Below, in pieces: positions 1 through 64,000 of a stretch of 64,000 nt of DNA (within the stretch, counting starts at the first letter, position 1; every line of letters begins with the position of its first letter). The DNA comes from an uncultured Cellvibrionales bacterium (GTDB lineage Bacteria > Pseudomonadota > Gammaproteobacteria > Pseudomonadales > Dasaniaceae): the NCBI GenBank assembly GCA_913019905.1, contig CAJVZD010000005.1, positions 62,001-126,000 on the forward strand. The letters are read 5' to 3'. The notes beneath the pieces were generated by a model that worked only from the letters and a program-made list of their open reading frames with translations, searched no databases and had not been told where the DNA came from. A program made the translations under genes and the position numbers.

Positions 1-779
1 ATCCACGATAAGGAGTCGAGATAATCTTCGACACACAAAAGAGAAGGTGTATTGATGGTCGCGCCTTTAAATATGCCGTCGATTAATTTACCCTTTTGGG
101 TTAAACGAAATACTTTTGGTAGGGGCCATGCTGGGGTGTAGGACTCTAGGCGTTCAACGGCTCTCGGGCTTAAAATGAGCATACCGTGAGCACCTTCGCC
201 GCCTAACACCTTCTGCCAACTAAAGGTGGCCACATCGATTTTTTCCCAGGGGATTTCCATAGCAAAAACAGCGCTGGTCGCATCGCAAATGGTTAATCCA
301 GTTCGTTCGTCGCTAATCCAATCGGCATTTTCCACTTTGACTCCGGACGTCGTGCCGTTCCAGGTAAAAATGATATCGTGATCGGCGTTCGCTTTTGAAA
401 AGTCGGGCAGTTCGCCATATTCGGCAATATAGGAGTGAGCTTCATCCAGCTTTAACTGCTTCGCAATATCAGAGGCCCATCCCGCGCCAAAGGATTCCCA
501 CGAGAAGACGTCGACCGGACGCTGGCCTAACATTGACCACATGGCCATTTCCATGGCGCCGGTATCGGAGCCGGGAACGATGCCCAGCTTGTAGCCTGCC
601 GGCAATCCCAGCAGTCGAGAAGTTTCATCTATGGCTTTTTGTAAGCGAGATTTCCCCAGAGCGCTACGATGAGAGCGACCCAATGAATCAGTATTCAGTG
701 ACGAAAGATCATAACCCGGGCGTTTGGTGCAAGGGCCTGAAGAAAAGTTTGGATTTTCGGGCTTGATAGTGGGTTTCAT
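1..779 (-). CDS. serC: Phosphoserine aminotransferase, C-terminus cut by window edge
   Basis: Class V PLP-dependent aminotransferase converting 3-phosphohydroxypyruvate to phosphoserine in cytosolic serine synthesis. About 259 residues are visible, from ATG at 779 to the window edge. The N-terminus contains the substrate-loop sequence [13 protein letters not shown], then [16 protein letters not shown], and the PLP lysine is K190 in [13 protein letters not shown]. This pattern fits the alternative SerC subfamily also found in Methanosarcina and alphaproteobacteria rather than the E. coli type (family recognition, not a computed match). An AGGAA Shine-Dalgarno lies just upstream of the ATG. The downstream neighbour, often serA in such genomes, is outside the window. 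Function is confident; the subfamily is less certain. Confidence 0.9.
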
Positions 780-880
780 TGATGTTCCTTATTGGATCCA
801 ACGACTTTATTTCAATCGTGCGAAGGTAAAAAATTTCGGGCCCCGATAGTGCATGAAAATCCGTAGATCCTCAATAAGGA

Positions 881-913
881 GAGTGAAATAGAAGTGAAAT
901 AGAAGTGAATTAA
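881..913. repeat. 11-bp tandem repeat, 3 copies, upstream of serC
   Basis: Three units of the form aagtgaaatag lie head to tail, the last one diverged. They sit about 100 bases upstream of the serC start, inside the gene-free stretch 780-1477. Apart from a 7-bp inverted repeat (cacgcat/atgcgtg, about 1126-1152) I see nothing else in that stretch. Confidence 0.75.
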
Positions 914-1477
914 GTAGTGGGCTGGTCATTTTTTGTTCGCTCTCGCATGAGGCATCATTGGAATTAGTGGAGTCTAGGGAATCGTTTGTAGTATAAAACG
1001 ACTACTCCGAATCGTGTCTCATCGTTATTACGAGCCAACCAGAAGAGCGCTAGATTACCAATGTCATTTGCTCAAGCGACGGTTTTCCGCGTCATTGAAT
1101 GGATTTAGACCTTTATTTCTCGTCTCACGCATTGCTAAGGATTAGTCATGCGTGGGTAGGAAGATGAGACTGAGGCTTTGTTATTGAATCCCGTTATTAT
1201 GGTTGATATGGCGTAGACCTTTATTAACATTACGAGGTAGCAATCGTAGTCACCACTGATGAACAGGCAGAAATAGAGTCACGGCGAGGTGCAAAACGAC
1301 GCAAAAATATTGGTCGTAGCAATTAAAAATGAAACATCGACCGTTTCCCGATTAACAGATTACCGGGCACGAATCGTAGAATGGTTCGGGTAGTACGCTT
1401 TAGATTGAAGCTGGTGCTTCTGAGGCGTCGATATCAGGCTCTGGAAAGAAATGTATTTATATGGGCCTTGCTATTTG

Positions 1478-1786
1478 TTAGCTTTGTGGAAACTTTAATC
1501 GCCAATCTTCAAATCCACCGTCAAGACTATAGGCTTGCTTGAATCCTTCTCTGAAAAAATAATCTGCCGCTCCCTTGCTGCTGTTGCCGTGGTAGCAATA
1601 GACGATGAGCGGTTTGTCCTTGTTGGCGCTAGCGACAATTTGACCAACATTTTGATCGGAGACGTGAATCGAATTTTCGATATTGTTTGCGGTAAAGGAA
1701 CCGACGTCTCTAATATCAAGCAATGTCACATCATTCGCGTCAATGAGATCGCGCGCTTCCTCTGTAGATATGCATTTATAAGACAT
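1478..1786 (-). CDS. glpE: Thiosulfate sulfurtransferase GlpE (single-domain rhodanese)
   Basis: Cytosolic single-domain rhodanese, transferring sulfane sulfur from thiosulfate to cyanide or thiol acceptors through a catalytic cysteine. The active-site loop CYHGNSSKGAA is the GlpE signature, and the SLDGGFEDW stretch near the C-terminus also matches E. coli GlpE as I know it. The length of 102 residues is normal. The reading frame is open back to a TTG at 1798, but ATG at 1786 is the better start because GGAG lies six bases upstream of it. It stands alone here, without glpG or glpR. Confidence 0.9.
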   Translation of the reverse strand: MSYKCISTEEARDLIDANDVTLLDIRDVGSFTANNIENSIHVSDQNVGQIVASANKDKPLIVYCYHGNSSKGAADYFFREGFKQAYSLDGGFEDWRLKFPQS

Positions 1787-1841
1787 TTTTTGCTCCAAAG
1801 TCTGCGGATTAATGGCCAGCGACGTAATGTTTTACTGCCTG

Positions 1842-2279
1842 CTATTGTAGAACAGTTTTGTCAAGAGTTCGCATATAGACTACTTCAAATTTCAGATTGT
1901 CGGGGCCGGTGAAATAAACAGCGTAATACCCTCCCTGTGCGAAAGGAAATTCGGCGGGCCCCTCCAAAATAGTAGCGCCCAGAGTTTTCGCAAGCGAGGC
2001 GACATCATCCACCTGAGATTTGGAACCGGCATTTAAGGCCAGATGGTGTAAGCCCGGTTCGTAGATATCAAAGAAGTGATTCTTTTTTGCTTCCCACAGG
2101 TTAATAGCGATCCCGTTGTTTTCATTAATATTTACACATAAGCGAGTGCCATTGTACAAGGCAGGCTTACTTACGGTGAATCCAAAAGCGGACAGAAAAG
2201 GGTCAAAAAAAGTCATGGCTTCATCAAGATTAGAAACGGTTAATGCGATGTGATTTATCGTTCCTTGGAGTGTCATCAT
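1842..2279 (-). CDS. VOC-superfamily (glyoxalase/dioxygenase-fold) protein
   Basis: A protein of about 145 residues with the paired beta-alpha-beta-beta-beta fold of the vicinal oxygen chelate family. It opens with INHIALTVSNLDEAMTFFDPF, has GLHHLALNAGSK at the start of the second module, and ends with GPDNLKFEVVYM. The conserved H and E positions fit metal ligands. The substrate cannot be told. The frame extends to a GTG at 2288, but ATG at 2279 or 2276 is as likely. It reads towards glpE with a 55-base gap, so the two could be co-transcribed. Confidence 0.75.
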   Translation of the reverse strand: MMTLQGTINHIALTVSNLDEAMTFFDPFLSAFGFTVSKPALYNGTRLCVNINENNGIAINLWEAKKNHFFDIYEPGLHHLALNAGSKSQVDDVASLAKTLGATILEGPAEFPFAQGGYYAVYFTGPDNLKFEVVYMRTLDKTVLQ

Positions 2280-2726
2280 TCTATCCACTGTAGGTCCAAG
2301 ATCCGCATATGACGAAGACTTAGGAGAAACTGAATTTCGCCATAATGATATTGTTAGGTCTTCAAGTGTGAAAGCCGTAGTCGATCGCCGTTTACCAGTT
2401 TGTCTGCATCATTGATGCCTTGCGGGTTTGTCGTTATGACCATTCGTATTCAACGGTTAGTAAACGGTTTGTTTGATGCTTCTATACATAGTAGTTGCCA
2501 GGATAGCAGTCTGCAGACGATTTCATAATTTTTTATCAAGAAAAAGGGTGGCTATGCATGCACCGGGATTTTTACGTAGGTTTTCAGACGTTACAAGGAT
2601 AAACGTACGGGGGCTCGCAGTAATGAAATCTCACCGGAGAATGATTGATGGTCTATCCTTTCTATTGAGAAGATACGGTCGCGATATAAAGCGGTAGCAA
2701 TCGAAATGGGTCCCTTCGTTCTAGTT

Positions 2727-2866
2727 AGTGTCCATCCAGAAACAGGTGTTTTTCCAAGCTGTCATTGCGAGAGAAGCGCGGCAATCTCTTACAAGCCGCG
2801 TCAATACTGAATGAGATTGCCGCGTCGAACCGTACTCTCGCAAAGACGAATTTCTAGAGAGGCGCT
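2727..2866. mobile_element. MITE-like element A (140 bp, internal palindrome)
   Basis: The ends agtgtccatccagaaa (2727-2742) and tttctagagaggcgct (2851-2866) are imperfect inverted repeats matching those of the elements near 32.5 and 34.4 kb. A TA dinucleotide lies at each edge. Inside is a second imperfect palindrome: 2761-2788 starts gtcattgcgagag and ends gcggcaatctc, and 2813-2847 is its inverted partner. There is no coding capacity. The rest of the gene-free stretch 2289-2905 shows no convincing gene; a 74-codon frame at 2473-2697 is rejected. The class is inferred from structure. Confidence 0.6.
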
Positions 2867-2905
2867 ACTTAGTGCGAATAATTCATCATTTTCGTTGGAG
2901 CGCGA

Positions 2906-3703
2906 ATGAAAACAGAGAAACGAGTGGCAAAGAATAAATTGGGCCTGCCACCTGAATACAAAAAACAACCTGAGTATTTTGACGCATTTAATATTAACGA
3001 CGATACCGATGCGAAAAATGCAGTGATAGAAAAGCTACTTAAGGCGCAGGGTGTCAAGTCTGTGTTGGATATTACCTGCGGAACCGGTTCGCAGGTATTC
3101 CACCTCATTGAAGAGGGTTATGAGGTGACCGGTTCAGATTTCAGTCCCGCGTTACTCGAAATAGCGCGAGATAAAGCCAGGAAAAAGAAACTGGATGTGT
3201 CGTTTATCGATGGGGACATGCGCAATATCAAAATGGGGCGGTTTGACGGGGTGATATCTATTTTCAATGCCGTTGGCCATCTGACCAAAACAGGTTTTGG
3301 CAAAGCAATGCGGAATATTCACGGCAACCTCAGTGACGGAGGGGTTTATATTTTTGACATATTGAATCTGAGCGCTATGACCGACAAGCTTGTTGCCGAT
3401 TTCGCGTATCATATTCACGCTAAAGCTAAAGACTCTCAAATTCACGCAGTCCAGTGTTCGACTGTCGACCGGGAGAGCGGACGGCTAGTCTCATATAACT
3501 ACGATATCACTCAGCTGAAAGCCGAAACACCCAAAATGTCGCAGTCGAAATGTGAGTTGCAAATTTACACGGCGAATGAGCTAACAGAGATGTTGGGCCG
3601 AAATGGGTTTGAAGTGTTGAGTCAGTGCGGATTGGATGGGTCCACTTTTCACGCGAGCAAAACGGTTAACATACTCACGGTTGCGAAAAAAATTCCGCGA
3701 TAG
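2906..3703 (+). CDS. SAM-dependent class I methyltransferase
   Basis: 265 residues with a Rossmann methyltransferase core. Motif I is VLDITCGTGSQ (about residues 53-63), motif II GSDFSPALLEIAR, motif III IDGDMRNIKMGRFDGVISIFNAVGH. The second half (about 150-255) resembles the small-molecule methyltransferases in which a beta insert covers the active site. The substrate is unknown. ATG at 2906 is preceded by TTGGAG at good spacing. It is monocistronic and lies immediately downstream of the MITE-like element, whose edge is only 40 bases from the start, so the element may carry or disturb its promoter. Confidence 0.8.
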   Translation: MKTEKRVAKNKLGLPPEYKKQPEYFDAFNINDDTDAKNAVIEKLLKAQGVKSVLDITCGTGSQVFHLIEEGYEVTGSDFSPALLEIARDKARKKKLDVSFIDGDMRNIKMGRFDGVISIFNAVGHLTKTGFGKAMRNIHGNLSDGGVYIFDILNLSAMTDKLVADFAYHIHAKAKDSQIHAVQCSTVDRESGRLVSYNYDITQLKAETPKMSQSKCELQIYTANELTEMLGRNGFEVLSQCGLDGSTFHASKTVNILTVAKKIPR

Positions 3704-3867
3704 ACTCGCTTCGTTTTACCAATAATTAGTCCATTTAATACTAGCCATAGGAAGGGGTAATGTGCCTCGGTTGCGGCCACTGACTGGATTACTGTGAATT
3801 GAAGGTTCTGGAGTCACTTTATCGAAGGAAATTGGCTGCTATATTTGAAGGTCACTGCTGTAGATCC

Positions 3868-3906
3868 AATAACTTGTAATAGTAACTTGTAATAGTAACT
3901 TGTGTT
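3868..3906. repeat. 13-bp tandem repeat, 3 copies
   Basis: Three units of the form agtaacttgtaat with a 13-bp period, the first and last diverged. They lie about 130 bases upstream of the next gene. This is the only structure seen in the gene-free stretch 3704-4036. Confidence 0.75.
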
Positions 3907-4036
3907 TAAATTCTTCGTAAGTTCGGTTTTAATCGATGACTGGCCGTAGTGCGTTAGCTTTGGTAGGCTTGCTGCTCTCGACGGTAGAGTGACGTAATTT
4001 TAGCTGGTGCAACGCCCTTCGCAAAAGAAAAACCGC

Positions 4037-5239
4037 ATGAACCCTAGTGAATTCACCAAAGTTTTCCGTCAGCTCGATGAAGCACTCGTCGATAACGATA
4101 CATTGTGGCGTCCACGTCCTTTTACCCTTACCGACTTACCCTGGTGTAACACTCATCCGCGCCTGAAAGAAGCACTCCTGGCATTAAGTGATTTGGAAGC
4201 GTGCGAGCTGCACCGTAATCCGCAGGCTCGGGTGGCTTGGTTCCGCCAATATGAACCGGACTTATGTGATCTATTGTATGGATTTGAGCCGCCTTGTGCG
4301 GTTTCTGTTACCAACCTGGTGCCAGGTCGTTTCGATAATGTAGCTATTCCCGGGCGCAAGTGGGCCCAGGTCACAGCGTTTGCAAGCGCGCTTCCGCATA
4401 GTCACATACCGCTAGTTGATTGGTGCGCAGGAAAAGGGCATCTCAGCCGAACAATTCAAAATCACCAGCAGCAGACGGTGCATTGCCTTGAATGGGATGC
4501 CGCTCTTGTGGCATCTGGCTTAGCCTTGGCAAAAAAACAGCGGTTGGATATCCAATACCACCACCATGATGTCACCGAGGCACTGCCGGCAGTGTGCAGT
4601 GAGCCGGAAACTGTACATATTGGCTTACACGCTTGCGGCGACTTAAATGCCCATATGTTAAGGCATGTCGTGGCCAGCTCGGCTCGCGCTGTCGCCTTGT
4701 CGCCCTGTTGTTATCACAAAATAGCCGGGTCCCATTATCAACCGTTGTCTGCTGCGGCAAAGGCTTCTAAGCTAGTTCTTGATAGCAAAGATCTTCATTT
4801 GGCGGTGGAGGAAACCGCAACTGGCGGACGGGGTGAACGTTTACTAAGAGAACAGGAGCGTTTGTGGCGGTTAGGGTTCGATGAGCTGCAACGGGATTGC
4901 CGATCTTGTGATCGATATCTTAATGTCCCCTCGATTAAACGCAGCCTATTGCGAGATGACTTTCCAGCATTTTGCCGGTGGGCAGCAAAAACTCGAGAGC
5001 TGCAGTTGCCGACAAAAGTCGATTACGATGCGTATTTACAACGAGGCCGAGAAAAGTATCGCCAGGTTTTTCGACTGGAGTTACTTCGACGGATTTTTAA
5101 CCGCCCTCTGGAGCTGTGGTTAGTTCTTGACCGAGCCTTGTATTTGGAGGAGCAAGGTTACCGTGTCAGTGTCTGCAACTTTTGTGACAGTGAAGTGAGT
5201 CCCCGCAACATACTCATTCGGGGACAGCGCGCAGTTTAG
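4037..5239 (+). CDS. Methyltransferase-domain protein (Methyltransf_32-like)
   Basis: About 400 residues. The N-terminal 100 residues are of unknown type. A SAM-binding motif follows at LVDWCAGKGHLSRTI, then VHCLEWDAALVASG, then VHIGLHACGDLNAHMLRH and VALSPCCYHKI. The HACGDL and SPCCYH motifs are typical of the methyltransferase family that includes eukaryotic METTL25/RRNAD1-like proteins (family recognition). The substrate is unknown, RNA or protein being possible. Two starts compete: GTG at 4007 and ATG at 4037, neither with a strong Shine-Dalgarno; I chose the ATG. There are no operon partners. The gene-free stretch after it (5240-5646) shows only degenerate gata-type repeats next to the following gene. 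Confidence 0.7.
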   Translation: MNPSEFTKVFRQLDEALVDNDTLWRPRPFTLTDLPWCNTHPRLKEALLALSDLEACELHRNPQARVAWFRQYEPDLCDLLYGFEPPCAVSVTNLVPGRFDNVAIPGRKWAQVTAFASALPHSHIPLVDWCAGKGHLSRTIQNHQQQTVHCLEWDAALVASGLALAKKQRLDIQYHHHDVTEALPAVCSEPETVHIGLHACGDLNAHMLRHVVASSARAVALSPCCYHKIAGSHYQPLSAAAKASKLVLDSKDLHLAVEETATGGRGERLLREQERLWRLGFDELQRDCRSCDRYLNVPSIKRSLLRDDFPAFCRWAAKTRELQLPTKVDYDAYLQRGREKYRQVFRLELLRRIFNRPLELWLVLDRALYLEEQGYRVSVCNFCDSEVSPRNILIRGQRAV

Positions 5240-5646
5240 AAACAAAGCAAGTGAGAGACGATAGAGATAGTTAAAATGGCGAAAATAAAAGACATGTTTT
5301 TTCGATCAAAAGTGGAATGACAACAGGGAAACGCGCAATCACGGGTAAACGTTAGCTTTAAAAATTAGTAGAATTATGAATCTCTCCTAAGGAGGGATAG
5401 ATTGACGATCGAATAAGTCCATCTACCCGACTTAATGCCTTTTTCATGCTGGAAAATCATATGCCATAGGCTATAATTCACCGGGCAATACCGTGGTTGT
5501 GGCCGCCTTTGTGAAGGCATGTGTATTTCAATCCAAAAGCAACAAGGTTTTCGTGCCAGTCCCTCAGCGTTGTTCGATAGCCATTACTCGATATAACCAT
5601 TAATCAATGTAGACCGATATCAAGATAGTCATAAATCAAAATAGAT

Positions 5647-6762
5647 ATGAATCCAAGTAAAACATTGAAACCATTAAATCGAGCCCATTCGGTTTTGATC
5701 CTATTCTCGTCGGTGCTGGGCAGCGCTGACATTTTGGCGGCGTCCGGCGGTTCAGGTTTGAATTACTCAGTGTCGCCGACTTTTTTCAATACTGAGCTGA
5801 TCGCCAAATCAGAAGACGAACTTAAAGAGGCTCGCTTGAATTCCAGTCTTGGAATTTCGCTGTCTGGCAGCGATTTCTTTCAGCTTTCTATGAATTACAA
5901 AATGCTAGGGCGACTTGAAAATGCCAAAGCACCGATCAGTAGCATTGATCAAATATTGAATGCGTCAGTGCAAAGTAATGTTCTCGATAATTTGTTTAAT
6001 ATAAAAGCGGGAATTCGCGCAAATAGTATTGTGAGGCGGGGCGGAGAAAATTACAGCTATAAAGTCACTCCCGGTTTTTCTAAATCAATACACGATTTTG
6101 CCAAGCTCAATGTTAAATATAATTTCGAGTTGACTAAACCTTCTCAATATAAGTCAGTGAAAGAAACTCGGGGATACTCGCTGGGGCTAAAAGGTCAACT
6201 GGATTTCGGTAATATTCATTGGAATAGCGTGTATTCACAAGCCAGCGTTTTTCAGGAATTGCTAGACGAAAGCAAAGGGGTTCGAGATGTGACCGTTAAG
6301 CTGGATGGTAAGCTTAATCAGGACGCACTGAGTTGGACGAGTGTCTACTCAAAATCAAGCATTGAAAACGACGTATTAACACCGGCTGAAGATACGGAGG
6401 TGATAAAGATTCAATCTCGCTACCGTATAGTGCCCCAGATGCATTTGGAGCTTTCGAGTTCAAAAAAACGTAAAACACTGTTGTCGAGTCTGGATCAGCG
6501 AACCGGAAATGAAATACATCATGCCGCTGGTATCACCTGGTCTCCCTCTACGGATTATTCCCTGGCCTTTAATGTGAATAAATTTGATTCGACAGAACTG
6601 CACCAGGAGGATTATTACAGTAGTGGTAAGATTGTCTGGTTTCCTCAAAGTAATCTCGAAATGTCCTTTGGCTATGGCGACAAATTGTTGAAAGACAGTC
6701 GTGGACTAGTTATTAATGCAACCTTAGATCTCGACAATAGAAAAGGCTTCCATCCTAAATAG
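5647..6762 (+). CDS. Putative outer-membrane beta-barrel protein
   Basis: 371 residues with a signal-peptide-like start (hydrophobic HSVLILFSSVLGSADILAAS, about residues 14-33). The rest is a series of alternating amphipathic strands such as LNSSLGISLSG, FFQLSMNYKML, LGLKGQLDFG and NLEMSFGYGD, the pattern of a monomeric barrel. It resembles uncharacterised outer-membrane proteins of the TIGR03016 kind, but that is only an impression. The ATG has no good Shine-Dalgarno. It precedes the cytochrome/MauG operon in the same direction, separated by the AraC gene. A surface partner of that operon is possible but not shown. Confidence 0.55.
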   Translation: MNPSKTLKPLNRAHSVLILFSSVLGSADILAASGGSGLNYSVSPTFFNTELIAKSEDELKEARLNSSLGISLSGSDFFQLSMNYKMLGRLENAKAPISSIDQILNASVQSNVLDNLFNIKAGIRANSIVRRGGENYSYKVTPGFSKSIHDFAKLNVKYNFELTKPSQYKSVKETRGYSLGLKGQLDFGNIHWNSVYSQASVFQELLDESKGVRDVTVKLDGKLNQDALSWTSVYSKSSIENDVLTPAEDTEVIKIQSRYRIVPQMHLELSSSKKRKTLLSSLDQRTGNEIHHAAGITWSPSTDYSLAFNVNKFDSTELHQEDYYSSGKIVWFPQSNLEMSFGYGDKLLKDSRGLVINATLDLDNRKGFHPK

Positions 6763-7053
6763 TATCATGCTGGCTGCTACCACTTTCATATACAGAATTG
6801 CTGAACCGGTGACGGCATTTCCTCCGTTTATCAGACATTGATTCAAGAGTGGATGTAATAGAAACTGATGTTTAAGCCCCACTCTTGGCTTCGTTGCGTC
6901 TGTGAAGTCAAACTCAGTTTTGGGTGAGCCATTACAAACCGCTCCAATTGAAATCCAGAAGCACTAGCTAAATAAAAAGGCAGTTGGACTGCAACTCGGC
7001 TTAGCTAAGCGCGGTCGATAATAAGCTTGTTGATGGTTGCGAGGAAAATATAA

Positions 7054-8103
7054 ATGACAGATAGTTTGGTTGTTGCCGCGATTGCGTTTGCGCTGTCGCA
7101 AGTGACGCTTAGCATCTTGCTGTTATCCAGCAGCAAAGTCTGGTCTGTTCAGGAGCGACTATTCGCCGCTTTGTTAGCGGCAATAAGTTGTTACGTATTA
7201 ACACCATTGGTACGGTTGGAACCCTGGATGGCCATCGTACATTCGCTGCAAACGGCTGTTCCTGGCCTGTTCTGGTTATTTAGCGCCAGTTTATTCGATG
7301 ACCACTTCAGATTGCGGCGTTGGCAATTGGCATTGGTAGCGGCAACCGTGGCGCTACCTGTCATTGGTAAGTTACTAACGGGCTACGATTTCTTCTTGCG
7401 AACTCTGCCACAGGGACTGGAGTTTATTCTTGTCAGTCTGACCCTGGTGGCTGTTGCCCGTTATTGGCGGGAAGACCTCGTCGAGTCGCGGCGCAAGCTG
7501 CGATTGTGGTTTTGTGGGCTGAATGGCCTCTATCTTTTTGTCTTGCTGTTTCTTCGCGAGGTCGTTTTTCCTGAAACCCGTTGGCTGGCATCGCTCGAAT
7601 ACGTGCCAGCTGCCGGCATGTTATTGGCAACCAACGCAATATTCCTTGAATACAAGTCCGGTATTTTTTCATCGCCTTTAGCCGGTAGCGAACCTTTCCG
7701 GGAGATTAAGCCGACTACCGAGTCGACACCTGCCATTCTGCCATTGGATCACGAGTATAGTGAGATCACGGCAGCTTTAGGCCAATTGATCGAAGAACAA
7801 AAAATCTATCGCGAAACGGGTATCACGATCGGTCGCCTGGCTGATCAATTGGGAGTCCAGGAATACCGTTTGAGGCGGGCGATTAACCAGGGTTTGGGAT
7901 TCAGAAACTTCAACGACTTTCTTAATAAATACAGAATTGCAGAAGTGGCAGAACGTTTGTCTGATCCTATGCAGAAAAAGACGCCGGTGCTGACCATCGC
8001 ACTGGACACTGGATTTCGTTCCTTGAGCTCGTTTAATAAAGCGTTCAAGGAGATCCATCAAATACCTCCCAGCACTTTTCGACGTGATAGGCTCAATGGT
8101 TAA
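7054..8103 (+). CDS. Membrane-anchored AraC-family transcriptional regulator
   Basis: 349 residues. The first 210 form six or seven hydrophobic helices, from LVVAAIAFALSQVTLSILLL to LEYVPAAGMLLATNAIFLEY. A linker follows, then a C-terminal AraC DNA-binding domain (about 245-345) with ITIGRLADQLGVQEYRLRRAIN as first helix-turn-helix and TIALDTGFRSLSSFNKAFKEI as second. It is therefore an integral membrane sensor-regulator. GAGG lies upstream of the ATG. It is 148 bases upstream of the c4/MauG/beta-helix operon and in the same direction, so it is the obvious candidate regulator (inference). Confidence 0.85.
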   Translation: MTDSLVVAAIAFALSQVTLSILLLSSSKVWSVQERLFAALLAAISCYVLTPLVRLEPWMAIVHSLQTAVPGLFWLFSASLFDDHFRLRRWQLALVAATVALPVIGKLLTGYDFFLRTLPQGLEFILVSLTLVAVARYWREDLVESRRKLRLWFCGLNGLYLFVLLFLREVVFPETRWLASLEYVPAAGMLLATNAIFLEYKSGIFSSPLAGSEPFREIKPTTESTPAILPLDHEYSEITAALGQLIEEQKIYRETGITIGRLADQLGVQEYRLRRAINQGLGFRNFNDFLNKYRIAEVAERLSDPMQKKTPVLTIALDTGFRSLSSFNKAFKEIHQIPPSTFRRDRLNG

Positions 8104-8251
8104 GTAGCTCTTACAGGCAATGTTTTGCTGGTGAATAGTAAAAAAGAGTATCGGATTTCAAAATTCGTCAGCTTTAGTCAGTATTTAGGCAGCAATTCTT
8201 TTTTGATCGCAGTAGTCTATATCGAAATTTGAAGATAGGAGTGCCTTAAAG

Positions 8252-8920
8252 GTGAAAGCGTTAATAAAGCAATGCCAAACACTAGTAGTCGTATTATGCC
8301 TAAGCGGTTTTGGTGGTGTGCAGGCTGCAGTCGATTTGGAAGCCGGTAAAGCGCTATACGGCAGTTGCCAGGCTTGTCACGGTGCAAATGGTGAAGGTAA
8401 TCCCGCACTGCAGGCGCCTAGTTTGGCAGGACAGTTTGATTGGTATTTACAGAGGCAATTAACGTTCTTCAAAACCGGGGTTCGGGGTGCAGACGCGAAT
8501 GATCAGCTCGGAGCGCAGATGCGAGCCTCGGTAGCTTTACTGCCGGACGAACAGGCCGTCGCGAACGTCGCTGCCTATCTTGCTTCTTTATCCTTTGCTG
8601 CAGTGACGAATCGTATTAACGGTGATTTGCGCAACGGTAACAATTATTACCAGTCCAAATGTGGTGCCTGTCACGGCGGTAATGCTGAGGGAAATACCAT
8701 GATTAATGCACCTCGATTGAACGGTCAAGATGGTAACTATCTGCTGCGCCAGTATGCTAATTTTCAAAAAGGCATTCGGGGCGTACATCCGGATGACCGT
8801 TACGGTAAACAGATGAAAATGATGTCTGATAGTTTGCCAACGGAAAAGGACTTGAACGATGTGTTGGCCTTTGTTCACTCGCTGCCCTTGGTTAAAGAAG
8901 GTAAGGCTGGGGGGCATTAA
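8252..8920 (+). CDS. Di-haem cytochrome c4-type protein, periplasmic
   Basis: 222 residues with a Sec signal peptide ending near VQAA. Two cytochrome c domains follow, each with one CXXCH: CQACH at 39-43 and CGACH at 137-141. Candidate distal methionines lie in GAQMRA and GKQMKMM. The two-domain layout is that of cytochrome c4, which carries electrons in the periplasm. The start is GTG at 8252 with GGAG about ten bases upstream. It is the first gene of a three-gene operon; the next start lies one base past its stop. It probably donates electrons to, or accepts them from, the following di-haem enzyme. Confidence 0.88.
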   Translation: MKALIKQCQTLVVVLCLSGFGGVQAAVDLEAGKALYGSCQACHGANGEGNPALQAPSLAGQFDWYLQRQLTFFKTGVRGADANDQLGAQMRASVALLPDEQAVANVAAYLASLSFAAVTNRINGDLRNGNNYYQSKCGACHGGNAEGNTMINAPRLNGQDGNYLLRQYANFQKGIRGVHPDDRYGKQMKMMSDSLPTEKDLNDVLAFVHSLPLVKEGKAGGH

Positions 8921-8921
8921 A

Positions 8922-10181
8922 TTGACTGTTGCGTTTAAGCGGAGGTTTTGGCAAATAAGCTTTTCCCTGAGTTTATTTGTGGCTGCGATCTCAACAATGC
9001 CGCTACTATCGGCTAGTTCCTCCGATGTACCAGCTGCCTCGGATGTGCCAGTTTTCTCGTTCGAGCTCAGTCAGCGCTGTCCCCCGGGCTTTGAGAAGGT
9101 AGCGAGTGGTGGTTGTGAGTTGCGCACCCTCTATCAATTTTATGATTCTCTTAATGATAAGGGCGTTGGTGGAATGCAAACGTCTCTGCCAGCGATTCGA
9201 GATGGTTTCAGTCCCGAGCAGATCGACTTGGGACGTTTTCTGTTTTTTGATCCGGTTCTGTCAAGTGACGGAAGCTTATCTTGCGCTCATTGTCATCATC
9301 CTGATAAAGGTTTTAGCGATGGCCTCGACCGCAGCATTGGAGTGGCGGGCCATAAAGTAGCGCGTTCATCGCCTTCAATCTGGAATAGCGGGTTTTTGAC
9401 GTCTTTCTTTTGGGATGCTCGTGCCAAAACGCTTGAACAACAAGTGGAGGGCCCCCTCTATGCAGAGGATGAAATGGGTAATACACCGGAACATTTATTG
9501 GCATCCCTGAACGAAATACCGGTTTATCGGGACTTATTTCGCCAGGCTTTCCCAGACAGTAACAGTGACTCGATAGTTCTGGATCAAATTTACGTCGCGA
9601 TTGCGGCATTTGAAGCCTCGCTTGTTTCCTTGAATAGCCGCTACGATCACTACGCCCATGGTGATCATACCGCGTTAAATGACGCAGAAATTGAAGGCAT
9701 GAACGTTTTTCGTTCCTTTGTCGCGCGCTGCGCTGAATGTCATACGCCACCCTTGTTTAGTAATCAGCAAATAGCGGTTCTGGGAACACCCGAACCCGAG
9801 GGTCTACCTTTAGATATAGGTGCGGAAAAAACGTTTAACGCTCCTAAGTTGAAAGGCGGTTTTAAAGTGCCGTCCCTGCGAAATATCGCCAAAACCGCCC
9901 CTTACATGCACTCTGGACGTTTCGAAAATCTGCGCGACACCGTTGAGTTTTATACGAAAGGGCGCGGTCATGCGGTGCCGGAAGGTGTCGAGATGCAATT
10001 ACATTGGCATATTTGGGAGCCAGATTTAACTAGCTACGAATTGGATCGGCTGGTCGATTTCCTGAAAACCCTGACTGACGAAGTTTTTACACCTGAAATA
10101 CCGGAGCGAGTGCCCTCTGGGCTCGCGCCCATCAAACATAACAAAAAGATAAAAATCGTTTCACGAGGAGAAAGGTTATGA
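8922..10181 (+). CDS. MauG/CcpA-type di-haem cytochrome c peroxidase
   Basis: About 419 residues with an exported N-terminus (hydrophobic ISFSLSLFVAAISTMPLL). Haem sites are CAHCH (121-125) and CAECH (270-274), with the typical DLGRFLFFDPVLSSDGSLSC and VPSLRNIAKTAPYMHSG segments. The family reduces H2O2 or, as in MauG, oxidises another protein after translation. An upstream ATG at 8859 overlaps the cytochrome gene by 62 bases; TTG at 8922, just behind a GGGGG run, is preferred. The stop overlaps the next ATG by four bases, so the two are translationally coupled. Whether it is a peroxidase or a modifier of the next gene's product cannot be decided here. Confidence 0.85.
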   Translation: MTVAFKRRFWQISFSLSLFVAAISTMPLLSASSSDVPAASDVPVFSFELSQRCPPGFEKVASGGCELRTLYQFYDSLNDKGVGGMQTSLPAIRDGFSPEQIDLGRFLFFDPVLSSDGSLSCAHCHHPDKGFSDGLDRSIGVAGHKVARSSPSIWNSGFLTSFFWDARAKTLEQQVEGPLYAEDEMGNTPEHLLASLNEIPVYRDLFRQAFPDSNSDSIVLDQIYVAIAAFEASLVSLNSRYDHYAHGDHTALNDAEIEGMNVFRSFVARCAECHTPPLFSNQQIAVLGTPEPEGLPLDIGAEKTFNAPKLKGGFKVPSLRNIAKTAPYMHSGRFENLRDTVEFYTKGRGHAVPEGVEMQLHWHIWEPDLTSYELDRLVDFLKTLTDEVFTPEIPERVPSGLAPIKHNKKIKIVSRGERL

Positions 10182-11704
10182 GTGTAAGTCGAATAATTAC
10201 GTTGATGTTTGTCATAGTGGCGTTTGCCGCGGGAAGTTTTTGGGGCAGACAAGGAGCCGATACGACAGTTGTGATTAGTAGCAATTCTGACGGTAGCAGT
10301 TATGAGGGTGGTTTTAAATCTGACGCGTCCGCCGGTGTTAAGAGTAATGCTGCTCGAAGAGCCGTCGCCGTTCGCACCGTCAAAGGTAATGTACTAGTCG
10401 TCCAAGACGGGGAGTCAATTCAGGAGGCCGTTAAAAAGGCGGTGCCTGGCGACACCATTCAGGTAATGCCCGGAACGTACCGAGAGACCGTATACATTGA
10501 TAAAGATGACATACGATTGGTTGGCGTGATTAAAGAAGGTCGAAGAGCGACGATGGAAGGCGACGGCAAGCTGAATGACGCCATTTTGTATTCCGGCAAC
10601 AATATTGTGGTGGAGAATTTTAAGATTATGCACTACAAAGGCAACGGTATCATGGGGCAGGCTGGAAACAATTTTGAAATCCGTAATAATATTATTATTG
10701 ATTCAGGTGTTTACGGTATATTTCCTCAGCTTGGGAAAAATGGTCTAATTACCCATAATGTATTGTCACAAATTTCCGATGCTGCAATTTATGTGGGTAT
10801 GTGTGACAACATTGACGTGGTGCACAACGAGGTATTTGATAGTGTTGCCGGTATCGAAATTGAAAATTCTCGTCACGCCATTGTCGAGAACAATTATGCG
10901 CACGATAATGCCGCTGGCATTTTAACGTTTATTTCTCCAGGCCTTCCTATAAAAACCACGTTCGATGTCATTATTCGCAACAATTTTGTCGTCAATAATA
11001 ATCATGTCAATTTTGCCATAGTCGGATCTACCGTGGCTGGCGTGCCCTCGGGTACGGGTATTATGTCTATGGCCGCCGACGACGTCATTATCGAAGGCAA
11101 TATTATCTCTAATAACAAAACGGCCGGAATATTAATTTCTGATCATTACCACGCCGACAATTTGACGATTGATCCAGAGTCCGATCCCTACTCCGACCGC
11201 GTAATGATTCTAGACAACTTGATGGATAATAATGGCTACGACACGATTGATCCGATAAAGGCAGTAATGCTTGCCGAACTTAAACAAGTGAACCCGGATA
11301 TCGTTCATGTCGGCGAAACCAGGGGCAGCTGTATTAATAATCGTCACCGTTACAATACCGTCGGTATAGGAGAGTTCGTCGATTGTGATTTTACTAACAG
11401 TGCCGCGACGGTCAGTTATCTGTTGCCGGAACCCGTTGCACCGAGAGTCATCGAAGATAAAGATCGCGGTAGAATTGCCTATTTGGGCGTGTGTGCGGGC
11501 TGTCATACTTATACGGGTCGTATGATCGGACCACCAGTGCAAATTATTCAAGCGCTTTATATGGACAACCCAGAAGGTCTTGCAGCCTACATTAATAGCC
11601 CAGTCAAAAAACGTGACGATTATCCGGAGATGCCGCCGCAGAATTATCTGAGTGAAGATGTGCGCATGGCAGTGGCTGAGTACATGTTGCAGGTGAAAAA
11701 CTAA
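10178..11704 (+). CDS. Right-handed beta-helix protein with C-terminal cytochrome c site
   Basis: 508 residues. An N-terminal hydrophobic anchor or signal (IITLMFVIVAFAAGSFWG) is followed by VQDGESIQEAVKKAVPGDTI, typical of NosD/pectate-lyase-like helices. About 14 coils rich in N-N-x-I repeats run to about residue 360. A final domain holds CAGCH at 439-443 with YPEMPPQ downstream, whose Met is a likely axial ligand. It resembles the paired beta-helix family TIGR03805, but the haem tail is notable. It overlaps the MauG-like gene by four bases and is followed by a terminator, so it is the last gene of the operon. It is probably periplasmic or surface-exposed. Function unknown. Confidence 0.8.
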   Translation: MSVSRIITLMFVIVAFAAGSFWGRQGADTTVVISSNSDGSSYEGGFKSDASAGVKSNAARRAVAVRTVKGNVLVVQDGESIQEAVKKAVPGDTIQVMPGTYRETVYIDKDDIRLVGVIKEGRRATMEGDGKLNDAILYSGNNIVVENFKIMHYKGNGIMGQAGNNFEIRNNIIIDSGVYGIFPQLGKNGLITHNVLSQISDAAIYVGMCDNIDVVHNEVFDSVAGIEIENSRHAIVENNYAHDNAAGILTFISPGLPIKTTFDVIIRNNFVVNNNHVNFAIVGSTVAGVPSGTGIMSMAADDVIIEGNIISNNKTAGILISDHYHADNLTIDPESDPYSDRVMILDNLMDNNGYDTIDPIKAVMLAELKQVNPDIVHVGETRGSCINNRHRYNTVGIGEFVDCDFTNSAATVSYLLPEPVAPRVIEDKDRGRIAYLGVCAGCHTYTGRMIGPPVQIIQALYMDNPEGLAAYINSPVKKRDDYPEMPPQNYLSEDVRMAVAEYMLQVKN

Positions 11705-11712
11705 ATCATTAA

Positions 11713-11742
11713 CTCGGGCGGAAATTCCGCCCGGATTTTTTG
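11713..11742 (+). terminator. Rho-independent terminator after the cytochrome operon
   Basis: An 8-bp GC-rich stem (cgggcgga at 11715-11722 pairing with 11726-11733) with a 3-base loop is followed by a run of six T. It lies nine bases beyond the stop of the beta-helix gene. In the rest of the gene-free stretch to 12187 I see no gene or clear signal. Confidence 0.92.
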
Positions 11743-12187
11743 TTGTAGAGTTTATGTTTTATCGATAGGTCAATTTTGTGATTTATCGGAGGACATTGAG
11801 CAGCACAGTACCCTATTGTACTAACACTTTTGCGATCATAAAGAATCAGGCTTCCAATACTCAAAACATATTAAGGGTCGTAATACTGCCCGAAAGGCAC
11901 TCTGACCGGATGTGTTACGATGGACCGGTCGAGGCTAGTCTTGAAACACGCATACTATTCATCAGCATCGCTTGCTAACGGTTCCATACAAGATTTTGGA
12001 CGTTCGATTTATACGCTGAGCAAATACCGATAGAGATCATTTAAGGAAAACCTTTCCTTTTTCTTGAGGTAATCCATGTTCACGAGATCATATTATCTGA
12101 CGTCACAATATATCACTCGACGTGCAGAAAATTATTTAAGTCCGTTGTATACTCAGACGGTTCAATAAATTCAATAAAGGAGAAACT

Positions 12188-13360
12188 GTGAAACGCCAAC
12201 TTAATGTAGTATTGGTCTTACTTCTGAGTGCCTTCATATTAGCTGCCTGCGAAACACCGAAGGCAAACTCAATTCCCGCAACTGTAGATTTGAGTAGTGT
12301 TCGTCAGTTCATGGTTGATCAGGTTGAGTCCGGCCAAGTGCCAAGTGCCATTGCGTTGGTTTCAAAGAATGGCAAGATCGTTTTCCAAGAGGCTGTTGGT
12401 CATCAATCACCTGAGGTCGCGGCCACCCAGGACACAATTGTCAGATTGGATTCATTGACCAAGCCGATCACGGCTACGGCTATCATGATCTTGGTTGATG
12501 AAGGCGCGATGAGATTAGATGATCCGGTTGCGACCTATCTGCCGGCGTTCGCCGACATTAAGCTTGGTTTAGGAAAAACGGCGACAAAATCTATTACGAT
12601 CAGGCACTTGTTAACCCACACAGCCGGATTAGCTGGATATTCGCCCGAAGTAGACGCATTGTGGGGGAGTTCAACCAATGTCGAGTTTGCCGATGGAATC
12701 GCGCGCCTTCCATTGCGACATAACCCTGGTGATGGCTTCCAGTACGGCAATGCTTATGAAGTATTACCTGCAGTTGTAAACGTTGTCAGTGGCAAGGAAT
12801 TCGGTGAATTCGTGAGCGAACGGATATTGATTCCACTGGGGATGAACGATAGCTTTTTCCTTGTTCCTGAAGAAAAAAGAAATCGATTTTCGTCGCTCTA
12901 CACGAAAGATAAAAACGATCGATTTACCGTTATGTCAGCACCCAATGATCCGAATGCGGTAGCGTTTTCATCGGGGGGAGGTGGCCTGAAGAGTACAGTG
13001 GGTGACTATCACAAATTTGCCGATATGTTACTGAATGGTGGAAAGACCGCGGGGCTGCGCATTTTAAGTGAGCAATCTGTGAAAGCGATGACCGAGGTTC
13101 AGGTGTCTCCTGAAGTGCCGGGTACATGGAAAAAGGGCCGCGGTTGGGGCTATGGATTGGCGACTCGTTTTCTTCCGGGCACCGACAATCCTGAGCCGAT
13201 AGGCACATTTGGCTGGGATGGAGGTCTAGGAACGCTCTTCTTTATTGACCCTGCGCAGGATTTAATCGGAATTGTATTCACTCAAATTCATTACAGCAAC
13301 CCACACGAGCTACGTGAAGGTTTTCAGCAGAGGATACACCGCGCGTTTGTTAGTAAATAG
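12188..13360 (+). CDS. Beta-lactamase-fold serine hydrolase, lipoprotein
   Basis: 390 residues. A lipoprotein signal ends in LAAC with the lipidated cysteine at C21. The serine beta-lactamase/class C fold shows the SxxK motif SLTK at 89-92, HTAGL at 144-148, the YxN motif YGN at 186-188, and WDGGLGT in the place of the KTG box. This is the layout of EstB-like esterases and D-peptidases; true beta-lactamase activity is not implied. GTG at 12188 has a strong AAAGGAG. It stands alone. The 358 bases after it (13361-13718) hold two overlapping short frames on opposite strands, which I reject, and no clear terminator. Confidence 0.85.
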   Translation: MKRQLNVVLVLLLSAFILAACETPKANSIPATVDLSSVRQFMVDQVESGQVPSAIALVSKNGKIVFQEAVGHQSPEVAATQDTIVRLDSLTKPITATAIMILVDEGAMRLDDPVATYLPAFADIKLGLGKTATKSITIRHLLTHTAGLAGYSPEVDALWGSSTNVEFADGIARLPLRHNPGDGFQYGNAYEVLPAVVNVVSGKEFGEFVSERILIPLGMNDSFFLVPEEKRNRFSSLYTKDKNDRFTVMSAPNDPNAVAFSSGGGGLKSTVGDYHKFADMLLNGGKTAGLRILSEQSVKAMTEVQVSPEVPGTWKKGRGWGYGLATRFLPGTDNPEPIGTFGWDGGLGTLFFIDPAQDLIGIVFTQIHYSNPHELREGFQQRIHRAFVSK

Positions 13361-13718
13361 ACGTTGGCAAAGTTATTTGCTCGCAAGATAGGGTATTTCT
13401 TGTCGAAGCAGGTAAGAGAATGCGGTTCGTCTAAACTCGCTGATGAAGCTCTAGCAAATGTATTGTTCAATACTAGCGAGCATTAAGCGGCTTGTTCCAA
13501 CGCAGGAAAACGGAGACGACTTTTTCGCTGAAAGGGAGAAGATATTGTTTCTTTTCATAAGAATTTGTATCTTTACTGTGTTGTTGAAAGCCGATATCAG
13601 ATCTTGGCTGCTTCTGTGCATCGAGTTGCAATCGACGCGCGTTCCTCCCTGCATGCTCATAACATAGGGTTGCGACGGCAGTTGTGCGATATTGGCTTTT
13701 CCAGTGGAAACGGATTTT

Positions 13719-14147
13719 TTACATTTTACTGTAATCTAGGGTAAGCCATTGCTCCGGGCGCATTAGATAATGATTGGACGTGCCGCCCTGCGAACCCTTT
13801 AAGTACATATCTGCGGTGGCCTGATCAAAATAGCGATAGGCCATGGGTTTTGTGTCTTTTTCAAAGTCCGCAACTCTCACCTCAATAATAGGGCCGGTGA
13901 CACTGACATACTTGTACAGGGGAGCTGCTTCGTTTTGCGCGACTAGTGTGAACCGCTCGGCAGCGGCCAGAGCCTTTCCTTTTTTCGAATTTGGTTCAGT
14001 TAATATCCAAAGCCCCACCGCCGGGTCATAGTCATACCAAATGGGGGCAGATAAAGGAGCTGCACCCGCTTGTTCGATCGATATCACGCCGACATGCAAT
14101 TCTTGCAAATAGGCTTCTCTTTCTGACTTGCTCATGTTCATCGACAT
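13719..14147 (-). CDS. Pyridoxamine 5'-phosphate oxidase-fold (flavin-binding) protein
   Basis: 142 residues with the split-barrel flavin-reductase fold. An N-terminal helix is followed by HVGVISIEQAGAAPLSAPIWYDYD, then LWILTEPNSKKGKALAAAERF and YKYVSVTGPIIEV, which is the PNPOx-like order. Such proteins bind FMN or F420-like cofactors and reduce or sense small molecules; the substrate is unknown. ATG at 14147 has AGGTGA upstream. It is convergent with the serine hydrolase and monocistronic. Confidence 0.75.
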   Translation of the reverse strand: MSMNMSKSEREAYLQELHVGVISIEQAGAAPLSAPIWYDYDPAVGLWILTEPNSKKGKALAAAERFTLVAQNEAAPLYKYVSVTGPIIEVRVADFEKDTKPMAYRYFDQATADMYLKGSQGGTSNHYLMRPEQWLTLDYSKM

Positions 14148-14443
14148 ATTACAATCACCTGAGTCTGATAATTTAAAGGTACTTACCTGTTTGAAAATTC
14201 AGGGAAAAGAATGGGTTCTCCCTGCTTTTTCAACCACTTTACTATGCGGAGCCGGTGAGTGGCAATTTTCCTGTGGTATTTGCGGTCACGTCCGATATAG
14301 CTGTCTAGTCTGTTTATAGTAACTCATTAATCCGCTGCTGCAGCTTGGGTAGAATATTTTCATCGACCCCGCCATTTTATTCTACGACGATGAATAATCG
14401 TTGCTATAGACTAAAATAACAACAGAGTTTTGAATGAAAGGAC

Positions 14444-14499
14444 CTGCTTAGAAACACGATTATTAAGGCACTTGCATGATTGATCGTGTTTCTCAGCAG
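14444..14499. repeat. 17-bp inverted repeat (16/17) with 22-base loop
   Basis: ctgcttagaaacacgat at 14444-14460 is repeated inverted at 14483-14499 with one mismatch. There is no T run, so this is not a classical terminator. It lies in the gene-free stretch 14148-14821, where I otherwise see only a direct repeat of ggattcaacc (about 14540 and 14568) and no gene. It could be an RNA hairpin, a protein-binding site or the relic of a mobile element. Confidence 0.7.
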
Positions 14500-14821
14500 A
14501 GGCAAACCGTTCGGTGCTCATCGGTAATCGAAGTGCGAGGATTCAACCGGCATTTGAGTCGCTGGGGCGGATTCAACCACGGTGATTGACCGCCGTACTT
14601 TGATTGAGTAGGGTGGGGGAGCTAAGAACAGACGGTAGATCTACCCGTGTTCGATGATAGATTCCGTAACACGTGTATCCTCAATATTGGCGATCGCACG
14701 TTCTCAATATACGGCACGAGGTTGAAGCTCAAGGTTTACGAAGATCGATCGTCGGCTAGGCACCTATTGCCTGATCGACGCAGACTGACTAAATAATGAA
14801 TCAATAACAAAGGCAGACAAT

Positions 14822-15538
14822 TTGATTTCAGCGCAAAAAAAACTCGACATTCGCCTGTTTATTGCTAAATGGTTAATACGGTTTAATCGACTAAAACCCG
14901 CTGATTATACCGGCGAAGAATTATGCGACCTTGTCTCTGTACATTTGCCCATCACTTTTCCGGTTTCTGTTCCCACAGGTGAAGGAAGTTTCACATTGAT
15001 GTCTGCCGATGTGTGTATGCCTCCATTGAAATCAGTTGTAGCAGTGAATCTGCTGAGTAGTTTTTCCGTAGAGTATCATAGGAAACCGCTCTATCGCGCG
15101 CACTTAGAAATAGCGATTGAAGGCAAGCCCCTTTATGATATTTCTACCAAGGAAATCAGGCTGACTGACGTTGTGATCAATGAAATAAGACTGCTACAAG
15201 ACGAATATTCTTTGCTCAACGATACCCGGGATTTGATTAACCTCGTTGTGCCCAACCCTGTTTTATCGATGTTTAGTGATACGCTAAAAAATGCTCTCGA
15301 TATAGTCACTGGCGGTTCTGCTAACGATGCAACCGCCTATTTACAGTTGTATGCAGGTGGTAGTAAACAACGACTGCTCGACTTCCACAAACCTCAGATT
15401 CAAGAAATTATCATTGATTTGATTGCTCAAAAAGAGAGTTGCTATCCATTAGACCTGACAGTTTTCGAAGAACAGCTATTTTCCAAATGGGGTAAAGAAG
15501 TCATCGTAGAAGAGGGTAAATTGCGTTTTAAGTTCTAG
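14822..15538 (+). CDS. Uncharacterised 238-residue protein
   Basis: I do not recognise this protein. It has no signal peptide or membrane segment. Residues 40-150 look like a beta-rich, lipid-binding-like (DUF1439/TULIP-type) layout: FPVSVPTGEGSFTLMSADV, then LYRAHLEIAIEGKPLYDIS, then EIRLTDVVINEIRLL. Residues 160-238 are helical. The likeness to DUF1439 is only an impression. The start is TTG at 14822 with AAAGG upstream. It is convergent with the next gene; a short hairpin without T run (gacgtg/cacgtc, 15552-15574) lies between them. Confidence 0.5.
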   Translation: MISAQKKLDIRLFIAKWLIRFNRLKPADYTGEELCDLVSVHLPITFPVSVPTGEGSFTLMSADVCMPPLKSVVAVNLLSSFSVEYHRKPLYRAHLEIAIEGKPLYDISTKEIRLTDVVINEIRLLQDEYSLLNDTRDLINLVVPNPVLSMFSDTLKNALDIVTGGSANDATAYLQLYAGGSKQRLLDFHKPQIQEIIIDLIAQKESCYPLDLTVFEEQLFSKWGKEVIVEEGKLRFKF

Positions 15539-15618
15539 GGCAAAACAGATAGACGTGGATACTTATTTCACGTCATTGAATTCATGCTGTCCTGCTAAAT
15601 CCTGGTCGTCATGTGTAT

Positions 15619-16182
15619 TTACTTTTCTGGCGCTGGGAAAAAAACCTGCGCAGTGCTACCCGCTGCAAGCATCTTATATTTTGGTTTAACGAAACTGGCG
15701 TGGATTGATCCCAGGCTTTTAGGGAATCGAATGTCTATTTGTTCGACCCGGGAATGTTGATGTTTTGAGATGAAAACAAACTCGGTATGCTCCTTATGTT
15801 TAACGGATGATTTTGGTTCCGAAATTGCCAACAACGTTAAGGCAACGGTTTGCTTGTTCAGGGTCAGCACAGTGTCTTCATTCAACACCTTTATTACAAA
15901 CGCTTTTGTTTGTTCCGCAGTTAAAGCTGCTGGCATGGGCTGCGAAATATCACCCAATAGCCAGGCCTGATTATCTCGGAAACGTATTTTCCAACGGCTC
16001 ATATCTACCCATATGCGAACTTCTACCTGTCCGTCTCTCAAGGTTATGCGGGCACTGGTGTCTTTCAGTTCATGTGCGCTCGCAACGACCGGAAGTATTA
16101 CGAACAGTATAAATGCCATCAAGATTGAGGAGAGTTGACTGGTAGATGTCTCTATTGTGGTCGTACTGTTTTTCAATATCAT
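15619..16182 (-). CDS. Exported protein of unknown function
   Basis: 187 residues. A long N-region is followed by a hydrophobic core (ILMAFILFVILPVVASA) and a probable signal-peptidase site ASA|HELKD near residue 36. The mature part begins ARITLRDGQVEVRIWVDMSRW, which looks like the extracytoplasmic N-domains found before HupE/UreJ-type membrane parts, but no such membrane part follows. The start lies six bases beyond the stop of a degraded gene on the same strand, so it was probably the second gene of an operon that has lost its first. Confidence 0.6.
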   Translation of the reverse strand: MILKNSTTTIETSTSQLSSILMAFILFVILPVVASAHELKDTSARITLRDGQVEVRIWVDMSRWKIRFRDNQAWLLGDISQPMPAALTAEQTKAFVIKVLNEDTVLTLNKQTVALTLLAISEPKSSVKHKEHTEFVFISKHQHSRVEQIDIRFPKSLGSIHASFVKPKYKMLAAGSTAQVFFPAPEK

Positions 16183-16188
16183 AATCGT

Positions 16189-16461
16189 TTATTCAGGTTG
16201 CTCTATCGTTATTCGGCAAATGAGCGTGTTGTCTGTTTCCAGGTCTGAACCCCATATTAATTGTGCGTTTCCATCCCAATTAATCTTGTCGTAGCCATCT
16301 TTTGGGCTAACATCAGCTTCACTATGTTCCGTAGCATTATCCCACAATGAATCATCAAAATTACTGTCCTTCCAATTGGCGGGTTCTTCGCTGATCGAAA
16401 AACTGCATGGCGCAACACCTGCAAGAGGGTTTTGTTCGTTCTCACAGGTTTTATCTAGGAA
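16189..16461 (-). pseudogene. 3' remnant of an exported protein (galactose-binding/YHYH-like tail)
   Basis: The minus frame from 16461 to a TAA at 16189-16191 reads 90 codons without a start, directly after an in-frame stop (16462-16464). It encodes a protein-like tail: NPLAGVAPCSFSISEEPANW, then FDDSLWDNATEHSEADVSPK, then LIWGSDLETDNTLICRITIE. The FDDSxW pattern is typical of galactose-binding-like sandwich domains, and the rest recalls the C-terminus of YHYH-domain proteins (impression). The upstream part is missing, and the small repeat protein on the other strand now occupies that place. This is a truncated gene rather than a shifted start. Confidence 0.6.
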
Positions 16462-16502
16462 TTACGAAGATCCTCAAATGTGCAAGAAAACGGAGAGAAA
16501 TG

Positions 16503-16940
16503 ATGGAAACAAGAGCTGTGGGTACAAGAACGATGGCAGCACGAACTACCTCTTTATTCGCTTTGCTAAGCTTTGTAGTAGTCATCCAGTCTGGCGCGGC
16601 CCACGGCGCACATCAGTTTTCAGCAGACCGCCGCGGTCCTCCAGCTGAGGCCTATAGTGCTTGTGAAAACATGAACGCCGGTGAGCAAGCGGAATTCGTG
16701 AGTCCGCGCGGTGAGACGGTGAGGGGGACTTGTGAAGATAAAGACGGTACGCTCGTTCTTCGTCCTGCCAATAGAAAAACCAACGGAAAACGCCGTGGTC
16801 CGCCGCCGGAGGCCTACACGGTATGTGAAGGGAAAAATGCAGGGGACTCCGCCCAGTTCGAAGATCGGCGCGGTGAAACATTGGTGGGAAGCTGTGAAGA
16901 GGACAATGGCAAACTTGTTCTCAGACCGGATCGATCTTAA
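16503..16940 (+). CDS. Small exported protein with two PEAY-type repeats
   Basis: 145 residues. A signal peptide ends around SGAAHGA. The mature part is almost entirely two copies of a module of about 46 residues. Copy 1 is RRGPPAEAYSACENMNAGEQ and onward to LVLRP; copy 2 is RRGPPPEAYTVCEGKNAGDS and onward to LVLRP. Each has two cysteines (in xACE/xVCE and GTCE/GSCE), so one disulfide per module is likely. The type is found as small uncharacterised exported proteins in marine proteobacteria; function is unknown. ATG at 16503 follows GGAGAG by five bases. The frame extends further upstream but without a ribosome site. Confidence 0.75.
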   Translation: METRAVGTRTMAARTTSLFALLSFVVVIQSGAAHGAHQFSADRRGPPAEAYSACENMNAGEQAEFVSPRGETVRGTCEDKDGTLVLRPANRKTNGKRRGPPPEAYTVCEGKNAGDSAQFEDRRGETLVGSCEEDNGKLVLRPDRS

Positions 16941-17233
16941 GAAAAAGTTTTTTGAACCTACTTAGATGGATTTATTCTGTTCGCAAACACTATTCGTTAG
17001 GTTGTTTAGTAGATTCAATTGATTAGGTTATTTAGTTCGAGTAATGAAAAGTTAATCGATCTTGCGCAGCGTATTACAGTTTCCGTCGTGTTTCGTGAAT
17101 TTTACTCCGCGCGGTGTCCGTCTGCTGCATTTTCGACACCCAGCTGAGAAGTCACACTCAAGCGATGCGACTTTGTACTGATCAAAAAAATCGGCGGCGA
17201 ATCTAAGCTACGTCAGATGACTACTCGAATCGG

Positions 17234-17254
17234 GGTGAACGGTGAACGGTGAAG
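17234..17254. repeat. 7-bp tandem repeat, 3 copies
   Basis: ggtgaac, ggtgaac, ggtgaag lie head to tail about 160 bases upstream of the sulfotransferase start. The same gene-free stretch (16941-17411) also contains a 13-base word, ttaggttNtttag, repeated 26 bases apart near 17000-17035. No gene is seen there. Confidence 0.65.
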
Positions 17255-17411
17255 GAAAAGGGGTTTATTGAGCCGATTCTTCCCGTACTACCGTGAATTT
17301 ATGCGAGTTCTACCAATAGGCTAAAAAAGCTTGACTCGATGTATCTAACGGGGCCACTATTTGGAACCCATTATGGTTCTGATCGGTGACTAATCACCAA
17401 GGAAAGTAGGT

Positions 17412-18044
17412 ATGAAAGTTATTGGATGCGGCTTTGGACGCACAGGTAGCATGTCGATGAAAATCGCTTTGGAGCAACTAGGTTGTGGCCCCTGTCATCA
17501 TATGGAAGAAGTCATTTTAAACCCGACAGAACAGCTACCGTATTGGCTCTCTGCGTCAAAAGGTGAGAATGTCAATTGGGATGACGCACTCAAGGGCTAC
17601 GAAAGCTGCGTTGACTGGCCAACGGCTGCTTACTGGCCAGTACTCGCCGAGCATTTCCCCGACGCGAAAATACTGCTAACAACAAGAACTGCGGAGAGCT
17701 GGTATAACAGTATTTCCAAAACAATCTTTAAAATTATAAACGATAGAGCTAACGCAGCACCCGCTGACAATCCAGATCCTTTCGATGAAATGCTTAGGCT
17801 CATGATTGTGGAAAACACCTTTAAAGGCGACATCAGCGATCGCAGCCACTGTATTGACGTTTTTAACAAAAACGTACAGTCGGTGAAAGACACTTTCGGA
17901 GGTGATAGATTATTTGTCTACACTATTGGCGACGGCTGGGAAGGGTTATGTCAATGGTTGGATGTGCCCATACCCGATACACCCTTTCCAAGAACTAATA
18001 ACCAACAAGAGTTTTTTGAACTCGCACAAAAACGTCCAGAATAA
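17412..18044 (+). CDS. Sulfotransferase-family protein
   Basis: 210 residues of the Sulfotransfer_4 type. The 5'-phosphosulfate loop is GCGFGRTGSMSMKIALEQLG (about 5-24), followed by HFPDAKILLTTRTAESWYNS, which carries the usual R and S for the 3'-phosphate of PAPS. It would transfer sulfate from PAPS to an unknown alcohol or amine in the cytosol. In this compact family the acceptor is generally not known. ATG at 17412 has GGAAAG upstream. It is convergent with the LysE-type gene, with no clear terminator between them. Confidence 0.8.
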   Translation: MKVIGCGFGRTGSMSMKIALEQLGCGPCHHMEEVILNPTEQLPYWLSASKGENVNWDDALKGYESCVDWPTAAYWPVLAEHFPDAKILLTTRTAESWYNSISKTIFKIINDRANAAPADNPDPFDEMLRLMIVENTFKGDISDRSHCIDVFNKNVQSVKDTFGGDRLFVYTIGDGWEGLCQWLDVPIPDTPFPRTNNQQEFFELAQKRPE

Positions 18045-18284
18045 AGAAGATGTCGTGAGTTGGGCTTCGCCTCTGGCTCTCTATGAGACAGTAACCCGCA
18101 ACTCTGTGGCATTTACAACTTGGTCGGAGCCGATACTGCCGAGCTAACGTTTTTGGCATTCGCACCGGCATCGAGATTATCGCGCAGGATTGTAGCAATA
18201 ATCATTTACATGCTCCTGGCTCCTGGTTCCTAGCTGGTAGCTCATTAGTACAGCTAAGCCCAAAGAGCCTGATAATTAACAATA

Positions 18285-18920
18285 CTATTTATTTTCTAAT
18301 GCTATCAACTTTGCACCAAATCCGATAAACACGATACCTGTTATTCCTTTCAGCATCCGTTGAAAGAAGTCATTTTTTGCGATCGAGGTTAACCGCGAGA
18401 AGAGAATGACCATCGAAGAAAACCAAAACATATTCATTGCCGAGTGAATGGTGACGAGTAGGAACGCGTATAAAACGGCATTTTCGCCGGTAGGAATAAA
18501 TTGTGGGAAAGCTGCCAGATAGAACATTGAAACTTTCGGATTTAAGGCATTCGTTAAAAAGCCCTCGATAAATGATTTTCGCAGTGTCTTGTTTTGCTGA
18601 GGCGACATTTTTTCCTGGATTCTGTCGGGCGTTCGAACAGCACCGAGTAAAGATTTAACGCCGATCCATGATAAGTAAATGCCACCTAATATCTTAAAGA
18701 TGAAAAAGGCATCAGCAGATTGGGTTAGGAGCACCGAAATGCCCAAAATTGACAGAGTACCATGAAGATAGAATGCAGCGATAAAACCCGCAACATTCGC
18801 AAATCCTGACTTTTTACCGGAAGCTGGTACGGTTTTGGCTATTAGCAAGCCATTGGGTCCAGGCGACACGACCAACAACAGTGCGACAAACGTGAAGGCG
18901 AGTAGTTGAATGTAATCCAT
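18285..18920 (-). CDS. LysE/RhtB-family amino-acid exporter
   Basis: 211 residues with six predicted membrane helices. The signature SPGPNGLLIAKT follows the first helix (about 19-30), and GGIYLSWIGVKSLLG and EGFLTNALNPKVSMFYLAAF are the usual helix 3 and loop segments. It would export an amino acid or derivative by proton exchange; the substrate is unknown. ATG at 18920 is preceded by AGGA. It is distinct from the second LysE member at 46.3 kb. Confidence 0.88.
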   Translation of the reverse strand: MDYIQLLAFTFVALLLVVSPGPNGLLIAKTVPASGKKSGFANVAGFIAAFYLHGTLSILGISVLLTQSADAFFIFKILGGIYLSWIGVKSLLGAVRTPDRIQEKMSPQQNKTLRKSFIEGFLTNALNPKVSMFYLAAFPQFIPTGENAVLYAFLLVTIHSAMNMFWFSSMVILFSRLTSIAKNDFFQRMLKGITGIVFIGFGAKLIALENK

Positions 18921-19027
18921 GCACAGGTTCCTTTGGTATTATTTGCAATGTAACAGGCATATGTTAAACGTTGTGCTCGAAAGTCTCAATTGGTCGTCGC
19001 AGAAAGTCCAGCTAGTGATTTGAAACG

Positions 19028-19660
19028 TTATATTTCCAGGTCCAACTGGTCGAGAAATCTGAGCATAAAATCCCTTCTTTTTGTCGCCTCAATTTTTGCT
19101 GAGTTTGTGTGCATAGTTTCCGATATAACAAAAAGTTTGGTAAAAAAGTGATCGACACTAAAGCGAGTGTCTTCTGGTTGTCTCTGGGAGCAAAATGGGT
19201 CGGTTGCGGAATAGAGAGACGCTTCGAACGAGCTGCCTACCTGAATGCATCGCGCTATACCTATGGCGCCTAATGAGTCTAACCGGTCCGCGTCTTGTAC
19301 TATTTTTGCATCAGCAGTTTTGGTTTCAATGGCTGCGCTATAGCTATGCGCTTCTATGGCATGGAATATCGCGTCGTAATACTGGCTTGGATATTGAATG
19401 GACCCCAGATACTGAATAGCTTTTCGCGCAGCAAGCGTTGAGCTGTGGGATCTCTCGGGATGGTTTTTCGGATGAGAAAAGCAATCGTGTAAATACGCAG
19501 ACGGAATGACAACCCATTCATTGCCGTTCTCCTTTTTACACAGGTTTTTCGCGATTTTCACCACACGGTGTACGTGATTTATGTCGTGAGCTGCATCTGT
19601 GATCATTTCACGTTTGATGAATGTTAAGAATTTCTCTTCAAAGTGCTCTATCTGTTTCAT
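19028..19660 (-). CDS. HD-domain phosphohydrolase (YedJ-like)
   Basis: 210 residues. The metal-binding HD pattern is visible as AAHDINHVHRVVKIAK (His and Asp at about 24-28), YLHDCFSHP (about 57-65) and HAIEAHSY (about 94-101), with the distal QDADRLDSLGAIGIAR (about 117-132) typical of the YedJ group. Members are phosphodiesterases or phosphatases acting on nucleotides; the substrate is unknown. AAAGGA lies just upstream of the ATG. It follows the HAD gene on the same strand, about 126 bases apart. Confidence 0.85.
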   Translation of the reverse strand: MKQIEHFEEKFLTFIKREMITDAAHDINHVHRVVKIAKNLCKKENGNEWVVIPSAYLHDCFSHPKNHPERSHSSTLAARKAIQYLGSIQYPSQYYDAIFHAIEAHSYSAAIETKTADAKIVQDADRLDSLGAIGIARCIQVGSSFEASLYSATDPFCSQRQPEDTRFSVDHFFTKLFVISETMHTNSAKIEATKRRDFMLRFLDQLDLEI

Positions 19661-19786
19661 TGTTATCCTTTTTTGATAATCAATATTAAGATTGCGGCAA
19701 TTTTCAGGCAGCGGGGTCTATCGTTCTGTACTCCAGCAGTTTTAAATCAGACTCTCTCAGATGTCCTGCTGATATAAACTTCCTAT

Positions 19787-20398
19787 TCAGAGTAAGAGTT
19801 TTCGTATGTTGGCGTAACAACTATCGCTGCGTTTAAAGTGAAATCCATTGATGCCGAGGCGTTCAGCGGCATTGATATTTGGCAAACTGTCATCAATGAA
19901 CAAGGTATTTCTCGGTTCCAGTTCAAAACGACGAATGATCAGATGGAAAATGTCATCATTTGGTTTCGAGCACCCTTCGATCCCGGAAATTATAATGCCG
20001 TTGAACAGTTTGAATAGCTCAAAGTTTTTGATGTGGTCATAGGTTTCTCGAGGCATATTGGAAAGGCAATACATCTCTATGCTGTTATTTGATAAGTCCT
20101 GCATCAACGATATTGTTTCAGATATAGGCGAAAGAGAATCTTTGGCCGCAAAGATCGCTTTTTCTACAGCGCTTCTTTCCAGTACAGATCTTTCGCAAAC
20201 TTTTATAACAGCCGACGCTTCTGTTTCTCGGCCATGGTCGAGATCGAGCCAAACTTGATGCGAGAATAGCTCTTCTCGAAGTAGATTTTCTTCTTCCGGC
20301 TCAAGATTAAGCGATTTAAGAATTTGACTTACGTTCCAGTCGAGGACAACATTTCCCAGGTCAAAAATTGCGACTTTGTTATTGAGTGTACTATCCAT
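19787..20398 (-). CDS. HAD-superfamily hydrolase (YihX-like)
   Basis: 203 residues, HAD class IA. Motif I is FDLGNVVLDW with the nucleophile Asp at about 13. Motif II is YCLSNMPRETYD, the motif III Lys lies in GIEGCSKPNDDIF, and motif IV is TLFIDDSLPNINAAERLGI. The first motif is DLGNV, as in YihX sugar-phosphate phosphatases, rather than the commoner DLDGT. Likely a phosphatase for a small sugar phosphate. A duplicated 16-bp word overlaps its start region. Confidence 0.82.
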   Translation of the reverse strand: MDSTLNNKVAIFDLGNVVLDWNVSQILKSLNLEPEEENLLREELFSHQVWLDLDHGRETEASAVIKVCERSVLERSAVEKAIFAAKDSLSPISETISLMQDLSNNSIEMYCLSNMPRETYDHIKNFELFKLFNGIIISGIEGCSKPNDDIFHLIIRRFELEPRNTLFIDDSLPNINAAERLGINGFHFKRSDSCYANIRKLLL

Positions 20399-20426
20399 AC
20401 AACACCTTATCCATACAACGCCCTAT
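20395..20426. repeat. 16-bp tandem duplication at the HAD gene start
   Basis: ccatacaacaccttat is followed directly by ccatacaacgccctat. The first copy includes the start codon region of the HAD gene. The remainder of the gene-free stretch 20427-20778 shows no gene. Confidence 0.65.
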
Positions 20427-20778
20427 CCTTAAAATTCCCTAACCATAGAAAGTCTTATATGCGGCACTTAACGTCGCGGTTGTTAATAGTCCTGATGGTA
20501 GCTCTCTAAGTGCTTCGCTCTGTAGTAGTGCGTGATGTCATGACAAAACCATTCACTGTGGGCGGACTGGATAAACTGTTTGAATGATAAAAGAGTCTGC
20601 AGCGTAAACGCCTAACAATTCAATATTTTATCCCGGCAGCCGGTGGATCTAAGGTCGCGAAAAGACAAATCAAACCGCGTGCTCACCAGACCGAGTATTG
20701 TTGTGTTTCTCTAAGAGCGCCCGCAGAATCAGTGAGAATGGTCGTTCAGTCATTAATTTCTCTTATCTCGAATGGAGG

Positions 20779-21390
20779 CTAGCTATACCTGGCTATCCAT
20801 CTGGGATTAAGTTTCTCAAAAATATTGTCCAGCATTCGCATTGTTAATCCCCATACGACCTGGTCGCCGACACTATAGCCTGGAAATTGTTCGGTTCTTC
20901 CTGATATGGAAAAGTCGTGCTGAGTAAGATTATGTCCCGCATACATATCATTAAGAGAACCCCATAAAACATCCGCTACTTCGTAATTCATATTAATAGT
21001 GGGGTTTTGGTTTTCGAGTACAAAGACAAATGGCGATACAATCATATTGATGTCGCGCCCTCTGGGATTGACTTCTACGTCGGCGACTTTACCGATATAA
21101 CGGGCGTCCTTGATTAAATCGAGGCCTATTTCTTCAAAGGTTTCCCGCTCGGCTGTTTCGCGAAGGCATTTATCGTGTTGTTCATAATGACCACCTGGAA
21201 ACGCCATTTGTCCAGACCATGGGTCTCCCGGTTTATCGGCTCTTAGGATAAACAATGCTTCGGTATGATCTTTTGCTGGACGAAGAATCGCCGCGACTGC
21301 AGCATGTCTAATATCTTTTTCAGGCTGGTAAATTTCCGTATCGTCGGTATCTAAGATATCGATGATGTTGTCAATTTTTAATAAATTCAT
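20779..21390 (-). CDS. Nudix hydrolase, CoA pyrophosphatase (NudL) type
   Basis: About 203 residues. The family-specific stretch ALFILRADKPGDPWSGQMAF runs into the Nudix box PGGHYEQHDKCLRETAERET and FEEIGL, so the REUxEExGU core is intact. NudL-type enzymes cleave CoA to 4'-phosphopantetheine and 3',5'-ADP. The frame begins at a TTG (21402), but ATG at 21390 is preferred; neither has a strong ribosome site. Its upstream region is occupied by a 13-bp tandem array. It is downstream of an acyl-CoA ligase gene on the same strand. A second NudL-like gene lies at 57.1 kb. Confidence 0.82.
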   Translation of the reverse strand: MNLLKIDNIIDILDTDDTEIYQPEKDIRHAAVAAILRPAKDHTEALFILRADKPGDPWSGQMAFPGGHYEQHDKCLRETAERETFEEIGLDLIKDARYIGKVADVEVNPRGRDINMIVSPFVFVLENQNPTINMNYEVADVLWGSLNDMYAGHNLTQHDFSISGRTEQFPGYSVGDQVVWGLTMRMLDNIFEKLNPRWIARYS

Positions 21391-21503
21391 TGGGTCGCTC
21401 AAAATTTAGGTGGCAAATTGAAACGTCTGTCTTAACTGCAACTTGGCTCTATGGGCGGAAATAGTGCCATCGTTTTCACTCATGGGCGTTTCAATAATGG
21501 CAG

Positions 21504-21607
21504 CATTGTCACTCAACATTGTCACTTAACATTGTAAAAACTTGCTGTAAAAACGTGTTGTAAAAAATCACCGTAAAAAAGTGCTGCGATAAAGCTATGG
21601 TAAGAAC
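21504..21607. repeat. 13-bp tandem array, 8 units
   Basis: Eight units in strict 13-base register. The first two are cattgtcactcaa and cattgtcacttaa, then cattgtaaaaact, tgctgtaaaaacg, tgttgtaaaaaat, caccgtaaaaaag, tgctgcgataaag and ctatggtaagaac. It lies between the ligase stop (21623) and the Nudix start (21390), that is about 110-220 bases upstream of the latter. The cattgtca core recurs with the same period in the array at 25.5 kb. Confidence 0.85.
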
Positions 21608-21622
21608 ATTCCTCGGAAATAT

Positions 21623-23314
21623 CTATCCTAAGTCTTTCACCGCGATTTCTCTCAGTACCTTTTTGTCAATTTTCCCTGAGGCAATTCTCGGGAGTGGGTT
21701 TTCGGAAAACTTAAAATAGCGAGGAATCTTAAATCGGGCAATATGCGCGGCGAGAAATTCCTTTAGCTCGTCCTGTTTAAGTTTCTCGCTGGCAAAGATT
21801 GTGGTGCCGACTTCTTCGCCTAATCTGTCGTCAGGTACCGCATAAACGCTTGCCTCGATAATGTGTTCATGGGTCAATAGGGCTGCTTCGACTTCGGCAC
21901 AACCGATGTTCTCTCCGCCGCGAATCACAAGATCCTTAATTCTGTCGACAATGTAAAGATAACCCTCTTCATCAATGTATGCCACATCTCCTGTTAGAAG
22001 CCAGCCATTATCGAAGGTTTCTGCATTAGCTTCAGGTCGCTGCCAGTAACCGCTAATAACCGAAGCTCCTCTGACCCGCAGTTCACCGCGCTCCCCAGCA
22101 GGCAGGTTATTGCCGTCTTCGTCTACGATTGCCAAATCTAATACAGCCGCGCAGCGCCCAGAACTTCCAGGGTGTGCCAGATAGTCTTCGCCACCAATTC
22201 CAGTCCCTATGGCGTTTGTTTCCGTCATGCCCCAACCGGTATTCGGAAGAGCGTTAGCAAAAACACTGGCGATGTTTTTTACCTGATCTGGCGCGCGTGG
22301 TGCGCCACCGCCTCCGACTGTGGCTAATGAACTTAAGTCCCGATTACTCACTCGCGCTTCTTCGATCAGATCTCCCGTCATTGCTGCGGGAGCGACAAAA
22401 GATGATATACGTTCTTGTTCGATAATCGTAGCGGCGAGTGCAGCATCCCATTTATACATCGATACAATACAACGTTGTGAACGGTAGCTGGATAGATACA
22501 CGGCCAAGGCGCCTGTTGCGTGAAACAGTGGAACAGCCAATAATGTTGCGGGTGGGTATTTTGGCTCCTCGGGCTCGATACCATTCATTACTACACTAAC
22601 CATGACCCCCAACTCCCAGGACAGCAATGCGCTGATGATGTTGCGGTGGCATGATACGGCGCCTTTTGGGTGGCCCGTAGATCCGGAAGTATAGAAAATG
22701 GTTGCGTCGTCGTTGGGTTCGATGCTCGCTGCCGGCATTTCGCAATCGCTTACAGTGGCAAGTAGTTCTTGTAATGATCTGACATCTTCAGGCAGTTGTT
22801 TGTCGGGTCGTACGGCAATAACATCAATGCCCAATTTCTTGTAGATTAGCGTCGCTCGGTCGACCCGTTGTTGATCGGCAATTAATACTTTAGAGCCGCT
22901 ATCCTCTAGCCCGTATTCCATTTCTTCGGTTGACCAAAGGGCGTTCATAGCCACGGCAATCGCCCCGATAGAAGTTACTGCCGTAAACGCGCTAATCCAC
23001 TCGGGGTAGTTGCGCATTGAAATTGAGACACGATCGCCTTTTTTTATGTTGTATTGCTCGACGAGTATTTTGCCTATTTTTGCAGACTGCTGGTATATGT
23101 CTTCATAGCTATAACGTTCTTCCAGGTAAACGAGAAACGTTTCGTCGCTGCGGTTATCATGAAAAAGATCTCTTAAGGTCGGCGGTGCGTTCTTGAACAC
23201 ACGGCAGCTATGGCCGTGAACCTCGGCTTCGACTAATTCGTAGTCCTGTCCCGGAGCGGTTAGTTGTGCATTGACATTCTGATACGATAAATCTGTTGCG
23301 TTGTTTTCTGTCAT
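21623..23314 (-). CDS. Acyl-CoA synthetase (AMP-forming), class I adenylate-forming enzyme
   Basis: About 563 residues. The AMP-binding loop is YTSGSTGHPKGAV (about 208-220); ANALPNTGWGMTETN follows, then GWLLTGDVAYIDEEGYLYIVD (core to C-domain hinge) and RIASGKIDKKVL with the catalytic lysine. It activates a carboxylic acid to its CoA thioester; chain type is unknown. The sequence starts at TTG 23320 or ATG 23314; I chose the ATG. With the Nudix gene downstream, it may link CoA thioester formation to CoA turnover, which is speculative. Confidence 0.88.
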   Translation of the reverse strand: MTENNATDLSYQNVNAQLTAPGQDYELVEAEVHGHSCRVFKNAPPTLRDLFHDNRSDETFLVYLEERYSYEDIYQQSAKIGKILVEQYNIKKGDRVSISMRNYPEWISAFTAVTSIGAIAVAMNALWSTEEMEYGLEDSGSKVLIADQQRVDRATLIYKKLGIDVIAVRPDKQLPEDVRSLQELLATVSDCEMPAASIEPNDDATIFYTSGSTGHPKGAVSCHRNIISALLSWELGVMVSVVMNGIEPEEPKYPPATLLAVPLFHATGALAVYLSSYRSQRCIVSMYKWDAALAATIIEQERISSFVAPAAMTGDLIEEARVSNRDLSSLATVGGGGAPRAPDQVKNIASVFANALPNTGWGMTETNAIGTGIGGEDYLAHPGSSGRCAAVLDLAIVDEDGNNLPAGERGELRVRGASVISGYWQRPEANAETFDNGWLLTGDVAYIDEEGYLYIVDRIKDLVIRGGENIGCAEVEAALLTHEHIIEASVYAVPDDRLGEEVGTTIFASEKLKQDELKEFLAAHIARFKIPRYFKFSENPLPRIASGKIDKKVLREIAVKDLG

Positions 23315-23492
23315 GATCAATTAAACCGTTAGTATGAATGAAAAATAATCGCCAGCTTCTAACTGACATGTTATCAAAGTTGAATGAAATTGCGCTAGTG
23401 CTGCTTTTTTTAAGTTTCCTTTTTTGCGCTGCTTTCGTTTCTAGTGCTTATTCGACAACGCGACCTAGGACGGAATAATCATTCTGTAGCCG

Positions 23493-25325
23493 CTATTTTT
23501 GTCGTCCCTTTTTCTTTTTGTTGGATTCTTCGTCGAATAAGTCGACTAATTGGTCGGTCATGGCGTTGCCTAGCTGTTCCGCATCGATAATTTTGACGGC
23601 ACGCCGATAGTGATGAGTTACGTCGTGTCCAATTCCAATAGCGACGAGCTCAACGCTAGAATGGTTTTCAATCTTGTCGATGGCGTATTTAAGATGTTGT
23701 TCCAGAAAATTACTGGGGTTTACCAGTAAAGTACTATTGTCCACCGGCAGCCCGTCTGAAATCACCATTAAAATCTTTCTGTCTTCGGGACGACCGACAA
23801 TACGATTGTGAGCCCACAATAATGCTTCGCCATCAATGTTTTCTTTTAGTAGCGCGTCGCGCATCATTAAGCCGAGATTTCTTCGGGAGCTTCTCCAGGG
23901 CATGTCGGCTGACTTGTAAATAATATGGAGTAGGTCGTTTAGTCTGCCTGGTTGGTCTGGCATACCATCCTGCACCCATTTTTCGCGAGATTCGCCACCG
24001 CGCCAGGCGCGAGTGGTAAACCCCAGAATTTCAACCTTAACCGCACAGCGTTCCAGTGTTCGACCCAGAATATCGGCACACATTGCGGCGATGGTAATGG
24101 ATCTGCCACGCATCGAACCCGAGCTATCGATAAGTAACGAGACAACCGTGTCGCGAAATTTTGTGTCCTCTTCTTGCTTGAACGCCAAGGCTTGAAAGGG
24201 ATCCATAATTATATTCGACAGGCGGGAAGTATCTAACATCCCTTCTTCCAAATCAAAATTCCAACTGCGATTCTGTTTTGCAAGCAGTTTGCGTTGCAAT
24301 CGGTTGGCCAGCTTACTGATGACAATTTGAGAGTCCAATAAATGCTGATCAAGTACGCCGCGAAGATGATCAAGTTCTTCGGCATCCAGCATTTCATCAG
24401 CAACAATCACTTCATCGAACTGGTCTGTATAGGATTTATAAAAATTATCTAACGGTGCGGCTTCGTCGCTAATGTTGGCTTCCTTTGGTGGGCCGCCTGC
24501 TTCCTCTTGTTCATTGTCCTCTTCTGCAGCATCCATGGCCTCGGCGTTGGCGGGAATCTCTCCGTAAATCGCTTCGGCATTGTCGGCGTCATCGCTAATG
24601 TCCTGCTCAAACTCTTGTTCATCATCGCTGGGTGCGGTTTCGGGTTCCGGTTCGTCGCTATTGTCATCTTCATCGCCGTCGATATCATCGTCCATCCATC
24701 GGTCATCGTGACCGAGGTTGGCGATTAATTGTCGCGAAATTTTTGAAAACTCTTCCTGATCCAATACCGAGTCTTTTAACTCATCAAGTTGGTCGCCTAT
24801 GTGTGTATCTATGTGTTCTCGCCACATGTCCAATATATGTAATGCCGAGGGTGGCAGGGGCATGTCTAGCTGTTCCCGAACGTACAGTCCCACAGCTTCT
24901 CCGAGTGGTGCTTGTGATTGATTTTCTACCGCCGCGTATCCTTTGTCGATGCAATGTTGTTCCAATTGGGCACTTAAATTGTTTTCCACGCCTTTCATTA
25001 AGTAAGATCCGATCGATGCGGTTCTCGCCTGTTCTACGCATTCGAATATGTCTCTAGCAACACCGGGTGCGGGACTATTTAAGCGATGTTTCGCCTCGTC
25101 GTGAAACCGCTCTTTGAGCGCGAAATTATCGGCGACGCCTCTTAAGACAGCGAGTTGATCTTCGTTGAGAGTCTTGTCTACCGAGGGAATACGAGCTCGA
25201 TTACCCTGAATATAAGGTTTTCCATGACCAAAAGTGACTTCAAGTTCATTGTTACCAGAGATTGCGCGCATGGTAGAGGTCACAGCTTGCTTAAATTCCT
25301 CTACGGGTCCATTTGTTTTTGACAC
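23493..25325 (-). CDS. cobT: Aerobic cobaltochelatase subunit CobT
   Basis: 610 residues. CobT with CobS forms the AAA+ ring that drives cobalt insertion into hydrogenobyrinate a,c-diamide by CobN, using ATP. The N-terminal domain is at 1-200. A very acidic linker follows at about 211-292. The C-terminal VWA domain has the MIDAS sequence DSSGS at 400-404 and [10 protein letters not shown] further on. The start is GTG at 25325 with AGAGG upstream. It is downstream of cobS, separated by a 13-bp tandem array. No cobN or other cobalamin gene is in the window. Confidence 0.9.
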
Positions 25326-25433
25326 TCTACACCTCTTACGTTACTTGATGGAAAAGTAGCGCAACTTGCTTAACTATTTAAATCAAACAGAAATATAAAC
25401 TAGCATTTACTGTTGAGTTCATTCGATGTCCCT

Positions 25434-25563
25434 GTACTGCGAAATTGTACTGCGAAATTGTACTACGAAATTGTACTGGGACATCGTACTGAGATATTGC
25501 CGCGAGACACTGTACTGAAACATTGTCAGGAAACATTGTCAGGAAACATTGCACTGGAAGAAC
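25434..25563. repeat. 13-bp tandem array, 10 units, between cobS and cobT
   Basis: Ten consecutive 13-base units in perfect register. Units 1-3 are gtactgcgaaatt, gtactgcgaaatt and gtactacgaaatt; later ones drift to gtactgaaacatt and two copies of gtcaggaaacatt. It begins about 110 bases upstream of the cobT GTG and ends ten bases before the cobS stop. Short frames running through it on both strands are products of the repetition and not genes. Confidence 0.9.
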
Positions 25564-25573
25564 AAAAAACCGT

Positions 25574-26554
25574 CTATGCAAGAACAACGTTAGAGCTGGA
25601 CTCAGGTAATTCTTCGCCCATGCATCGCTGATAGTATTCGGCCACTATCGAGCGTTCTGTCTCATCACACTTGTTTAGGAAGGTGAGCCTGAAGGCAAAA
25701 CCAAAATCATCAAATATGTTGGCATTTTCAGCCCAGGTGATGACGGTCCGTGGCGACATGACGATCGAAATGTCGCCATTGATAAAACCCTGCCGCGTTA
25801 GATCTGCGACTGACACCATATTCGAAATTCGTTTTCGATCAAGGTCGGGAAGTTTGGCTCCGACGATATTTGCTTCGTGTTCGTGGGGTAGATAATTCAA
25901 TGTTGACACGATACTCCAGCGATCCATCTGTCCCTGATTGATTTGTTGGGTGCCGTGATAGAGACCACTCGGATCACCCAAACCTATGGTGTTGGTCGTT
26001 GAAAACAAGCGGAAGGATTGGTGTGGAGTAATGACCTTGCTCTGATCTAATAAAGTCAGTTTGCCTTCGACTTCCAATACCCGTTGAATAACAAACATAA
26101 CGTCTGGTCGGCCGGCATCATATTCGTCGAAAACCAAGGCGCAGGCGCGCTGCAGGGCCCATGGCAGTAATCCTTCTCTGAATTCCGTGACTTGTTTTCC
26201 GTCTTGTAACACGATAGCGTCTTTACCGATGAGGTCCATTCGGCTTAAGTGACTGTCGAGATTAATACGAATACAGGGCCAGTTTAAGCGGGCGGCCACC
26301 TGTTCGATATGGGTTGATTTTCCCGTACCATGATAGCCCTGAACCATCACTCTTCGGTTGTGAGCAAAGCCTGCGAGTATTGCGAGCGTTGTTTCGAAAT
26401 TAAATAGATAGCTCGGGTCGATTTGCGGAACATGATCGGAGGTAGCGGAAAACGCAGGTACTTTTAAGTCTATATTAAGGCCAAAGGTTTCTCTTACGTC
26501 TACTTCTATATCGGGGATGCCCGAACCCTCTAGTGCATTACCGTGCTTCGTCAT
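25574..26554 (-). CDS. cobS: Aerobic cobaltochelatase AAA+ subunit CobS
   Basis: 326 residues. AAA+ ATPase of cobaltochelatase, working with CobT. Walker A is GYHGTGKST (73-81). Walker B is [14 protein letters not shown]. Further family stretches are [21 protein letters not shown]-like [20 protein letters not shown], and [19 protein letters not shown]. Match to CobS of alphaproteobacteria is close throughout as far as I recall it, so this is true CobS, not just a MoxR relative. The gene is divergent from the histidine phosphatase gene. The 341-base gap (26555-26895) shows no other gene. Confidence 0.93.
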
Positions 26555-26895
26555 TACTGTCGTTTCCTATGAATGAATAGCCTATCTTCACTGAGATAAG
26601 TTCGGGAAATATTTTTGAGTCAAAAAAAAGTTTATAGTAAAAGCACAAGAGGATATCTTTATTGCCAGTAAATTGCCATTGGCTACAGGGTTGCCTGGCT
26701 GATTTTTTCCACGCACAACATCTTTTTAAGGCGTGAGAAGCAATTGGAGTGAAAGATTAAATCTTGGTAATTATTTGGATTGTTTGTTTTTCTTTAACCC
26801 CGACTCCAGAAACCGATTTGTTCGCTCGACAAATGACAGTCGACTTTACCCGTCACAACACTATAATAATCAGATTTTTCTATCGGGAATCTGTA

Positions 26896-27444
26896 ATGGC
26901 ATTGATTTATTTGGTTAGGCACGGAAAAGCAGCGGGATCATTCACCGACGATCTGGATCCTGGGCTCGATGAATTGGGGCACTCGCAAGCGCGTGCAGCC
27001 TGTGACATTCTGGCGGGCAAGCTCCCTCTTAGTTTAGCCTCGAGCCCTTTGCGCCGTGCGCAGGAAACAGCCGACCCGCTTAAAAGTTCTACGTCACAGT
27101 CGGTTCGAATTGAAAACCGGGTCGCGGAAATCCCGTCTCCCGGTTTGTCCTTGCAGGAGCGTGGACCCTGGTTGCAAAAAGTGATGCAGGGCAATTGGTC
27201 TGAGCAGTCGGATGCTCTTCAGCAATGGCGTAAAGACCTGGCCGAAAGCTTGGTGGAAATTGATACCGATACTGTCATTTTTTCTCATTTTGTTGCGATT
27301 AATGCCGCTGTTGGTGTTGCTGAGAATAGCGATCAGGTTTATATTTTTCAGCCAAATAATTGTTCAATTACGATATTTGAAACCAATGGTAAAGAACTGA
27401 AACTTATCAGCAGAGGTGATGAGGCAAGTACAAAAGTAAATTAG
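26896..27444 (+). CDS. Histidine phosphatase-family protein (SixA/PGM-like)
   Basis: 182 residues. The phosphohistidine motif is LVRHGKAAG at 6-14; ASSPLRRAQETADPL follows, and VIFSHFVAINAAVG carries the second His. These are the core residues of the branch that includes SixA and phosphoglycerate mutases. The frame is open upstream to 26764, but those residues have no family match, and ATG at 26896 with GGGAA upstream is a better start. Substrate unknown. Confidence 0.82.
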   Translation: MALIYLVRHGKAAGSFTDDLDPGLDELGHSQARAACDILAGKLPLSLASSPLRRAQETADPLKSSTSQSVRIENRVAEIPSPGLSLQERGPWLQKVMQGNWSEQSDALQQWRKDLAESLVEIDTDTVIFSHFVAINAAVGVAENSDQVYIFQPNNCSITIFETNGKELKLISRGDEASTKVN

Positions 27445-27555
27445 GAACTGCAAAATTATATGACGGCTTCTTGCTATAACTTTTGCAGCGAGCGGGCGCA
27501 AAGTAAACAATATGTGCTCGATTCGACCAACCAATCCGCTTGAACAGGAGCTACA

Positions 27556-28335
27556 ATGAAAAAACTATCCGCATTATCTCGATCTATTTCCGGAAAGGTG
27601 GCTATTGTTACCGGAGCTGCCAGTGGTATGGGCCGTGCAACCGCGCATTTGTTTATTGATGAGGGTGCAAAGGTAGCGATTGTTGATATTAACGGCGCAG
27701 CACTGGAGGCGGTCGCCGCGGAGATCCGCGAAGCCGGTGGTGATGTGCTGCCTATAGTTACCGATTGCTCAATCAAGGCTGAGGTTGTATCAGCGGTAGA
27801 GCAAACAGCGGCACATTTTGGCGGTGTTGATATCTTGATTAATAACGCGGGTTTGAGCATTCCCTCTGTACTCGATGACGATGCTTATGACGAGGGCTGG
27901 CAAAAAGCTCTCGATGTCATGGTTAGCGCGCAACAGTGGGCTATCCGAACCGCGCTGCCCTACCTCATTAAGGCAGAGCACCCAAGAATTGTGAATGTTG
28001 CCTCGACTGAGGCGTTGGGAGCGACGCCTTTTAATAGTTCCTATGTAGTGGCGAAGCATGCTTCTTTGGGCTTGACCCGGGCGATGGCGGTGGAACTGGG
28101 CCGGCAGGGAATTACCGTCAATTGCATTTGTCCCGGTCCAATCCACACAGGCATTACTGCTGGCATCCCCGATGACGACAAAGTAGTCTTTGCAAAACGT
28201 CGCACAGCATTACGGCGTTACGGACTGCCGGAAGAAGTTGCGCAAATTACCCTGAGTTTGGTTCTTCCGGGAGCCAGTTACATCACGGGAGCGACCATAC
28301 CGGTCGACGGTGGATTGACGATTCGTAACGCCTAG
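27556..28335 (+). CDS. Short-chain dehydrogenase/reductase (SDR1)
   Basis: 259 residues, classical SDR. NAD(P)-binding TGAASGMGRA (about 21-30), DILINNAG, active-site S in VNVASTEALG and YVVAKHASLGL with Y and K. Asp in IVDINGAA favours NAD. PVDGG near the end is typical of FabG-like members. AGGAG precedes the ATG. The next SDR starts 29 bases after its stop, so the two form an operon. Substrate unknown; it probably acts on a hydroxyacyl-CoA or an alcohol in the local catabolic cluster. Confidence 0.88.
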   Translation: MKKLSALSRSISGKVAIVTGAASGMGRATAHLFIDEGAKVAIVDINGAALEAVAAEIREAGGDVLPIVTDCSIKAEVVSAVEQTAAHFGGVDILINNAGLSIPSVLDDDAYDEGWQKALDVMVSAQQWAIRTALPYLIKAEHPRIVNVASTEALGATPFNSSYVVAKHASLGLTRAMAVELGRQGITVNCICPGPIHTGITAGIPDDDKVVFAKRRTALRRYGLPEEVAQITLSLVLPGASYITGATIPVDGGLTIRNA

Positions 28336-28364
28336 AAGAAATAAAATAAATCGGGGAATAGATT

Positions 28365-29147
28365 ATGGATAGTGAAAAAACGGCCCAGCATTTTGATTTG
28401 AGTGGCAAAGTAGCGGTGATTACGGGTGGTACGCGCGGCCTAGGACTGGCAATGGCAAAGGCTTTTGCCGAGGCGGGAGCTAAACTGGTGGTCAGTAGCC
28501 GCAAGGCTGATGCCTGTGAAGCCGTCGCGTCGACGATTAGGGATGAAATGGGCACGGAATGTATTGGTGTGGCCTGTCACGTTGGCGACTGGGATGCCTG
28601 TGACGCACTCATTGCGGCCGCTTACGCTGAATACGGCCAGGTTGACGTACTGGTCAATAATGCAGGTATGTCCCCGTTATACGAGAATCTGACTTCGATC
28701 AGTCGGGAGTTATACAATAAGGTTATGGATGTTAATTTGGCGGGACCTTTCCGTTTAGCGGCGGTTATTGGCGAGCGCATGGCCGCTGGAGCTGGCGGTT
28801 CGATTATCAACGTCAGCAGCACCAGTTCTAAAATGCCCGGTGCGAAAGAAATACCTTATGGTGCTGCAAAGGCAGGATTAAACAGTTTAACGATTGGTCT
28901 ATCTTACGCGTTGGGGCCCAATGTGCGAACCAATTGCATCATGCCTGGTCCGTTTTTGACCGATATATCCAAAGCCTGGGATATGGAGAGTATGAAGAAA
29001 GTCTTTAAGGCGAAAATTCCCAGAGAGCGGGCCGGTGAAGCCGAGGAAATCGTGGGTGCAGCGCTCTATTTGGCCAGCGATGCCTCCAGTTTTACCAACG
29101 GTGCGATCATAAAAATTGACGGGGGTATGAATTACGCCCCTTCCTAG
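28365..29147 (+). CDS. Short-chain dehydrogenase/reductase (SDR2)
   Basis: 260 residues, classical SDR. Glycine motif TGGTRGLGLAMAKAF (about 23-37), VLVNNAG, INVSSTSSKMPGAKEIPYGAAKAG with catalytic S, Y and K, and IKIDGGMNY at the C-terminus. It is the second gene of the SDR1-SDR2 pair. Residues VSSRKAD after beta-2 suggest NADP preference. The 585-base stretch that follows (29148-29732) shows no gene. Confidence 0.88.
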   Translation: MDSEKTAQHFDLSGKVAVITGGTRGLGLAMAKAFAEAGAKLVVSSRKADACEAVASTIRDEMGTECIGVACHVGDWDACDALIAAAYAEYGQVDVLVNNAGMSPLYENLTSISRELYNKVMDVNLAGPFRLAAVIGERMAAGAGGSIINVSSTSSKMPGAKEIPYGAAKAGLNSLTIGLSYALGPNVRTNCIMPGPFLTDISKAWDMESMKKVFKAKIPRERAGEAEEIVGAALYLASDASSFTNGAIIKIDGGMNYAPS

Positions 29148-29735
29148 AAGCTTTGCGGGTTTGCCGTTTGCTGACTTCACATCTCAACCATGACTCCGTA
29201 ACTTATAGGCTAGCCAGTGATCACCAGAATGTTTCGCTTGGGTACAATGTTCACCGGCACCGGCCAATAAAAAGTGCTCATTTTGCGCTCTATAACGGTC
29301 CATACGGTATTCGCACCGTCGTAGGCTGGCCGTTCATTTGATTCTGCGTTGCTTAGATGGCTGTAGAGGAGACGTAGAGCTCATAACATTAGAAGAAAGA
29401 GCAAAAGAAAGAACAAAGCAACAGAGTAGAAGAATTAATTGACTCCCATTATTCAGCGGCATGCTCTTTTTATTTATTTTAGATCAATGTTAGACGATAT
29501 AGTCTTAAGCATAACTTCCATTCTGAAGCGCTTACCGTAATGATATCGTTCGAGCCAAAGGCGCTCTCGGTTTGCAGCATTGAGGCACAGTAGTATCAAC
29601 GTCTAGGTCATAATGGGTGTATTGTTGCTGATGTTAGTGCTGTGCCATTATTAACCGTTAATGTGTTTTTGTTCTGTGAACTTTGGTTTTCAGCGGAGAG
29701 CTTAAAAAAACCGGCAGAAAATATAGGAGAAAATG

Positions 29736-30140
29736 ATGAATGAACTAGAAGTCGTCGTGAACACGTTGGAACAAGTTGCGGAACGCGATGTTGATCTCAC
29801 ACCGCTTATATATGATGAGTTTTTCGAGTCTTGCCGCGATGCTTTTCCGCTCATGGGGCATTCAGATCAGTACATGCGCGGACGTATGGTGGCCCAGATT
29901 TTTGAAGTCATTATGGATGATAGCTTGCATGGCGATGGTGGATATTTGGGTTGGGAAGTGAATGCCCATCTTAAGGATTACGGCGTCAAAGAAGAGATGT
30001 ATAACGCTTTTCTTGCTTCGATCAAACATGCTGTAAAGGTGACGATTGACGACCTATGGCAGAAGGAGCATGACATGGCATGGGATACAAGGATTGAACA
30101 GATACTGACAGCCATAAAAAGGCACGCGCCGACTCATTAA
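29736..30140 (+). CDS. Single-domain globin
   Basis: 134 residues. The segment LIYDEFFESCRDAFPLMG corresponds to helices A-B, HSDQYMRGRMVAQIFEVIMD to helices C-E, and AHLKDYGVKEEMYNAFLASI contains a His followed by x-x-YGV as at the proximal F8 site. KVTIDDLWQKEHDMAWDTRI covers the G-H helices. No reductase domain follows, so it would be an oxygen- or NO-binding single-domain globin. Two ATGs lie in tandem (29733 and 29736); the second is six bases from AGGAG and preferred. Family assignment is by motif only. Confidence 0.65.
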   Translation: MNELEVVVNTLEQVAERDVDLTPLIYDEFFESCRDAFPLMGHSDQYMRGRMVAQIFEVIMDDSLHGDGGYLGWEVNAHLKDYGVKEEMYNAFLASIKHAVKVTIDDLWQKEHDMAWDTRIEQILTAIKRHAPTH

Positions 30141-30173
30141 CAGACTATCCACTATTAAATCCCTGTAACCCCC

Positions 30174-30200
30174 GGCTTCTTTAATTCCGAAGCCTTTAAT
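30174..30200 (+). terminator. Possible terminator after the globin gene
   Basis: ggcttc (30174-30179) pairs with gaagcc (30189-30194) across a 9-base loop, followed by tttaatttcc. The short stem and poor T run make this weak. I see nothing else in the gene-free stretch to 30592. Confidence 0.45.
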
Positions 30201-30592
30201 TTCCTTATTCATTGCGTTATCGTACGGGCTGATAAGTCTTTACGGCAATGTTTCCCTGCGGTTCTGCCCACTTTGAAGAAATCTTCAGACTTAGCAGTCG
30301 ACCGCAAAGTCGCGATGGTTTCCTTGCCGCACGAATAACAACGACACAGCAGTTTCTGCTCATTGATTATACTGCAGCCTTTTGACTAGCGATTCGGTAA
30401 CATAATTCTCTATTGGGAAAAATGGCACTGGTAACTCGCACGGCTCAGGTGCGCCAGCCATTGGGAAACAAATGTTGTTAGCGTGTTTTTCTTACATGAC
30501 TTTTATGATAAAAATAGGTTAGTTTAAGATCGAATTGATTAACGTACTCGCCACTTGAGGTCCGAAGACCTATGTTGCGATGGAGATGTGCA

Positions 30593-32296
30593 TTGAATAA
30601 TTGTAAACAAATAAGAATATTCGCCTTGTTATTGCTGGTGATTTCGTCGCAGTGGACATTTGCAGCCAGTCCCGAGGCAAAATACTCCCGCGATGGAATG
30701 GTCACTTCGCGTAGTGAACTGGCGTCCAAAGCCGGTATCGAAATTCTTAAATCGGGTGGTAATGCCATTGATGCTGCAGTTGCTACCGGGTTCGCCTTGG
30801 CTGTCACCTATCCTTCTGCGGGTAATATAGGTGGCGGTGGCTTTGCTGTCATTCGTCTGGCCGACGGTAATGTGGTCACTCTTGATCATCGGGAAAAAGC
30901 CCCGGCGTCAGCCCATAAAGATATGTATTTAGATGCTGAGGGCAATGTCATAAAAGGCGAGTCCCGCAATACCCATAAAGCGGCGGGCGTTCCCGGTAGC
31001 GTCGATGGCTTACTGACCATGTTGGAAAAATATGGCAGTAAATCACGCAAAGAAGTGATGGCTCCCGCGATTCGATTAGCGAAAAAGGGTTTTGTGCTCA
31101 ATCGAGATCTCACCCGTCAATTTAATAATGTTGCGCAAAGAATGACCGCTTATCCTGGTTCAATGGAAACGTTTACCAATAAAGGCGAAAAGTATCAGAT
31201 TGGCGACATTTTTGTGCAAAAACATCTAGGTAAAACCTTGGAGACTATTTCTCGCCGAGGGCGCGATGGTTTTTACGCAGGGCCCGTTGCCGATCTTATT
31301 GTTGCAGAAATGAAGCGTGGAAATGGGGAGATAACACATAAGGATCTTCAGGACTATCAATCGGTTTGGCGCGCTCCGGTAAAAGGGAGTTATCGGGGCT
31401 ACGATATATGGGGCATGTCAGCGCCTTCATCGGGTGGGGCTCTAATAGTCCAGATGTTGAATATGTTTGAGCCGTTTGACGTTAAGGCAATGGGTTGGGG
31501 TAGTTCGGAAGTCATTCACTTGATGCTCGAAGGTGAGAGAAGAGCCTATGCTGACCGCGCTGAACATTTAGGGGATCCGGATTTTTACGAGGTTCCCATG
31601 GCCATGCTGACTTCCAAAGACTATGCGAAAATGCGGTTCTCAGACTTTGAAAAAGAAAAAGCCAGCGATAGTAATGCGATCGGCGCTGGTTCCTGGCCTG
31701 CTGAAAGCCCGCAGACAACCCATTTTTCTGTGGCTGATGGGGACGGTAATTTGGTTTCCTTAACCACAACGATAAATAGTAGTTACGGTAATAAAATTGT
31801 TGTTCAGGGGGCAGGGTTTCTACTTAATAATGAAATGGATGATTTTTCACTGAAGGAAAATACGCGCAACCAATTTGATTTGATCGGGCGTAGTGCTAAT
31901 GCAATCGCTCCTGGGAAACGTATGTTGAGTTCGATGTCTCCCACGATTGTAACGAAAGACGGCAAGCCGGTATTGGTAACAGGAAGCCCCGGTGGTTCGA
32001 CTATCATCACCACGGTCTTGCAAGTCGTGATGAATGTGATTGATCACGAGATGAATATTTCTGATGCTGTGTCTCTACCGCGCTTTCATCATCAGTGGTT
32101 GCCCGATCGGGTTTTCTACGACGAATATGGCATCTCGCCGGACACCAAAAAAGCGCTTGAAGTGATGGGGCATAAAGATCTAAAAGTTGTTCCCTGGGGA
32201 AGAGGGATAGGGGATGCAAATTCTATTTTAGTAAAAGATGGCGAAATAAGCGGTATACATGATCCCCGTAATGAAGGCGGTGCGGTCGGTTTATAA
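30593..32296 (+). CDS. ggt: Gamma-glutamyltransferase, exported
   Basis: About 567 residues. Signal peptide with FALLLLVISSQWTFAA, then the large-subunit start AKYSRDGMVTSRSELASKAG. Autoprocessing and catalysis occur at the first T of QTTHFSVAD (T375 by the preferred start), which begins the small subunit. The family stretches SAGNIGGGGFAVI, GVPGSVDGLL, LNNEMDDFS, SSMSPTIV and TGSPGGS are intact. It hydrolyses or transfers the gamma-glutamyl group of glutathione in the periplasm. TTG at 30593 follows GGAG with seven bases between; an in-frame ATG at 30572 has a poorer site. Confidence 0.92.
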   Translation: MNNCKQIRIFALLLLVISSQWTFAASPEAKYSRDGMVTSRSELASKAGIEILKSGGNAIDAAVATGFALAVTYPSAGNIGGGGFAVIRLADGNVVTLDHREKAPASAHKDMYLDAEGNVIKGESRNTHKAAGVPGSVDGLLTMLEKYGSKSRKEVMAPAIRLAKKGFVLNRDLTRQFNNVAQRMTAYPGSMETFTNKGEKYQIGDIFVQKHLGKTLETISRRGRDGFYAGPVADLIVAEMKRGNGEITHKDLQDYQSVWRAPVKGSYRGYDIWGMSAPSSGGALIVQMLNMFEPFDVKAMGWGSSEVIHLMLEGERRAYADRAEHLGDPDFYEVPMAMLTSKDYAKMRFSDFEKEKASDSNAIGAGSWPAESPQTTHFSVADGDGNLVSLTTTINSSYGNKIVVQGAGFLLNNEMDDFSLKENTRNQFDLIGRSANAIAPGKRMLSSMSPTIVTKDGKPVLVTGSPGGSTIITTVLQVVMNVIDHEMNISDAVSLPRFHHQWLPDRVFYDEYGISPDTKKALEVMGHKDLKVVPWGRGIGDANSILVKDGEISGIHDPRNEGGAVGL

Positions 32297-32488
32297 ATCG
32301 CGGTCTGTTTAAGTCAATACTTGCCGCATGAAGCAGCGATGTCAAATGCGAGCTAGTGCAGTTAAGCAAAAGAGAGGTGTAAAGGAACGCCGCAAAAGAA
32401 AGTCGTAAATTAAGGGGTAAAAAAACCGGAAAGCTTACGATGCGTCTATATCTACTAGTAGAAATTCCTCGGCCGGAAACGTTAATTT

Positions 32489-32635
32489 GTACTCGTCCAG
32501 AATTATTGATTTAAAGTGTCTGTTGTAGGTCGGTTTTTAACCCGACAATCCTGGCTTTCTGTTGGCATTTCAGGTCGGGTGGTAACACCACAATAATTTC
32601 GACCTACAGAAAAACGGTTCTTTCTGGATGGGCAC
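32489..32635. mobile_element. MITE-like element B (147 bp)
   Basis: The left end gtactcgtccagaa and right end tttctggatgggcac are imperfect inverted repeats; the second is followed by TA. Inside lies tgtaggtcggtttttaaccc and an inverted match ending gacctaca near 32601-32609. No coding capacity. It is arranged in the same direction as element C at 34.4 kb, so both sit on either side of the following ligase gene. The rest of 32297-32757 shows no gene. Confidence 0.65.
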
Positions 32636-32757
32636 TAATTCAAAAACCGCAAAAGTACGAGTATTCAACTGCCCAAGCGGAACATTAAAGTAAATATAAC
32701 CAGGACAACCCCAGAAAAACTAAAATACAAATAATTATAAGAACCGCGAGGCTAAAA

Positions 32758-34311
32758 ATGTATCCAGGTCATTGGTCGAAAATATTTCCCGAGAAACCGG
32801 CGGTTATACATTCGCAAACCGGCGAGCAACTAAGCTATCGCGAGTTGGATCAGCGGTCGAATCAATTGGCTCAGCTTATGTGGTCGTTGGGATTACGAAA
32901 GGGGGATCATATATCGATTTTTCTCGAAAACGACATTCGTTATTTTGAAGTAATATGGGCGGCTCTTCGATCAGGACTTTATCTTACGACGGTGAATCGG
33001 TATCTCAGCGATGAGGAAGCAGCCTATATTATCAACAATTCAGAATCGCAGCTGGTGGTATCCTCTGACTACTTAGCCGACGTTGCTAGAAAGCTTCCCG
33101 CACAATGTCCTAGCGTAAAAAAATGGCTTATGACAGGCATGCCTGAAGCGCCTTTTGAAAATTACGAAGACTCACTAAACTATTTTCCAGCCACTATGCT
33201 CGATGAAGAGCCTGCCGGTGCATTCATGCTTTACAGTTCCGGGACGACGGGAAAACCGAAAGGAATTTTAAAACCCCTGTCCAGTAACTTGATTTCTGAC
33301 AGTGCCAGTCAAGTGGGCGCTTTACAGAGAGGGCTTTGGGGTTTTGACGAAAGTACGGTATACCTGTCACCCGCGCCGCTGTATCACTCTGCGCCAGCGG
33401 GGTTTACGACAGCGACTCAAGCACTGGGCGGAACTGTCATCATGATGCCCGGATTTAATGACGTTGGTGCCTTGGAGGCCATTGATCAATATAAAGTCAC
33501 ACATAGTCAATGGGTGCCGACTATGTTTAGTCGTTTGTTGAAACTGCCTGAATCCGTTCGAACTCGTTTCGATTTATCTTCTCATAAAATAGCAATACAT
33601 GCCGCTGCGCCTTGCCCCCGTCAGATAAAACAACAGATGTTAGACTGGTGGGGGTCGATTATTTACGAATATTACGCGGGTTCTGAAGTGAATGGATTAA
33701 CTCACGTAAGCCCTGAAGCATGGTTAACGCGTCCGGGAACGGTAGGGAATGCAGTTTTGGGTATTATTCATATCTGTGATGAAGACGGAGTTGAACTCGC
33801 TGTCGGCGAGCCGGGGTTGGTGTATTTTGAATTGCCAACAGTCGCTTTCGAATATTTAAAGGACGATGCTAAAACCAAAGAAGCTCAACATCCACAACAC
33901 AGCAATTGGAGCGCATTGGGCGATGTTGGTTATATCGACAAGGATGGGTATTTATTTCTGACCGACCGAGCGTCTTTCATGATAATTTCCGGCGGAGTCA
34001 ATATCTATCCCCAGGAAATCGAAGATGTACTCATTATGCACCCCAAGGTAGCTGACGTTGCGGTCATCGGAGTGCCCAATGAGGAAATGGGCGAGGAAGT
34101 AAAGGCTGTCGTTCAGCTGGAAGCGGGTATTGATCCTGAAAACGGACTGAGCCAAGAATTAATGAACTATGCGAGAGAGAGTATCGCTCATTACAAATGT
34201 CCAAAAAGCGTCGACTTTACTGAAGCACTTCCGCGTTTACCGACGGGGAAACTGTATAAACGTCTTCTCAAAGATCGTTATTGGGGAAGAAAGGAGACGA
34301 AAATAGTCTAA
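32758..34311 (+). CDS. Acyl-CoA synthetase (AMP-forming), bracketed by MITE-like elements
   Basis: 517 residues. AMP-binding loop YSSGTTGKPKGIL (about 159-171), EYYAGSEVNGLTHV, and C-terminal RLPTGKLYKRLL with the catalytic Lys. The middle region HSQWVPTMFSRLLKLPESVR resembles ligases for medium-chain or aromatic acids, but the acid is unknown. ATG follows GAGG. It is flanked by direct copies B and C of the MITE-like element, 122 bases before and 78 bases after the gene, so it may have moved as a unit (inference). It is one of three acyl-CoA ligases in the window. Confidence 0.87.
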   Translation: MYPGHWSKIFPEKPAVIHSQTGEQLSYRELDQRSNQLAQLMWSLGLRKGDHISIFLENDIRYFEVIWAALRSGLYLTTVNRYLSDEEAAYIINNSESQLVVSSDYLADVARKLPAQCPSVKKWLMTGMPEAPFENYEDSLNYFPATMLDEEPAGAFMLYSSGTTGKPKGILKPLSSNLISDSASQVGALQRGLWGFDESTVYLSPAPLYHSAPAGFTTATQALGGTVIMMPGFNDVGALEAIDQYKVTHSQWVPTMFSRLLKLPESVRTRFDLSSHKIAIHAAAPCPRQIKQQMLDWWGSIIYEYYAGSEVNGLTHVSPEAWLTRPGTVGNAVLGIIHICDEDGVELAVGEPGLVYFELPTVAFEYLKDDAKTKEAQHPQHSNWSALGDVGYIDKDGYLFLTDRASFMIISGGVNIYPQEIEDVLIMHPKVADVAVIGVPNEEMGEEVKAVVQLEAGIDPENGLSQELMNYARESIAHYKCPKSVDFTEALPRLPTGKLYKRLLKDRYWGRKETKIV

Positions 34312-34389
34312 CGTCTATTCAACATACACGGTCGGTATTCTGAATAAACTAGACAGTAATAAGAGAGCGATCGATCGCAAAAATAATGA

Positions 34390-34541
34390 GTGCTCGTCCA
34401 GAAATATCATTTTGAGTTTGTGTATCTATTGTCGGTCGTTTTTTTTGAGCTGACAATCCAGGTTTTTCTTCGCTTTCCACGTCGGGTTTTTTCTTTTCAG
34501 TAACCCTGACCTACAGAAATAGTCTGTTACTGGACGGGAAC
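34390..34541. mobile_element. MITE-like element C (152 bp)
   Basis: Ends gtgctcgtccagaaa and tggacgggaac are inverted repeats of the same type as A and B. Inside, gtcggtcg at about 34431 and gacctacag at about 34509 are inverted matches. It is diverged from element B but collinear with it, so the two form direct repeats around the acyl-CoA ligase gene. It lies just upstream of the next SDR, 52 bases from its start. Confidence 0.65.
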
Positions 34542-34592
34542 GGATTAAACGAATGGCACATAAAACTTAACAGCGTGCAAAGGAGTTGTTTA

Positions 34593-35387
34593 ATGAGACT
34601 AGCCGATAAAGTAGCCGTCGTCGTGGGTGCGGGACAGACACCCGGCGAAACGATGGGCAACGGCCGCGCAGCCGCGATTCTATTTGCGCGTGAAGGCGCA
34701 AAGGTATTGTTGGTCGATCGGGATTTGGAATCAGCTTTGGAAACGGAGGCGATGATTCGCAAAGAGGGCGGTGAGAGTTCGTCCTTGAAAGCGGATATTG
34801 TAAAGGAACATGATTGCCAAACGATCGCTCAAACGGCTATCGAGCGCTATGGCCGAATTGATGTTTTACAGAATAATGTCGGCATTGGCGGTGGCGATGC
34901 GGGGCCGACTAAGCTCGATCCCGATGTGTGGGATAAAATTATGGAGGTCAATGTGAAAGGAGCGTTCATGACCTGCAAATACGTATTGCCAATAATGCGT
35001 GAACAGGGTGCGGGCTCCATTATTAATATATCGTCGGTCGCGGCACAATGTTCCGTTGGCATAGTTGCCTACAAGTCGTCTAAAGCTGCTCTAAACGCCT
35101 TTACGCATTCGGTAGCGCTAGGCAATGCGAAATTTGGGATTCGCGCGAACGTTATTATGCCCGGGTTAATGGATACACCTATGGCGATCGAAGGTATTTC
35201 TACTGCACGGGGAGTCTCCGCTAATGAGCTTCGTGAACAGCGTAATGCGCTGGTACCTTTGCGGGGTAAGATGGGGACAGCCTGGGATATTGCTTACGCC
35301 TCGTTGTTTCTGGCATCTGATGAGTCGAGTTTTATTACCGGAATTGAATTACCGGTTGACGGCGGACAGCGCGCGCGAATAGGCTGA
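34593..35387 (+). CDS. Short-chain dehydrogenase/reductase with long glycine loop (SDR3)
   Basis: 264 residues. NAD(P)-binding region VVGAGQTPGETMGNGRAAAI, where the usual GxxxGxG spacing is lengthened by several residues. The rest is classical: VLQNNVGIGG instead of NNAG, NISSVAAQCSVGIVAYKSSK with catalytic Y and K, and ELPVDGG. The frame is open to a GTG at 34575, but ATG at 34593 follows AAGGAG by a proper distance. The modified NNAG motif suggests a specialised branch. Substrate unknown. Confidence 0.85.
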   Translation: MRLADKVAVVVGAGQTPGETMGNGRAAAILFAREGAKVLLVDRDLESALETEAMIRKEGGESSSLKADIVKEHDCQTIAQTAIERYGRIDVLQNNVGIGGGDAGPTKLDPDVWDKIMEVNVKGAFMTCKYVLPIMREQGAGSIINISSVAAQCSVGIVAYKSSKAALNAFTHSVALGNAKFGIRANVIMPGLMDTPMAIEGISTARGVSANELREQRNALVPLRGKMGTAWDIAYASLFLASDESSFITGIELPVDGGQRARIG

Positions 35388-35530
35388 CTGTGCAGGATTA
35401 TTGCTGGACACAATCCGTAATAATTCTATTCAGTTTGTTGAACTAACAATCTACTGCAGCCGGAGGAGATTCTTGAATCGACATTTTTCTAATACTTAGG
35501 CATGTAATTACTATATAAAGGAACATTGCG

Positions 35531-36493
35531 ATGAAAGCAGCAGTTTATTATGAAAACGGTGCCCCGGACGTTATTAAATATGAAGACGTACCGGATCCTG
35601 TTATTAAGCCAAAAGACATATTGATTCAGGTGAAATGTGTGAGTATTGAAGGAGGTGACACTCTGAACCGCTTAGGCGGTCCTTTACGTACCCATCCTCA
35701 TGTTGTTGGTTATCAGGCCGCCGGTGAAATTATTCAATTGGGTTCAGATGTTACCGGGCACCAGCTAGGGGATCGAGTAACAACCGTCATGGGTGATGGA
35801 TCTCATGCTGAATTGCGGGCGGTTCATATGGCAAGTGCCTGGAAAATACCCGATGAAATGTCTTATGAGGTCGCCTCTGCGATTCCTGTTCCTTTTGGTA
35901 CTGCCCATGATTGTTTGTTTGAGTATGGCCGGCTGCAGGAGGGAGAAACAGTTCTCGTGCAAGCTGGGGCAAGCGCGGTGGGTTTGGCCTCAATTCAACT
36001 GGCAAAGCGAGCGGGTGCAACGGTAATCGCCACGGCATCCAGTGCTGGCAAGTTGGCTCGCCTTGCAGCGCTAGGCATGGATCATGGCATTAACTACGTA
36101 GACGATGATCTGGTTAAAGAAGTGATGAGACTTACCGACGGTAAAGGGGCGAATGTGATCGTCGATCCGGTGGGCGGTCCAACTATGCAAAAGAGTATTT
36201 ATAGCCTTGCTTATCGAGGACGTTTGTCAACTGTAGGGGGTGCCGGCCGGGAGGTCATTAAATACGATTTGAGCAATCTTATGGGCGGTAATCGCAGCAT
36301 TAACGGCGTATTTTTGGGTGCTGAAATACGTACTGAGAGAGCTCAGGAAATGATTAAACAGCTGATCCTGGACATTGCTTCGGGCGAGTTAAACGTTGTT
36401 TTGGATAAGCAGTTTCCTTTGTCTGAGGCTGCTGCAGCCCATGCGTTTATCGAAAGCCGTCAGGCCGTCGGGCGAGTGACTTTGATACCCTAA
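35531..36493 (+). CDS. Zinc-independent quinone oxidoreductase-like (MDR family)
   Basis: 320 residues of the medium-chain dehydrogenase/reductase superfamily. N-terminal GroES-like domain (1-120) without catalytic-zinc Cys pattern; nucleotide-binding domain with VLVQAGASAVGLASIQLAKR (about 142-161) and GANVIVDPVGGPTMQKS. It would reduce a quinone or an enoyl substrate with NADPH. AAGGA precedes the ATG. The next gene starts about 116 bases after it, with an inverted repeat in between. Confidence 0.87.
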   Translation: MKAAVYYENGAPDVIKYEDVPDPVIKPKDILIQVKCVSIEGGDTLNRLGGPLRTHPHVVGYQAAGEIIQLGSDVTGHQLGDRVTTVMGDGSHAELRAVHMASAWKIPDEMSYEVASAIPVPFGTAHDCLFEYGRLQEGETVLVQAGASAVGLASIQLAKRAGATVIATASSAGKLARLAALGMDHGINYVDDDLVKEVMRLTDGKGANVIVDPVGGPTMQKSIYSLAYRGRLSTVGGAGREVIKYDLSNLMGGNRSINGVFLGAEIRTERAQEMIKQLILDIASGELNVVLDKQFPLSEAAAAHAFIESRQAVGRVTLIP

Positions 36494-36568
36494 AATCGCA
36501 CCGCCTGCGAATAATTGACTGGGCAAGGGATTGTGTTAAATAGTGAGTCCCGCGTGGCGTGCGATTTT
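36492..36568. repeat. 10-bp inverted repeat between oxidoreductase and amidase genes
   Basis: aaaatcgcac (36492-36501) and gtgcgatttt (36559-36568) match perfectly across 57 bases. The left arm touches the stop codon of the preceding gene; the right arm ends 41 bases before the next start. It could form a long hairpin ending in TTTT, acting as attenuator or terminator, or be an operator. No assignment is certain. Confidence 0.5.
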
Positions 36569-36609
36569 GAATCACTGCGTCGATATAAATAATAACCATA
36601 GGTAGCATT

Positions 36610-38859
36610 ATGATTACGATGACAGGAGCACAGCAGCCCTTTGAATTATGTTGGGATGACAAGGGCTTAGTCCATGTGTTTGCGGGTAATAAAGCGGATG
36701 CGTTTCGCGGCATGGGATATGCGGCTGGTTACGAACGCTTGTGGCAGATTCACCTGAGTACTCTTTTTGCGACGGGTACGGCTGCCAGTGTAATGGGGCC
36801 ACGCTACATCTCTCAGGATCTAATGCACAGATCTTTTAATGTTCCCGCTTTTGACATGCCCGACTCTCCCGGTGACTGGGTGGTTGACGCCTATCTTGAT
36901 GGCCTTAATAGTTATGTTAGAGGGCTCGCGGACGTGCCTCCTGAATTTATTCGTGCCGGGACTGTTCCCCGAGAATTTACCCGCCATGACATCGCTTCGA
37001 GACATCGCTTTACGGGATGGTTTCAGCATAAAACGTTTATGGAAAAAATTTACATGGGCAAACTTATGGCCCGCCATGGGACTCAGTGGTTTAAAAACTT
37101 TGTCCACAATGTTTCCGATGCCGACGAAAAATCGATTCTTGAATTAAAGGACGCTCTGTTATCGATGGATGCAGGGGTAGGGAACTTGTTGTTTCCCAAA
37201 CAGAGTATTCTAAGCGGAAGCAATAACTGGGCTGTTCGAAGTCACCTTTCAGCGTCGGGTAAACCTCTGTTGGCTACGGATCCTCACCAGCCACATTCGA
37301 TACCCAATACTTTTTTCTATGTCCACTTGAACGCGCCGGATTGGGACGTATTTGGAGCGAGTTTCCCCGGTATTCCCTATTTTATGATGGGTTTTAATAC
37401 CGATGTATCCTGGGGCTTAACCACGGGTTTTATCGATACTTTCGATGTATTTGTAGAAAAGGAGGAGGCGAAAACAAACAAGCATTTTACCATCGATGTC
37501 GCAGGGCAGGAAGCTGCGTCCTTTGAGATAGCAATGTCTGATCGCGGCCCTATTTTGGAATCCCTTAGCGATGAACTGGGTTTGTCGACGCCTAAGGAGC
37601 GACAATACACCACATCGCTAAATTGGGTGATGAAAGATATTCCAACGTCGGCCGGAGCATTGGCTCTTATGCCGTTGGCTGAAAATTGCAAGGAGTTTGG
37701 TGACTCTCTGTTCGAAAATAATATTTGTCCTTTGGTCAACAATATTATCTGTGTGGATAAAAACAACGATCTGCGCAGATTCATCGCGGCCACTGTGCAG
37801 AAAAGGCCTGGGCACAAGCGTCCTGGTGGAAAACCACAGGGAGTGACCGGAACTGTGCCTCTCGCCGCGTGGCGACCTGAATACAAGTTTGAAATCTCGA
37901 GCGCTGCTGAGCTGTTAGTGGAGCATAACCCGGATTGCGGTTACAGCTTAACCGCGAACAATGACACGATGGAAGACCGGGGAACATTTCCCATTCATAA
38001 TTTTCCAACCTATGATGCACGGGCAGAACGTATTCGCGAACTGCTCGAGGAAAAAATAGCTGAGGGCGACGCTTCAACATTTAATGTAAGCGATTTTGAA
38101 TCAATGCAGCAGGATGTTCTGGATCTGAGGGCGATGGCTACGGTACCCGCTATCGCGTCGTGCCTCAATGATTCTTCGGAGCAAGTCCAAAGAGCGCGGA
38201 AGCTACTCGAAACCTGGGATTGTAAAGCCGATGTAAACTCACGTGCGGCCTGTATTTTTTATCCATTAATGGATCGGCGCTGGCATATAAAATTCATGCA
38301 CGAGGTTTTGGGTGATGACTTATTACTTTCGATGCCGGTAGTTGCCGTTTCATTAAACCAGTTTGGCGTTGATGACTTTTTCCAAAAGAACTCTCCATGG
38401 TTGGAGCATCGGGCAAAATTGGAAAAAATTCTTTGTGACGAGGTCAAACATTTGGTCAACAATCTGGACAAGGAAATGGGCGATCAGTGGGCATGGGGGA
38501 AACTACAGCACATCAGTTTTAAACATTCACTCAGCAAATATGAGCACTGGTCTACGATGCATGCTGGACCGGATCCGATCTCTGGTAGCGGAACGACACT
38601 GAGAATGGCGCTGCATATGCCAGCGGTTGACGATTCCGAAAAAGTGAGAGCTTACCATGGACCTGCGTTTAGGTGGGTTGTCGATCTAGCCGATCCATTA
38701 CATTTTCGTTTCGTGATTGCCGGCGGTAATAGTGGCAGAGCAGAAAGCGGGCATTTTACAGATCAGTATCAGCGCTGGTTGAGTGGTGAATATTATGATG
38801 TCTCTCTCATCCGTAGCGAACTGGCTATCGAAAAGACGGTTCAGGTAACAGGATCTTAA
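36610..38859 (+). CDS. Penicillin-amidase-family hydrolase (S45, Ntn), no signal peptide
   Basis: 749 residues. N-terminal region with YAAGYERLWQIHLSTLFATG, then the processed serine at S204 in LSGSNNWAVRSHLSASGKPL, LATDPHQPHSIPNTFF and GIPYFMMGFNTDVSWG; all typical for S45 enzymes that cleave amide bonds after self-processing. Family members are usually periplasmic; this one starts MITMTGAQQPFEL with no signal, so it is probably cytosolic. A cytosolic amidase would fit splitting an N-acyl compound before CoA activation of the acid (inference). It is followed by an SDR in the same direction. Confidence 0.8.
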   Translation: MITMTGAQQPFELCWDDKGLVHVFAGNKADAFRGMGYAAGYERLWQIHLSTLFATGTAASVMGPRYISQDLMHRSFNVPAFDMPDSPGDWVVDAYLDGLNSYVRGLADVPPEFIRAGTVPREFTRHDIASRHRFTGWFQHKTFMEKIYMGKLMARHGTQWFKNFVHNVSDADEKSILELKDALLSMDAGVGNLLFPKQSILSGSNNWAVRSHLSASGKPLLATDPHQPHSIPNTFFYVHLNAPDWDVFGASFPGIPYFMMGFNTDVSWGLTTGFIDTFDVFVEKEEAKTNKHFTIDVAGQEAASFEIAMSDRGPILESLSDELGLSTPKERQYTTSLNWVMKDIPTSAGALALMPLAENCKEFGDSLFENNICPLVNNIICVDKNNDLRRFIAATVQKRPGHKRPGGKPQGVTGTVPLAAWRPEYKFEISSAAELLVEHNPDCGYSLTANNDTMEDRGTFPIHNFPTYDARAERIRELLEEKIAEGDASTFNVSDFESMQQDVLDLRAMATVPAIASCLNDSSEQVQRARKLLETWDCKADVNSRAACIFYPLMDRRWHIKFMHEVLGDDLLLSMPVVAVSLNQFGVDDFFQKNSPWLEHRAKLEKILCDEVKHLVNNLDKEMGDQWAWGKLQHISFKHSLSKYEHWSTMHAGPDPISGSGTTLRMALHMPAVDDSEKVRAYHGPAFRWVVDLADPLHFRFVIAGGNSGRAESGHFTDQYQRWLSGEYYDVSLIRSELAIEKTVQVTGS

Positions 38860-38930
38860 ATCCGTCATAAATAGGTCGTAAATCAGTCGTTTGGATAAAA
38901 AAATGGCAAATTTTCAAACGAGTTAAATGG

Positions 38931-38978
38931 TTAAAGAGTTAAAGAGTTAAAGAGCTAATTCGACAACTAATTCGATAA
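38931..38978. repeat. 8-bp and 12-bp tandem repeats before SDR4
   Basis: Three copies of ttaaagag (38931-38954) followed by ctaattcgacaa and ctaattcgataa. They end 14 bases before the SDR4 start, just before its GAGGAA ribosome site. Confidence 0.75.
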
Positions 38979-38991
38979 AGAGGAAGCGGTA

Positions 38992-39798
38992 ATGGATCGT
39001 CTAAAAGGTAAGGTGGCATTGATAACAGGCGGGGCGCGCGGTTTGGGAGAAGCGATGGCCAGGAAATTTCACGAGGAAGGTGCCCGAGTTATTATTAATG
39101 ATCTGGATCTGGGTGCGGCTCAACGCGCTGCCGAACCCATGCAGGCACACGCTATTGCTGCAGATGTTTCTAACAGTGAACAAGTAAAATTAATGTTTGA
39201 AGAAGTTGGCGATTACGCGGGTCAGCTGGATATTCTTGTAAACAATGCTGGTATTGGCGGTAGTGACGATGATCCGGAAGCCGAGGAGAAAATCGCAACT
39301 CGAATGGCTGCTATGGAAGCCGGTGAGGTTGTTCACAACGACGCCATTATGGAAATGACGGACGAGCAATGGGACCGCATGATCGACGTTCATATGCGCG
39401 GCACTTTTTTGTGTTGTCGCGAGGGCTTAAAGCAGATGATTTCCTTGCCGGCGGGTTCAATAATCAATATAGCTTCGGTGATGGGGACTTATGGAAAGCC
39501 CGGTTTTGTGAGTTACAGTGCAGCAAAGTCCGGTATTCTTGGGTTTACTCGTGCACTTGCGCATGAAATGGCAAGTCGAAATATTCGCGTTAACGCGATA
39601 GCTCCCGGTTGGATAGAAACTGACATGACCGCGCCGCTAACGTTGATGAGGCCGATGTTAGAGTCGCAAATCCCCATGGGTGCTTTTGGCAAGCCAGACG
39701 ATATCGCCTGGTCAGCGGTGTATCTTGCCAGCGAGGAGGCTAAATACATTACCGGGCAAGTCATTTCACCTAATGGCGGTTGGTATATGAGCCAGTAA
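38992..39798 (+). CDS. Short-chain dehydrogenase/reductase with insertion (SDR4)
   Basis: 268 residues. TGGARGLGEAMARKF, ILVNNAGIGGSD, then an insertion of about 25 acidic residues (about 86-112, DDDPEAEEKIATRMAAMEAG) before MTDEQWDRMIDVH, and catalytic INIASVMGTYGKPGFVSYSA with Y and AAK. C-terminal SPNGG replaces the usual DGG. GAGGAA precedes the ATG. The insertion would lie near the active-site entrance and may set substrate choice (inference). Confidence 0.87.
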   Translation: MDRLKGKVALITGGARGLGEAMARKFHEEGARVIINDLDLGAAQRAAEPMQAHAIAADVSNSEQVKLMFEEVGDYAGQLDILVNNAGIGGSDDDPEAEEKIATRMAAMEAGEVVHNDAIMEMTDEQWDRMIDVHMRGTFLCCREGLKQMISLPAGSIINIASVMGTYGKPGFVSYSAAKSGILGFTRALAHEMASRNIRVNAIAPGWIETDMTAPLTLMRPMLESQIPMGAFGKPDDIAWSAVYLASEEAKYITGQVISPNGGWYMSQ

Positions 39799-39906
39799 GT
39801 ACCGTGAAAAACGGACGACAATGGCGCCTGCGATGATTCGTGAGTCGTGATTAATGTTTAATGTTCGAAAACCCTCAAAATGACATAACAGCTAAGGTTA
39901 ACTAAT

Positions 39907-40878
39907 ATGAAAAAAAACGCTCTTGTATCTTTACCGCTTTTACTGACGACACTGCTCTCTTCTTCATTCGGGTTGAGTCACGATGGTGCTAAGAAAGTCG
40001 AACCTATGGATTCTGAAGGGATTCTAAAGGCGTTCAGTTGGGATGTGGACTCAGCGGAAATCAAGACGCAAACCATCAACGAGAATTTTCATGTTCTGTT
40101 CGGTGTTGGTGGTAATATAGCCGTGTCGATTGGATCTAACGGTGTTCTTATTGTCGATGATCAGTTTCCCAAATTAATTCCAAAAATCGAGTCTGCTATC
40201 AAAAAAATGGGTGGCGGTAAGGTCGACTTTGCGATAAATACTCACTGGCATTTTGATCATGCTGACGGCAATCTGGCTTTAGGGCCCGCGGGTACATGGC
40301 TTGTCTCTCATTCCAACTCCAGGAAGATGATGCTGGATGATCACGTGATTAATTTGGTGGCGGTGTCTTACGATCAAAAAGCCTATCCTAAAGAAGCCTT
40401 GCCAATCATCACTTTTGATGACCGGATGCAGTTTCATTTTAACGATGAACAGGTTGATCTTTTGCACGTTGGGCCCGCTCATACGACTGGCGATACAGCG
40501 ATTTTCTTTCGCGGTAATAACGCCGTTCATCTAGGCGACGTTTATAACAATTCAGGCTATCCCTTTATCGATGCCGGTAACGGTGGAACCCTGGACGGCG
40601 TGATTGAGTTTTGTTCTGCAGTGCTTTCGGAAATTAAAGAAGATACCGTTGTCATTCCAGGACATGGGCCTGTGAGCGATTACGATGGGCTGAAGAATTA
40701 TATCGAGATGTTGAGCACGATTCGCGATCGAATGATGAGTTTGATTCAAAAGGGCGCTACATTGAACGATGTATACGCTGCGAAAGTAACGGCAGATTGG
40801 GACAAAAAAATGGGGGATAATAGCGGTTTTATTAATCGCTCTTATATGAGCCTCACCCATCGTGTGGTTGATCGCTAG
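39907..40878 (+). CDS. Metallo-beta-lactamase-fold hydrolase, exported
   Basis: 323 residues with signal peptide (ALVSLPLLLTTLLSSSFG). The metal-binding motif is NTHWHFDHADGN with H113, H115, D117 and H118; further ligands probably in HVGPAHTTGDTA, HLGDVYNN and PGHGPV. The fold is that of periplasmic MBL hydrolases related to class B and QuinoD-type enzymes; true beta-lactamase function is not implied. The stop is directly followed by a 7-bp repeat array. Confidence 0.85.
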   Translation: MKKNALVSLPLLLTTLLSSSFGLSHDGAKKVEPMDSEGILKAFSWDVDSAEIKTQTINENFHVLFGVGGNIAVSIGSNGVLIVDDQFPKLIPKIESAIKKMGGGKVDFAINTHWHFDHADGNLALGPAGTWLVSHSNSRKMMLDDHVINLVAVSYDQKAYPKEALPIITFDDRMQFHFNDEQVDLLHVGPAHTTGDTAIFFRGNNAVHLGDVYNNSGYPFIDAGNGGTLDGVIEFCSAVLSEIKEDTVVIPGHGPVSDYDGLKNYIEMLSTIRDRMMSLIQKGATLNDVYAAKVTADWDKKMGDNSGFINRSYMSLTHRVVDR

Positions 40879-40913
40879 CACCCAGCACCCAGCACCCAGC
40901 ACCTAGAATCTAG
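40879..40913. repeat. 7-bp tandem repeat, 4-5 copies
   Basis: Three copies of cacccag, then cacctag and aatctag, beginning on the first base after the MBL stop codon. They lie about 145 bases upstream of the next gene. Confidence 0.8.
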
Positions 40914-41056
40914 CTGTTGGTGACAATGGGCGGGGACATTTGATAAGCTGTGTCTTCGCTCACTATCTTAACGACTTAATATTCATACATTTTGAATCGC
41001 CTCGCAAACGATCTCCAGGATCGCAGCCAGCGATTTAAGCAAACGGAACTATTTAA

Positions 41057-42022
41057 ATGACTCAAGCCATATTTGATACCCCTCTAGAAGAAAAAGACGG
41101 CGTCTTAATGGGCCCTTTTCGCATGCCCTTACAGATGTTAGCCGAGCAAGAATATGGCGGTCATCTCTCAATTCACGATGATGACCAGGCGCAAGAGCTA
41201 GGTTTTAGCGGTGCACCAATCGAAGGTCCGACCCATTTTTCCCAATTCGATCCGCTGTTGCATCATATCTGGGGCGATCAATGGTATGAAGCAGGCTGTA
41301 TAAGCTCGCACTTTAAAAATGTTGTGGTCGAAGGTGACGAGGTTCAAGCTTTTGTTGAAATTCCGAAAGCAGGAGAAAAAATTACCCGCATTTGGGCCGT
41401 AAAAAAAACCGGAGAACCGGTGCTTGAGGGCTCGGCGTCACTAGGTCCCGATCATCCCGAAACAAAACTGGAGGCGTTAATGGCTTCCCGTCCTACCCCA
41501 GAGAAGCTGGTTATTTTAGAACACACGAAAATAGGCGATAAGTCTCCCGAGCCCGATACGGTTCATATGAATTTTGATCAACATTTAGGCAACAGTTACC
41601 CTTTCACATTAGCCAATAAATTGGAAAAAATTACCGAAAACTGCCTGTGGTATCAAGCCGATCACGCTGTGAATTCCCCCTGGGGAAAGGCTATTATGCC
41701 GACCGAAATGGTAAGTCCGTTTGTGGGTTTTACTCCGTCTGGTCTAAAAGGCGCGAAAGGTCCGGCTATTGGTCTTTTCGCAGATCTTGAAATCAAGATG
41801 ATTAAGGGACCGTTATTTGTCGGTCAGGATTATGTGTTGGAGCGCGAGGTTGTCGGATTGGGTGAAAGTAAACGAACCGAATCGGTTTGGGTTAAAACCT
41901 CGATTAGGGATGTCGCCACGGGAGAACTTTTAGCAACAACGTTGCTAAATTCTGCCACCTTAAAGCAGTCCTATGCAAAATATGAAGAAGAAGCGAAACG
42001 TATTGGCAAAGAAATATTATAG
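41057..42022 (+). CDS. Hot-dog-like (MaoC-related) protein, probable acyl-CoA hydratase/thioesterase
   Basis: 321 residues. The stretch GGHLSIHDDDQAQELGFSGA and PIEGPTHFSQFDPLLHHIWG resembles the catalytic and interface part of MaoC-like dehydratases; VEGDEVQAFVEIPK and FVGQDYVLEREVVGLGESKR look like the beta strands of two hot-dog domains. The family match is only suggestive. In the context of acyl-CoA ligases and SDRs, hydration of an enoyl-CoA is the natural role (inference). No signal peptide. Confidence 0.55.
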   Translation: MTQAIFDTPLEEKDGVLMGPFRMPLQMLAEQEYGGHLSIHDDDQAQELGFSGAPIEGPTHFSQFDPLLHHIWGDQWYEAGCISSHFKNVVVEGDEVQAFVEIPKAGEKITRIWAVKKTGEPVLEGSASLGPDHPETKLEALMASRPTPEKLVILEHTKIGDKSPEPDTVHMNFDQHLGNSYPFTLANKLEKITENCLWYQADHAVNSPWGKAIMPTEMVSPFVGFTPSGLKGAKGPAIGLFADLEIKMIKGPLFVGQDYVLEREVVGLGESKRTESVWVKTSIRDVATGELLATTLLNSATLKQSYAKYEEEAKRIGKEIL

Positions 42023-42361
42023 CGAATAATAGCTGGTTTCATTTAGACGGTTTGATTCAGAAATAGGAGTTTCAGAAACACAAGTTGTGCTGTACTAGTT
42101 CGAATGCACTAGTATCAATAGCTCTAATTTTCACAGCACTAGTTTTAATACTATGGGGTCTCTGTAATTATTTGATGGATGGATTACTCAAATAATTACA
42201 GAAATTCGCAGTCATGTTATTTGAGTTCGATTGGTGTCGATGTTCGCTCACGAAATCGCCGTATAAGAAGTCGATTGAATAAAATGTAAGATCCTTAATC
42301 ATATAATTTGATTGTTAGCATTCATGAACAAGCAAAAAAATAAATACAAAGAGGATTAGCT

Positions 42362-43246
42362 ATGGGAAAGCTCAATGGAAAAGTTGCGATTGTCACTGGT
42401 GCAGGAGGCGGGCTAGGTAGGTCTCATGCCTTGTTGCTGGCGAAAGAAGGTGCTGCAGTTGTTGTTAACGACTTGGGCGGTGCTAGAGATGGAACTGGCG
42501 CTGGGAGCAGTATGGCCGATACCGTCGTTGATGAAATAATTGCAGCTGGAGGTCAAGCAGTTGCAACCTATGGTTCTGTTACCGATGACGCAGCCGCGGC
42601 AGCGATGGTTAAAACCGCGGTGGATAGCTTTGGAAGATTGGATATTCTTGTCAACAATGCTGGTATTCTGCGCGACCGATCTTTTAAAAATATCACCGAC
42701 GCGGAATGGGACGCCGTTATCGATGTTCATTTACGCGGTACTTATTTGGTGACCAAACACGCTTGGCAGCGAATGATAGCGCAGGGTGAGGGTGGCCGCA
42801 TTGTTATGACAAGTTCTACGTCGGGTCTAATCGGTAATTTTGGTCAGGCTAACTACGGTGCAGCAAAAGCCGGAATAGCGGGGTTTATGCGCGTTCTTGC
42901 GCTAGAGGGCAAGAAGTACGGAATAACAGTCAATGTGTTAGCCCCCGCTGCAATGTCACGCATGACCGAAGATCTTATGCAGGGAGACAAAGACGAACTC
43001 AATAACCGCATGGCGCCAGACAAAGTATCACCCACAGTTGTATGGCTCTGCACTCCCGAGGCAGCTCACGTTAGCGGCCGACAATTTGGGGTCAATGGTA
43101 ACCGAGTGACGTTGTTATCCTGGGCCGTAGACACAGTTGCCATTAAAGACTCATTGGAAGAACCCTGGACAGTTGAAGAGATTGGCGCGGCAATGGAAGA
43201 AACGATGGGTAGCTGGCCAGAGTTATTGGTACCGCGCCAAGTTTAG
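42362..43246 (+). CDS. SDR of the multifunctional-enzyme type (3-hydroxyacyl-CoA dehydrogenase-like, SDR5)
   Basis: 294 residues. TGAGGGLGRSHALLLAKEGA and VVNDLGGARDGTGAGSSMAD are hallmarks of the dehydrogenase domain of peroxisomal multifunctional enzyme type 2; the long loop after beta-2 is typical. VNNAGILRDRSF, MTSSTSGLIGNFGQANYGAA with catalytic S and Y follow. Such enzymes oxidise (3R)-hydroxyacyl-CoA. No hydratase domain is fused; the hot-dog-like gene upstream may supply that step (inference). GAGGA precedes the ATG. The 339 bases before it (42023-42361) hold a few scattered actagt words and no gene. Confidence 0.87.
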   Translation: MGKLNGKVAIVTGAGGGLGRSHALLLAKEGAAVVVNDLGGARDGTGAGSSMADTVVDEIIAAGGQAVATYGSVTDDAAAAAMVKTAVDSFGRLDILVNNAGILRDRSFKNITDAEWDAVIDVHLRGTYLVTKHAWQRMIAQGEGGRIVMTSSTSGLIGNFGQANYGAAKAGIAGFMRVLALEGKKYGITVNVLAPAAMSRMTEDLMQGDKDELNNRMAPDKVSPTVVWLCTPEAAHVSGRQFGVNGNRVTLLSWAVDTVAIKDSLEEPWTVEEIGAAMEETMGSWPELLVPRQV

Positions 43247-43500
43247 GAGTGTACCAGTTGCGTAAATAGGCATTCGGCTTTTTTGGCTGCGGCGCGTCTT
43301 AATTCAGCGATGAAAACTGGCTGTAGCTAGGAATAGTTTGGGATTGCTTTGGTGTGCCGTTTGCACTCGCGTATTTGGCGATGCTCGTGGCTCCTTTTCT
43401 CTACGTTCTTAAACCTTTTTTCGTGAGCGGAGGGAATACGACTTGCGGATGACACTAACCTAACAAGAGCAACAGGCTGCTGTTCGATTTAAAAAATTTA

Positions 43501-43604
43501 GTTCAATCAGTTAGAGTTCAACAGATTAAAGTTCAACAGATTAAAATTCAACAGATTAAAATTCAACAGATTAAAGTTCAACAGATTAAAGTTCAATAAA
43601 TAAA
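43501..43604. repeat. 15-bp tandem array, 7 units, before nitroreductase
   Basis: Units of the form gttcaacagattaaa. The first is diverged (gttcaatcagttaga), units 2, 3 and 6 are identical, units 4 and 5 begin with a instead of g, and unit 7 is 14 bases. It ends 24 bases upstream of the GTG start of the next gene. The remainder of 43247-43628 shows no gene. Confidence 0.9.
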
Positions 43605-43628
43605 GTTCAAACTATTCGGAGAGAATTA

Positions 43629-44285
43629 GTGACAAAATTAAATTTAAGCGCTGACGAAGTTTTAACCACCACCCGAGCCGTTCGTAAAAGGCTGGACTTT
43701 GATCGTCCAGTCGAAATGTCGGTCATAGAAGAATGCCTGAATATTGCTTTGCAAGCGCCTACCGGGTCCAACGGGCAGGCCTGGCATTTTGTGGTAGTCA
43801 CCGATCAGGACAAGAAAGACAAAATCGCGGCGTTATATCAGAAAGCTTTTGCAGCCTATGAAGAAAGTCCTGTGCAACCGACCAAATTGCATGGCGATGA
43901 TCCGTCAATGAAAGAAACCCAAGAGAGAGTGTTAGGCTCTGCGCAGTATTTGGCGGCTAATATGGCGCGAGCACCGGCCTTGCTGATACCCTGTTGTACA
44001 GGCCGAATTGACACGCCCAATCTACCTGCCATAGCGTTGTCGTCAATGTTGGGTTCAATTGTTCCAGCGGTGTGGAGCTTTATGCTAGCAGCGCGAGAGC
44101 GAGGGTTAGGCACTTGCCTAACCACATTGCATTTAAACTACGAAAAAGAAGTTGCTGAGCTTTTAGGCATTCCCGATGACATTTCGCAAATAGCATTAAC
44201 TCCGATTGCCTATACCAAGGGAACCGATTTTAAAGTGGCGCCCCGTAAACCTCTCGAAGGTGTGTTGCATACTAATAATTGGTAA
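43629..44285 (+). CDS. Nitroreductase-family FMN oxidoreductase
   Basis: 218 residues. TTRAVRKRLDFDRPVEMSVI and ALQAPTGSNGQAWHFVVVTD are the FMN-binding start of the family; MLAARERGLGTCLTTLHLN and LGIPDDISQIALTPIAYTKG come from the C-terminal half. It reduces nitro compounds, quinones or enones with NAD(P)H. Start is GTG with GGAGAG upstream, directly behind the 15-bp array. It is followed by a likely terminator. Confidence 0.88.
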   Translation: MTKLNLSADEVLTTTRAVRKRLDFDRPVEMSVIEECLNIALQAPTGSNGQAWHFVVVTDQDKKDKIAALYQKAFAAYEESPVQPTKLHGDDPSMKETQERVLGSAQYLAANMARAPALLIPCCTGRIDTPNLPAIALSSMLGSIVPAVWSFMLAARERGLGTCLTTLHLNYEKEVAELLGIPDDISQIALTPIAYTKGTDFKVAPRKPLEGVLHTNNW

Positions 44286-44292
44286 CCCCCGG

Positions 44293-44329
44293 AGCGTTGG
44301 AATATAAAAAGATAATCCGACGCTTTTTC
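44293..44329 (+). terminator. Rho-independent terminator after nitroreductase
   Basis: agcgttgga (44293-44301) pairs with tccgacgct (44316-44324), nine pairs including one G-T, with a 14-base loop and then TTTTT. It lies eight bases beyond the stop, between two convergent genes. Confidence 0.75.
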
Positions 44330-44410
44330 CTTTGCGCCATTTTCCATAATGACAGCTCAAACCAAGTTGGCCGAAATGCATTCAGTTAATGTGCTTTTTC
44401 TGGATGCCCC

Positions 44411-45151
44411 TTAGTTAACTACCACGCCTAATTCAATAAGACCTTTACCGATATAGACAATGCCTACTGTAAGAATGGCATATCGTCCCACCCGCTTAAA
44501 GGCAACGTCGTTGATTTTTTCGATGACATGTTTACCCATCCAATTACCGAGGATTGCCGCGAAAATCACTGCGGGATATATCCATGCGGGAAGCTCGATC
44601 GACATTGTGAGGAAAAATGCGTAATAGCCGAGCTTTATAAGATGGCCCAATGTTTGGGTAATCGCTTTTGTTCCGAGAATTTCGTGTCGTGTTAAGTTGC
44701 TCTTAATGTAAAAAATGTCGAGAACAGGTCCAGAGGCTCCGGCCAACATTTGTGCTGTCGTTACAACCAATCCTGATAGAAAAGCAACCGGTTTGTGTTC
44801 GATGTCTAAGTTGATCGATTTTGGGATCATTAGTGCTAAAAAAGGGAAGCTGCCAATTAACAGAAAGACAAGTCCCTGATTGGAAACAAACGACATGACG
44901 ATAAATAATCCCAGTATGACGAAACTGCCGAGTGAATAGGGAACGAGTACGCCCCAGCGCAAATGATGCCTGTATAGCCAGACTCGAGAGCCATTAGAGA
45001 CGGTTTGCGCAAGTCCGTGTAAAACCATTGCCGCGGGGATAGACAGAATGAAACTAAATACTCCCATTAAAATCATGCCGCCGGCCATGCTGAGGACGCC
45101 AGAGATGAAACTGGTTAGTAATGTAGCGACTGTTAATAGGATAAAGGACAT
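44411..45151 (-). CDS. TauE/SafE-family membrane permease
   Basis: 246 residues with about seven to eight hydrophobic helices. The half repeats FISGVLSMAGGMILMGVFSF and AQMLAGASGPVLDIFYI are typical of the family, which exports or takes up sulfonates, sulfite or other organic anions. ATG at 45151 has GGAAC upstream. It is divergent from a LysR-type gene with 164 bases between them, so it is the probable target of that regulator. Confidence 0.85.
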   Translation of the reverse strand: MSFILLTVATLLTSFISGVLSMAGGMILMGVFSFILSIPAAMVLHGLAQTVSNGSRVWLYRHHLRWGVLVPYSLGSFVILGLFIVMSFVSNQGLVFLLIGSFPFLALMIPKSINLDIEHKPVAFLSGLVVTTAQMLAGASGPVLDIFYIKSNLTRHEILGTKAITQTLGHLIKLGYYAFFLTMSIELPAWIYPAVIFAAILGNWMGKHVIEKINDVAFKRVGRYAILTVGIVYIGKGLIELGVVVN

Positions 45152-45174
45152 GAAGTTCTAGTTCCAATTATGGA

Positions 45175-45243
45175 TTTTGCTTAGTCGTTTTGCTTAGTCA
45201 ATTTGTGCTCAGGGAATCAAATTTAGATTTGACTACTCAGTAG
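45175..45243. promoter_or_regulatory. Divergent TauE/LysR control region with repeats and palindromes
   Basis: The word ttttgcttagtc occurs twice with a 13-base period (45175-45186 and 45188-45199). Next are two adjoining palindromes, caaatttagatttg (45218-45231) and ctactcagtag (45233-45243). LysR-type regulators usually bind such dyads between divergent genes. No binding site is proven. Confidence 0.5.
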
Positions 45244-45315
45244 TGGTCCTTATCTTAGCGTGAAAATATAGATGCGAAAAGTGAATAGGTAGAATATAAT
45301 TGATTCGAATATAGA

Positions 45316-46191
45316 ATGAATTTGATTATGATTGAGAATCTAGAAACCATTTATGCTTTGTCTCGTTTTGGCACGATGTCTGAGGCGAGCACCCACTTGC
45401 GTGTATCGCAATCGACCGTGAGTAAAAGAATTGCTTCGCTGGAAAATTACTATAACCGCAAACTAATACAAAAAATTGGGCGTCGTGTTGAACTGACAAA
45501 AGACGGTGAAAAACTGGCTGAAAAAGTGCCGGTCTTACTTGTTGAGCTCCGTGACTTGTTCAACGATGAAGAGCCTGTGCCGGGTAGTGAGTTGATTATC
45601 GGCGTGTCTGAAGCAGTGCTGTCGTCTTGGGGGCCGGCGGTTTTTGCTAAGGTTTGCAGAGATATTCCGGAAGTTAAATTTGTATTTCATGCCCATCGTA
45701 CGGCCGTGGTTTTAGATCGCGTTCGATCCGGTGAGTTTATGGTCGGAGTGTGCGCGGGGTCAGTATCGTCGGATTCAGATCTTCAGTCCGAGATATTATG
45801 TCAGGAGGCTATGGTCGTCATCCCGTCGAAGAAAAAGAAAATCAATTGGTCTTCCGGTGACCGTCTAAATGTGATTTCCATCGAGGAGAACTCGAGCACC
45901 TGGAGATCGATTAAAACGGATGTAGAGCGCCTTAACCTGCATCGCGATGTTTCTTTAGAGTCTTTTTTTAGCGTCGCTCAAATGGCCATTGCCGGGTTTG
46001 GCCACGGCCTTGTGCCGATCGGTGTTGCGAGATCTTTGAACGTCCCCAAAAATTGTCTCATCAACTTGCAAACGCAGGGATTATCTCGGTCGGTACGGTA
46101 TGTGGCTAGAAAATCGACCTACGCGCTGCCTTACGTGTCGATGGTTTATCATTCGCTGCTGTCTAGTTTGGCGGAAACCTTGGAGACTTAA
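45316..46191 (+). CDS. LysR-family transcriptional regulator
   Basis: 291 residues. N-terminal winged helix-turn-helix with IYALSRFGTMSEASTHLRVS and QSTVSKRIASLENYYNRKL (about 10-50); the C-terminal effector domain covers about 90-285, with GSELIIGVSEAVLSS as its first strand. It probably regulates the divergent permease gene and perhaps the LysE-type gene downstream, whose strand converges on it (inference). The ATG has no strong ribosome site; a second ATG lies 12 bases on. Confidence 0.87.
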   Translation: MNLIMIENLETIYALSRFGTMSEASTHLRVSQSTVSKRIASLENYYNRKLIQKIGRRVELTKDGEKLAEKVPVLLVELRDLFNDEEPVPGSELIIGVSEAVLSSWGPAVFAKVCRDIPEVKFVFHAHRTAVVLDRVRSGEFMVGVCAGSVSSDSDLQSEILCQEAMVVIPSKKKKINWSSGDRLNVISIEENSSTWRSIKTDVERLNLHRDVSLESFFSVAQMAIAGFGHGLVPIGVARSLNVPKNCLINLQTQGLSRSVRYVARKSTYALPYVSMVYHSLLSSLAETLET

Positions 46192-46321
46192 CGCTAGCTT
46201 CTTCGCAAAGAAGGACAATGCTGGCGTCAATGAGTTGCCCGTTTATTACCTCCTTATTATCCGCATAGTACCAGCGCGTTTCCTTTCTTGAGCGCTTCTT
46301 ATGCTGAGTCTAAGGCATATT

Positions 46322-46936
46322 TTATGTTCGCGCAGCAACAAGAGCCCCGGTTGAAACCATTATCGCACCCGCTGTTTTATTAATGATAGTCGACGCGTTG
46401 GGTGTTTTAAGTAGGTTCCTCGCTTTAGCTGCCATCAATGAATAGGCGAGATTTACACTGCCGAGAGCAACCGTAACAATGCCCAGTATCGTGACAATAT
46501 CGAAATGAGTCACGGTAGTCACATTAACAAATGCGGGGAAAAATCCGACGTAGAAAAGAATCGCTTTTGGATTGCCGAGTGTAATGAATAACCCTGTTAA
46601 TAGGTTTGAAATGAGAGAGGAATCGTCGGTATCTTCTATCTCAATCGAGCTACTGTGCGATCGTAATAATTTGTATCCGAGCCATATGAGATACACGGCA
46701 CTGAGATATTTTACGAGAACAAAGGCTGTTCCCATTATTTCGGCAAGGGCAGAAAGACCAAAAAGGGCAAAAACGATGAAAACGTAATCACCGAGAATAA
46801 TTCCCATCGTTATGTAGGACCCTCGTAAAAATCCCGACGAAAAGGAACGCGCGATGACCGTAAAAACCGCGGGGCCTGGCACTATTGCCAGTAAAAGCAT
46901 CGCGCCAAAAAGGGCCAAAACACTGCTAGTATCCAT
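46322..46936 (-). CDS. LysE/RhtB-family exporter
   Basis: 204 residues, six predicted helices. AIVPGPAVFTVIARSFSSGF carries the PGPA signature; KYLSAVYLIWLGYKLLRS and NLLTGLFITLGNPKAILFYV complete the family pattern. AGGAA precedes the ATG. It lies downstream of the AMP-ligase gene on the same strand, with 114 bases between; substrate unknown. Confidence 0.88.
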   Translation of the reverse strand: MDTSSVLALFGAMLLLAIVPGPAVFTVIARSFSSGFLRGSYITMGIILGDYVFIVFALFGLSALAEIMGTAFVLVKYLSAVYLIWLGYKLLRSHSSSIEIEDTDDSSLISNLLTGLFITLGNPKAILFYVGFFPAFVNVTTVTHFDIVTILGIVTVALGSVNLAYSLMAAKARNLLKTPNASTIINKTAGAIMVSTGALVAART

Positions 46937-47050
46937 GCGTACATTCCTGAATCGTAAAAAAACGTCTCTAAATATGGCGGCATTTTAACCGCTGTTACAG
47001 AAATTGAAAACAGCGGTACAACACTGACTTTATTTCAGCGTGAATAATGA

Positions 47051-48673
47051 CTACTGAGTGATTGCCGGGAGTTTTTTCCTCAGCTCGTTTTTAGCTATTT
47101 TTTCCAGTGTTGAGCGGGGTAGCGAATCGACCACAAACACGGCTTTTGGTACTTTAAAGCTCGCAAGATTATCGCTGCAATATTGGACGATTGCTTCCTC
47201 TACAAGCGGCGGAGCCATTGGGTTTGCGATAACGAAGGCGACAGGTATTTCGTCAAGCATATAGTGTTTTTGCGCCACAACCGCACACTCATCAACCCAG
47301 CCCGTTTGCATGATGACGCTTTCAATCTCAGAGGCAGCGACATTTTCTGCCCCGACCTTTAACATATCTTTATCACGGTCGCTGAAAAATAAATAGCCGT
47401 TTTCATCGCGGCGAATAATATCGCCGGTATCGAACCAGCCGTTCTCATCAAATGCTGCCGTGTTCGCCTCTTCGTTTCGGTAGTACTCTTTAAATAATGA
47501 TACCCCGCGAACTCCTCGAATAAATAACAATCCGCTTTCTCCGGACTGCGCCAGACGACCGGACTCATGGCGGATTTCAATGTCGTATTCGGGGGCAACT
47601 CGGCCGATGGTGCCTGCAGGCCCCGGGTGGTCAATGTCGGTAACAATGCCATGGGTTAGGGTTTCTGTCATACCCCACCAGCCTATTACAGCAACTTTGA
47701 TATGTTGCGCGATGGCGGGGATATAGGCCGCGGTGCCCCAAAACCGGTAATCGTGATCGGGCACCGGCTGAGCGGCGATGGCCTTAAATGCAAAGGGGAT
47801 AGTCGACAGCCAGGTGAGATGGTGTTTTACCGACAGTGGCCAGAAACGAGAAGCGGAAAACTTTGGCTGCAATACAAAAGTGCCGCCTACCCATAACGTC
47901 GATAACATAGAGTAAGTCTGCGCGTTGGTATGGAACATGGGCATAAATATTAATGTTCGATCCTCTTGTGACAGTCGCATGTGAGTGGCGCAGGACTTTG
48001 CTCCCCACAAGCCGTTCGCATGAGTCCACAGCACCGCTTTTGGGCGCGACGTCGTACCGCTGGTGTATTGAACCGAAAGGTTTGCCATTGAGTCGGTAAC
48101 GCGCAGACTGGAATGTTCCGCTCGTTCCACTAACAACTCCCTGAAATCAATCGTTTCTGTCTCCGGAGAAGTATCGGAAATATCGTGGCTTTTCCCGGCG
48201 GTGATAGGCTCTCCGCCATTGTTGTCTGTCACAACCAGCAGTTTAATGGGGGCGCATGAAGCCTTTACCATTTCCGCGTAAGCGGGCTGTGTGATAACAC
48301 ATGCCGCTTCCGTGTGCTCTGAAAAATAGCGCATATCTCGCGCGACCGAATGCGTATTGGTCGAAACAGCGATAGCGCCTAATTCTGCACAGGCGAACCA
48401 GGACAACAAGAATTCTGGGCTGTTATCCAAATGGATAATGACGAAATCGCCCTTTTTCACTCCTCTATTCGATAATGAAGAAGCAATACATCGTGATTCT
48501 CCTTGGAATTGTAAATAGGTCCACGATTTTGCATCGCCGCTAAAGGGCTCCCAAATCATGAACTCCTTGTCTGGAGTTCGTGTTGCCCACTCGTTTAATA
48601 ACCACGGAATGTCCATGCCGTCAAAAGCTTGGATTTTACTTTGTTCTATTTCTCGACTTAGGCTTTTACTCAT
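47051..48673 (-). CDS. Acyl-CoA synthetase (AMP-forming), carnitine-CoA-ligase-like
   Basis: 540 residues. The AMP-binding loop is YTSGTTSRPKAVLWTHANG (about 203-221), with S-R where most members have G-x before PK, a form seen in CaiC-like ligases. WWGMTETL, FDTGDIIRRDENGYLFFSDR, VGAENVAASEIESVI and RSTLEKIAKNELRKKL with the probable catalytic Lys follow. It activates an acid to the CoA ester. A 10-bp tandem repeat lies 198 bases upstream of its start. Confidence 0.85.
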   Translation of the reverse strand: MSKSLSREIEQSKIQAFDGMDIPWLLNEWATRTPDKEFMIWEPFSGDAKSWTYLQFQGESRCIASSLSNRGVKKGDFVIIHLDNSPEFLLSWFACAELGAIAVSTNTHSVARDMRYFSEHTEAACVITQPAYAEMVKASCAPIKLLVVTDNNGGEPITAGKSHDISDTSPETETIDFRELLVERAEHSSLRVTDSMANLSVQYTSGTTSRPKAVLWTHANGLWGAKSCATHMRLSQEDRTLIFMPMFHTNAQTYSMLSTLWVGGTFVLQPKFSASRFWPLSVKHHLTWLSTIPFAFKAIAAQPVPDHDYRFWGTAAYIPAIAQHIKVAVIGWWGMTETLTHGIVTDIDHPGPAGTIGRVAPEYDIEIRHESGRLAQSGESGLLFIRGVRGVSLFKEYYRNEEANTAAFDENGWFDTGDIIRRDENGYLFFSDRDKDMLKVGAENVAASEIESVIMQTGWVDECAVVAQKHYMLDEIPVAFVIANPMAPPLVEEAIVQYCSDNLASFKVPKAVFVVDSLPRSTLEKIAKNELRKKLPAITQ

Positions 48674-48870
48674 AGTGTTATCTCTTATTCTCAGATTAAG
48701 CTATCGTTAGTGTAGGTGACCACCAGCTGATAGATTTCCTTCAAACATGAATTACATTCACCAATATCCAGCAGAAAGTATAATGTTGGTTTTGCCTGTA
48801 TCCTCAAAATACATTTATCCAATAATAAGACAAACGTAGAACGAATGCGCTATCGCGACACTATAAGTCC

Positions 48871-48920
48871 CTAGGCTAGTGTGAGATAGTGTAAGTTAGT
48901 GTAAGTTAGTGCAAGACAGT
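48871..48920. repeat. 10-bp tandem repeat, 5 units
   Basis: Consecutive 10-base units ctaggctagt, gtgagatagt, gtaagttagt, gtaagttagt, gcaagacagt. They lie in the divergent gap 48674-49093 between the ligase and the exported protein, which otherwise holds no gene. Confidence 0.75.
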
Positions 48921-49005
48921 GAACTAACTGAAGGGTCTCTATTATTGGATTACGCTATATTCAGTGTTTTTTGTTAGAATCAACCAGTACGATTTCCAGT
49001 ATCCA

Positions 49006-49047
49006 AACAACAGTCATTGAGCGACATTCATTGAACAGCAGTCATTG
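49006..49047. repeat. 14-bp tandem repeat, 3 units
   Basis: aacaacagtcattg, agcgacattcattg and aacagcagtcattg in a 14-base register, ending 46 bases before the start of the exported DUF4214 protein. Confidence 0.75.
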
Positions 49048-49093
49048 AAAAAAATCATGCCGTAGAGCCTAAGGATGCCCTAAAAGAACCACG

Positions 49094-51190
49094 ATGAAAA
49101 CGATACTCCACGCCATTTTCTGTTTTTCTATTTTGCTTGCGCCCATATCTTCCTGGTCCGCAGACAGTTACGAAGAGCAGATCCAGGAAATGTATGTTGC
49201 CTATTACGGGCGGCCCGGCGATTCGGCAGGCATTCGTTTTTGGGAAAGTCAGCTCAGTGCGAATAAAGGTAGCTTGGAAGAAATTATCGACGCGTTTGGT
49301 AACTCCGAAGAATTTAACAGTCGATTCGACAATCTAAGTGATGAAGAATTAATTGACAGCATTTATAGCAGTCTTTTTGGCCGTCACGCCGACAGCGAAG
49401 GACTGAGCTTCTATCTCGGACAACTTCAAAATGGCGTAATGACCCTCGCGTCTATCGCGCTTGATATCTCGAACGGTGTGAAAGAAGGAACCGATGATGC
49501 ATTGATCGTTAACAACAAAGTTAGTGTAGCGCAGATTTATACTGCCACTGTACTGGAGAATGGGGTCAATTATAGCGAGGCTGATTTCGCCACTGTCATT
49601 TCTTTGTTGGCCGCCGTTGATAGCAGGCAATCCACTGTCGATGCCGCCCTAACGGCGATTGATACGATTTTAGATCCCGAACAAGGCGTAGCACCGACAG
49701 CTTATGCTGGGCCTGATGAAACTGTCACTGCTGGAACCACAGTGTTGTTGGCAGGCAATGCCGATGGGTATGTCGTCAACTCTGTATGGAGTCAAATAGG
49801 CGGTAGCGCTGTTGTCATTGTTGGCGAAGATCAATTGACGGCAGAGTTTATAGCACCTCAGCTAGAGATCAAAACGACTCTCGTATTTAAGCTAGAGGTA
49901 ATCGACAATAAGGGTTTAAGCGCTATCGACTATCTCACGATAACGGTAGAAGCTTATGTTGAGGAACAGGTTTTCTCATTCGATCGCGAACTTGATCCGA
50001 CCTTGACTGATACCTACGCATACAAAACTGACGGGCCCTATAGTCTTATTCTCAGTACCTGTACCGCGGTCAATTATTCTTACGACGCCTGTCTTTTTAA
50101 TGAGCTCCCATTGATTGGAATGGACAGTGAGAATCCGGACATTGAAGCCATTATGGATCGGGTTGTTGTTTCACACGATTGGATGGGACAACGCTTTAGA
50201 GAGGCGTTAACCCTCATGCCGGTCGAGCTTTTACTGCTGTTTAGAAGTGTGACCGGCATTGTGATCGACGATGATATTCGGCCTTCCTATTACTGGGGTG
50301 GGACCGCAGTCATTTATCTTGATTCAGCACATCTTTGTCTTACGAGTGCCGAGTGTGACACGACACCAACCGAAGATGACTATCGTTCCGACTTTGGTTC
50401 CAGCCTGTCATACCAGCAGTTTTGGCGTTACGTATTAAACGATGATTATCCCTCTGACTATGAAACGCCGGTCGGGGACGAGATTTATGTCATCGACGAT
50501 ATTCTCTACGAGCTGGCTGCGTTACTGTTTCACGAGTTGGCCCATGCCAATGATTTTCTTCCGTCTTCAATCATCGAGTCTCTCTATCGAGATGAAACAC
50601 CCTATCGGAATATTTCTGCGGTGGGGGCTTATAATCCAGCCTACATTCTTCAACTTCAGTCACCGCTTTATTCCACCACAATGTTCGATCTTGCCTCGGT
50701 CAACTTTCGCGGAACGTCCGCGTCAACGTACCTGAAATCACTGAGTGCATCACAAGTCAGTGCGCTGTTCGAGTTTGATGGCGCTAATGATGAATACAAT
50801 TATAATTCTGTAAGAGAGGATGTAGCCATGCTCTTTGAAGAAGCGATGATGAAATACCATTTTGGTATTGACCGCGATATTGCATTTGTCACCACGATCG
50901 ATGATCCGACAGACTCCTGTAGTGACTATATCGTAGATTGGGGCAAGAGAAACCGGATCTCTGACGACCATGTAAAAGAGCGAGCTAAACTCGTTGTCGA
51001 TACCATACTGCCGAATAACCAGATGAGTGAGTTTTTCCAGGATCTTTCTCCATCCATGAGTATGAGAGTCGGAGAAGACTGGTGTGAAAACCTCTCGCAA
51101 AATGTTTCAGAAAACAATACCAAGCTGCAGCGCAAGTATCGTACCCAGAAAGAGGTATGGAAAGACATGCGAAAACGAAGATATCGTTAG
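49094..51190 (+). CDS. Exported DUF4214/Ig-like protein with HELAH metallopeptidase motif
   Basis: 698 residues. Signal peptide (about 1-23). Two DUF4214-like helical modules at about 28-155 (IQEMYVAYYGRPGDSAGIRF and DSIYSSLFGRHADSEGLSFY). An Ig/PKD-like sandwich at about 200-290 (PTAYAGPDETVTAGTTVLLA). The last 400 residues are not recognised, but contain ELAALLFHELAHANDFLP (about 473-490), an HExxH zinc-protease motif followed by a candidate Asp. DUF4214 is common in surface and S-layer-related proteins. A secreted zinc peptidase is a reasonable guess, not proven. Confidence 0.65.
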   Translation: MKTILHAIFCFSILLAPISSWSADSYEEQIQEMYVAYYGRPGDSAGIRFWESQLSANKGSLEEIIDAFGNSEEFNSRFDNLSDEELIDSIYSSLFGRHADSEGLSFYLGQLQNGVMTLASIALDISNGVKEGTDDALIVNNKVSVAQIYTATVLENGVNYSEADFATVISLLAAVDSRQSTVDAALTAIDTILDPEQGVAPTAYAGPDETVTAGTTVLLAGNADGYVVNSVWSQIGGSAVVIVGEDQLTAEFIAPQLEIKTTLVFKLEVIDNKGLSAIDYLTITVEAYVEEQVFSFDRELDPTLTDTYAYKTDGPYSLILSTCTAVNYSYDACLFNELPLIGMDSENPDIEAIMDRVVVSHDWMGQRFREALTLMPVELLLLFRSVTGIVIDDDIRPSYYWGGTAVIYLDSAHLCLTSAECDTTPTEDDYRSDFGSSLSYQQFWRYVLNDDYPSDYETPVGDEIYVIDDILYELAALLFHELAHANDFLPSSIIESLYRDETPYRNISAVGAYNPAYILQLQSPLYSTTMFDLASVNFRGTSASTYLKSLSASQVSALFEFDGANDEYNYNSVREDVAMLFEEAMMKYHFGIDRDIAFVTTIDDPTDSCSDYIVDWGKRNRISDDHVKERAKLVVDTILPNNQMSEFFQDLSPSMSMRVGEDWCENLSQNVSENNTKLQRKYRTQKEVWKDMRKRRYR

Positions 51191-51321
51191 GCGGGGAAAA
51201 TTATTCGAAACCTCGAATGTCTCGACAAATTAGCGATGATGTTTACCGGTCGGGTCAACCGTATCGAATTGAACAAGTCACAATCTATTAGTGAAAAGCC
51301 ATAAAAATCAGGGTGCAAAGG

Positions 51322-51981
51322 ATGTCGAAGAATTTACTATTTCTAATGTATAGCACTTTACTCTATACGGCGATACTGGGCTCAGAATCCTGTCTGGCAG
51401 CCGAGTTCAGTGTTGAAATTATTGATCAAAATGGAGATCCGGTGAGCCATGCTGTCGTCGTTAATCCAGTCGATGTCGTTACCGTGGGCGAAACGCCGAT
51501 CAGTGGTCCGCCAGCGGTTATGGATCAAGTCGACAAGCGGTTCGTCCCTTTTGTTCTCGCTGTGAAGAAAGGGCGGCCGGTTGTATTTCCCAATAGTGAT
51601 AATATTCGTCATCACGTCTATTCTTTTTCAGAGGCGAAACGTTTCGAAATTAAGCTCTATGCCAACAAACCCAAGGCACCTGTCACTTTCGAGACAGAGG
51701 GCCTGGTCGTATTAGGCTGTAATATTCACGACTCGATGATCGGCTACATTTTTGTATCCCAGTGGTCGGACTTTGTAGTCAGTGATGGTCAGGGAATTGC
51801 CTCCTTTTCTGATCAGGCTATCCTACCAGAGGAAATTCTGGTTTGGCATCCGTGGAGCTCTGATGCGGCGAATGTTAACAAAATTAAAATAAATCAATGG
51901 CCGGATAATGGAAAATTTCGGCTTACTTTAACTATAACGAAACCGAAGAAAAAATCTCGCTTTAAACGTTATAGCAGGTGA
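51322..51981 (+). CDS. Exported cupredoxin-like (methylamine-utilisation-type) protein
   Basis: About 219 residues. Signal peptide with LLFLMYSTLLYTAILGSESC. Plastocyanin-like fold with VVFPNSDNIRHHVYSFSEAK (His ligand) and LVVLGCNIHDSMIGYIFVSQ (Cys, His and Met ligands), so a type I copper site is likely. Such genes are often called methylamine utilisation proteins. The gene lies 13 bases before a GGDEF/EAL gene in an operon, an arrangement I recognise from other gammaproteobacteria, which suggests sensing of redox state or copper in the periplasm (inference). GTG at 51313 is an alternative start. Confidence 0.75.
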   Translation: MSKNLLFLMYSTLLYTAILGSESCLAAEFSVEIIDQNGDPVSHAVVVNPVDVVTVGETPISGPPAVMDQVDKRFVPFVLAVKKGRPVVFPNSDNIRHHVYSFSEAKRFEIKLYANKPKAPVTFETEGLVVLGCNIHDSMIGYIFVSQWSDFVVSDGQGIASFSDQAILPEEILVWHPWSSDAANVNKIKINQWPDNGKFRLTLTITKPKKKSRFKRYSR

Positions 51982-51994
51982 TAGAGAAGCGTTA

Positions 51995-54343
51995 ATGAAA
52001 ATTAGTTTAAGACGGAAAATATTGTTGTTGTTCATGGGTTTGTTGATTGTTAGTGCAGTGGCTACAATCGGCGCGGTTATCCTCGCTACTAATAACAATG
52101 TAAAAATTCAAGCTGAGGAAAAACTCGCGGTTGGTCAGCGGGTATTTGAACAGTTGATCCTAGAGAGAGGTAACCAGTTATTTGATTCTGCTGCTGTATT
52201 AGTCGCGGACTACGGTTTTAAGGAAGCGGTGACCTCCAATGATATGCCAACGATTCAATCGGCTTTAGAGAACAACGGTTCACGGATTAATGCCGATCTG
52301 ATACTACTGCTCGGTTTGGACGGGCAGTTAATTAATACGGCGAGCGATGCGTCGAGTCAGCTGATTAAAGACTTTTCTTTTTCTGCTTTATTAACGTCGG
52401 CAGAAAAGGAAGGAGGCATTTCGACTATTGCACTCATCAATGACCAGATATATCAATTGGTCATGTTACCCGTTGAGGCGCCCATTGTCGTGGCGTGGGC
52501 GGTTGTCGGTAAACATATCGACAATGATTTCGCGAATCAGTTAAAGGAGCTAACGAATCTAAATGTGAGCTTCGGGGGCGGGCGAGGTGTCGATCTGTCC
52601 GTAGAAGTCTCGACGCTAACCGATGCTTCAATTATGACCACAGAGCTCTTTAGCAAACACGATGCTATGTATTTGATTCACGAAGGTATTGATGAGCGTT
52701 TTTTGACTCTGCCCGTTGAATTAGCGAGTACGGCGCAATATCGAGTCGAAGCACTGTTGATTACCTCCTTAACGGAGGCAAACGCGCGTTTTTTCTCTCT
52801 TAAATTACAGATGGTATTGATAGCCAGTGTAACCTTATTGGTGTCGGTGATTTGTACGTTTTTCATCTCCCGTAATGTGACTCGTCCCATTGCAAAATTG
52901 GTAGCAGCGGCGCGGAGAATTAGTGCGGGTGATTACCAACAAGCGATACTTCCCGGGGAAGGTGGAACTGACGAAATCGGTGTGCTTAGCGATAGTTTCC
53001 ATACGATGCAGGAGGGGATCGCTCAGCGAGAAGAGCAGTTATCATTTCAGGCATTTCACGATGGGCTGACCGGTATTGCCAATCGCACTTTAATTGTACG
53101 ACGACTTGTTGAGTTGTTGGAAGATTCCGACGTACCGACGGTTGCCGTAATGCGGATCAATGTCATTCAGTTCAAGCAGGTTAATGATACTTTTGGTTAC
53201 GACGTCGGTGATGCTCTTCTCAAGTCTCTCGCCGAAATATTGGTCAGTTCTCGTGGTGATCGCAATCTAACGTCTCGTCTGAGCGCGGATGAATTTGCGG
53301 TATTGTTACCTGACCTAAACGCAGAAGCAATAGGTGCGGAGGTCGTCCGCTTGCAAAATGCGATAAGCCAACCTCTGCCTATTAACGACGTAAATGTTAA
53401 AATCAATATTAGTATTGGTATGGCGTCGTATCCGGAAGATGGTGACCAGGCCGAACAACTATTACGTCGAGCTGAAATTGCCTTAAATAATGCCAGGGAC
53501 AAAAATCTGCCCTTTGTCGCTTATGAAAGTGGCCAGGACGAGGATCATTTACGGCAAATCACCTTGGTTAATGATCTTAAGATAGCCTTAGATAAAAACC
53601 AGCTAGCGATGCATTACCAACCTAAAGTTGACGTGAAGAGGGGGCAGGTAACTCAGGTCGAAGCACTTCTCCGCTGGATTCATCAAGAGTTGGGTTTTGT
53701 TTCACCAGAAGAGTTTATTACGCTGGCAGAACAATCGGGGCTAATGCCATCGCTTACCGACTGGGTATTGGAAACTGTTTTTTCCCAGGCCTTGCTGTGG
53801 CAGGAAAAAGGCATCGATATTGCGATTGCCGTTAATCTTTCCGCCTACGACTTAGTTGAAACATTCCCGCAAAAGGTCGAGGCTTTGCTAAACAAAAAGG
53901 GGCTTACTACCGATAGAGTTATCCTTGAGATTACCGAAAGTGCGGTAATGCAAAATCCCGAGGAAGCGATTAGGGTCTTACATCGTTTGCGGGACATCGG
54001 CTTTAACTTATCGATAGATGATTACGGGACGGGTTATTCTTCTCTGGCGCAACTGAAGAATATGCCGGTTAACGAGCTGAAAATTGACAAGTCATTCGTT
54101 ATGCGTCTTGACGAGGACGAACACGATCAGGCGATTGTTAGCTCGACTATCGAATTGGGCCACAATATTGGCTTAACCATCGTTGCCGAAGGTGTTGAAA
54201 CCTTGAACGCTTCCCGCTTACTGGAGAAATGGGGGTGTGATAAGCTTCAAGGTTATTACATTAGCCGCCCAATTCCCGTTGAAGAATTCGAAAAATGGTT
54301 AGATGGATACGACTATACAATACGTGAAAACCAGGCCATGTAA
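51995..54343 (+). CDS. Membrane HAMP-GGDEF-EAL protein, GGDEF degenerate
   Basis: 782 residues. TM helix (about 8-30), periplasmic sensor domain (about 31-270), second TM (about 272-293), HAMP (about 294-347), GGDEF domain (about 355-515) and EAL domain (about 525-775). The GGDEF site reads SADEF (430-434), and the metal-binding DLDxFK has become NVIQFK, so cyclase activity is unlikely. The EAL site is EALLRW (556-561) with ILEITESAVM, DDYGTGYSSL and IVAEGVET all intact, so it should be a c-di-GMP phosphodiesterase. It shares an operon with the cupredoxin gene. Confidence 0.85.
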   Translation: MKISLRRKILLLFMGLLIVSAVATIGAVILATNNNVKIQAEEKLAVGQRVFEQLILERGNQLFDSAAVLVADYGFKEAVTSNDMPTIQSALENNGSRINADLILLLGLDGQLINTASDASSQLIKDFSFSALLTSAEKEGGISTIALINDQIYQLVMLPVEAPIVVAWAVVGKHIDNDFANQLKELTNLNVSFGGGRGVDLSVEVSTLTDASIMTTELFSKHDAMYLIHEGIDERFLTLPVELASTAQYRVEALLITSLTEANARFFSLKLQMVLIASVTLLVSVICTFFISRNVTRPIAKLVAAARRISAGDYQQAILPGEGGTDEIGVLSDSFHTMQEGIAQREEQLSFQAFHDGLTGIANRTLIVRRLVELLEDSDVPTVAVMRINVIQFKQVNDTFGYDVGDALLKSLAEILVSSRGDRNLTSRLSADEFAVLLPDLNAEAIGAEVVRLQNAISQPLPINDVNVKINISIGMASYPEDGDQAEQLLRRAEIALNNARDKNLPFVAYESGQDEDHLRQITLVNDLKIALDKNQLAMHYQPKVDVKRGQVTQVEALLRWIHQELGFVSPEEFITLAEQSGLMPSLTDWVLETVFSQALLWQEKGIDIAIAVNLSAYDLVETFPQKVEALLNKKGLTTDRVILEITESAVMQNPEEAIRVLHRLRDIGFNLSIDDYGTGYSSLAQLKNMPVNELKIDKSFVMRLDEDEHDQAIVSSTIELGHNIGLTIVAEGVETLNASRLLEKWGCDKLQGYYISRPIPVEEFEKWLDGYDYTIRENQAM

Positions 54344-54407
54344 ACCAGACCAAGTAAACATGATCACGGCGTCGAGAACGTGGAAAGGAGTTGTTGGGTC
54401 TTCTTTG

Positions 54408-54899
54408 CTACATTTTTAACAATCCGACTTTTAGATCATTCGCCTGATAAATTACTTTGCCACGATGAATGACCATTCCATCGGCGATACCCATGATAAG
54501 GGGTTTCTTTATGACCCGCTTCACATGTAGTTGGTAGTGGATGGAACCAGCATCTGGATAAATTTGTCCACCAAATTTCACCTTGCCGACGCCTAAAGCG
54601 CGGCCTTTACCGGGCAATCCTGACCAGCCAAGAAATACACCCAGGAGTTGCCACAGGGCATCTAGTCCCAAACAGCCGGGCATTACCGGGTCACCTTTAA
54701 AATGGCAGTTGAAAAACCAATGTTCTGGATCGATCTCCAGGTCTGCGTTCAGTTGGCCACGGTCATAATGACCGCCGGTATCCGCAATGTGGCTAATGGT
54801 ATCGATCATTAACATGCTGGAATGAGGTAGTTGAGCGTTACCTTCTCCAAAAAAACTACCTTCTGACATCGCTAATATTTCTGCTTTTGAAAACTGCAT
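54408..54899 (-). CDS. fabA: 3-hydroxydecanoyl-ACP dehydratase/isomerase FabA
   Basis: 163 residues. It dehydrates 3-hydroxydecanoyl-ACP and isomerises trans-2 to cis-3-decenoyl-ACP, the branch point to unsaturated fatty acids. The catalytic His66 lies in HWFFNCHFKGDPVMPGCLGL and Asp80 in GLDALWQ, as in E. coli H70/D84. The start is ATG at 54899, six bases past GGGG; the frame extends to GTG 54914. fabB, the usual neighbour, is absent. The AraC-type gene upstream on the same strand is 53 bases away. Confidence 0.92.
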   Translation of the reverse strand: MQFSKAEILAMSEGSFFGEGNAQLPHSSMLMIDTISHIADTGGHYDRGQLNADLEIDPEHWFFNCHFKGDPVMPGCLGLDALWQLLGVFLGWSGLPGKGRALGVGKVKFGGQIYPDAGSIHYQLHVKRVIKKPLIMGIADGMVIHRGKVIYQANDLKVGLLKM

Positions 54900-54951
54900 C
54901 TGATTCCCCTGCACGATTACTACTCATGATAGAGAAATAGAGTTTCACAGA

Positions 54952-55773
54952 TTATAGTGCCGCCCTATTGTAAAAATCGGACCTGAAGCGTTTCGAAAAA
55001 GAATGAGGGTTCAATAAAAGGCGCCGTTTATACTCATTCAGTAAATGAGCTTGATCGAAATATCCGAGATCAATCGCTGTTCTTAAGGAGTTATTAGGGT
55101 GTTTGAGTAGATTTTTACATGCGCTTTGAATGCGTATTATTTGTGTAAAGGTCTTGGTGCTCAGCCCAACATGCTGCTTGAAAAGGCGGTTAAGATGGCG
55201 ACTACTTAAATCTACTTTGGCTGCCAAGGTCGCAATGTCGATGTTGCCAAAGCTGCGATAAATGATGTCCAAAGCGTGATCGAATGGATTTGAACTGGAC
55301 GTGATGATGGCGCCGCTTATGTGCTTTAAAATCCATTGTTCACAACATTTGACTCGGTGTTGGAAGCTATCCTGTCGATAGACCTCATCATGTAATTGGG
55401 AAAAATGTTTACATGGGAGAAAATGGCTGTCGACCAATTGATCGCTAATTTCGGACAGGTCCAGAGAAAATAAGTGGCGCAGTGCGCCCGGATAAAAGCG
55501 AATGCCAAAATAAAAACCCGGCTGTGGGATTTGCATATCTCGTGACCGCGAATACGCACCACCGATGGTAGAACCATCTGGGTTAATGAAAACGGCCTGA
55601 GTTCCATCGGGAATAATCGGGTAGGGGGTCGCTTTACTCGTCTGTATTTGTAGGTAGGAGTGAACAATCCCGGTTAAATTGCCGCTCGCGAGCTGTTGCT
55701 GCGCCGACAATTCGAAGCGTTGTTGTCCGGCGTCTTCCAGTAGGGGTTGAAATGGTTGATAGGGTTTCTTCAA
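54952..55773 (-). CDS. AraC-family transcriptional regulator
   Basis: 273 residues. N-terminal sensor-like part (1-160) with YPIIPDGTQAVFINPDGS and PGFYFGIRFYPGALRHLFSL. C-terminal DNA-binding domain (about 170-265) with IDIATLAAKVDLSSRHLNRL and FTQIIRIQSACKNLLKHPNN, then RTAIDLGYFDQAHLLNEYKR. Start is TTG at 55773 with GAGAG upstream. It reads into fabA and may control or be co-expressed with it (inference). Confidence 0.85.
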   Translation of the reverse strand: MKKPYQPFQPLLEDAGQQRFELSAQQQLASGNLTGIVHSYLQIQTSKATPYPIIPDGTQAVFINPDGSTIGGAYSRSRDMQIPQPGFYFGIRFYPGALRHLFSLDLSEISDQLVDSHFLPCKHFSQLHDEVYRQDSFQHRVKCCEQWILKHISGAIITSSSNPFDHALDIIYRSFGNIDIATLAAKVDLSSRHLNRLFKQHVGLSTKTFTQIIRIQSACKNLLKHPNNSLRTAIDLGYFDQAHLLNEYKRRLLLNPHSFSKRFRSDFYNRAAL

Positions 55774-55816
55774 TGCGCTCTCTCTTTTATCGGCAGAACC
55801 AAGGCCACCTTTCCAA

Positions 55817-55864
55817 CATTGACTCCAGCATTGACTCCAGCATTGACTCCAACATTGTTACTGC
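55817..55864. repeat. 12-bp tandem repeat, 4 units
   Basis: cattgactccag, cattgactccag, cattgactccaa and cattgttactgc in strict 12-base register, 44 bases upstream of the AraC start. The preceding bases aacattg recall the cores of the arrays at 21.5 and 25.5 kb. Confidence 0.85.
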
Positions 55865-55959
55865 CGCATCGACGTCGGATCTTGTTTATGCACAACGGCA
55901 TTAAAGTGTCGAGTCGGTTACTTGATTCTACGAGCATGACTGCAGGTGGCGACGTGCCT

Positions 55960-56949
55960 CTACAAGGCACTGTTGAGCACTCTCTCTACGAGCGCTGCTC
56001 CGACCCATGATCCGAGTCCAAGTAATAAGTAGAAGGAAAATCGTGACAGGCTACCCATATCGAAAGGCCATTCTGGAACGCGTTCAACTCTAGCTTCCAA
56101 TGCTAACAAAGGCACCACATTTTCGGCAAGTTCTCCAGAATTCGAGAATAGTTTGTCTCTGTTCACTCCAATCTGTTCTCTAATTATTGCAAGCTCTTCA
56201 GCTTTACGGTGTTGAATACGTTTATGAATACCGCGCATCGGCAATATCAGCCCCATTACCGTTAATACCAACATTATTGTCATAAAAACGACCGCGCCAA
56301 TGATTGCGACTCCCGGACGAACGGCGAGATGACCGGTAATAGACATCAATATGACAATTAACAGCGTGTTCTTGATTCCATGCTGCGCAAAGGGTTTGTA
56401 GGCGTCGATATCCAGTAGATTGAGCTTCGGTAGAAGCTTCGCGATTTTCTCCAGCTGTAACGCGCTCCAAATGAGCTCGTAGGACAAGCGCCCCATCCAC
56501 CAGCCGGCCGGCATACTGGCCGATATCACAACAAACGTATTGAAAGACCATTCCCACGGTCGGAAAAAAAGATTGTTTGGATCTGGCAAAATGTGGAATA
56601 AAGTAATGAAAGCGCAGCAGCCAATGATACCCGCAGAAACCAAAGCGCTTTCTTTCGGTACCGGTGCTTTACTGTGCATTCCGAAGCGCTCATTTAACTC
56701 TACAATACGCTCGCTGCTCCATTTGCGCAGATACCAATGAGCGACCGGTAGATACCCAATGAAAATCATGACCGTCAAGCTCGCGCGTAGTTCGATCGAT
56801 GAATTGTCCCCATTGAGAGTCTGATCAACTAATCCCGCTTTGAGGGCGATCACGAAATAGCTAGAAAAGCATACGAGGGAAACGACTATTCCCGTTACAT
56901 ACGCAGGAACAGGAATTCTTTCTATTAGACTGTGTGAAAAAGGTTTCAA
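55960..56949 (-). CDS. Uncharacterised multi-spanning membrane protein
   Basis: 329 residues, not recognised. Hydrophobic segments at about 18-36, 55-75, 103-120, 135-155, 195-212, 215-240 and 305-322 suggest about six to seven helices. A helical, probably cytosolic stretch (RIQHRKAEELAIIREQIGVN) lies at about 243-262. Start is TTG at 56949 with GAGAG upstream. Divergent from the NudL gene, with a 14-bp tandem array in the gap. Confidence 0.55.
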   Translation of the reverse strand: MKPFSHSLIERIPVPAYVTGIVVSLVCFSSYFVIALKAGLVDQTLNGDNSSIELRASLTVMIFIGYLPVAHWYLRKWSSERIVELNERFGMHSKAPVPKESALVSAGIIGCCAFITLFHILPDPNNLFFRPWEWSFNTFVVISASMPAGWWMGRLSYELIWSALQLEKIAKLLPKLNLLDIDAYKPFAQHGIKNTLLIVILMSITGHLAVRPGVAIIGAVVFMTIMLVLTVMGLILPMRGIHKRIQHRKAEELAIIREQIGVNRDKLFSNSGELAENVVPLLALEARVERVPEWPFDMGSLSRFSFYLLLGLGSWVGAALVERVLNSAL

Positions 56950-56966
56950 TGGCTGCTCTCAACATA

Positions 56967-57022
56967 ATTATTGTTTGCACATTATTACTTGCGCATTGTT
57001 ACTTGCACATTATAGTCTGTTC
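56967..57022. repeat. 14-bp tandem repeat, 4 units
   Basis: attattgtttgcac, attattacttgcgc, attgttacttgcac and attatagtctgttc in a 14-base register, between two divergent genes. The first unit lies 18 bases from the membrane protein start. Confidence 0.8.
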
Positions 57023-57105
57023 GCGGATAAAATACCGACTGCTGAAAGCACCTGCCATAGACTATTGATTTCATCGCTGGCTTACGGTTAGTCTGTTCAA
57101 CGACA

Positions 57106-57846
57106 ATGGGTATCTTTAATTCAATTGAGAAGTATTTACATTTTATGCAACGTTTACCCTCGGCTTTTTTACACCCAACCATCGATATTTCAGAAAAGCT
57201 TCTTATCGAGCATTTTCTATCCGAGTACGCCTTAACACGTGCTCCACTGCGCAATCCGCATTTGGAAAATCCGGTTAGCGATGACGTGAAAGCTTCTGCG
57301 TCGCCATCGGCAGTGTTAATCGTGTTCGTACAAGAGGATGATGAACTTAAAGTGTTGGTAACCAAACGGAGCGCTAATATTCGCTTTGGAGGCCACATTT
57401 GTTTTCCTGGCGGAAAGGTTGATGGTAGTGATCAGGACAAGATTCAAACAGCGTTGCGCGAGGCGCAGGAAGAGATAGGTCTAGAGCCCGAGAGAGTCAC
57501 CATACTTGGCAGTCTTGGAGAATACTTTACCCAAACAGCTTTTCGTATCACTCCAGTCGTGGGCATTGTTCAACAACCATTCTCGGTAAAGAACGATTTA
57601 ACGCCCAGTGATGGTGAGGTCGCGGAAATATATACCTTACCGGCAAAGCTCATTTTTTCAAGTAACGCTTACGATTTACATAAATTTAACCACGGGCCAC
57701 GACATATTCGCGGTCACTATTCCTTAAGTTATGAGGATGCAGATACATCCTTTCGCGTTTCAGGGCCAACCGTATCGATGCTGATGGGATTATATGAAGA
57801 CTTGTTGAAATCCCGCGGAATGTTAGATTTGAGCGATCAGGGCTAA
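57106..57846 (+). CDS. Nudix hydrolase, CoA pyrophosphatase (NudL) type
   Basis: 246 residues. LKVLVTKRSANIRFGGHICF and PGGKVDGSDQDKIQTALREA, then QEEIGLEPERVTILGSLGEY, match the NudL signature (the R-S-x-x-x-R-x-H-x-G part and REAxEEIGL core). It should hydrolyse CoA and derivatives. Long N-terminal helix region (1-60). The ATG has no clear ribosome site. The next gene starts four bases after the stop, so they are co-transcribed. Confidence 0.83.
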   Translation: MGIFNSIEKYLHFMQRLPSAFLHPTIDISEKLLIEHFLSEYALTRAPLRNPHLENPVSDDVKASASPSAVLIVFVQEDDELKVLVTKRSANIRFGGHICFPGGKVDGSDQDKIQTALREAQEEIGLEPERVTILGSLGEYFTQTAFRITPVVGIVQQPFSVKNDLTPSDGEVAEIYTLPAKLIFSSNAYDLHKFNHGPRHIRGHYSLSYEDADTSFRVSGPTVSMLMGLYEDLLKSRGMLDLSDQG

Positions 57847-57850
57847 GGCG

Positions 57851-58840
57851 ATGCAAGAGTTTGTTCCTCCTCGTTTATTGAGAAATGCACACGTTCAGTC
57901 AATATTGTCCAGCACCGTTCCGCGCAAATGGTTTGTCAATCGAAATGCCAAAGGACTTTTGCAGTCCTCAAAAAGTCACCTTATCGATTGCGGCGACGGA
58001 GTGCGCCTGCAGGGCGAGTATGCCCATCAGCCAGATAATGACAAAGGTCTGGTCATCCTTATTCACGGCTGGGAAGGTAGCGCTAATTCCTCGTATATCG
58101 TCTCGAGTGCGAGTGAGCTGTTTAATGCCGGCTTCAACATATTCAGGCTTAATCTGCGAGACCATGGCGATACCCATCATCTAAATGAAGAGTTGTTTAA
58201 TAGTGTTCGCTTAGACGAAGTGGTAAATGCGGTGGTGGCTATTTGTAAACAGTTCGAAAACCCCCGATTCTATCTGGCGGGTTTTTCTCTGGGCGGAAAC
58301 TTTGCCCTGCGGGTGGCTACAAAGCTTTTACACAATGAAATCCTACTGGAAAAGGTCGTGGCTATTTGTCCGCTATTGGACCCGGTAAAGACCATGTCTA
58401 GTCTAGAGCAGGGTCTACCTGTTTATCACAATTATTTTCAAATGAAATGGAATCGATCATTGCGAAAAAAGCTACTGCATTTTCCCGAGTTAGATTACGG
58501 GTCGCAATTAGCGAAACTGAAAACGCTTAATACCATGAACGCGTTTTTCGTGCCTCGGTTTACGCCCTTTAGCGACCCAAATTCCTATTTATCTGCCTAT
58601 GCCATTACCGGCGACGTTTTGCAGGATATTTGTATCCCCAGCCATATTGTTAGTGCGGAAGACGACCCCGTAGTTTTATCTGAAGATTTGGATTCTTTGG
58701 CAACTAATCCTTTGCTAAGCCTCGAACTTACCCGTTATGGCGGGCATTGCGGGTTTTTGCAAAACTACCGTTTACATAGTTGGGTAGATCAGCGCTTAAT
58801 CGCTCTATTTACTCACAGTGAAAAGAAGTCAAGTGAATAG
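57851..58840 (+). CDS. Alpha/beta hydrolase of the YheT family
   Basis: 329 residues. Opening FVPPRLLRNAHVQSILSST is the YheT-type N-terminus. Oxyanion motif LIHGWEGS, nucleophile elbow AGFSLGGNFALR (Ser at about 147), acid probably in SAEDDPVV, and His in RYGGHCGFLQ. Cytosolic esterase or hydrolase of unknown substrate. AAGG precedes the ATG, immediately behind the Nudix gene. Confidence 0.87.
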   Translation: MQEFVPPRLLRNAHVQSILSSTVPRKWFVNRNAKGLLQSSKSHLIDCGDGVRLQGEYAHQPDNDKGLVILIHGWEGSANSSYIVSSASELFNAGFNIFRLNLRDHGDTHHLNEELFNSVRLDEVVNAVVAICKQFENPRFYLAGFSLGGNFALRVATKLLHNEILLEKVVAICPLLDPVKTMSSLEQGLPVYHNYFQMKWNRSLRKKLLHFPELDYGSQLAKLKTLNTMNAFFVPRFTPFSDPNSYLSAYAITGDVLQDICIPSHIVSAEDDPVVLSEDLDSLATNPLLSLELTRYGGHCGFLQNYRLHSWVDQRLIALFTHSEKKSSE

Positions 58841-59067
58841 GTATGACGTCGCTGGTTTATTGACCGGTTTTTTGTCGGTTTTAATTCGATTACATGGTGG
58901 CATTGAACCCAATGCCTGTAACATTGTGTTATAAAGGAATGATTCGTCGCTTGATTTATCTTTGCTGTTTTATCCGTAGTGTTTTATAAGTGGCGTTTCA
59001 TAAGTAACGGTTTACCAAAAGCGTTTTTTCACTGCCAAACAACTATAATAAAAAGGTAGGATTATTT

Positions 59068-59592
59068 ATGTTATGGCTTTTTGACTGGCTACAGTCGCAT
59101 TATCTTGATATTAAGTTCTTACATGTTATTTCCGTCGCGATGTGGTCGTTCAGCACTGCTGTCGCGTACCGGGATTATATTGTTCCTACCTTTTTGGCCG
59201 TGGAAAAGTATCCCGATGATAAAGAGAGGCTGGCTCGACGGAATTGGGCGATGGAGCGATTCGACAAAGGTGCAGTGCTGGAACATATTGCGTTCCCAAT
59301 CGTTCTAATAACAGGCGCTTTGATGTTTTGGACCGGAGGGTGGTCGCTTGCCTCATGGAGTTGGTTTGCGGCAAAAATGCTGATTGTCGCCGGGATTTTT
59401 CTGCCGATAGAAATTGTTGACTATTACATCTCTCATTTCGGCGGCAATAAAGAGAAGATTCGATTGTCAGGCAACATGGAACGCTATGCGTCTATGATGC
59501 AATTTCATTGGTTGTTCTTCCGTATAACCGCCGTCTTTATTGTACTATTTATTCCGCTATCTTATTATCTGGCGATTACTAAACCGTTTTAG
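59068..59592 (+). CDS. Four-helix membrane protein (DUF2269-like)
   Basis: 174 residues with four hydrophobic segments (about 15-34, 75-92, 100-120 and 145-170). IKFLHVISVAMWSFSTAVAY recalls the K-F-x-H-x-x-S-x-x-x-W motif of DUF2269/CopD/HemJ-like membrane proteins, whose His can bind haem or metal; the match is by motif only. AGGTAGGA precedes the ATG. Monocistronic. Confidence 0.6.
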   Translation: MLWLFDWLQSHYLDIKFLHVISVAMWSFSTAVAYRDYIVPTFLAVEKYPDDKERLARRNWAMERFDKGAVLEHIAFPIVLITGALMFWTGGWSLASWSWFAAKMLIVAGIFLPIEIVDYYISHFGGNKEKIRLSGNMERYASMMQFHWLFFRITAVFIVLFIPLSYYLAITKPF

Positions 59593-59842
59593 AGTTCGCT
59601 TCGGACCACGGGTAACATTGTGCGCGATGACAATGTTGTGCGATGGGTCAATAAACACTTCTGAGTAAACTGGTCAGATTTTGTTTTTTCTTTTCATCCG
59701 CATTAATCTCTGTTTTTTTGAGCTTGATATCAGTCTGGTTTTATTTCGAATAACTCTCTATTATACGTGGTCTACAATCAATTAACGATAGCGCGCGAGT
59801 GCTGGTCGTTATCCTATATAACAAAATTAAACGGGCATCTCA

Positions 59843-60607
59843 ATGAGTGAAACAAAGAAAGTGGCTATTGTTACAGGTTCCTCTTCCGGAGTGGGTGCTG
59901 CTACAGTCAAGTTGCTTTCCAGCAAAGGCTGGAACGTTGTCATCAATTATTCGAGTAGTGCGGACGCCGCAGAAAAGGTTGCCCAAGATTGTAGAGATTT
60001 AGGCGCTGACACACTCATTTGTCAGGCCAACGTAGCAGACGACGATGCCTGTCAATCAATGGCCGCCCAAACCGTTGACAAATGGGGACGGATCGATGCG
60101 CTAGTCAACAACGCCGGAACTACAAAGTTTGCTCCTCATCATCTACTGGACGGCCTGGATAAAGACGACTTCTTTCATCTCTATGGTGTTAATGTTGTGG
60201 GTCCGTATCAAATGGTAAGAGCCTGTGAAACGGCTTTGCGTGCGAGTGGAAATGCCTCGGTAGTTAATGTCGCCTCTATCGCCGGAATCAGAGGCATTGG
60301 TAGTTCAGTCGCCTATGCGGCCTCAAAAGGCGCTTTGTTGACGATGACGCAATCGTTAGCTCGTGTTATGGGGCCTGAGATCCGGGTCAATGCCGTCTGT
60401 CCTGGTTTTATTCAGGGAGAGTGGTTAGAGCAAGGCATTGGCGCTGAAAATTATCAAAAAATTAAGACTAGCCTCGAAAATTCAGCGCCTTTAAAAGTGA
60501 CTTGTACGGGGGAGAGCGTTGCCGAATCGATTGTCAACTTTATAGAGGGGCATTCAGTGGTAACAGGGCAACATATCATTCTCGATGGTGGGCAGTATTT
60601 GATGTAA
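59843..60607 (+). CDS. Short-chain dehydrogenase/reductase, FabG-like (SDR6)
   Basis: 254 residues. TGSSSGVGAATVKLLSSKGW, NYSSSADAAEKVAQ (NADP type), ALVNNAGTTKF, VVNVASIAGIRGIGSSVAYA with catalytic S and Y, and HIILDGGQYLM at the end. It would reduce a ketone or 3-oxoacyl substrate. It lies apart from the SDR cluster at 27-43 kb and has no operon partner apart from the small gene after it. Confidence 0.87.
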   Translation: MSETKKVAIVTGSSSGVGAATVKLLSSKGWNVVINYSSSADAAEKVAQDCRDLGADTLICQANVADDDACQSMAAQTVDKWGRIDALVNNAGTTKFAPHHLLDGLDKDDFFHLYGVNVVGPYQMVRACETALRASGNASVVNVASIAGIRGIGSSVAYAASKGALLTMTQSLARVMGPEIRVNAVCPGFIQGEWLEQGIGAENYQKIKTSLENSAPLKVTCTGESVAESIVNFIEGHSVVTGQHIILDGGQYLM

Positions 60608-60688
60608 AAAGAGGGCCAGGTAAATCGAATTATATTGCTGGCTCTGTTAAATCCGAATCACTGATCGATAGACTTTTTGCTGGCGTTT

Positions 60689-60880
60689 ATGAATACACTT
60701 GAAACAAAAAAGGTTGAGTGCCCCTATTGTGGCGAAACGATAGAGGTTCAAATCGATTGTTCGATACCACAACAAGATTACATCGAGGATTGCCAGGTAT
60801 GTTGTCGACCGATCAACTTTGATGTCGTTATCGATCACGGTGGCGATATTTTTGTTACCATTTCGAATGAAAACGAATAG
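60689..60880 (+). CDS. CPXCG-motif cysteine-rich small protein
   Basis: 63 residues. VECPYCGETIEV and DCQVCCRPINFDV hold two CxxC pairs that should bind one zinc. This is a widespread small family of unknown role. ATG at 60689 is the chosen start; a TTG at 60677 is in frame. It follows SDR6 by about 80 bases. The gene-free stretch after it (60881-61188) contains degenerate agttcac repeats near 60955-60987 and nothing else. Confidence 0.8.
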   Translation: MNTLETKKVECPYCGETIEVQIDCSIPQQDYIEDCQVCCRPINFDVVIDHGGDIFVTISNENE

Positions 60881-61188
60881 TAAAATATTTTCGTTAAACT
60901 GGCCAATCGCGAAAACCAGTGATCATTTATCGAATGTCGTTATTTCAAGTCCTTAGTTCACGAGTCTAGTTCACCTCCCGAGTTCACTTAGTGCTGTGGG
61001 GGTGGCTAATTTCCAGTCTCCATTTCCTACCCCGCATTACCGTTTTATACCACTCCATACCACTTCGTCGCACCTCGGTTTACAGGCTGTGAACTTTGCG
61101 TATTATGAGTCGTAACAAACACTTCAACCGATTAAATGAGACAGCCCCAAAGGCATTTCAAACTATTCTACCTAAAGGAATTCGAGCC

Positions 61189-61611
61189 ATGCGCAAACTA
61201 CTCACTCTGGGTCTTCTAATGATCGCGGTATCCGTACCAACAGTAAATGCTGAAACGCTAACCGTCATTATTGAAAACGTCAAAACCAACGGTGGCCACA
61301 TAATGTTACGTGTTCTGGCCGGACAGCAAGAATTTAAGGGCGATGAAGAAGCGATTACGTCGATCAAACAACGGGCAATTGCCGGTAAAGTGTCTTTTAC
61401 GATCTCCAATTTACCCGCTGGAGAGTACGGCGTTCAAATCATGCATGATAGTAATAGTAACGGTAAGCTTGATAGTAATTTGGTTGGCATGCCAACCGAA
61501 CCCTGGGCCTTTTCAAATAATGCAGCAGGTAATTTTGGACCACCAAAATGGGATGATGTGAAGTTTGATTTGAGCGGAACAATAACTCAAAGCATTAGTT
61601 TTAATCACTGA
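61189..61611 (+). CDS. Exported DUF2141-domain protein
   Basis: 140 residues. Signal peptide LLTLGLLMIAVSVPTVNA, then TLTVIIENVKTNGGHIMLRV and ISNLPAGEYGVQIMHDSNSN, where the Asp-rich turn DSNSNGKLD is typical of DUF2141 and looks like a calcium loop. The frame opens at 61096, but ATG at 61189 follows AAAGGA by eight bases and begins the signal peptide. It is 49 bases before the carotenoid oxygenase gene, in the same direction, as often seen for this pair (family recollection). Confidence 0.82.
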   Translation: MRKLLTLGLLMIAVSVPTVNAETLTVIIENVKTNGGHIMLRVLAGQQEFKGDEEAITSIKQRAIAGKVSFTISNLPAGEYGVQIMHDSNSNGKLDSNLVGMPTEPWAFSNNAAGNFGPPKWDDVKFDLSGTITQSISFNH

Positions 61612-61660
61612 GCATCGTTTACATTATCGAACATTGGTTTACATTACCGAAGGAATAATC

Positions 61661-63196
61661 ATGTCGCTTAACCGCCGTCGTTTTATCGCTGCCAGTGCTG
61701 CTAGTGCTGCAATGAGTGTCTTACCTCTTTCAGCGCTGGGAAACGTGTTGTCAGAAGATAATAATCTGTCATGGCTTAAACGCTTTCATGACGCGAAGAC
61801 CAAAAAGCCGTGGCTTAGCGCTTATCAATCTGTTTCCAGCGATTCATTCAGTAGTCAAGCTCAAATAGAAGGGAAGTGGCCCCAGGACCTAACGGGAACA
61901 CTTTATCGCAATGGTCCGGCCAGGCACGAAATAGGTGATTTTCGCTACCAGCACTGGTTTGACGGCGACGGCATGTTACAGGCTTTTCGAATGACATCCA
62001 AAGGCGTTTTCCATCAGGGAAAAATGATTCAAACACAAAAATATCTGGCAGAAAACGCAGCGGGAAGAGCGCTTTATCCAGGGTTCGGAACCGTGCCGCC
62101 CAATCCAGCTCCAGTCACTAGCGCGGATTTGGTGAACGTCGGAAATATCAGTGTATTGCCCCATAATGGTAAGTTACTGGCGCTTTGGGAGGCGGGGTCA
62201 CCGTGGGACATGGACCCGGAAACTCTAGAAACTAAGGGGCTGCACAGTTTTTCTGCGGAAACCAAAGGTGTCCCGTTTTCGGCTCATCCAAGAGTCGAGA
62301 ACGATGGAACACTATGGAATTTCGGTTATGCTTCCTCAGCCAATTTGATCGTGCTTTGGCATATAGATAAGAATGGTAAGCCTGTAAAGGTAGGAACGAT
62401 TCCCTGCGATCCTATGAGCATGCCGCATGATTTTATTGTGACCTCAAAACACATTGTTTTGATGATGCCCCCACTCAATTACAAGCGCGAACATGCGTCG
62501 TCGTTTCTCGATGCGCATCATTGGCAGGAAAACCAGGCAACCAGAGTCTTGGTGGTAGACAAAAATGATTTTAGCCAGTACAAATGGCTAGAGCTACCGA
62601 GCCAGTGGGTATTCCATTTTGGCAATGGCTGGGAAGACGCTAGCGGTGTGATTCGTTTTGATGGCGCTCGAAGTGAAGACCCGATGATTATGATAAGCAG
62701 TTTTCGAGACATCATGAAAGGCGAGGTTAGTGAAAGCAGTCACTCGCGCCACCACCAGTATCGGATCGACACTAAAAGCTGGACTATAAGCGAAGAACCA
62801 CTATTTGCCGCCCATATTCAAACAGAGTTTCCAGCCATCGATCCTCGAGTTAGCTGTGTACGGAACAGGCGACTGGTTATGATGTCGAACAACGATAAGA
62901 CGCCTGCTGTGCATCCAAACCTCAATGAAGTCTGTAGCTTTGACCTGGAATCGGGGCTAAGGGATGCGTACCGCTACCCCGATAGCCAAATGCCAGAGGA
63001 ACATTTGTTTGTTGCCAAGCCGGGAAGCGCTCTTGAGTCGCAAGGATGGGTTGTTGGTACCGCCCATGACTGGCAAAAACAGACTACACTACTTAATGTT
63101 TTTGACGTCGAGGCTGTTTCTGCAGGGCCAATCGCGACCGCTACATTACCCTATGCGCTGCCATTAGGTTTACATGGAAAATTTGTTGCAAGTTAA
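61661..63196 (+). CDS. Carotenoid oxygenase-family protein with Tat signal
   Basis: 511 residues. Tat-like N-terminus MSLNRRRFIAASAASA, so exported folded. The four iron-binding His are visible as H209 (SAHPRVEND), H256 (SMPHDFIV), H319 (WVFHFGNGW) and H505 (LGLHGKF). The start LYRNGPARHEIG and HWFDGDGMLQAFRM are typical for carotenoid cleavage or lignostilbene dioxygenases. GAAGGA precedes ATG at 61661. The next gene overlaps its end by 23 bases. Substrate unknown. Confidence 0.87.
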   Translation: MSLNRRRFIAASAASAAMSVLPLSALGNVLSEDNNLSWLKRFHDAKTKKPWLSAYQSVSSDSFSSQAQIEGKWPQDLTGTLYRNGPARHEIGDFRYQHWFDGDGMLQAFRMTSKGVFHQGKMIQTQKYLAENAAGRALYPGFGTVPPNPAPVTSADLVNVGNISVLPHNGKLLALWEAGSPWDMDPETLETKGLHSFSAETKGVPFSAHPRVENDGTLWNFGYASSANLIVLWHIDKNGKPVKVGTIPCDPMSMPHDFIVTSKHIVLMMPPLNYKREHASSFLDAHHWQENQATRVLVVDKNDFSQYKWLELPSQWVFHFGNGWEDASGVIRFDGARSEDPMIMISSFRDIMKGEVSESSHSRHHQYRIDTKSWTISEEPLFAAHIQTEFPAIDPRVSCVRNRRLVMMSNNDKTPAVHPNLNEVCSFDLESGLRDAYRYPDSQMPEEHLFVAKPGSALESQGWVVGTAHDWQKQTTLLNVFDVEAVSAGPIATATLPYALPLGLHGKFVAS

Positions 63197-64000
63197 ATTG
63201 AATAATGATTTCAAAAATCGGGCCTTGTCCCTTTTTTACACAACGAGCTTTTGCATCGCCATTGCGGTTTTGTTATTCGTGTTAGGGCTTTCTGCGTCGA
63301 TAGGCTCAACCACGATAGTTTCGCTTTGCATAGGCTGGTCAATTCACCTGACGTTTATTATTTTCGGTGAAAGGGCTGAGCGATTATTGCCGGCTTATCT
63401 AGCGCCGATTCCACAAACGGCCGTCGGTTTGTTTTTTGGTCTATTGGTCGCGGGTACTCTTATCCGCGGCCAGCCCTTTTATTTCTATGCCGACAATTTT
63501 GCGACGCTGATCATCGGAATATTTTTTGGTACGATCGGATTTGTCATCAATGCCACACGAACTCGCCTACTGGCTGCCCAAGCGGATTTGGCTCAAGCTG
63601 AAACAAAACGTCAAGCGCAGGAGAAACTGCTGTTAGAAACTGAGCTGAAACTGTTACAAGCGCAGATTGAACCGCATTTTTTGTTTAATACCCTTTCAAA
63701 TGTCATTGGGCTTATTCGTAAAGAGCCGGATGCTGCCGAACAGACGCTAATAAATTTGACCACACTTTTGCGATCTTCTTTAAAACGGACTCGCGCGCAA
63801 TCGGTGACTCTGGAAGAAGAATTCACGATTGTTAAGGCTTATCTTGAAATTCAGGCGATTCGAATGCAGGGCCGATTAGAGTACGTATTTTCGCCTGAAA
63901 AGTGGGAGGATAACGAGGTTTTGAGTCAGTGGCCGTTGCCGCCATTGTTGATACAGCCTCTGGTCGAAAATGCGATTAAACACGGGATTGACCCTTCTGA
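63174..64000 (+). CDS. LytS/YehU-type sensor histidine kinase, truncated by window edge
   Basis: 275 codons visible from ATG at 63174, running off the edge. Four hydrophobic helices (residues about 20-125), a coiled coil (about 130-160, LLAAQADLAQAETKRQAQEK), then the His_kinase motif LQAQIEPHFLFNTLSNVIGL with the phosphorylated His, and LPPLLIQPLVENAIKHGIDP, the N box of the ATPase domain. It should be paired with a LytTR response regulator beyond the window. It overlaps the carotenoid oxygenase by 23 bases, in another frame. Confidence 0.85.
   Translation, partial: MENLLQVKLNNDFKNRALSLFYTTSFCIAIAVLLFVLGLSASIGSTTIVSLCIGWSIHLTFIIFGERAERLLPAYLAPIPQTAVGLFFGLLVAGTLIRGQPFYFYADNFATLIIGIFFGTIGFVINATRTRLLAAQADLAQAETKRQAQEKLLLETELKLLQAQIEPHFLFNTLSNVIGLIRKEPDAAEQTLINLTTLLRSSLKRTRAQSVTLEEEFTIVKAYLEIQAIRMQGRLEYVFSPEKWEDNEVLSQWPLPPLLIQPLVENAIKHGIDPS

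Follow-up and report, generated by a model that had tools for sequence, protein, structure and literature searches.

Three genes in the stretch of DNA analysed here (the window, 64,000 nucleotides) form an operon that is conserved far beyond its own genus. They encode a cytochrome c4, a di-haem enzyme of the MauG superfamily and a beta-helix protein whose C-terminus is fused to a cytochrome c domain, in tandem on the plus strand. The beta-helix protein belongs to the TIGR03805 family, and the redox partner of that family is swapped in this operon. Taken together, the genes suggest an undescribed apparatus that carries out an oxidation within the cell envelope. No description of the operon was found in the open-access literature that was searched.

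The features of the locus are collected in Table 1. The c4 and enzyme genes are separated by one base, the enzyme and beta-helix genes overlap by ATGA, and the coordinates and the terminator thus confirm the earlier note, which had described three tightly coupled genes (1-base gap, 4-base overlap) with a strong terminator. The longest open reading frame was taken in each case, which leaves the start sites uncertain, and with them some neighbours of high GC content (L071). Assembly contamination (5.1%) was considered as the source of the operon and dropped because two genomes of the same genus carry it.

Table 1. Features of the operon and of the two genes upstream of it, in positions of the window
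Feature	Position	Strand	Remarks
Putative 371-aa 'barrel' gene	5647..6762		Ends 291 bp before the AraC gene
AraC-family regulator	7054..8103	+	Membrane N-terminal half, C-terminal HTH_18
Cytochrome c4-like electron carrier, di-haem	8252..8920	+	Predicted start GTG 8252, stop TAA 8920
Haem motifs of c4, CQACH and CGACH	8366-8380, 8660-8674	+	
MauG-superfamily di-haem enzyme	8922..10181	+	Predicted start TTG 8922, stop TGA 10181; signal-like N-terminus
First haem motif of enzyme, CAHCH	9282..9296	+	His invariant, 33/33
Trp154 of enzyme	9381..9383	+	Invariant in subfamily, 33/33; Trp in 2/42 comparators
Trp164 of enzyme (FWD), inter-haem Trp position of bCCP/MauG	9411..9413	+	33/33; 38/42 comparators
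Second haem motif of enzyme, CAECH	9729..9743	+	His invariant, 33/33
Tyr344 of enzyme, in the place of the bCCP Met ligand and MauG Tyr294	9951..9953	+	Tyr in 33/33, by alignment
His361-Trp362-His363 of enzyme	10002..10010	+	Each 33/33; comparators 0, 0 and 2 of 42, seven gapped here
Beta-helix protein with fused C-terminal cytochrome c domain	10178..11704	+	Predicted start ATG 10178
Predicted N-terminal membrane anchor helix	10184..10249	+	Residues 3-24
Right-handed parallel beta-helix domain	10388..11392	+	About residues 71-405; AlphaFold model
Haem motif of cytochrome domain, CAGCH	11492..11506	+	C439, C442 and H443 invariant among 75 proteins
Met485, probable sixth haem ligand (YPEMPPQ)	11630..11632	+	Invariant among 75 proteins
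Intrinsic terminator	11714..11734	+	9 pairs, U-rich tail, -16.6 kcal/mol, z -4.0

Of 405 related loci, the best 80 served to count the conservation of the gene set, a sample that is therefore biased to close relatives; loci short of flanking DNA were left out of each count, so that 77, 72, 64 or 53 of the 80 were used. The earlier note had proposed co-occurrence elsewhere as a check, and this sample bears it out: the enzyme gene comes before the beta-helix gene in every one of the 77 loci whose upstream DNA extends to 1300 bp or more, and the c4 gene is likewise present in 63 of 72. Among the 80 named loci, 78 have the enzyme and beta-helix pair and the remaining two are without upstream DNA, and evenly drawn genome samples concur (9/9, 2/2 and 6/6 loci with DNA). 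The gap between the two genes is zero or less in 36 loci, 1-50 bp in 27 and 51-150 bp in 8 (n=71; five loci have no picked enzyme ORF, two of them lacking the DNA, and four more have no beta-helix ORF). None of the three genes occurs in 40 control stretches of 13.5 kb, evenly placed in six carrier genomes that are not among the 80 named ones, which together with the conservation excludes a chance grouping. The gene set reaches Ruegeria pomeroyi, an alphaproteobacterium, and its carriers are mostly marine bacteria. In R. pomeroyi DSS-3, where the operon comprises SPO_RS20595-20610, a TPR gene stands between the enzyme and beta-helix genes, and there is no TonB receptor nearby.

The first gene product scores 84 bits to Pfam Cytochrom_C, and its best solved match is cytochrome c4 1etp (E 1.9e-19); this similarity and the two CxxCH motifs place it among the c4 cytochromes. 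The second was called MauG-like in the earlier note, and the name holds at the level of the superfamily: it scores 180 bits to CCP_MauG (PF03150; gathering cut-off 25.6), and it has two CxxCH motifs, the MauG-type Tyr and the inter-haem Trp. Its best NCBIfam match is the MbnH family TIGR04039, which matches it along almost its full length and scores 218.2 bits, below the cut-off of 362.85. The score to the MauG family TIGR03791 is 188.7 bits, also below the cut-off (443.85). The best solved fold match is the MbnH-type structure 6e1c (Z 26.6, with near ties from 26.0), obtained with a model of moderate quality (mean pLDDT 72) that contains no haems. In a tree the enzyme falls in a clade of its own, apart from four MbnH members over the cut-off; this tree, built with a fast algorithm, contains flagged long branches, and the 12 MauG-like sequences in it are the top-scoring matches below the cut-off, since none of 150 genomes has a MauG over that of TIGR03791.

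The enzyme has its best family score, its best solved fold and its Tyr ligand position in common with MbnH, but it lies below the cut-off and in a separate clade, and its partner is a beta-helix cytochrome rather than MbnP. With MauG it shares the di-haem fold, the Tyr at the position of Tyr294, which by alignment is that of the distal ligand of the six-coordinate haem and is predicted to ligate it, and the inter-haem Trp; by alignment, we take Trp164 to be the equivalent of MauG Trp93. It differs from MauG in scoring 189 bits against the cut-off of 444, and no methylamine dehydrogenase gene was recognised beside it. The comparators have Tyr (34), Met (7) or Phe (1) at the Tyr344 position (n=42, including two identical pairs). 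The second haem motif is preceded by an invariant Ala268-Arg269, not by Trp, and this is presumably the position of MauG Trp199.

The third protein scores 171.3 bits to TIGR03805, over the cut-off of 141.5, and so is a member of that family. Pfam recognises it as Beta_helix (61 bits) and NosD (47 bits, cut-off 23.6); the NosD model of NCBIfam gives 46 bits against 300. In the AlphaFold model the ten-residue blocks of residues 71-320 mostly have pLDDT values of 85-97, with dips to 59 and 71. The tail has weak Pfam cytochrome matches (23.7 and 18.5 bits, both under the cut-off); a profile of 12 orthologues supports it as a c551/c552-like cytochrome, and Met485 aligns near the Met-Pro-Pro of c551/c552.

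The earlier note had called the beta-helix an unusual scaffold for electron transfer. This is only partly so, as the pairing of such a protein with a c-type cytochrome is already annotated: TIGR03805 and TIGR03806 (the SO2930-family di-haem cytochrome) form an uncharacterised pair of the same beta-helix family with a c-type haem partner. Two papers mention SO2931, in one passage each, among outer-membrane cytochromes and assign it no function there (PMC10986466, PMC5829830). What is unusual in the operon is that the beta-helix protein has a haem domain of its own and that its partner is a MauG-type enzyme together with c4. Other TIGR03805 members, without a haem tail, stand beside a TIGR03806-type di-haem cytochrome and without a MauG-type neighbour in all 23 loci fetched (of 37 listed). 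In a phylum sample, the full-length beta-helix proteins with a haem tail have a MauG-type neighbour in 6 of 6 loci, and none of these six has a TIGR03806 relative. The unit is therefore a beta-helix plus a haem protein, and the two partner types are mutually exclusive in the sample. A core of residues is common to both types of beta-helix (Y179, P183, D201, Y205, E227, E229 and N230 among them, each conserved at 0.98 or higher across 41 relatives), and certain positions depend on the partner (F182/Y, Q184/V, M159/K, M208/Q).

The neighbouring AraC protein (HTH_18, 57 bits) has five hydrophobic stretches within residues 5-167. A membrane AraC homologue is close to the operon in 35 of the 64 loci counted, and in none of the 40 control stretches. 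AraC relatives are also near 3 of 19 TIGR03805/TIGR03806 loci (L076, L083 and L084), the 19 being our own selection among the search matches. The earlier note had named two upstream partners, and the regulator is the one that stands. The 371-aa barrel protein was rejected as a component. It begins with a hydrophobic segment and gives a weak match to TIGR03016 (19.6 bits, cut-off 90.9); only 3 of the 80 loci have a match to it, at about 25% identity, and as it is not conserved it probably does not belong to the system. In its place a TonB-dependent receptor recurs as the outer-membrane partner, nearby in 38 of 53 loci and in 6 of the 40 control stretches; no relative of this receptor family is present in the first 20 kb of the window.

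Some lineages carry catabolic genes beside the operon. For example, five of the nine loci without c4 (L185, L186, L188, L192 and L198, all SAR92/Porticoccaceae) have a CoA-transferase gene before the enzyme gene, and a thioesterase and an OYE-type flavoenzyme also near (Pfam on L188 only). Downstream of the operon in loci L133, L142, L180 and L184 are an SDR, an acyl-CoA dehydrogenase and a CoA-transferase (Pfam on L184 only), with a MaoC-type dehydratase in three of them. These neighbours cluster by lineage and are missing from most loci.

The explanation that we favour, tentatively, is a periplasmic oxidation module in which a small, probably imported ligand is held on the beta-helix and electrons leave via its haem and c4. 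The beta-helix protein would be anchored in the membrane by its N-terminal helix and would lie in the periplasm, and its conserved groove may hold the ligand. This would most likely be a small organic compound brought in from outside, although we can only guess that it is not a protein or a metal. The di-haem enzyme would oxidise the ligand by means of one haem ligated by Tyr in the manner of MauG and a peroxidatic haem that is unblocked, and the electrons would pass to the haem of the beta-helix protein and to cytochrome c4, and from there to the respiratory chain. The AraC neighbour would regulate the module. The same parts may also be read in reverse, with c4 supplying electrons and the enzyme activating O2 or peroxide.

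We favour the oxidation of a small molecule because of the strict pairing, the linkage to TonB receptors, the catabolic neighbours, the conserved beta-helix residues and the precedents in the superfamily. As to the last, fatty-acid di-haem enzymes of Pseudomonas aeruginosa oxidise small molecules (PMC4496055) and rubber oxygenases, members of the superfamily, oxidise a polymer (PMC6311187). These proteins (PA2077/PA2078 and RoxA/RoxB) are CCP-like di-haem enzymes that act on small or polymeric organic compounds outside the cytoplasm, and they are compared here by analogy only. They have about 620-680 residues, the Rox proteins being of about 70 kDa, and the enzyme has 419. No Rox entry is among the PDB matches listed, nor RoxA in the phmmer and hmmsearch lists, which is compatible with a distant kinship. 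Some observations weigh against the small-molecule reading: the catabolic neighbours are confined to certain lineages, the R. pomeroyi operon lacks a nearby TonB receptor and has the interposed TPR gene, the window has no relative of the receptor family in its first 20 kb, and the haem-free enzyme model is of moderate quality.

It is unlikely, in our judgement, that the enzyme instead modifies the beta-helix protein post-translationally, at Tyr, His or Met rather than Trp, and so makes it a catalyst or a binding protein. MauG modifies methylamine dehydrogenase and MbnH modifies MbnP, and the strict and coupled gene pairing, the MbnH-type 6e1c as the closest fold and the 11 Tyr positions that hardly vary among the beta-helix proteins (n=75) would suit such a role. 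However, none of the Trp positions is conserved in the 75 beta-helix proteins (the best column has 31/75, and 12 proteins have no Trp at all), so that a MauG- or MbnH-style Trp modification, such as the conversion of a partner Trp to TTQ, was dropped. Relatives of the beta-helix protein also do with TIGR03806 cytochromes in place of a MauG-type neighbour, and Ala268-Arg269 stands at the presumed position of MauG Trp199. The earlier note had suggested long-range modification of this kind within an undescribed periplasmic or surface redox system; the conserved genes and the recurring membrane AraC support the system, and the modification, like the window's barrel, probably falls away.

A role in metal (copper) acquisition or cofactor maturation, with the TonB receptor importing a metal complex and the MbnH-like enzyme and NosD-like beta-helix handling the metal, is distinctly improbable. 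The MbnH and NosD matches (for the latter, also a fold Z of 27.4), the recurrent receptors and the subfamily-specific invariant residues Met159, Met208, Met349, His233 and His323 of the beta-helix are consistent with it. Against it, no MbnP-type protein is among the ten window proteins scanned, the single receptor tested, that of L060, stays below the 223.5-bit cut-off of the siderophore subfamily with 107 bits, and the neighbours that could be typed are catabolic.

It is likewise quite unlikely that the enzyme is simply an H2O2 peroxidase of the periplasm that receives its electrons from c4 and has the beta-helix cytochrome as docking partner or anchor. The enzyme is in the superfamily of the bacterial cytochrome c peroxidases, c4 would suit as a donor, and the fold, haem motifs and distal Glu are like those of CcpA/MacA and BthA. 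In the classical enzymes the His of a SIGHGWQKG-type loop is the activation-loop residue, and one haem has Met-His ligation; here Tyr replaces Met throughout, the loop in the window reads SIGVAGHKVAR, and a beta-helix neighbour, which a peroxidase does not need, is constant. The linkage to AraC and TonB genes is also unlike peroxide defence. In favour of a peroxidase, BthA demonstrates that a di-haem enzyme with a Tyr ligand may be a true one, but it has Ser for the inter-haem Trp (PMC6405878).

Least probable of all is a modification of polysaccharide or envelope glycan by an epimerase- or lyase-type beta-helix, with the haem proteins supplying redox steps: in fold, the domain is nearest to mannuronan C-5 epimerase modules (Z 31.6-31.9; AlgE6 31.9), with alginate and RbmB lyases close behind, but these scores say little about function because beta-helix structures commonly resemble each other (Z of at least 8 for 427 of 975 chains), a sequence link to the epimerases was sought and none found at E <=10, and the likeness of YGIFPQ to the AlgE catalytic motif does not extend to the acid and His.

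A further, more novel and rather doubtful reading is a tripartite enzyme, which would be a third role in the MauG branch: a carbohydrate-enzyme-like beta-helix would present the substrate, the Tyr-ligated di-haem enzyme would oxidise it at long range, and the fused haem would serve as the wire. If this is true, the pairs of beta-helix and TIGR03806 cytochrome would be a sister machine with another redox partner. To our knowledge, few partners of MauG-type enzymes have been recognised. Here such an enzyme has a constant partner (in 78 of the 80 named loci, the best of 405), also in the laboratory organism Ruegeria pomeroyi DSS-3, and a natural comparison set is available in which the same beta-helix family has a different redox partner, and so the targets of uncharacterised MauG-like enzymes become directly testable.

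The gene order and gaps given for the three-gene row in an earlier note, which had proposed a redox system of a c4 cytochrome, a MauG-like enzyme and a beta-helix protein, proved exact against the coordinates of the window. Immediately downstream (12188-13360) is a hydrolase of the serine beta-lactamase family (PF00144, 227 bits), which did not cluster with any neighbour across the 12 loci compared. Positions 27556-63196 hold a long run of SDR, acyl-CoA ligase-like and other genes that look catabolic by eye, one of which (61634-63196) reads, also by eye, like an exported carotenoid-oxygenase-type protein.

Features of the operon-like row in the window
Feature	Position	Strand	Remark
AraC-type regulator gene	7054-8103	+	heads the row
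Cytochrome c4-like gene	8252-8920	+	1etp (cytochrome c4) is the best solved match
MauG-superfamily gene	8922-10181	+	TTG start, preceded by a GGGGGG run
Beta-helix gene	10178-11704	+	ATGA overlap with the MauG-superfamily gene
Terminator	11714-11734		closes the row

The enzyme and the beta-helix protein are conserved together. Among 57 relatives, a full-length beta-helix was found in 11 genomes, including that of the window, and the enzyme in 10 (58-100% identity, 499-967 bits); the next enzyme match reached only 183 bits and 37%, higher identities being confined to short fragments. All 10 are among the 11, and the eleventh is G054, where the contig starts inside the beta-helix gene. The two genes are side by side in all nine of these relatives with DNA. 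A sample of the class (274 genomes) added two full-length carriers, both with the enzyme adjoining; G310 (L070) also has the c4 and AraC genes, and neither was seen in the flanking DNA examined for G175 (L071). In a sample of the phylum (398 genomes), the enzyme adjoins in 6/6 carriers besides the window's. A search of a named collection gave 405 relatives, and the best 80 of these, from Colwellia, Thalassotalea, Paraglaciecola, Bowmanella, Steroidobacter, Halieaceae, SAR92 and others, were analysed as loci. The enzyme is upstream of the beta-helix in 78 of the 80, the remaining two having 0 and 203 bp upstream, and in 77/77 with at least 1300 bp upstream; the c4 gene is present in 63 of the 72 with at least 2300 bp. 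In one genome of the same genus (L094, G003:C2:700705-701795), the enzyme gene has a frame break near the C-terminus and the adjoining beta-helix gene is an intact frame of 503 aa.

The megaplasmid of Ruegeria pomeroyi DSS-3 carries the c-type cytochrome (39%), the enzyme (49%) and the beta-helix (45%), annotated piecemeal, e.g., as 'cytochrome c peroxidase' and 'parallel beta-helix domain-containing protein'. A nearby AraC gene is divergent and alike in the HTH part only. A TPR-protein gene (L223, 10835-11911) sits between the enzyme and beta-helix genes; the ORFs called in the 80 gammaproteobacterial loci include no relative of it.

TIGR03805-type proteins outside the operon subfamily have no haem tail, and their partner is a different one. 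The phylum sample listed 37 further matches of this type, and in all 23 loci analysed a di-haem cytochrome like TIGR03806 (SO2930 family) adjoins the tail-less beta-helix; a MauG-type enzyme was found in 0/23 within the flanks examined. Among 19 loci chosen from hits in the 57 relatives and the class sample, a TIGR03806 relative, sometimes fused to the beta-helix (L074), is present in 15 and absent at L082, L083, L085 and L090; at L083 the DNA stops within the beta-helix gene, while L090 was matched via its cytochrome domain only. Three of the 19 (L076, L083, L084) have a gene related to the window's AraC regulator nearby. Two genomes, G007 and G039, hold both kinds of beta-helix (L074 and L081). 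In the samples checked, a MauG-type enzyme and a haem tail go together, and a beta-helix with its haem partner is a tightly paired unit.

The enzyme scores 180 bits against Pfam CCP_MauG, and 218 and 189 bits against the MbnH (TIGR04039) and MauG (TIGR03791) families, both far below their cut-offs. A branch with SH-aLRT 100 separates its subfamily of 33 from 42 comparators in a 75-row tree, made by a quick method with long branches flagged. Among the comparators are the 12 best TIGR03791 hits below the cut-off and four MbnH members above theirs; the tree contains no MauG that passes the family cut-off. All 33 share Trp154 and His361-Trp362-His363, which are nearly absent from the 42, and the alignment of the 33 retains the inter-haem Trp, distal Glu and Pro. 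Tyr344 replaces the classical bCCP Met ligand in 33/33; as Tyr is also present in 34/42 comparators, it marks the enzyme only as not a classical bCCP. A plain peroxidase is a less likely alternative to the reading favoured below. The enzyme model, of moderate quality (mean pLDDT 72), best matches MbnH-type 6e1c (Z 26.6, 309 residues, 2.8 A), with mixed-valence bCCPs tied within 1 (Z 26.0) and MauG entries at Z 21.5-23.9.

The beta-helix protein exceeds the TIGR03805 cut-off (171 bits). Its N-terminal helix looks like an anchor, and its tail is a class-I cytochrome c, weak in the Pfam scan and clearer with an orthologue profile. Sixteen core residues (G177, Y179, G180, P183, D201, Y205, G207, E227, E229, N230, N239, N244, F251, N269, N274, N278) are common to 41 TIGR03805-type relatives at >=0.98, and M159, Q161, F182, Q184, M208, H233 and H323 are specific to the subfamily (20 rows versus 41). 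No conserved Trp was found across 75 beta-helix proteins. Positions 159, 182, 205, 228 and 251 are 23 residues apart, and this spacing suggests that they would stack on one helix face. Fold comparison puts mannuronan epimerase modules first (Z 31.9 over 281 residues at 2.0 A), to which no sequence link was found when sought, and NosD also matches (Z 27.4). That the system serves metal handling or acts on a glycan is less likely than the reading favoured below.

An AraC relative is present in 35 of the 64 best-80 loci with at least 5900 bp upstream, and a TonB receptor in 38 of the 53 with both flanks. In 40 evenly spaced control stretches of 13.5 kb from six carrier genomes, at the same thresholds, the counts were 0/40 and 6/40, and the operon's own three genes were absent throughout. 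The outcome for both genes supports the reading favoured below. In two genomes of the same genus (L060, 2123-4212; L062, 2074-4154; oriented), a second TonB receptor near the operon is broken into separate plug and barrel ORFs, by decay or sequencing error; Pfam was run on L060 only. In L184 (7540-11515), genes for an SDR, an acyl-CoA dehydrogenase, a CoA-transferase III and a MaoC-type dehydratase follow the operon; the same set is behind it in L133, which stops before the fourth gene, L142 and L180.

The single domains of the operon proteins are already known; no description of the c4/MauG-type/beta-helix-cytochrome combination was found in the searchable open-access literature. A small organic ligand is favoured by the enrichment of TonB receptors over the control, by neighbouring genes for CoA-transferase, thioesterase and dehydrogenase enzymes in two locus groups, and by di-haem CCP-like oxygenases that act on fatty acids (PMC4496055) and rubber (PMC6311187). 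We hold this reading only tentatively, somewhat short of an even chance, because the catabolic neighbours are limited to certain lineages and the precedent enzymes are larger. Modification of one protein by the other is less likely, and the simplest account of the pairing is instead that the two proteins share a common substrate or electron path.
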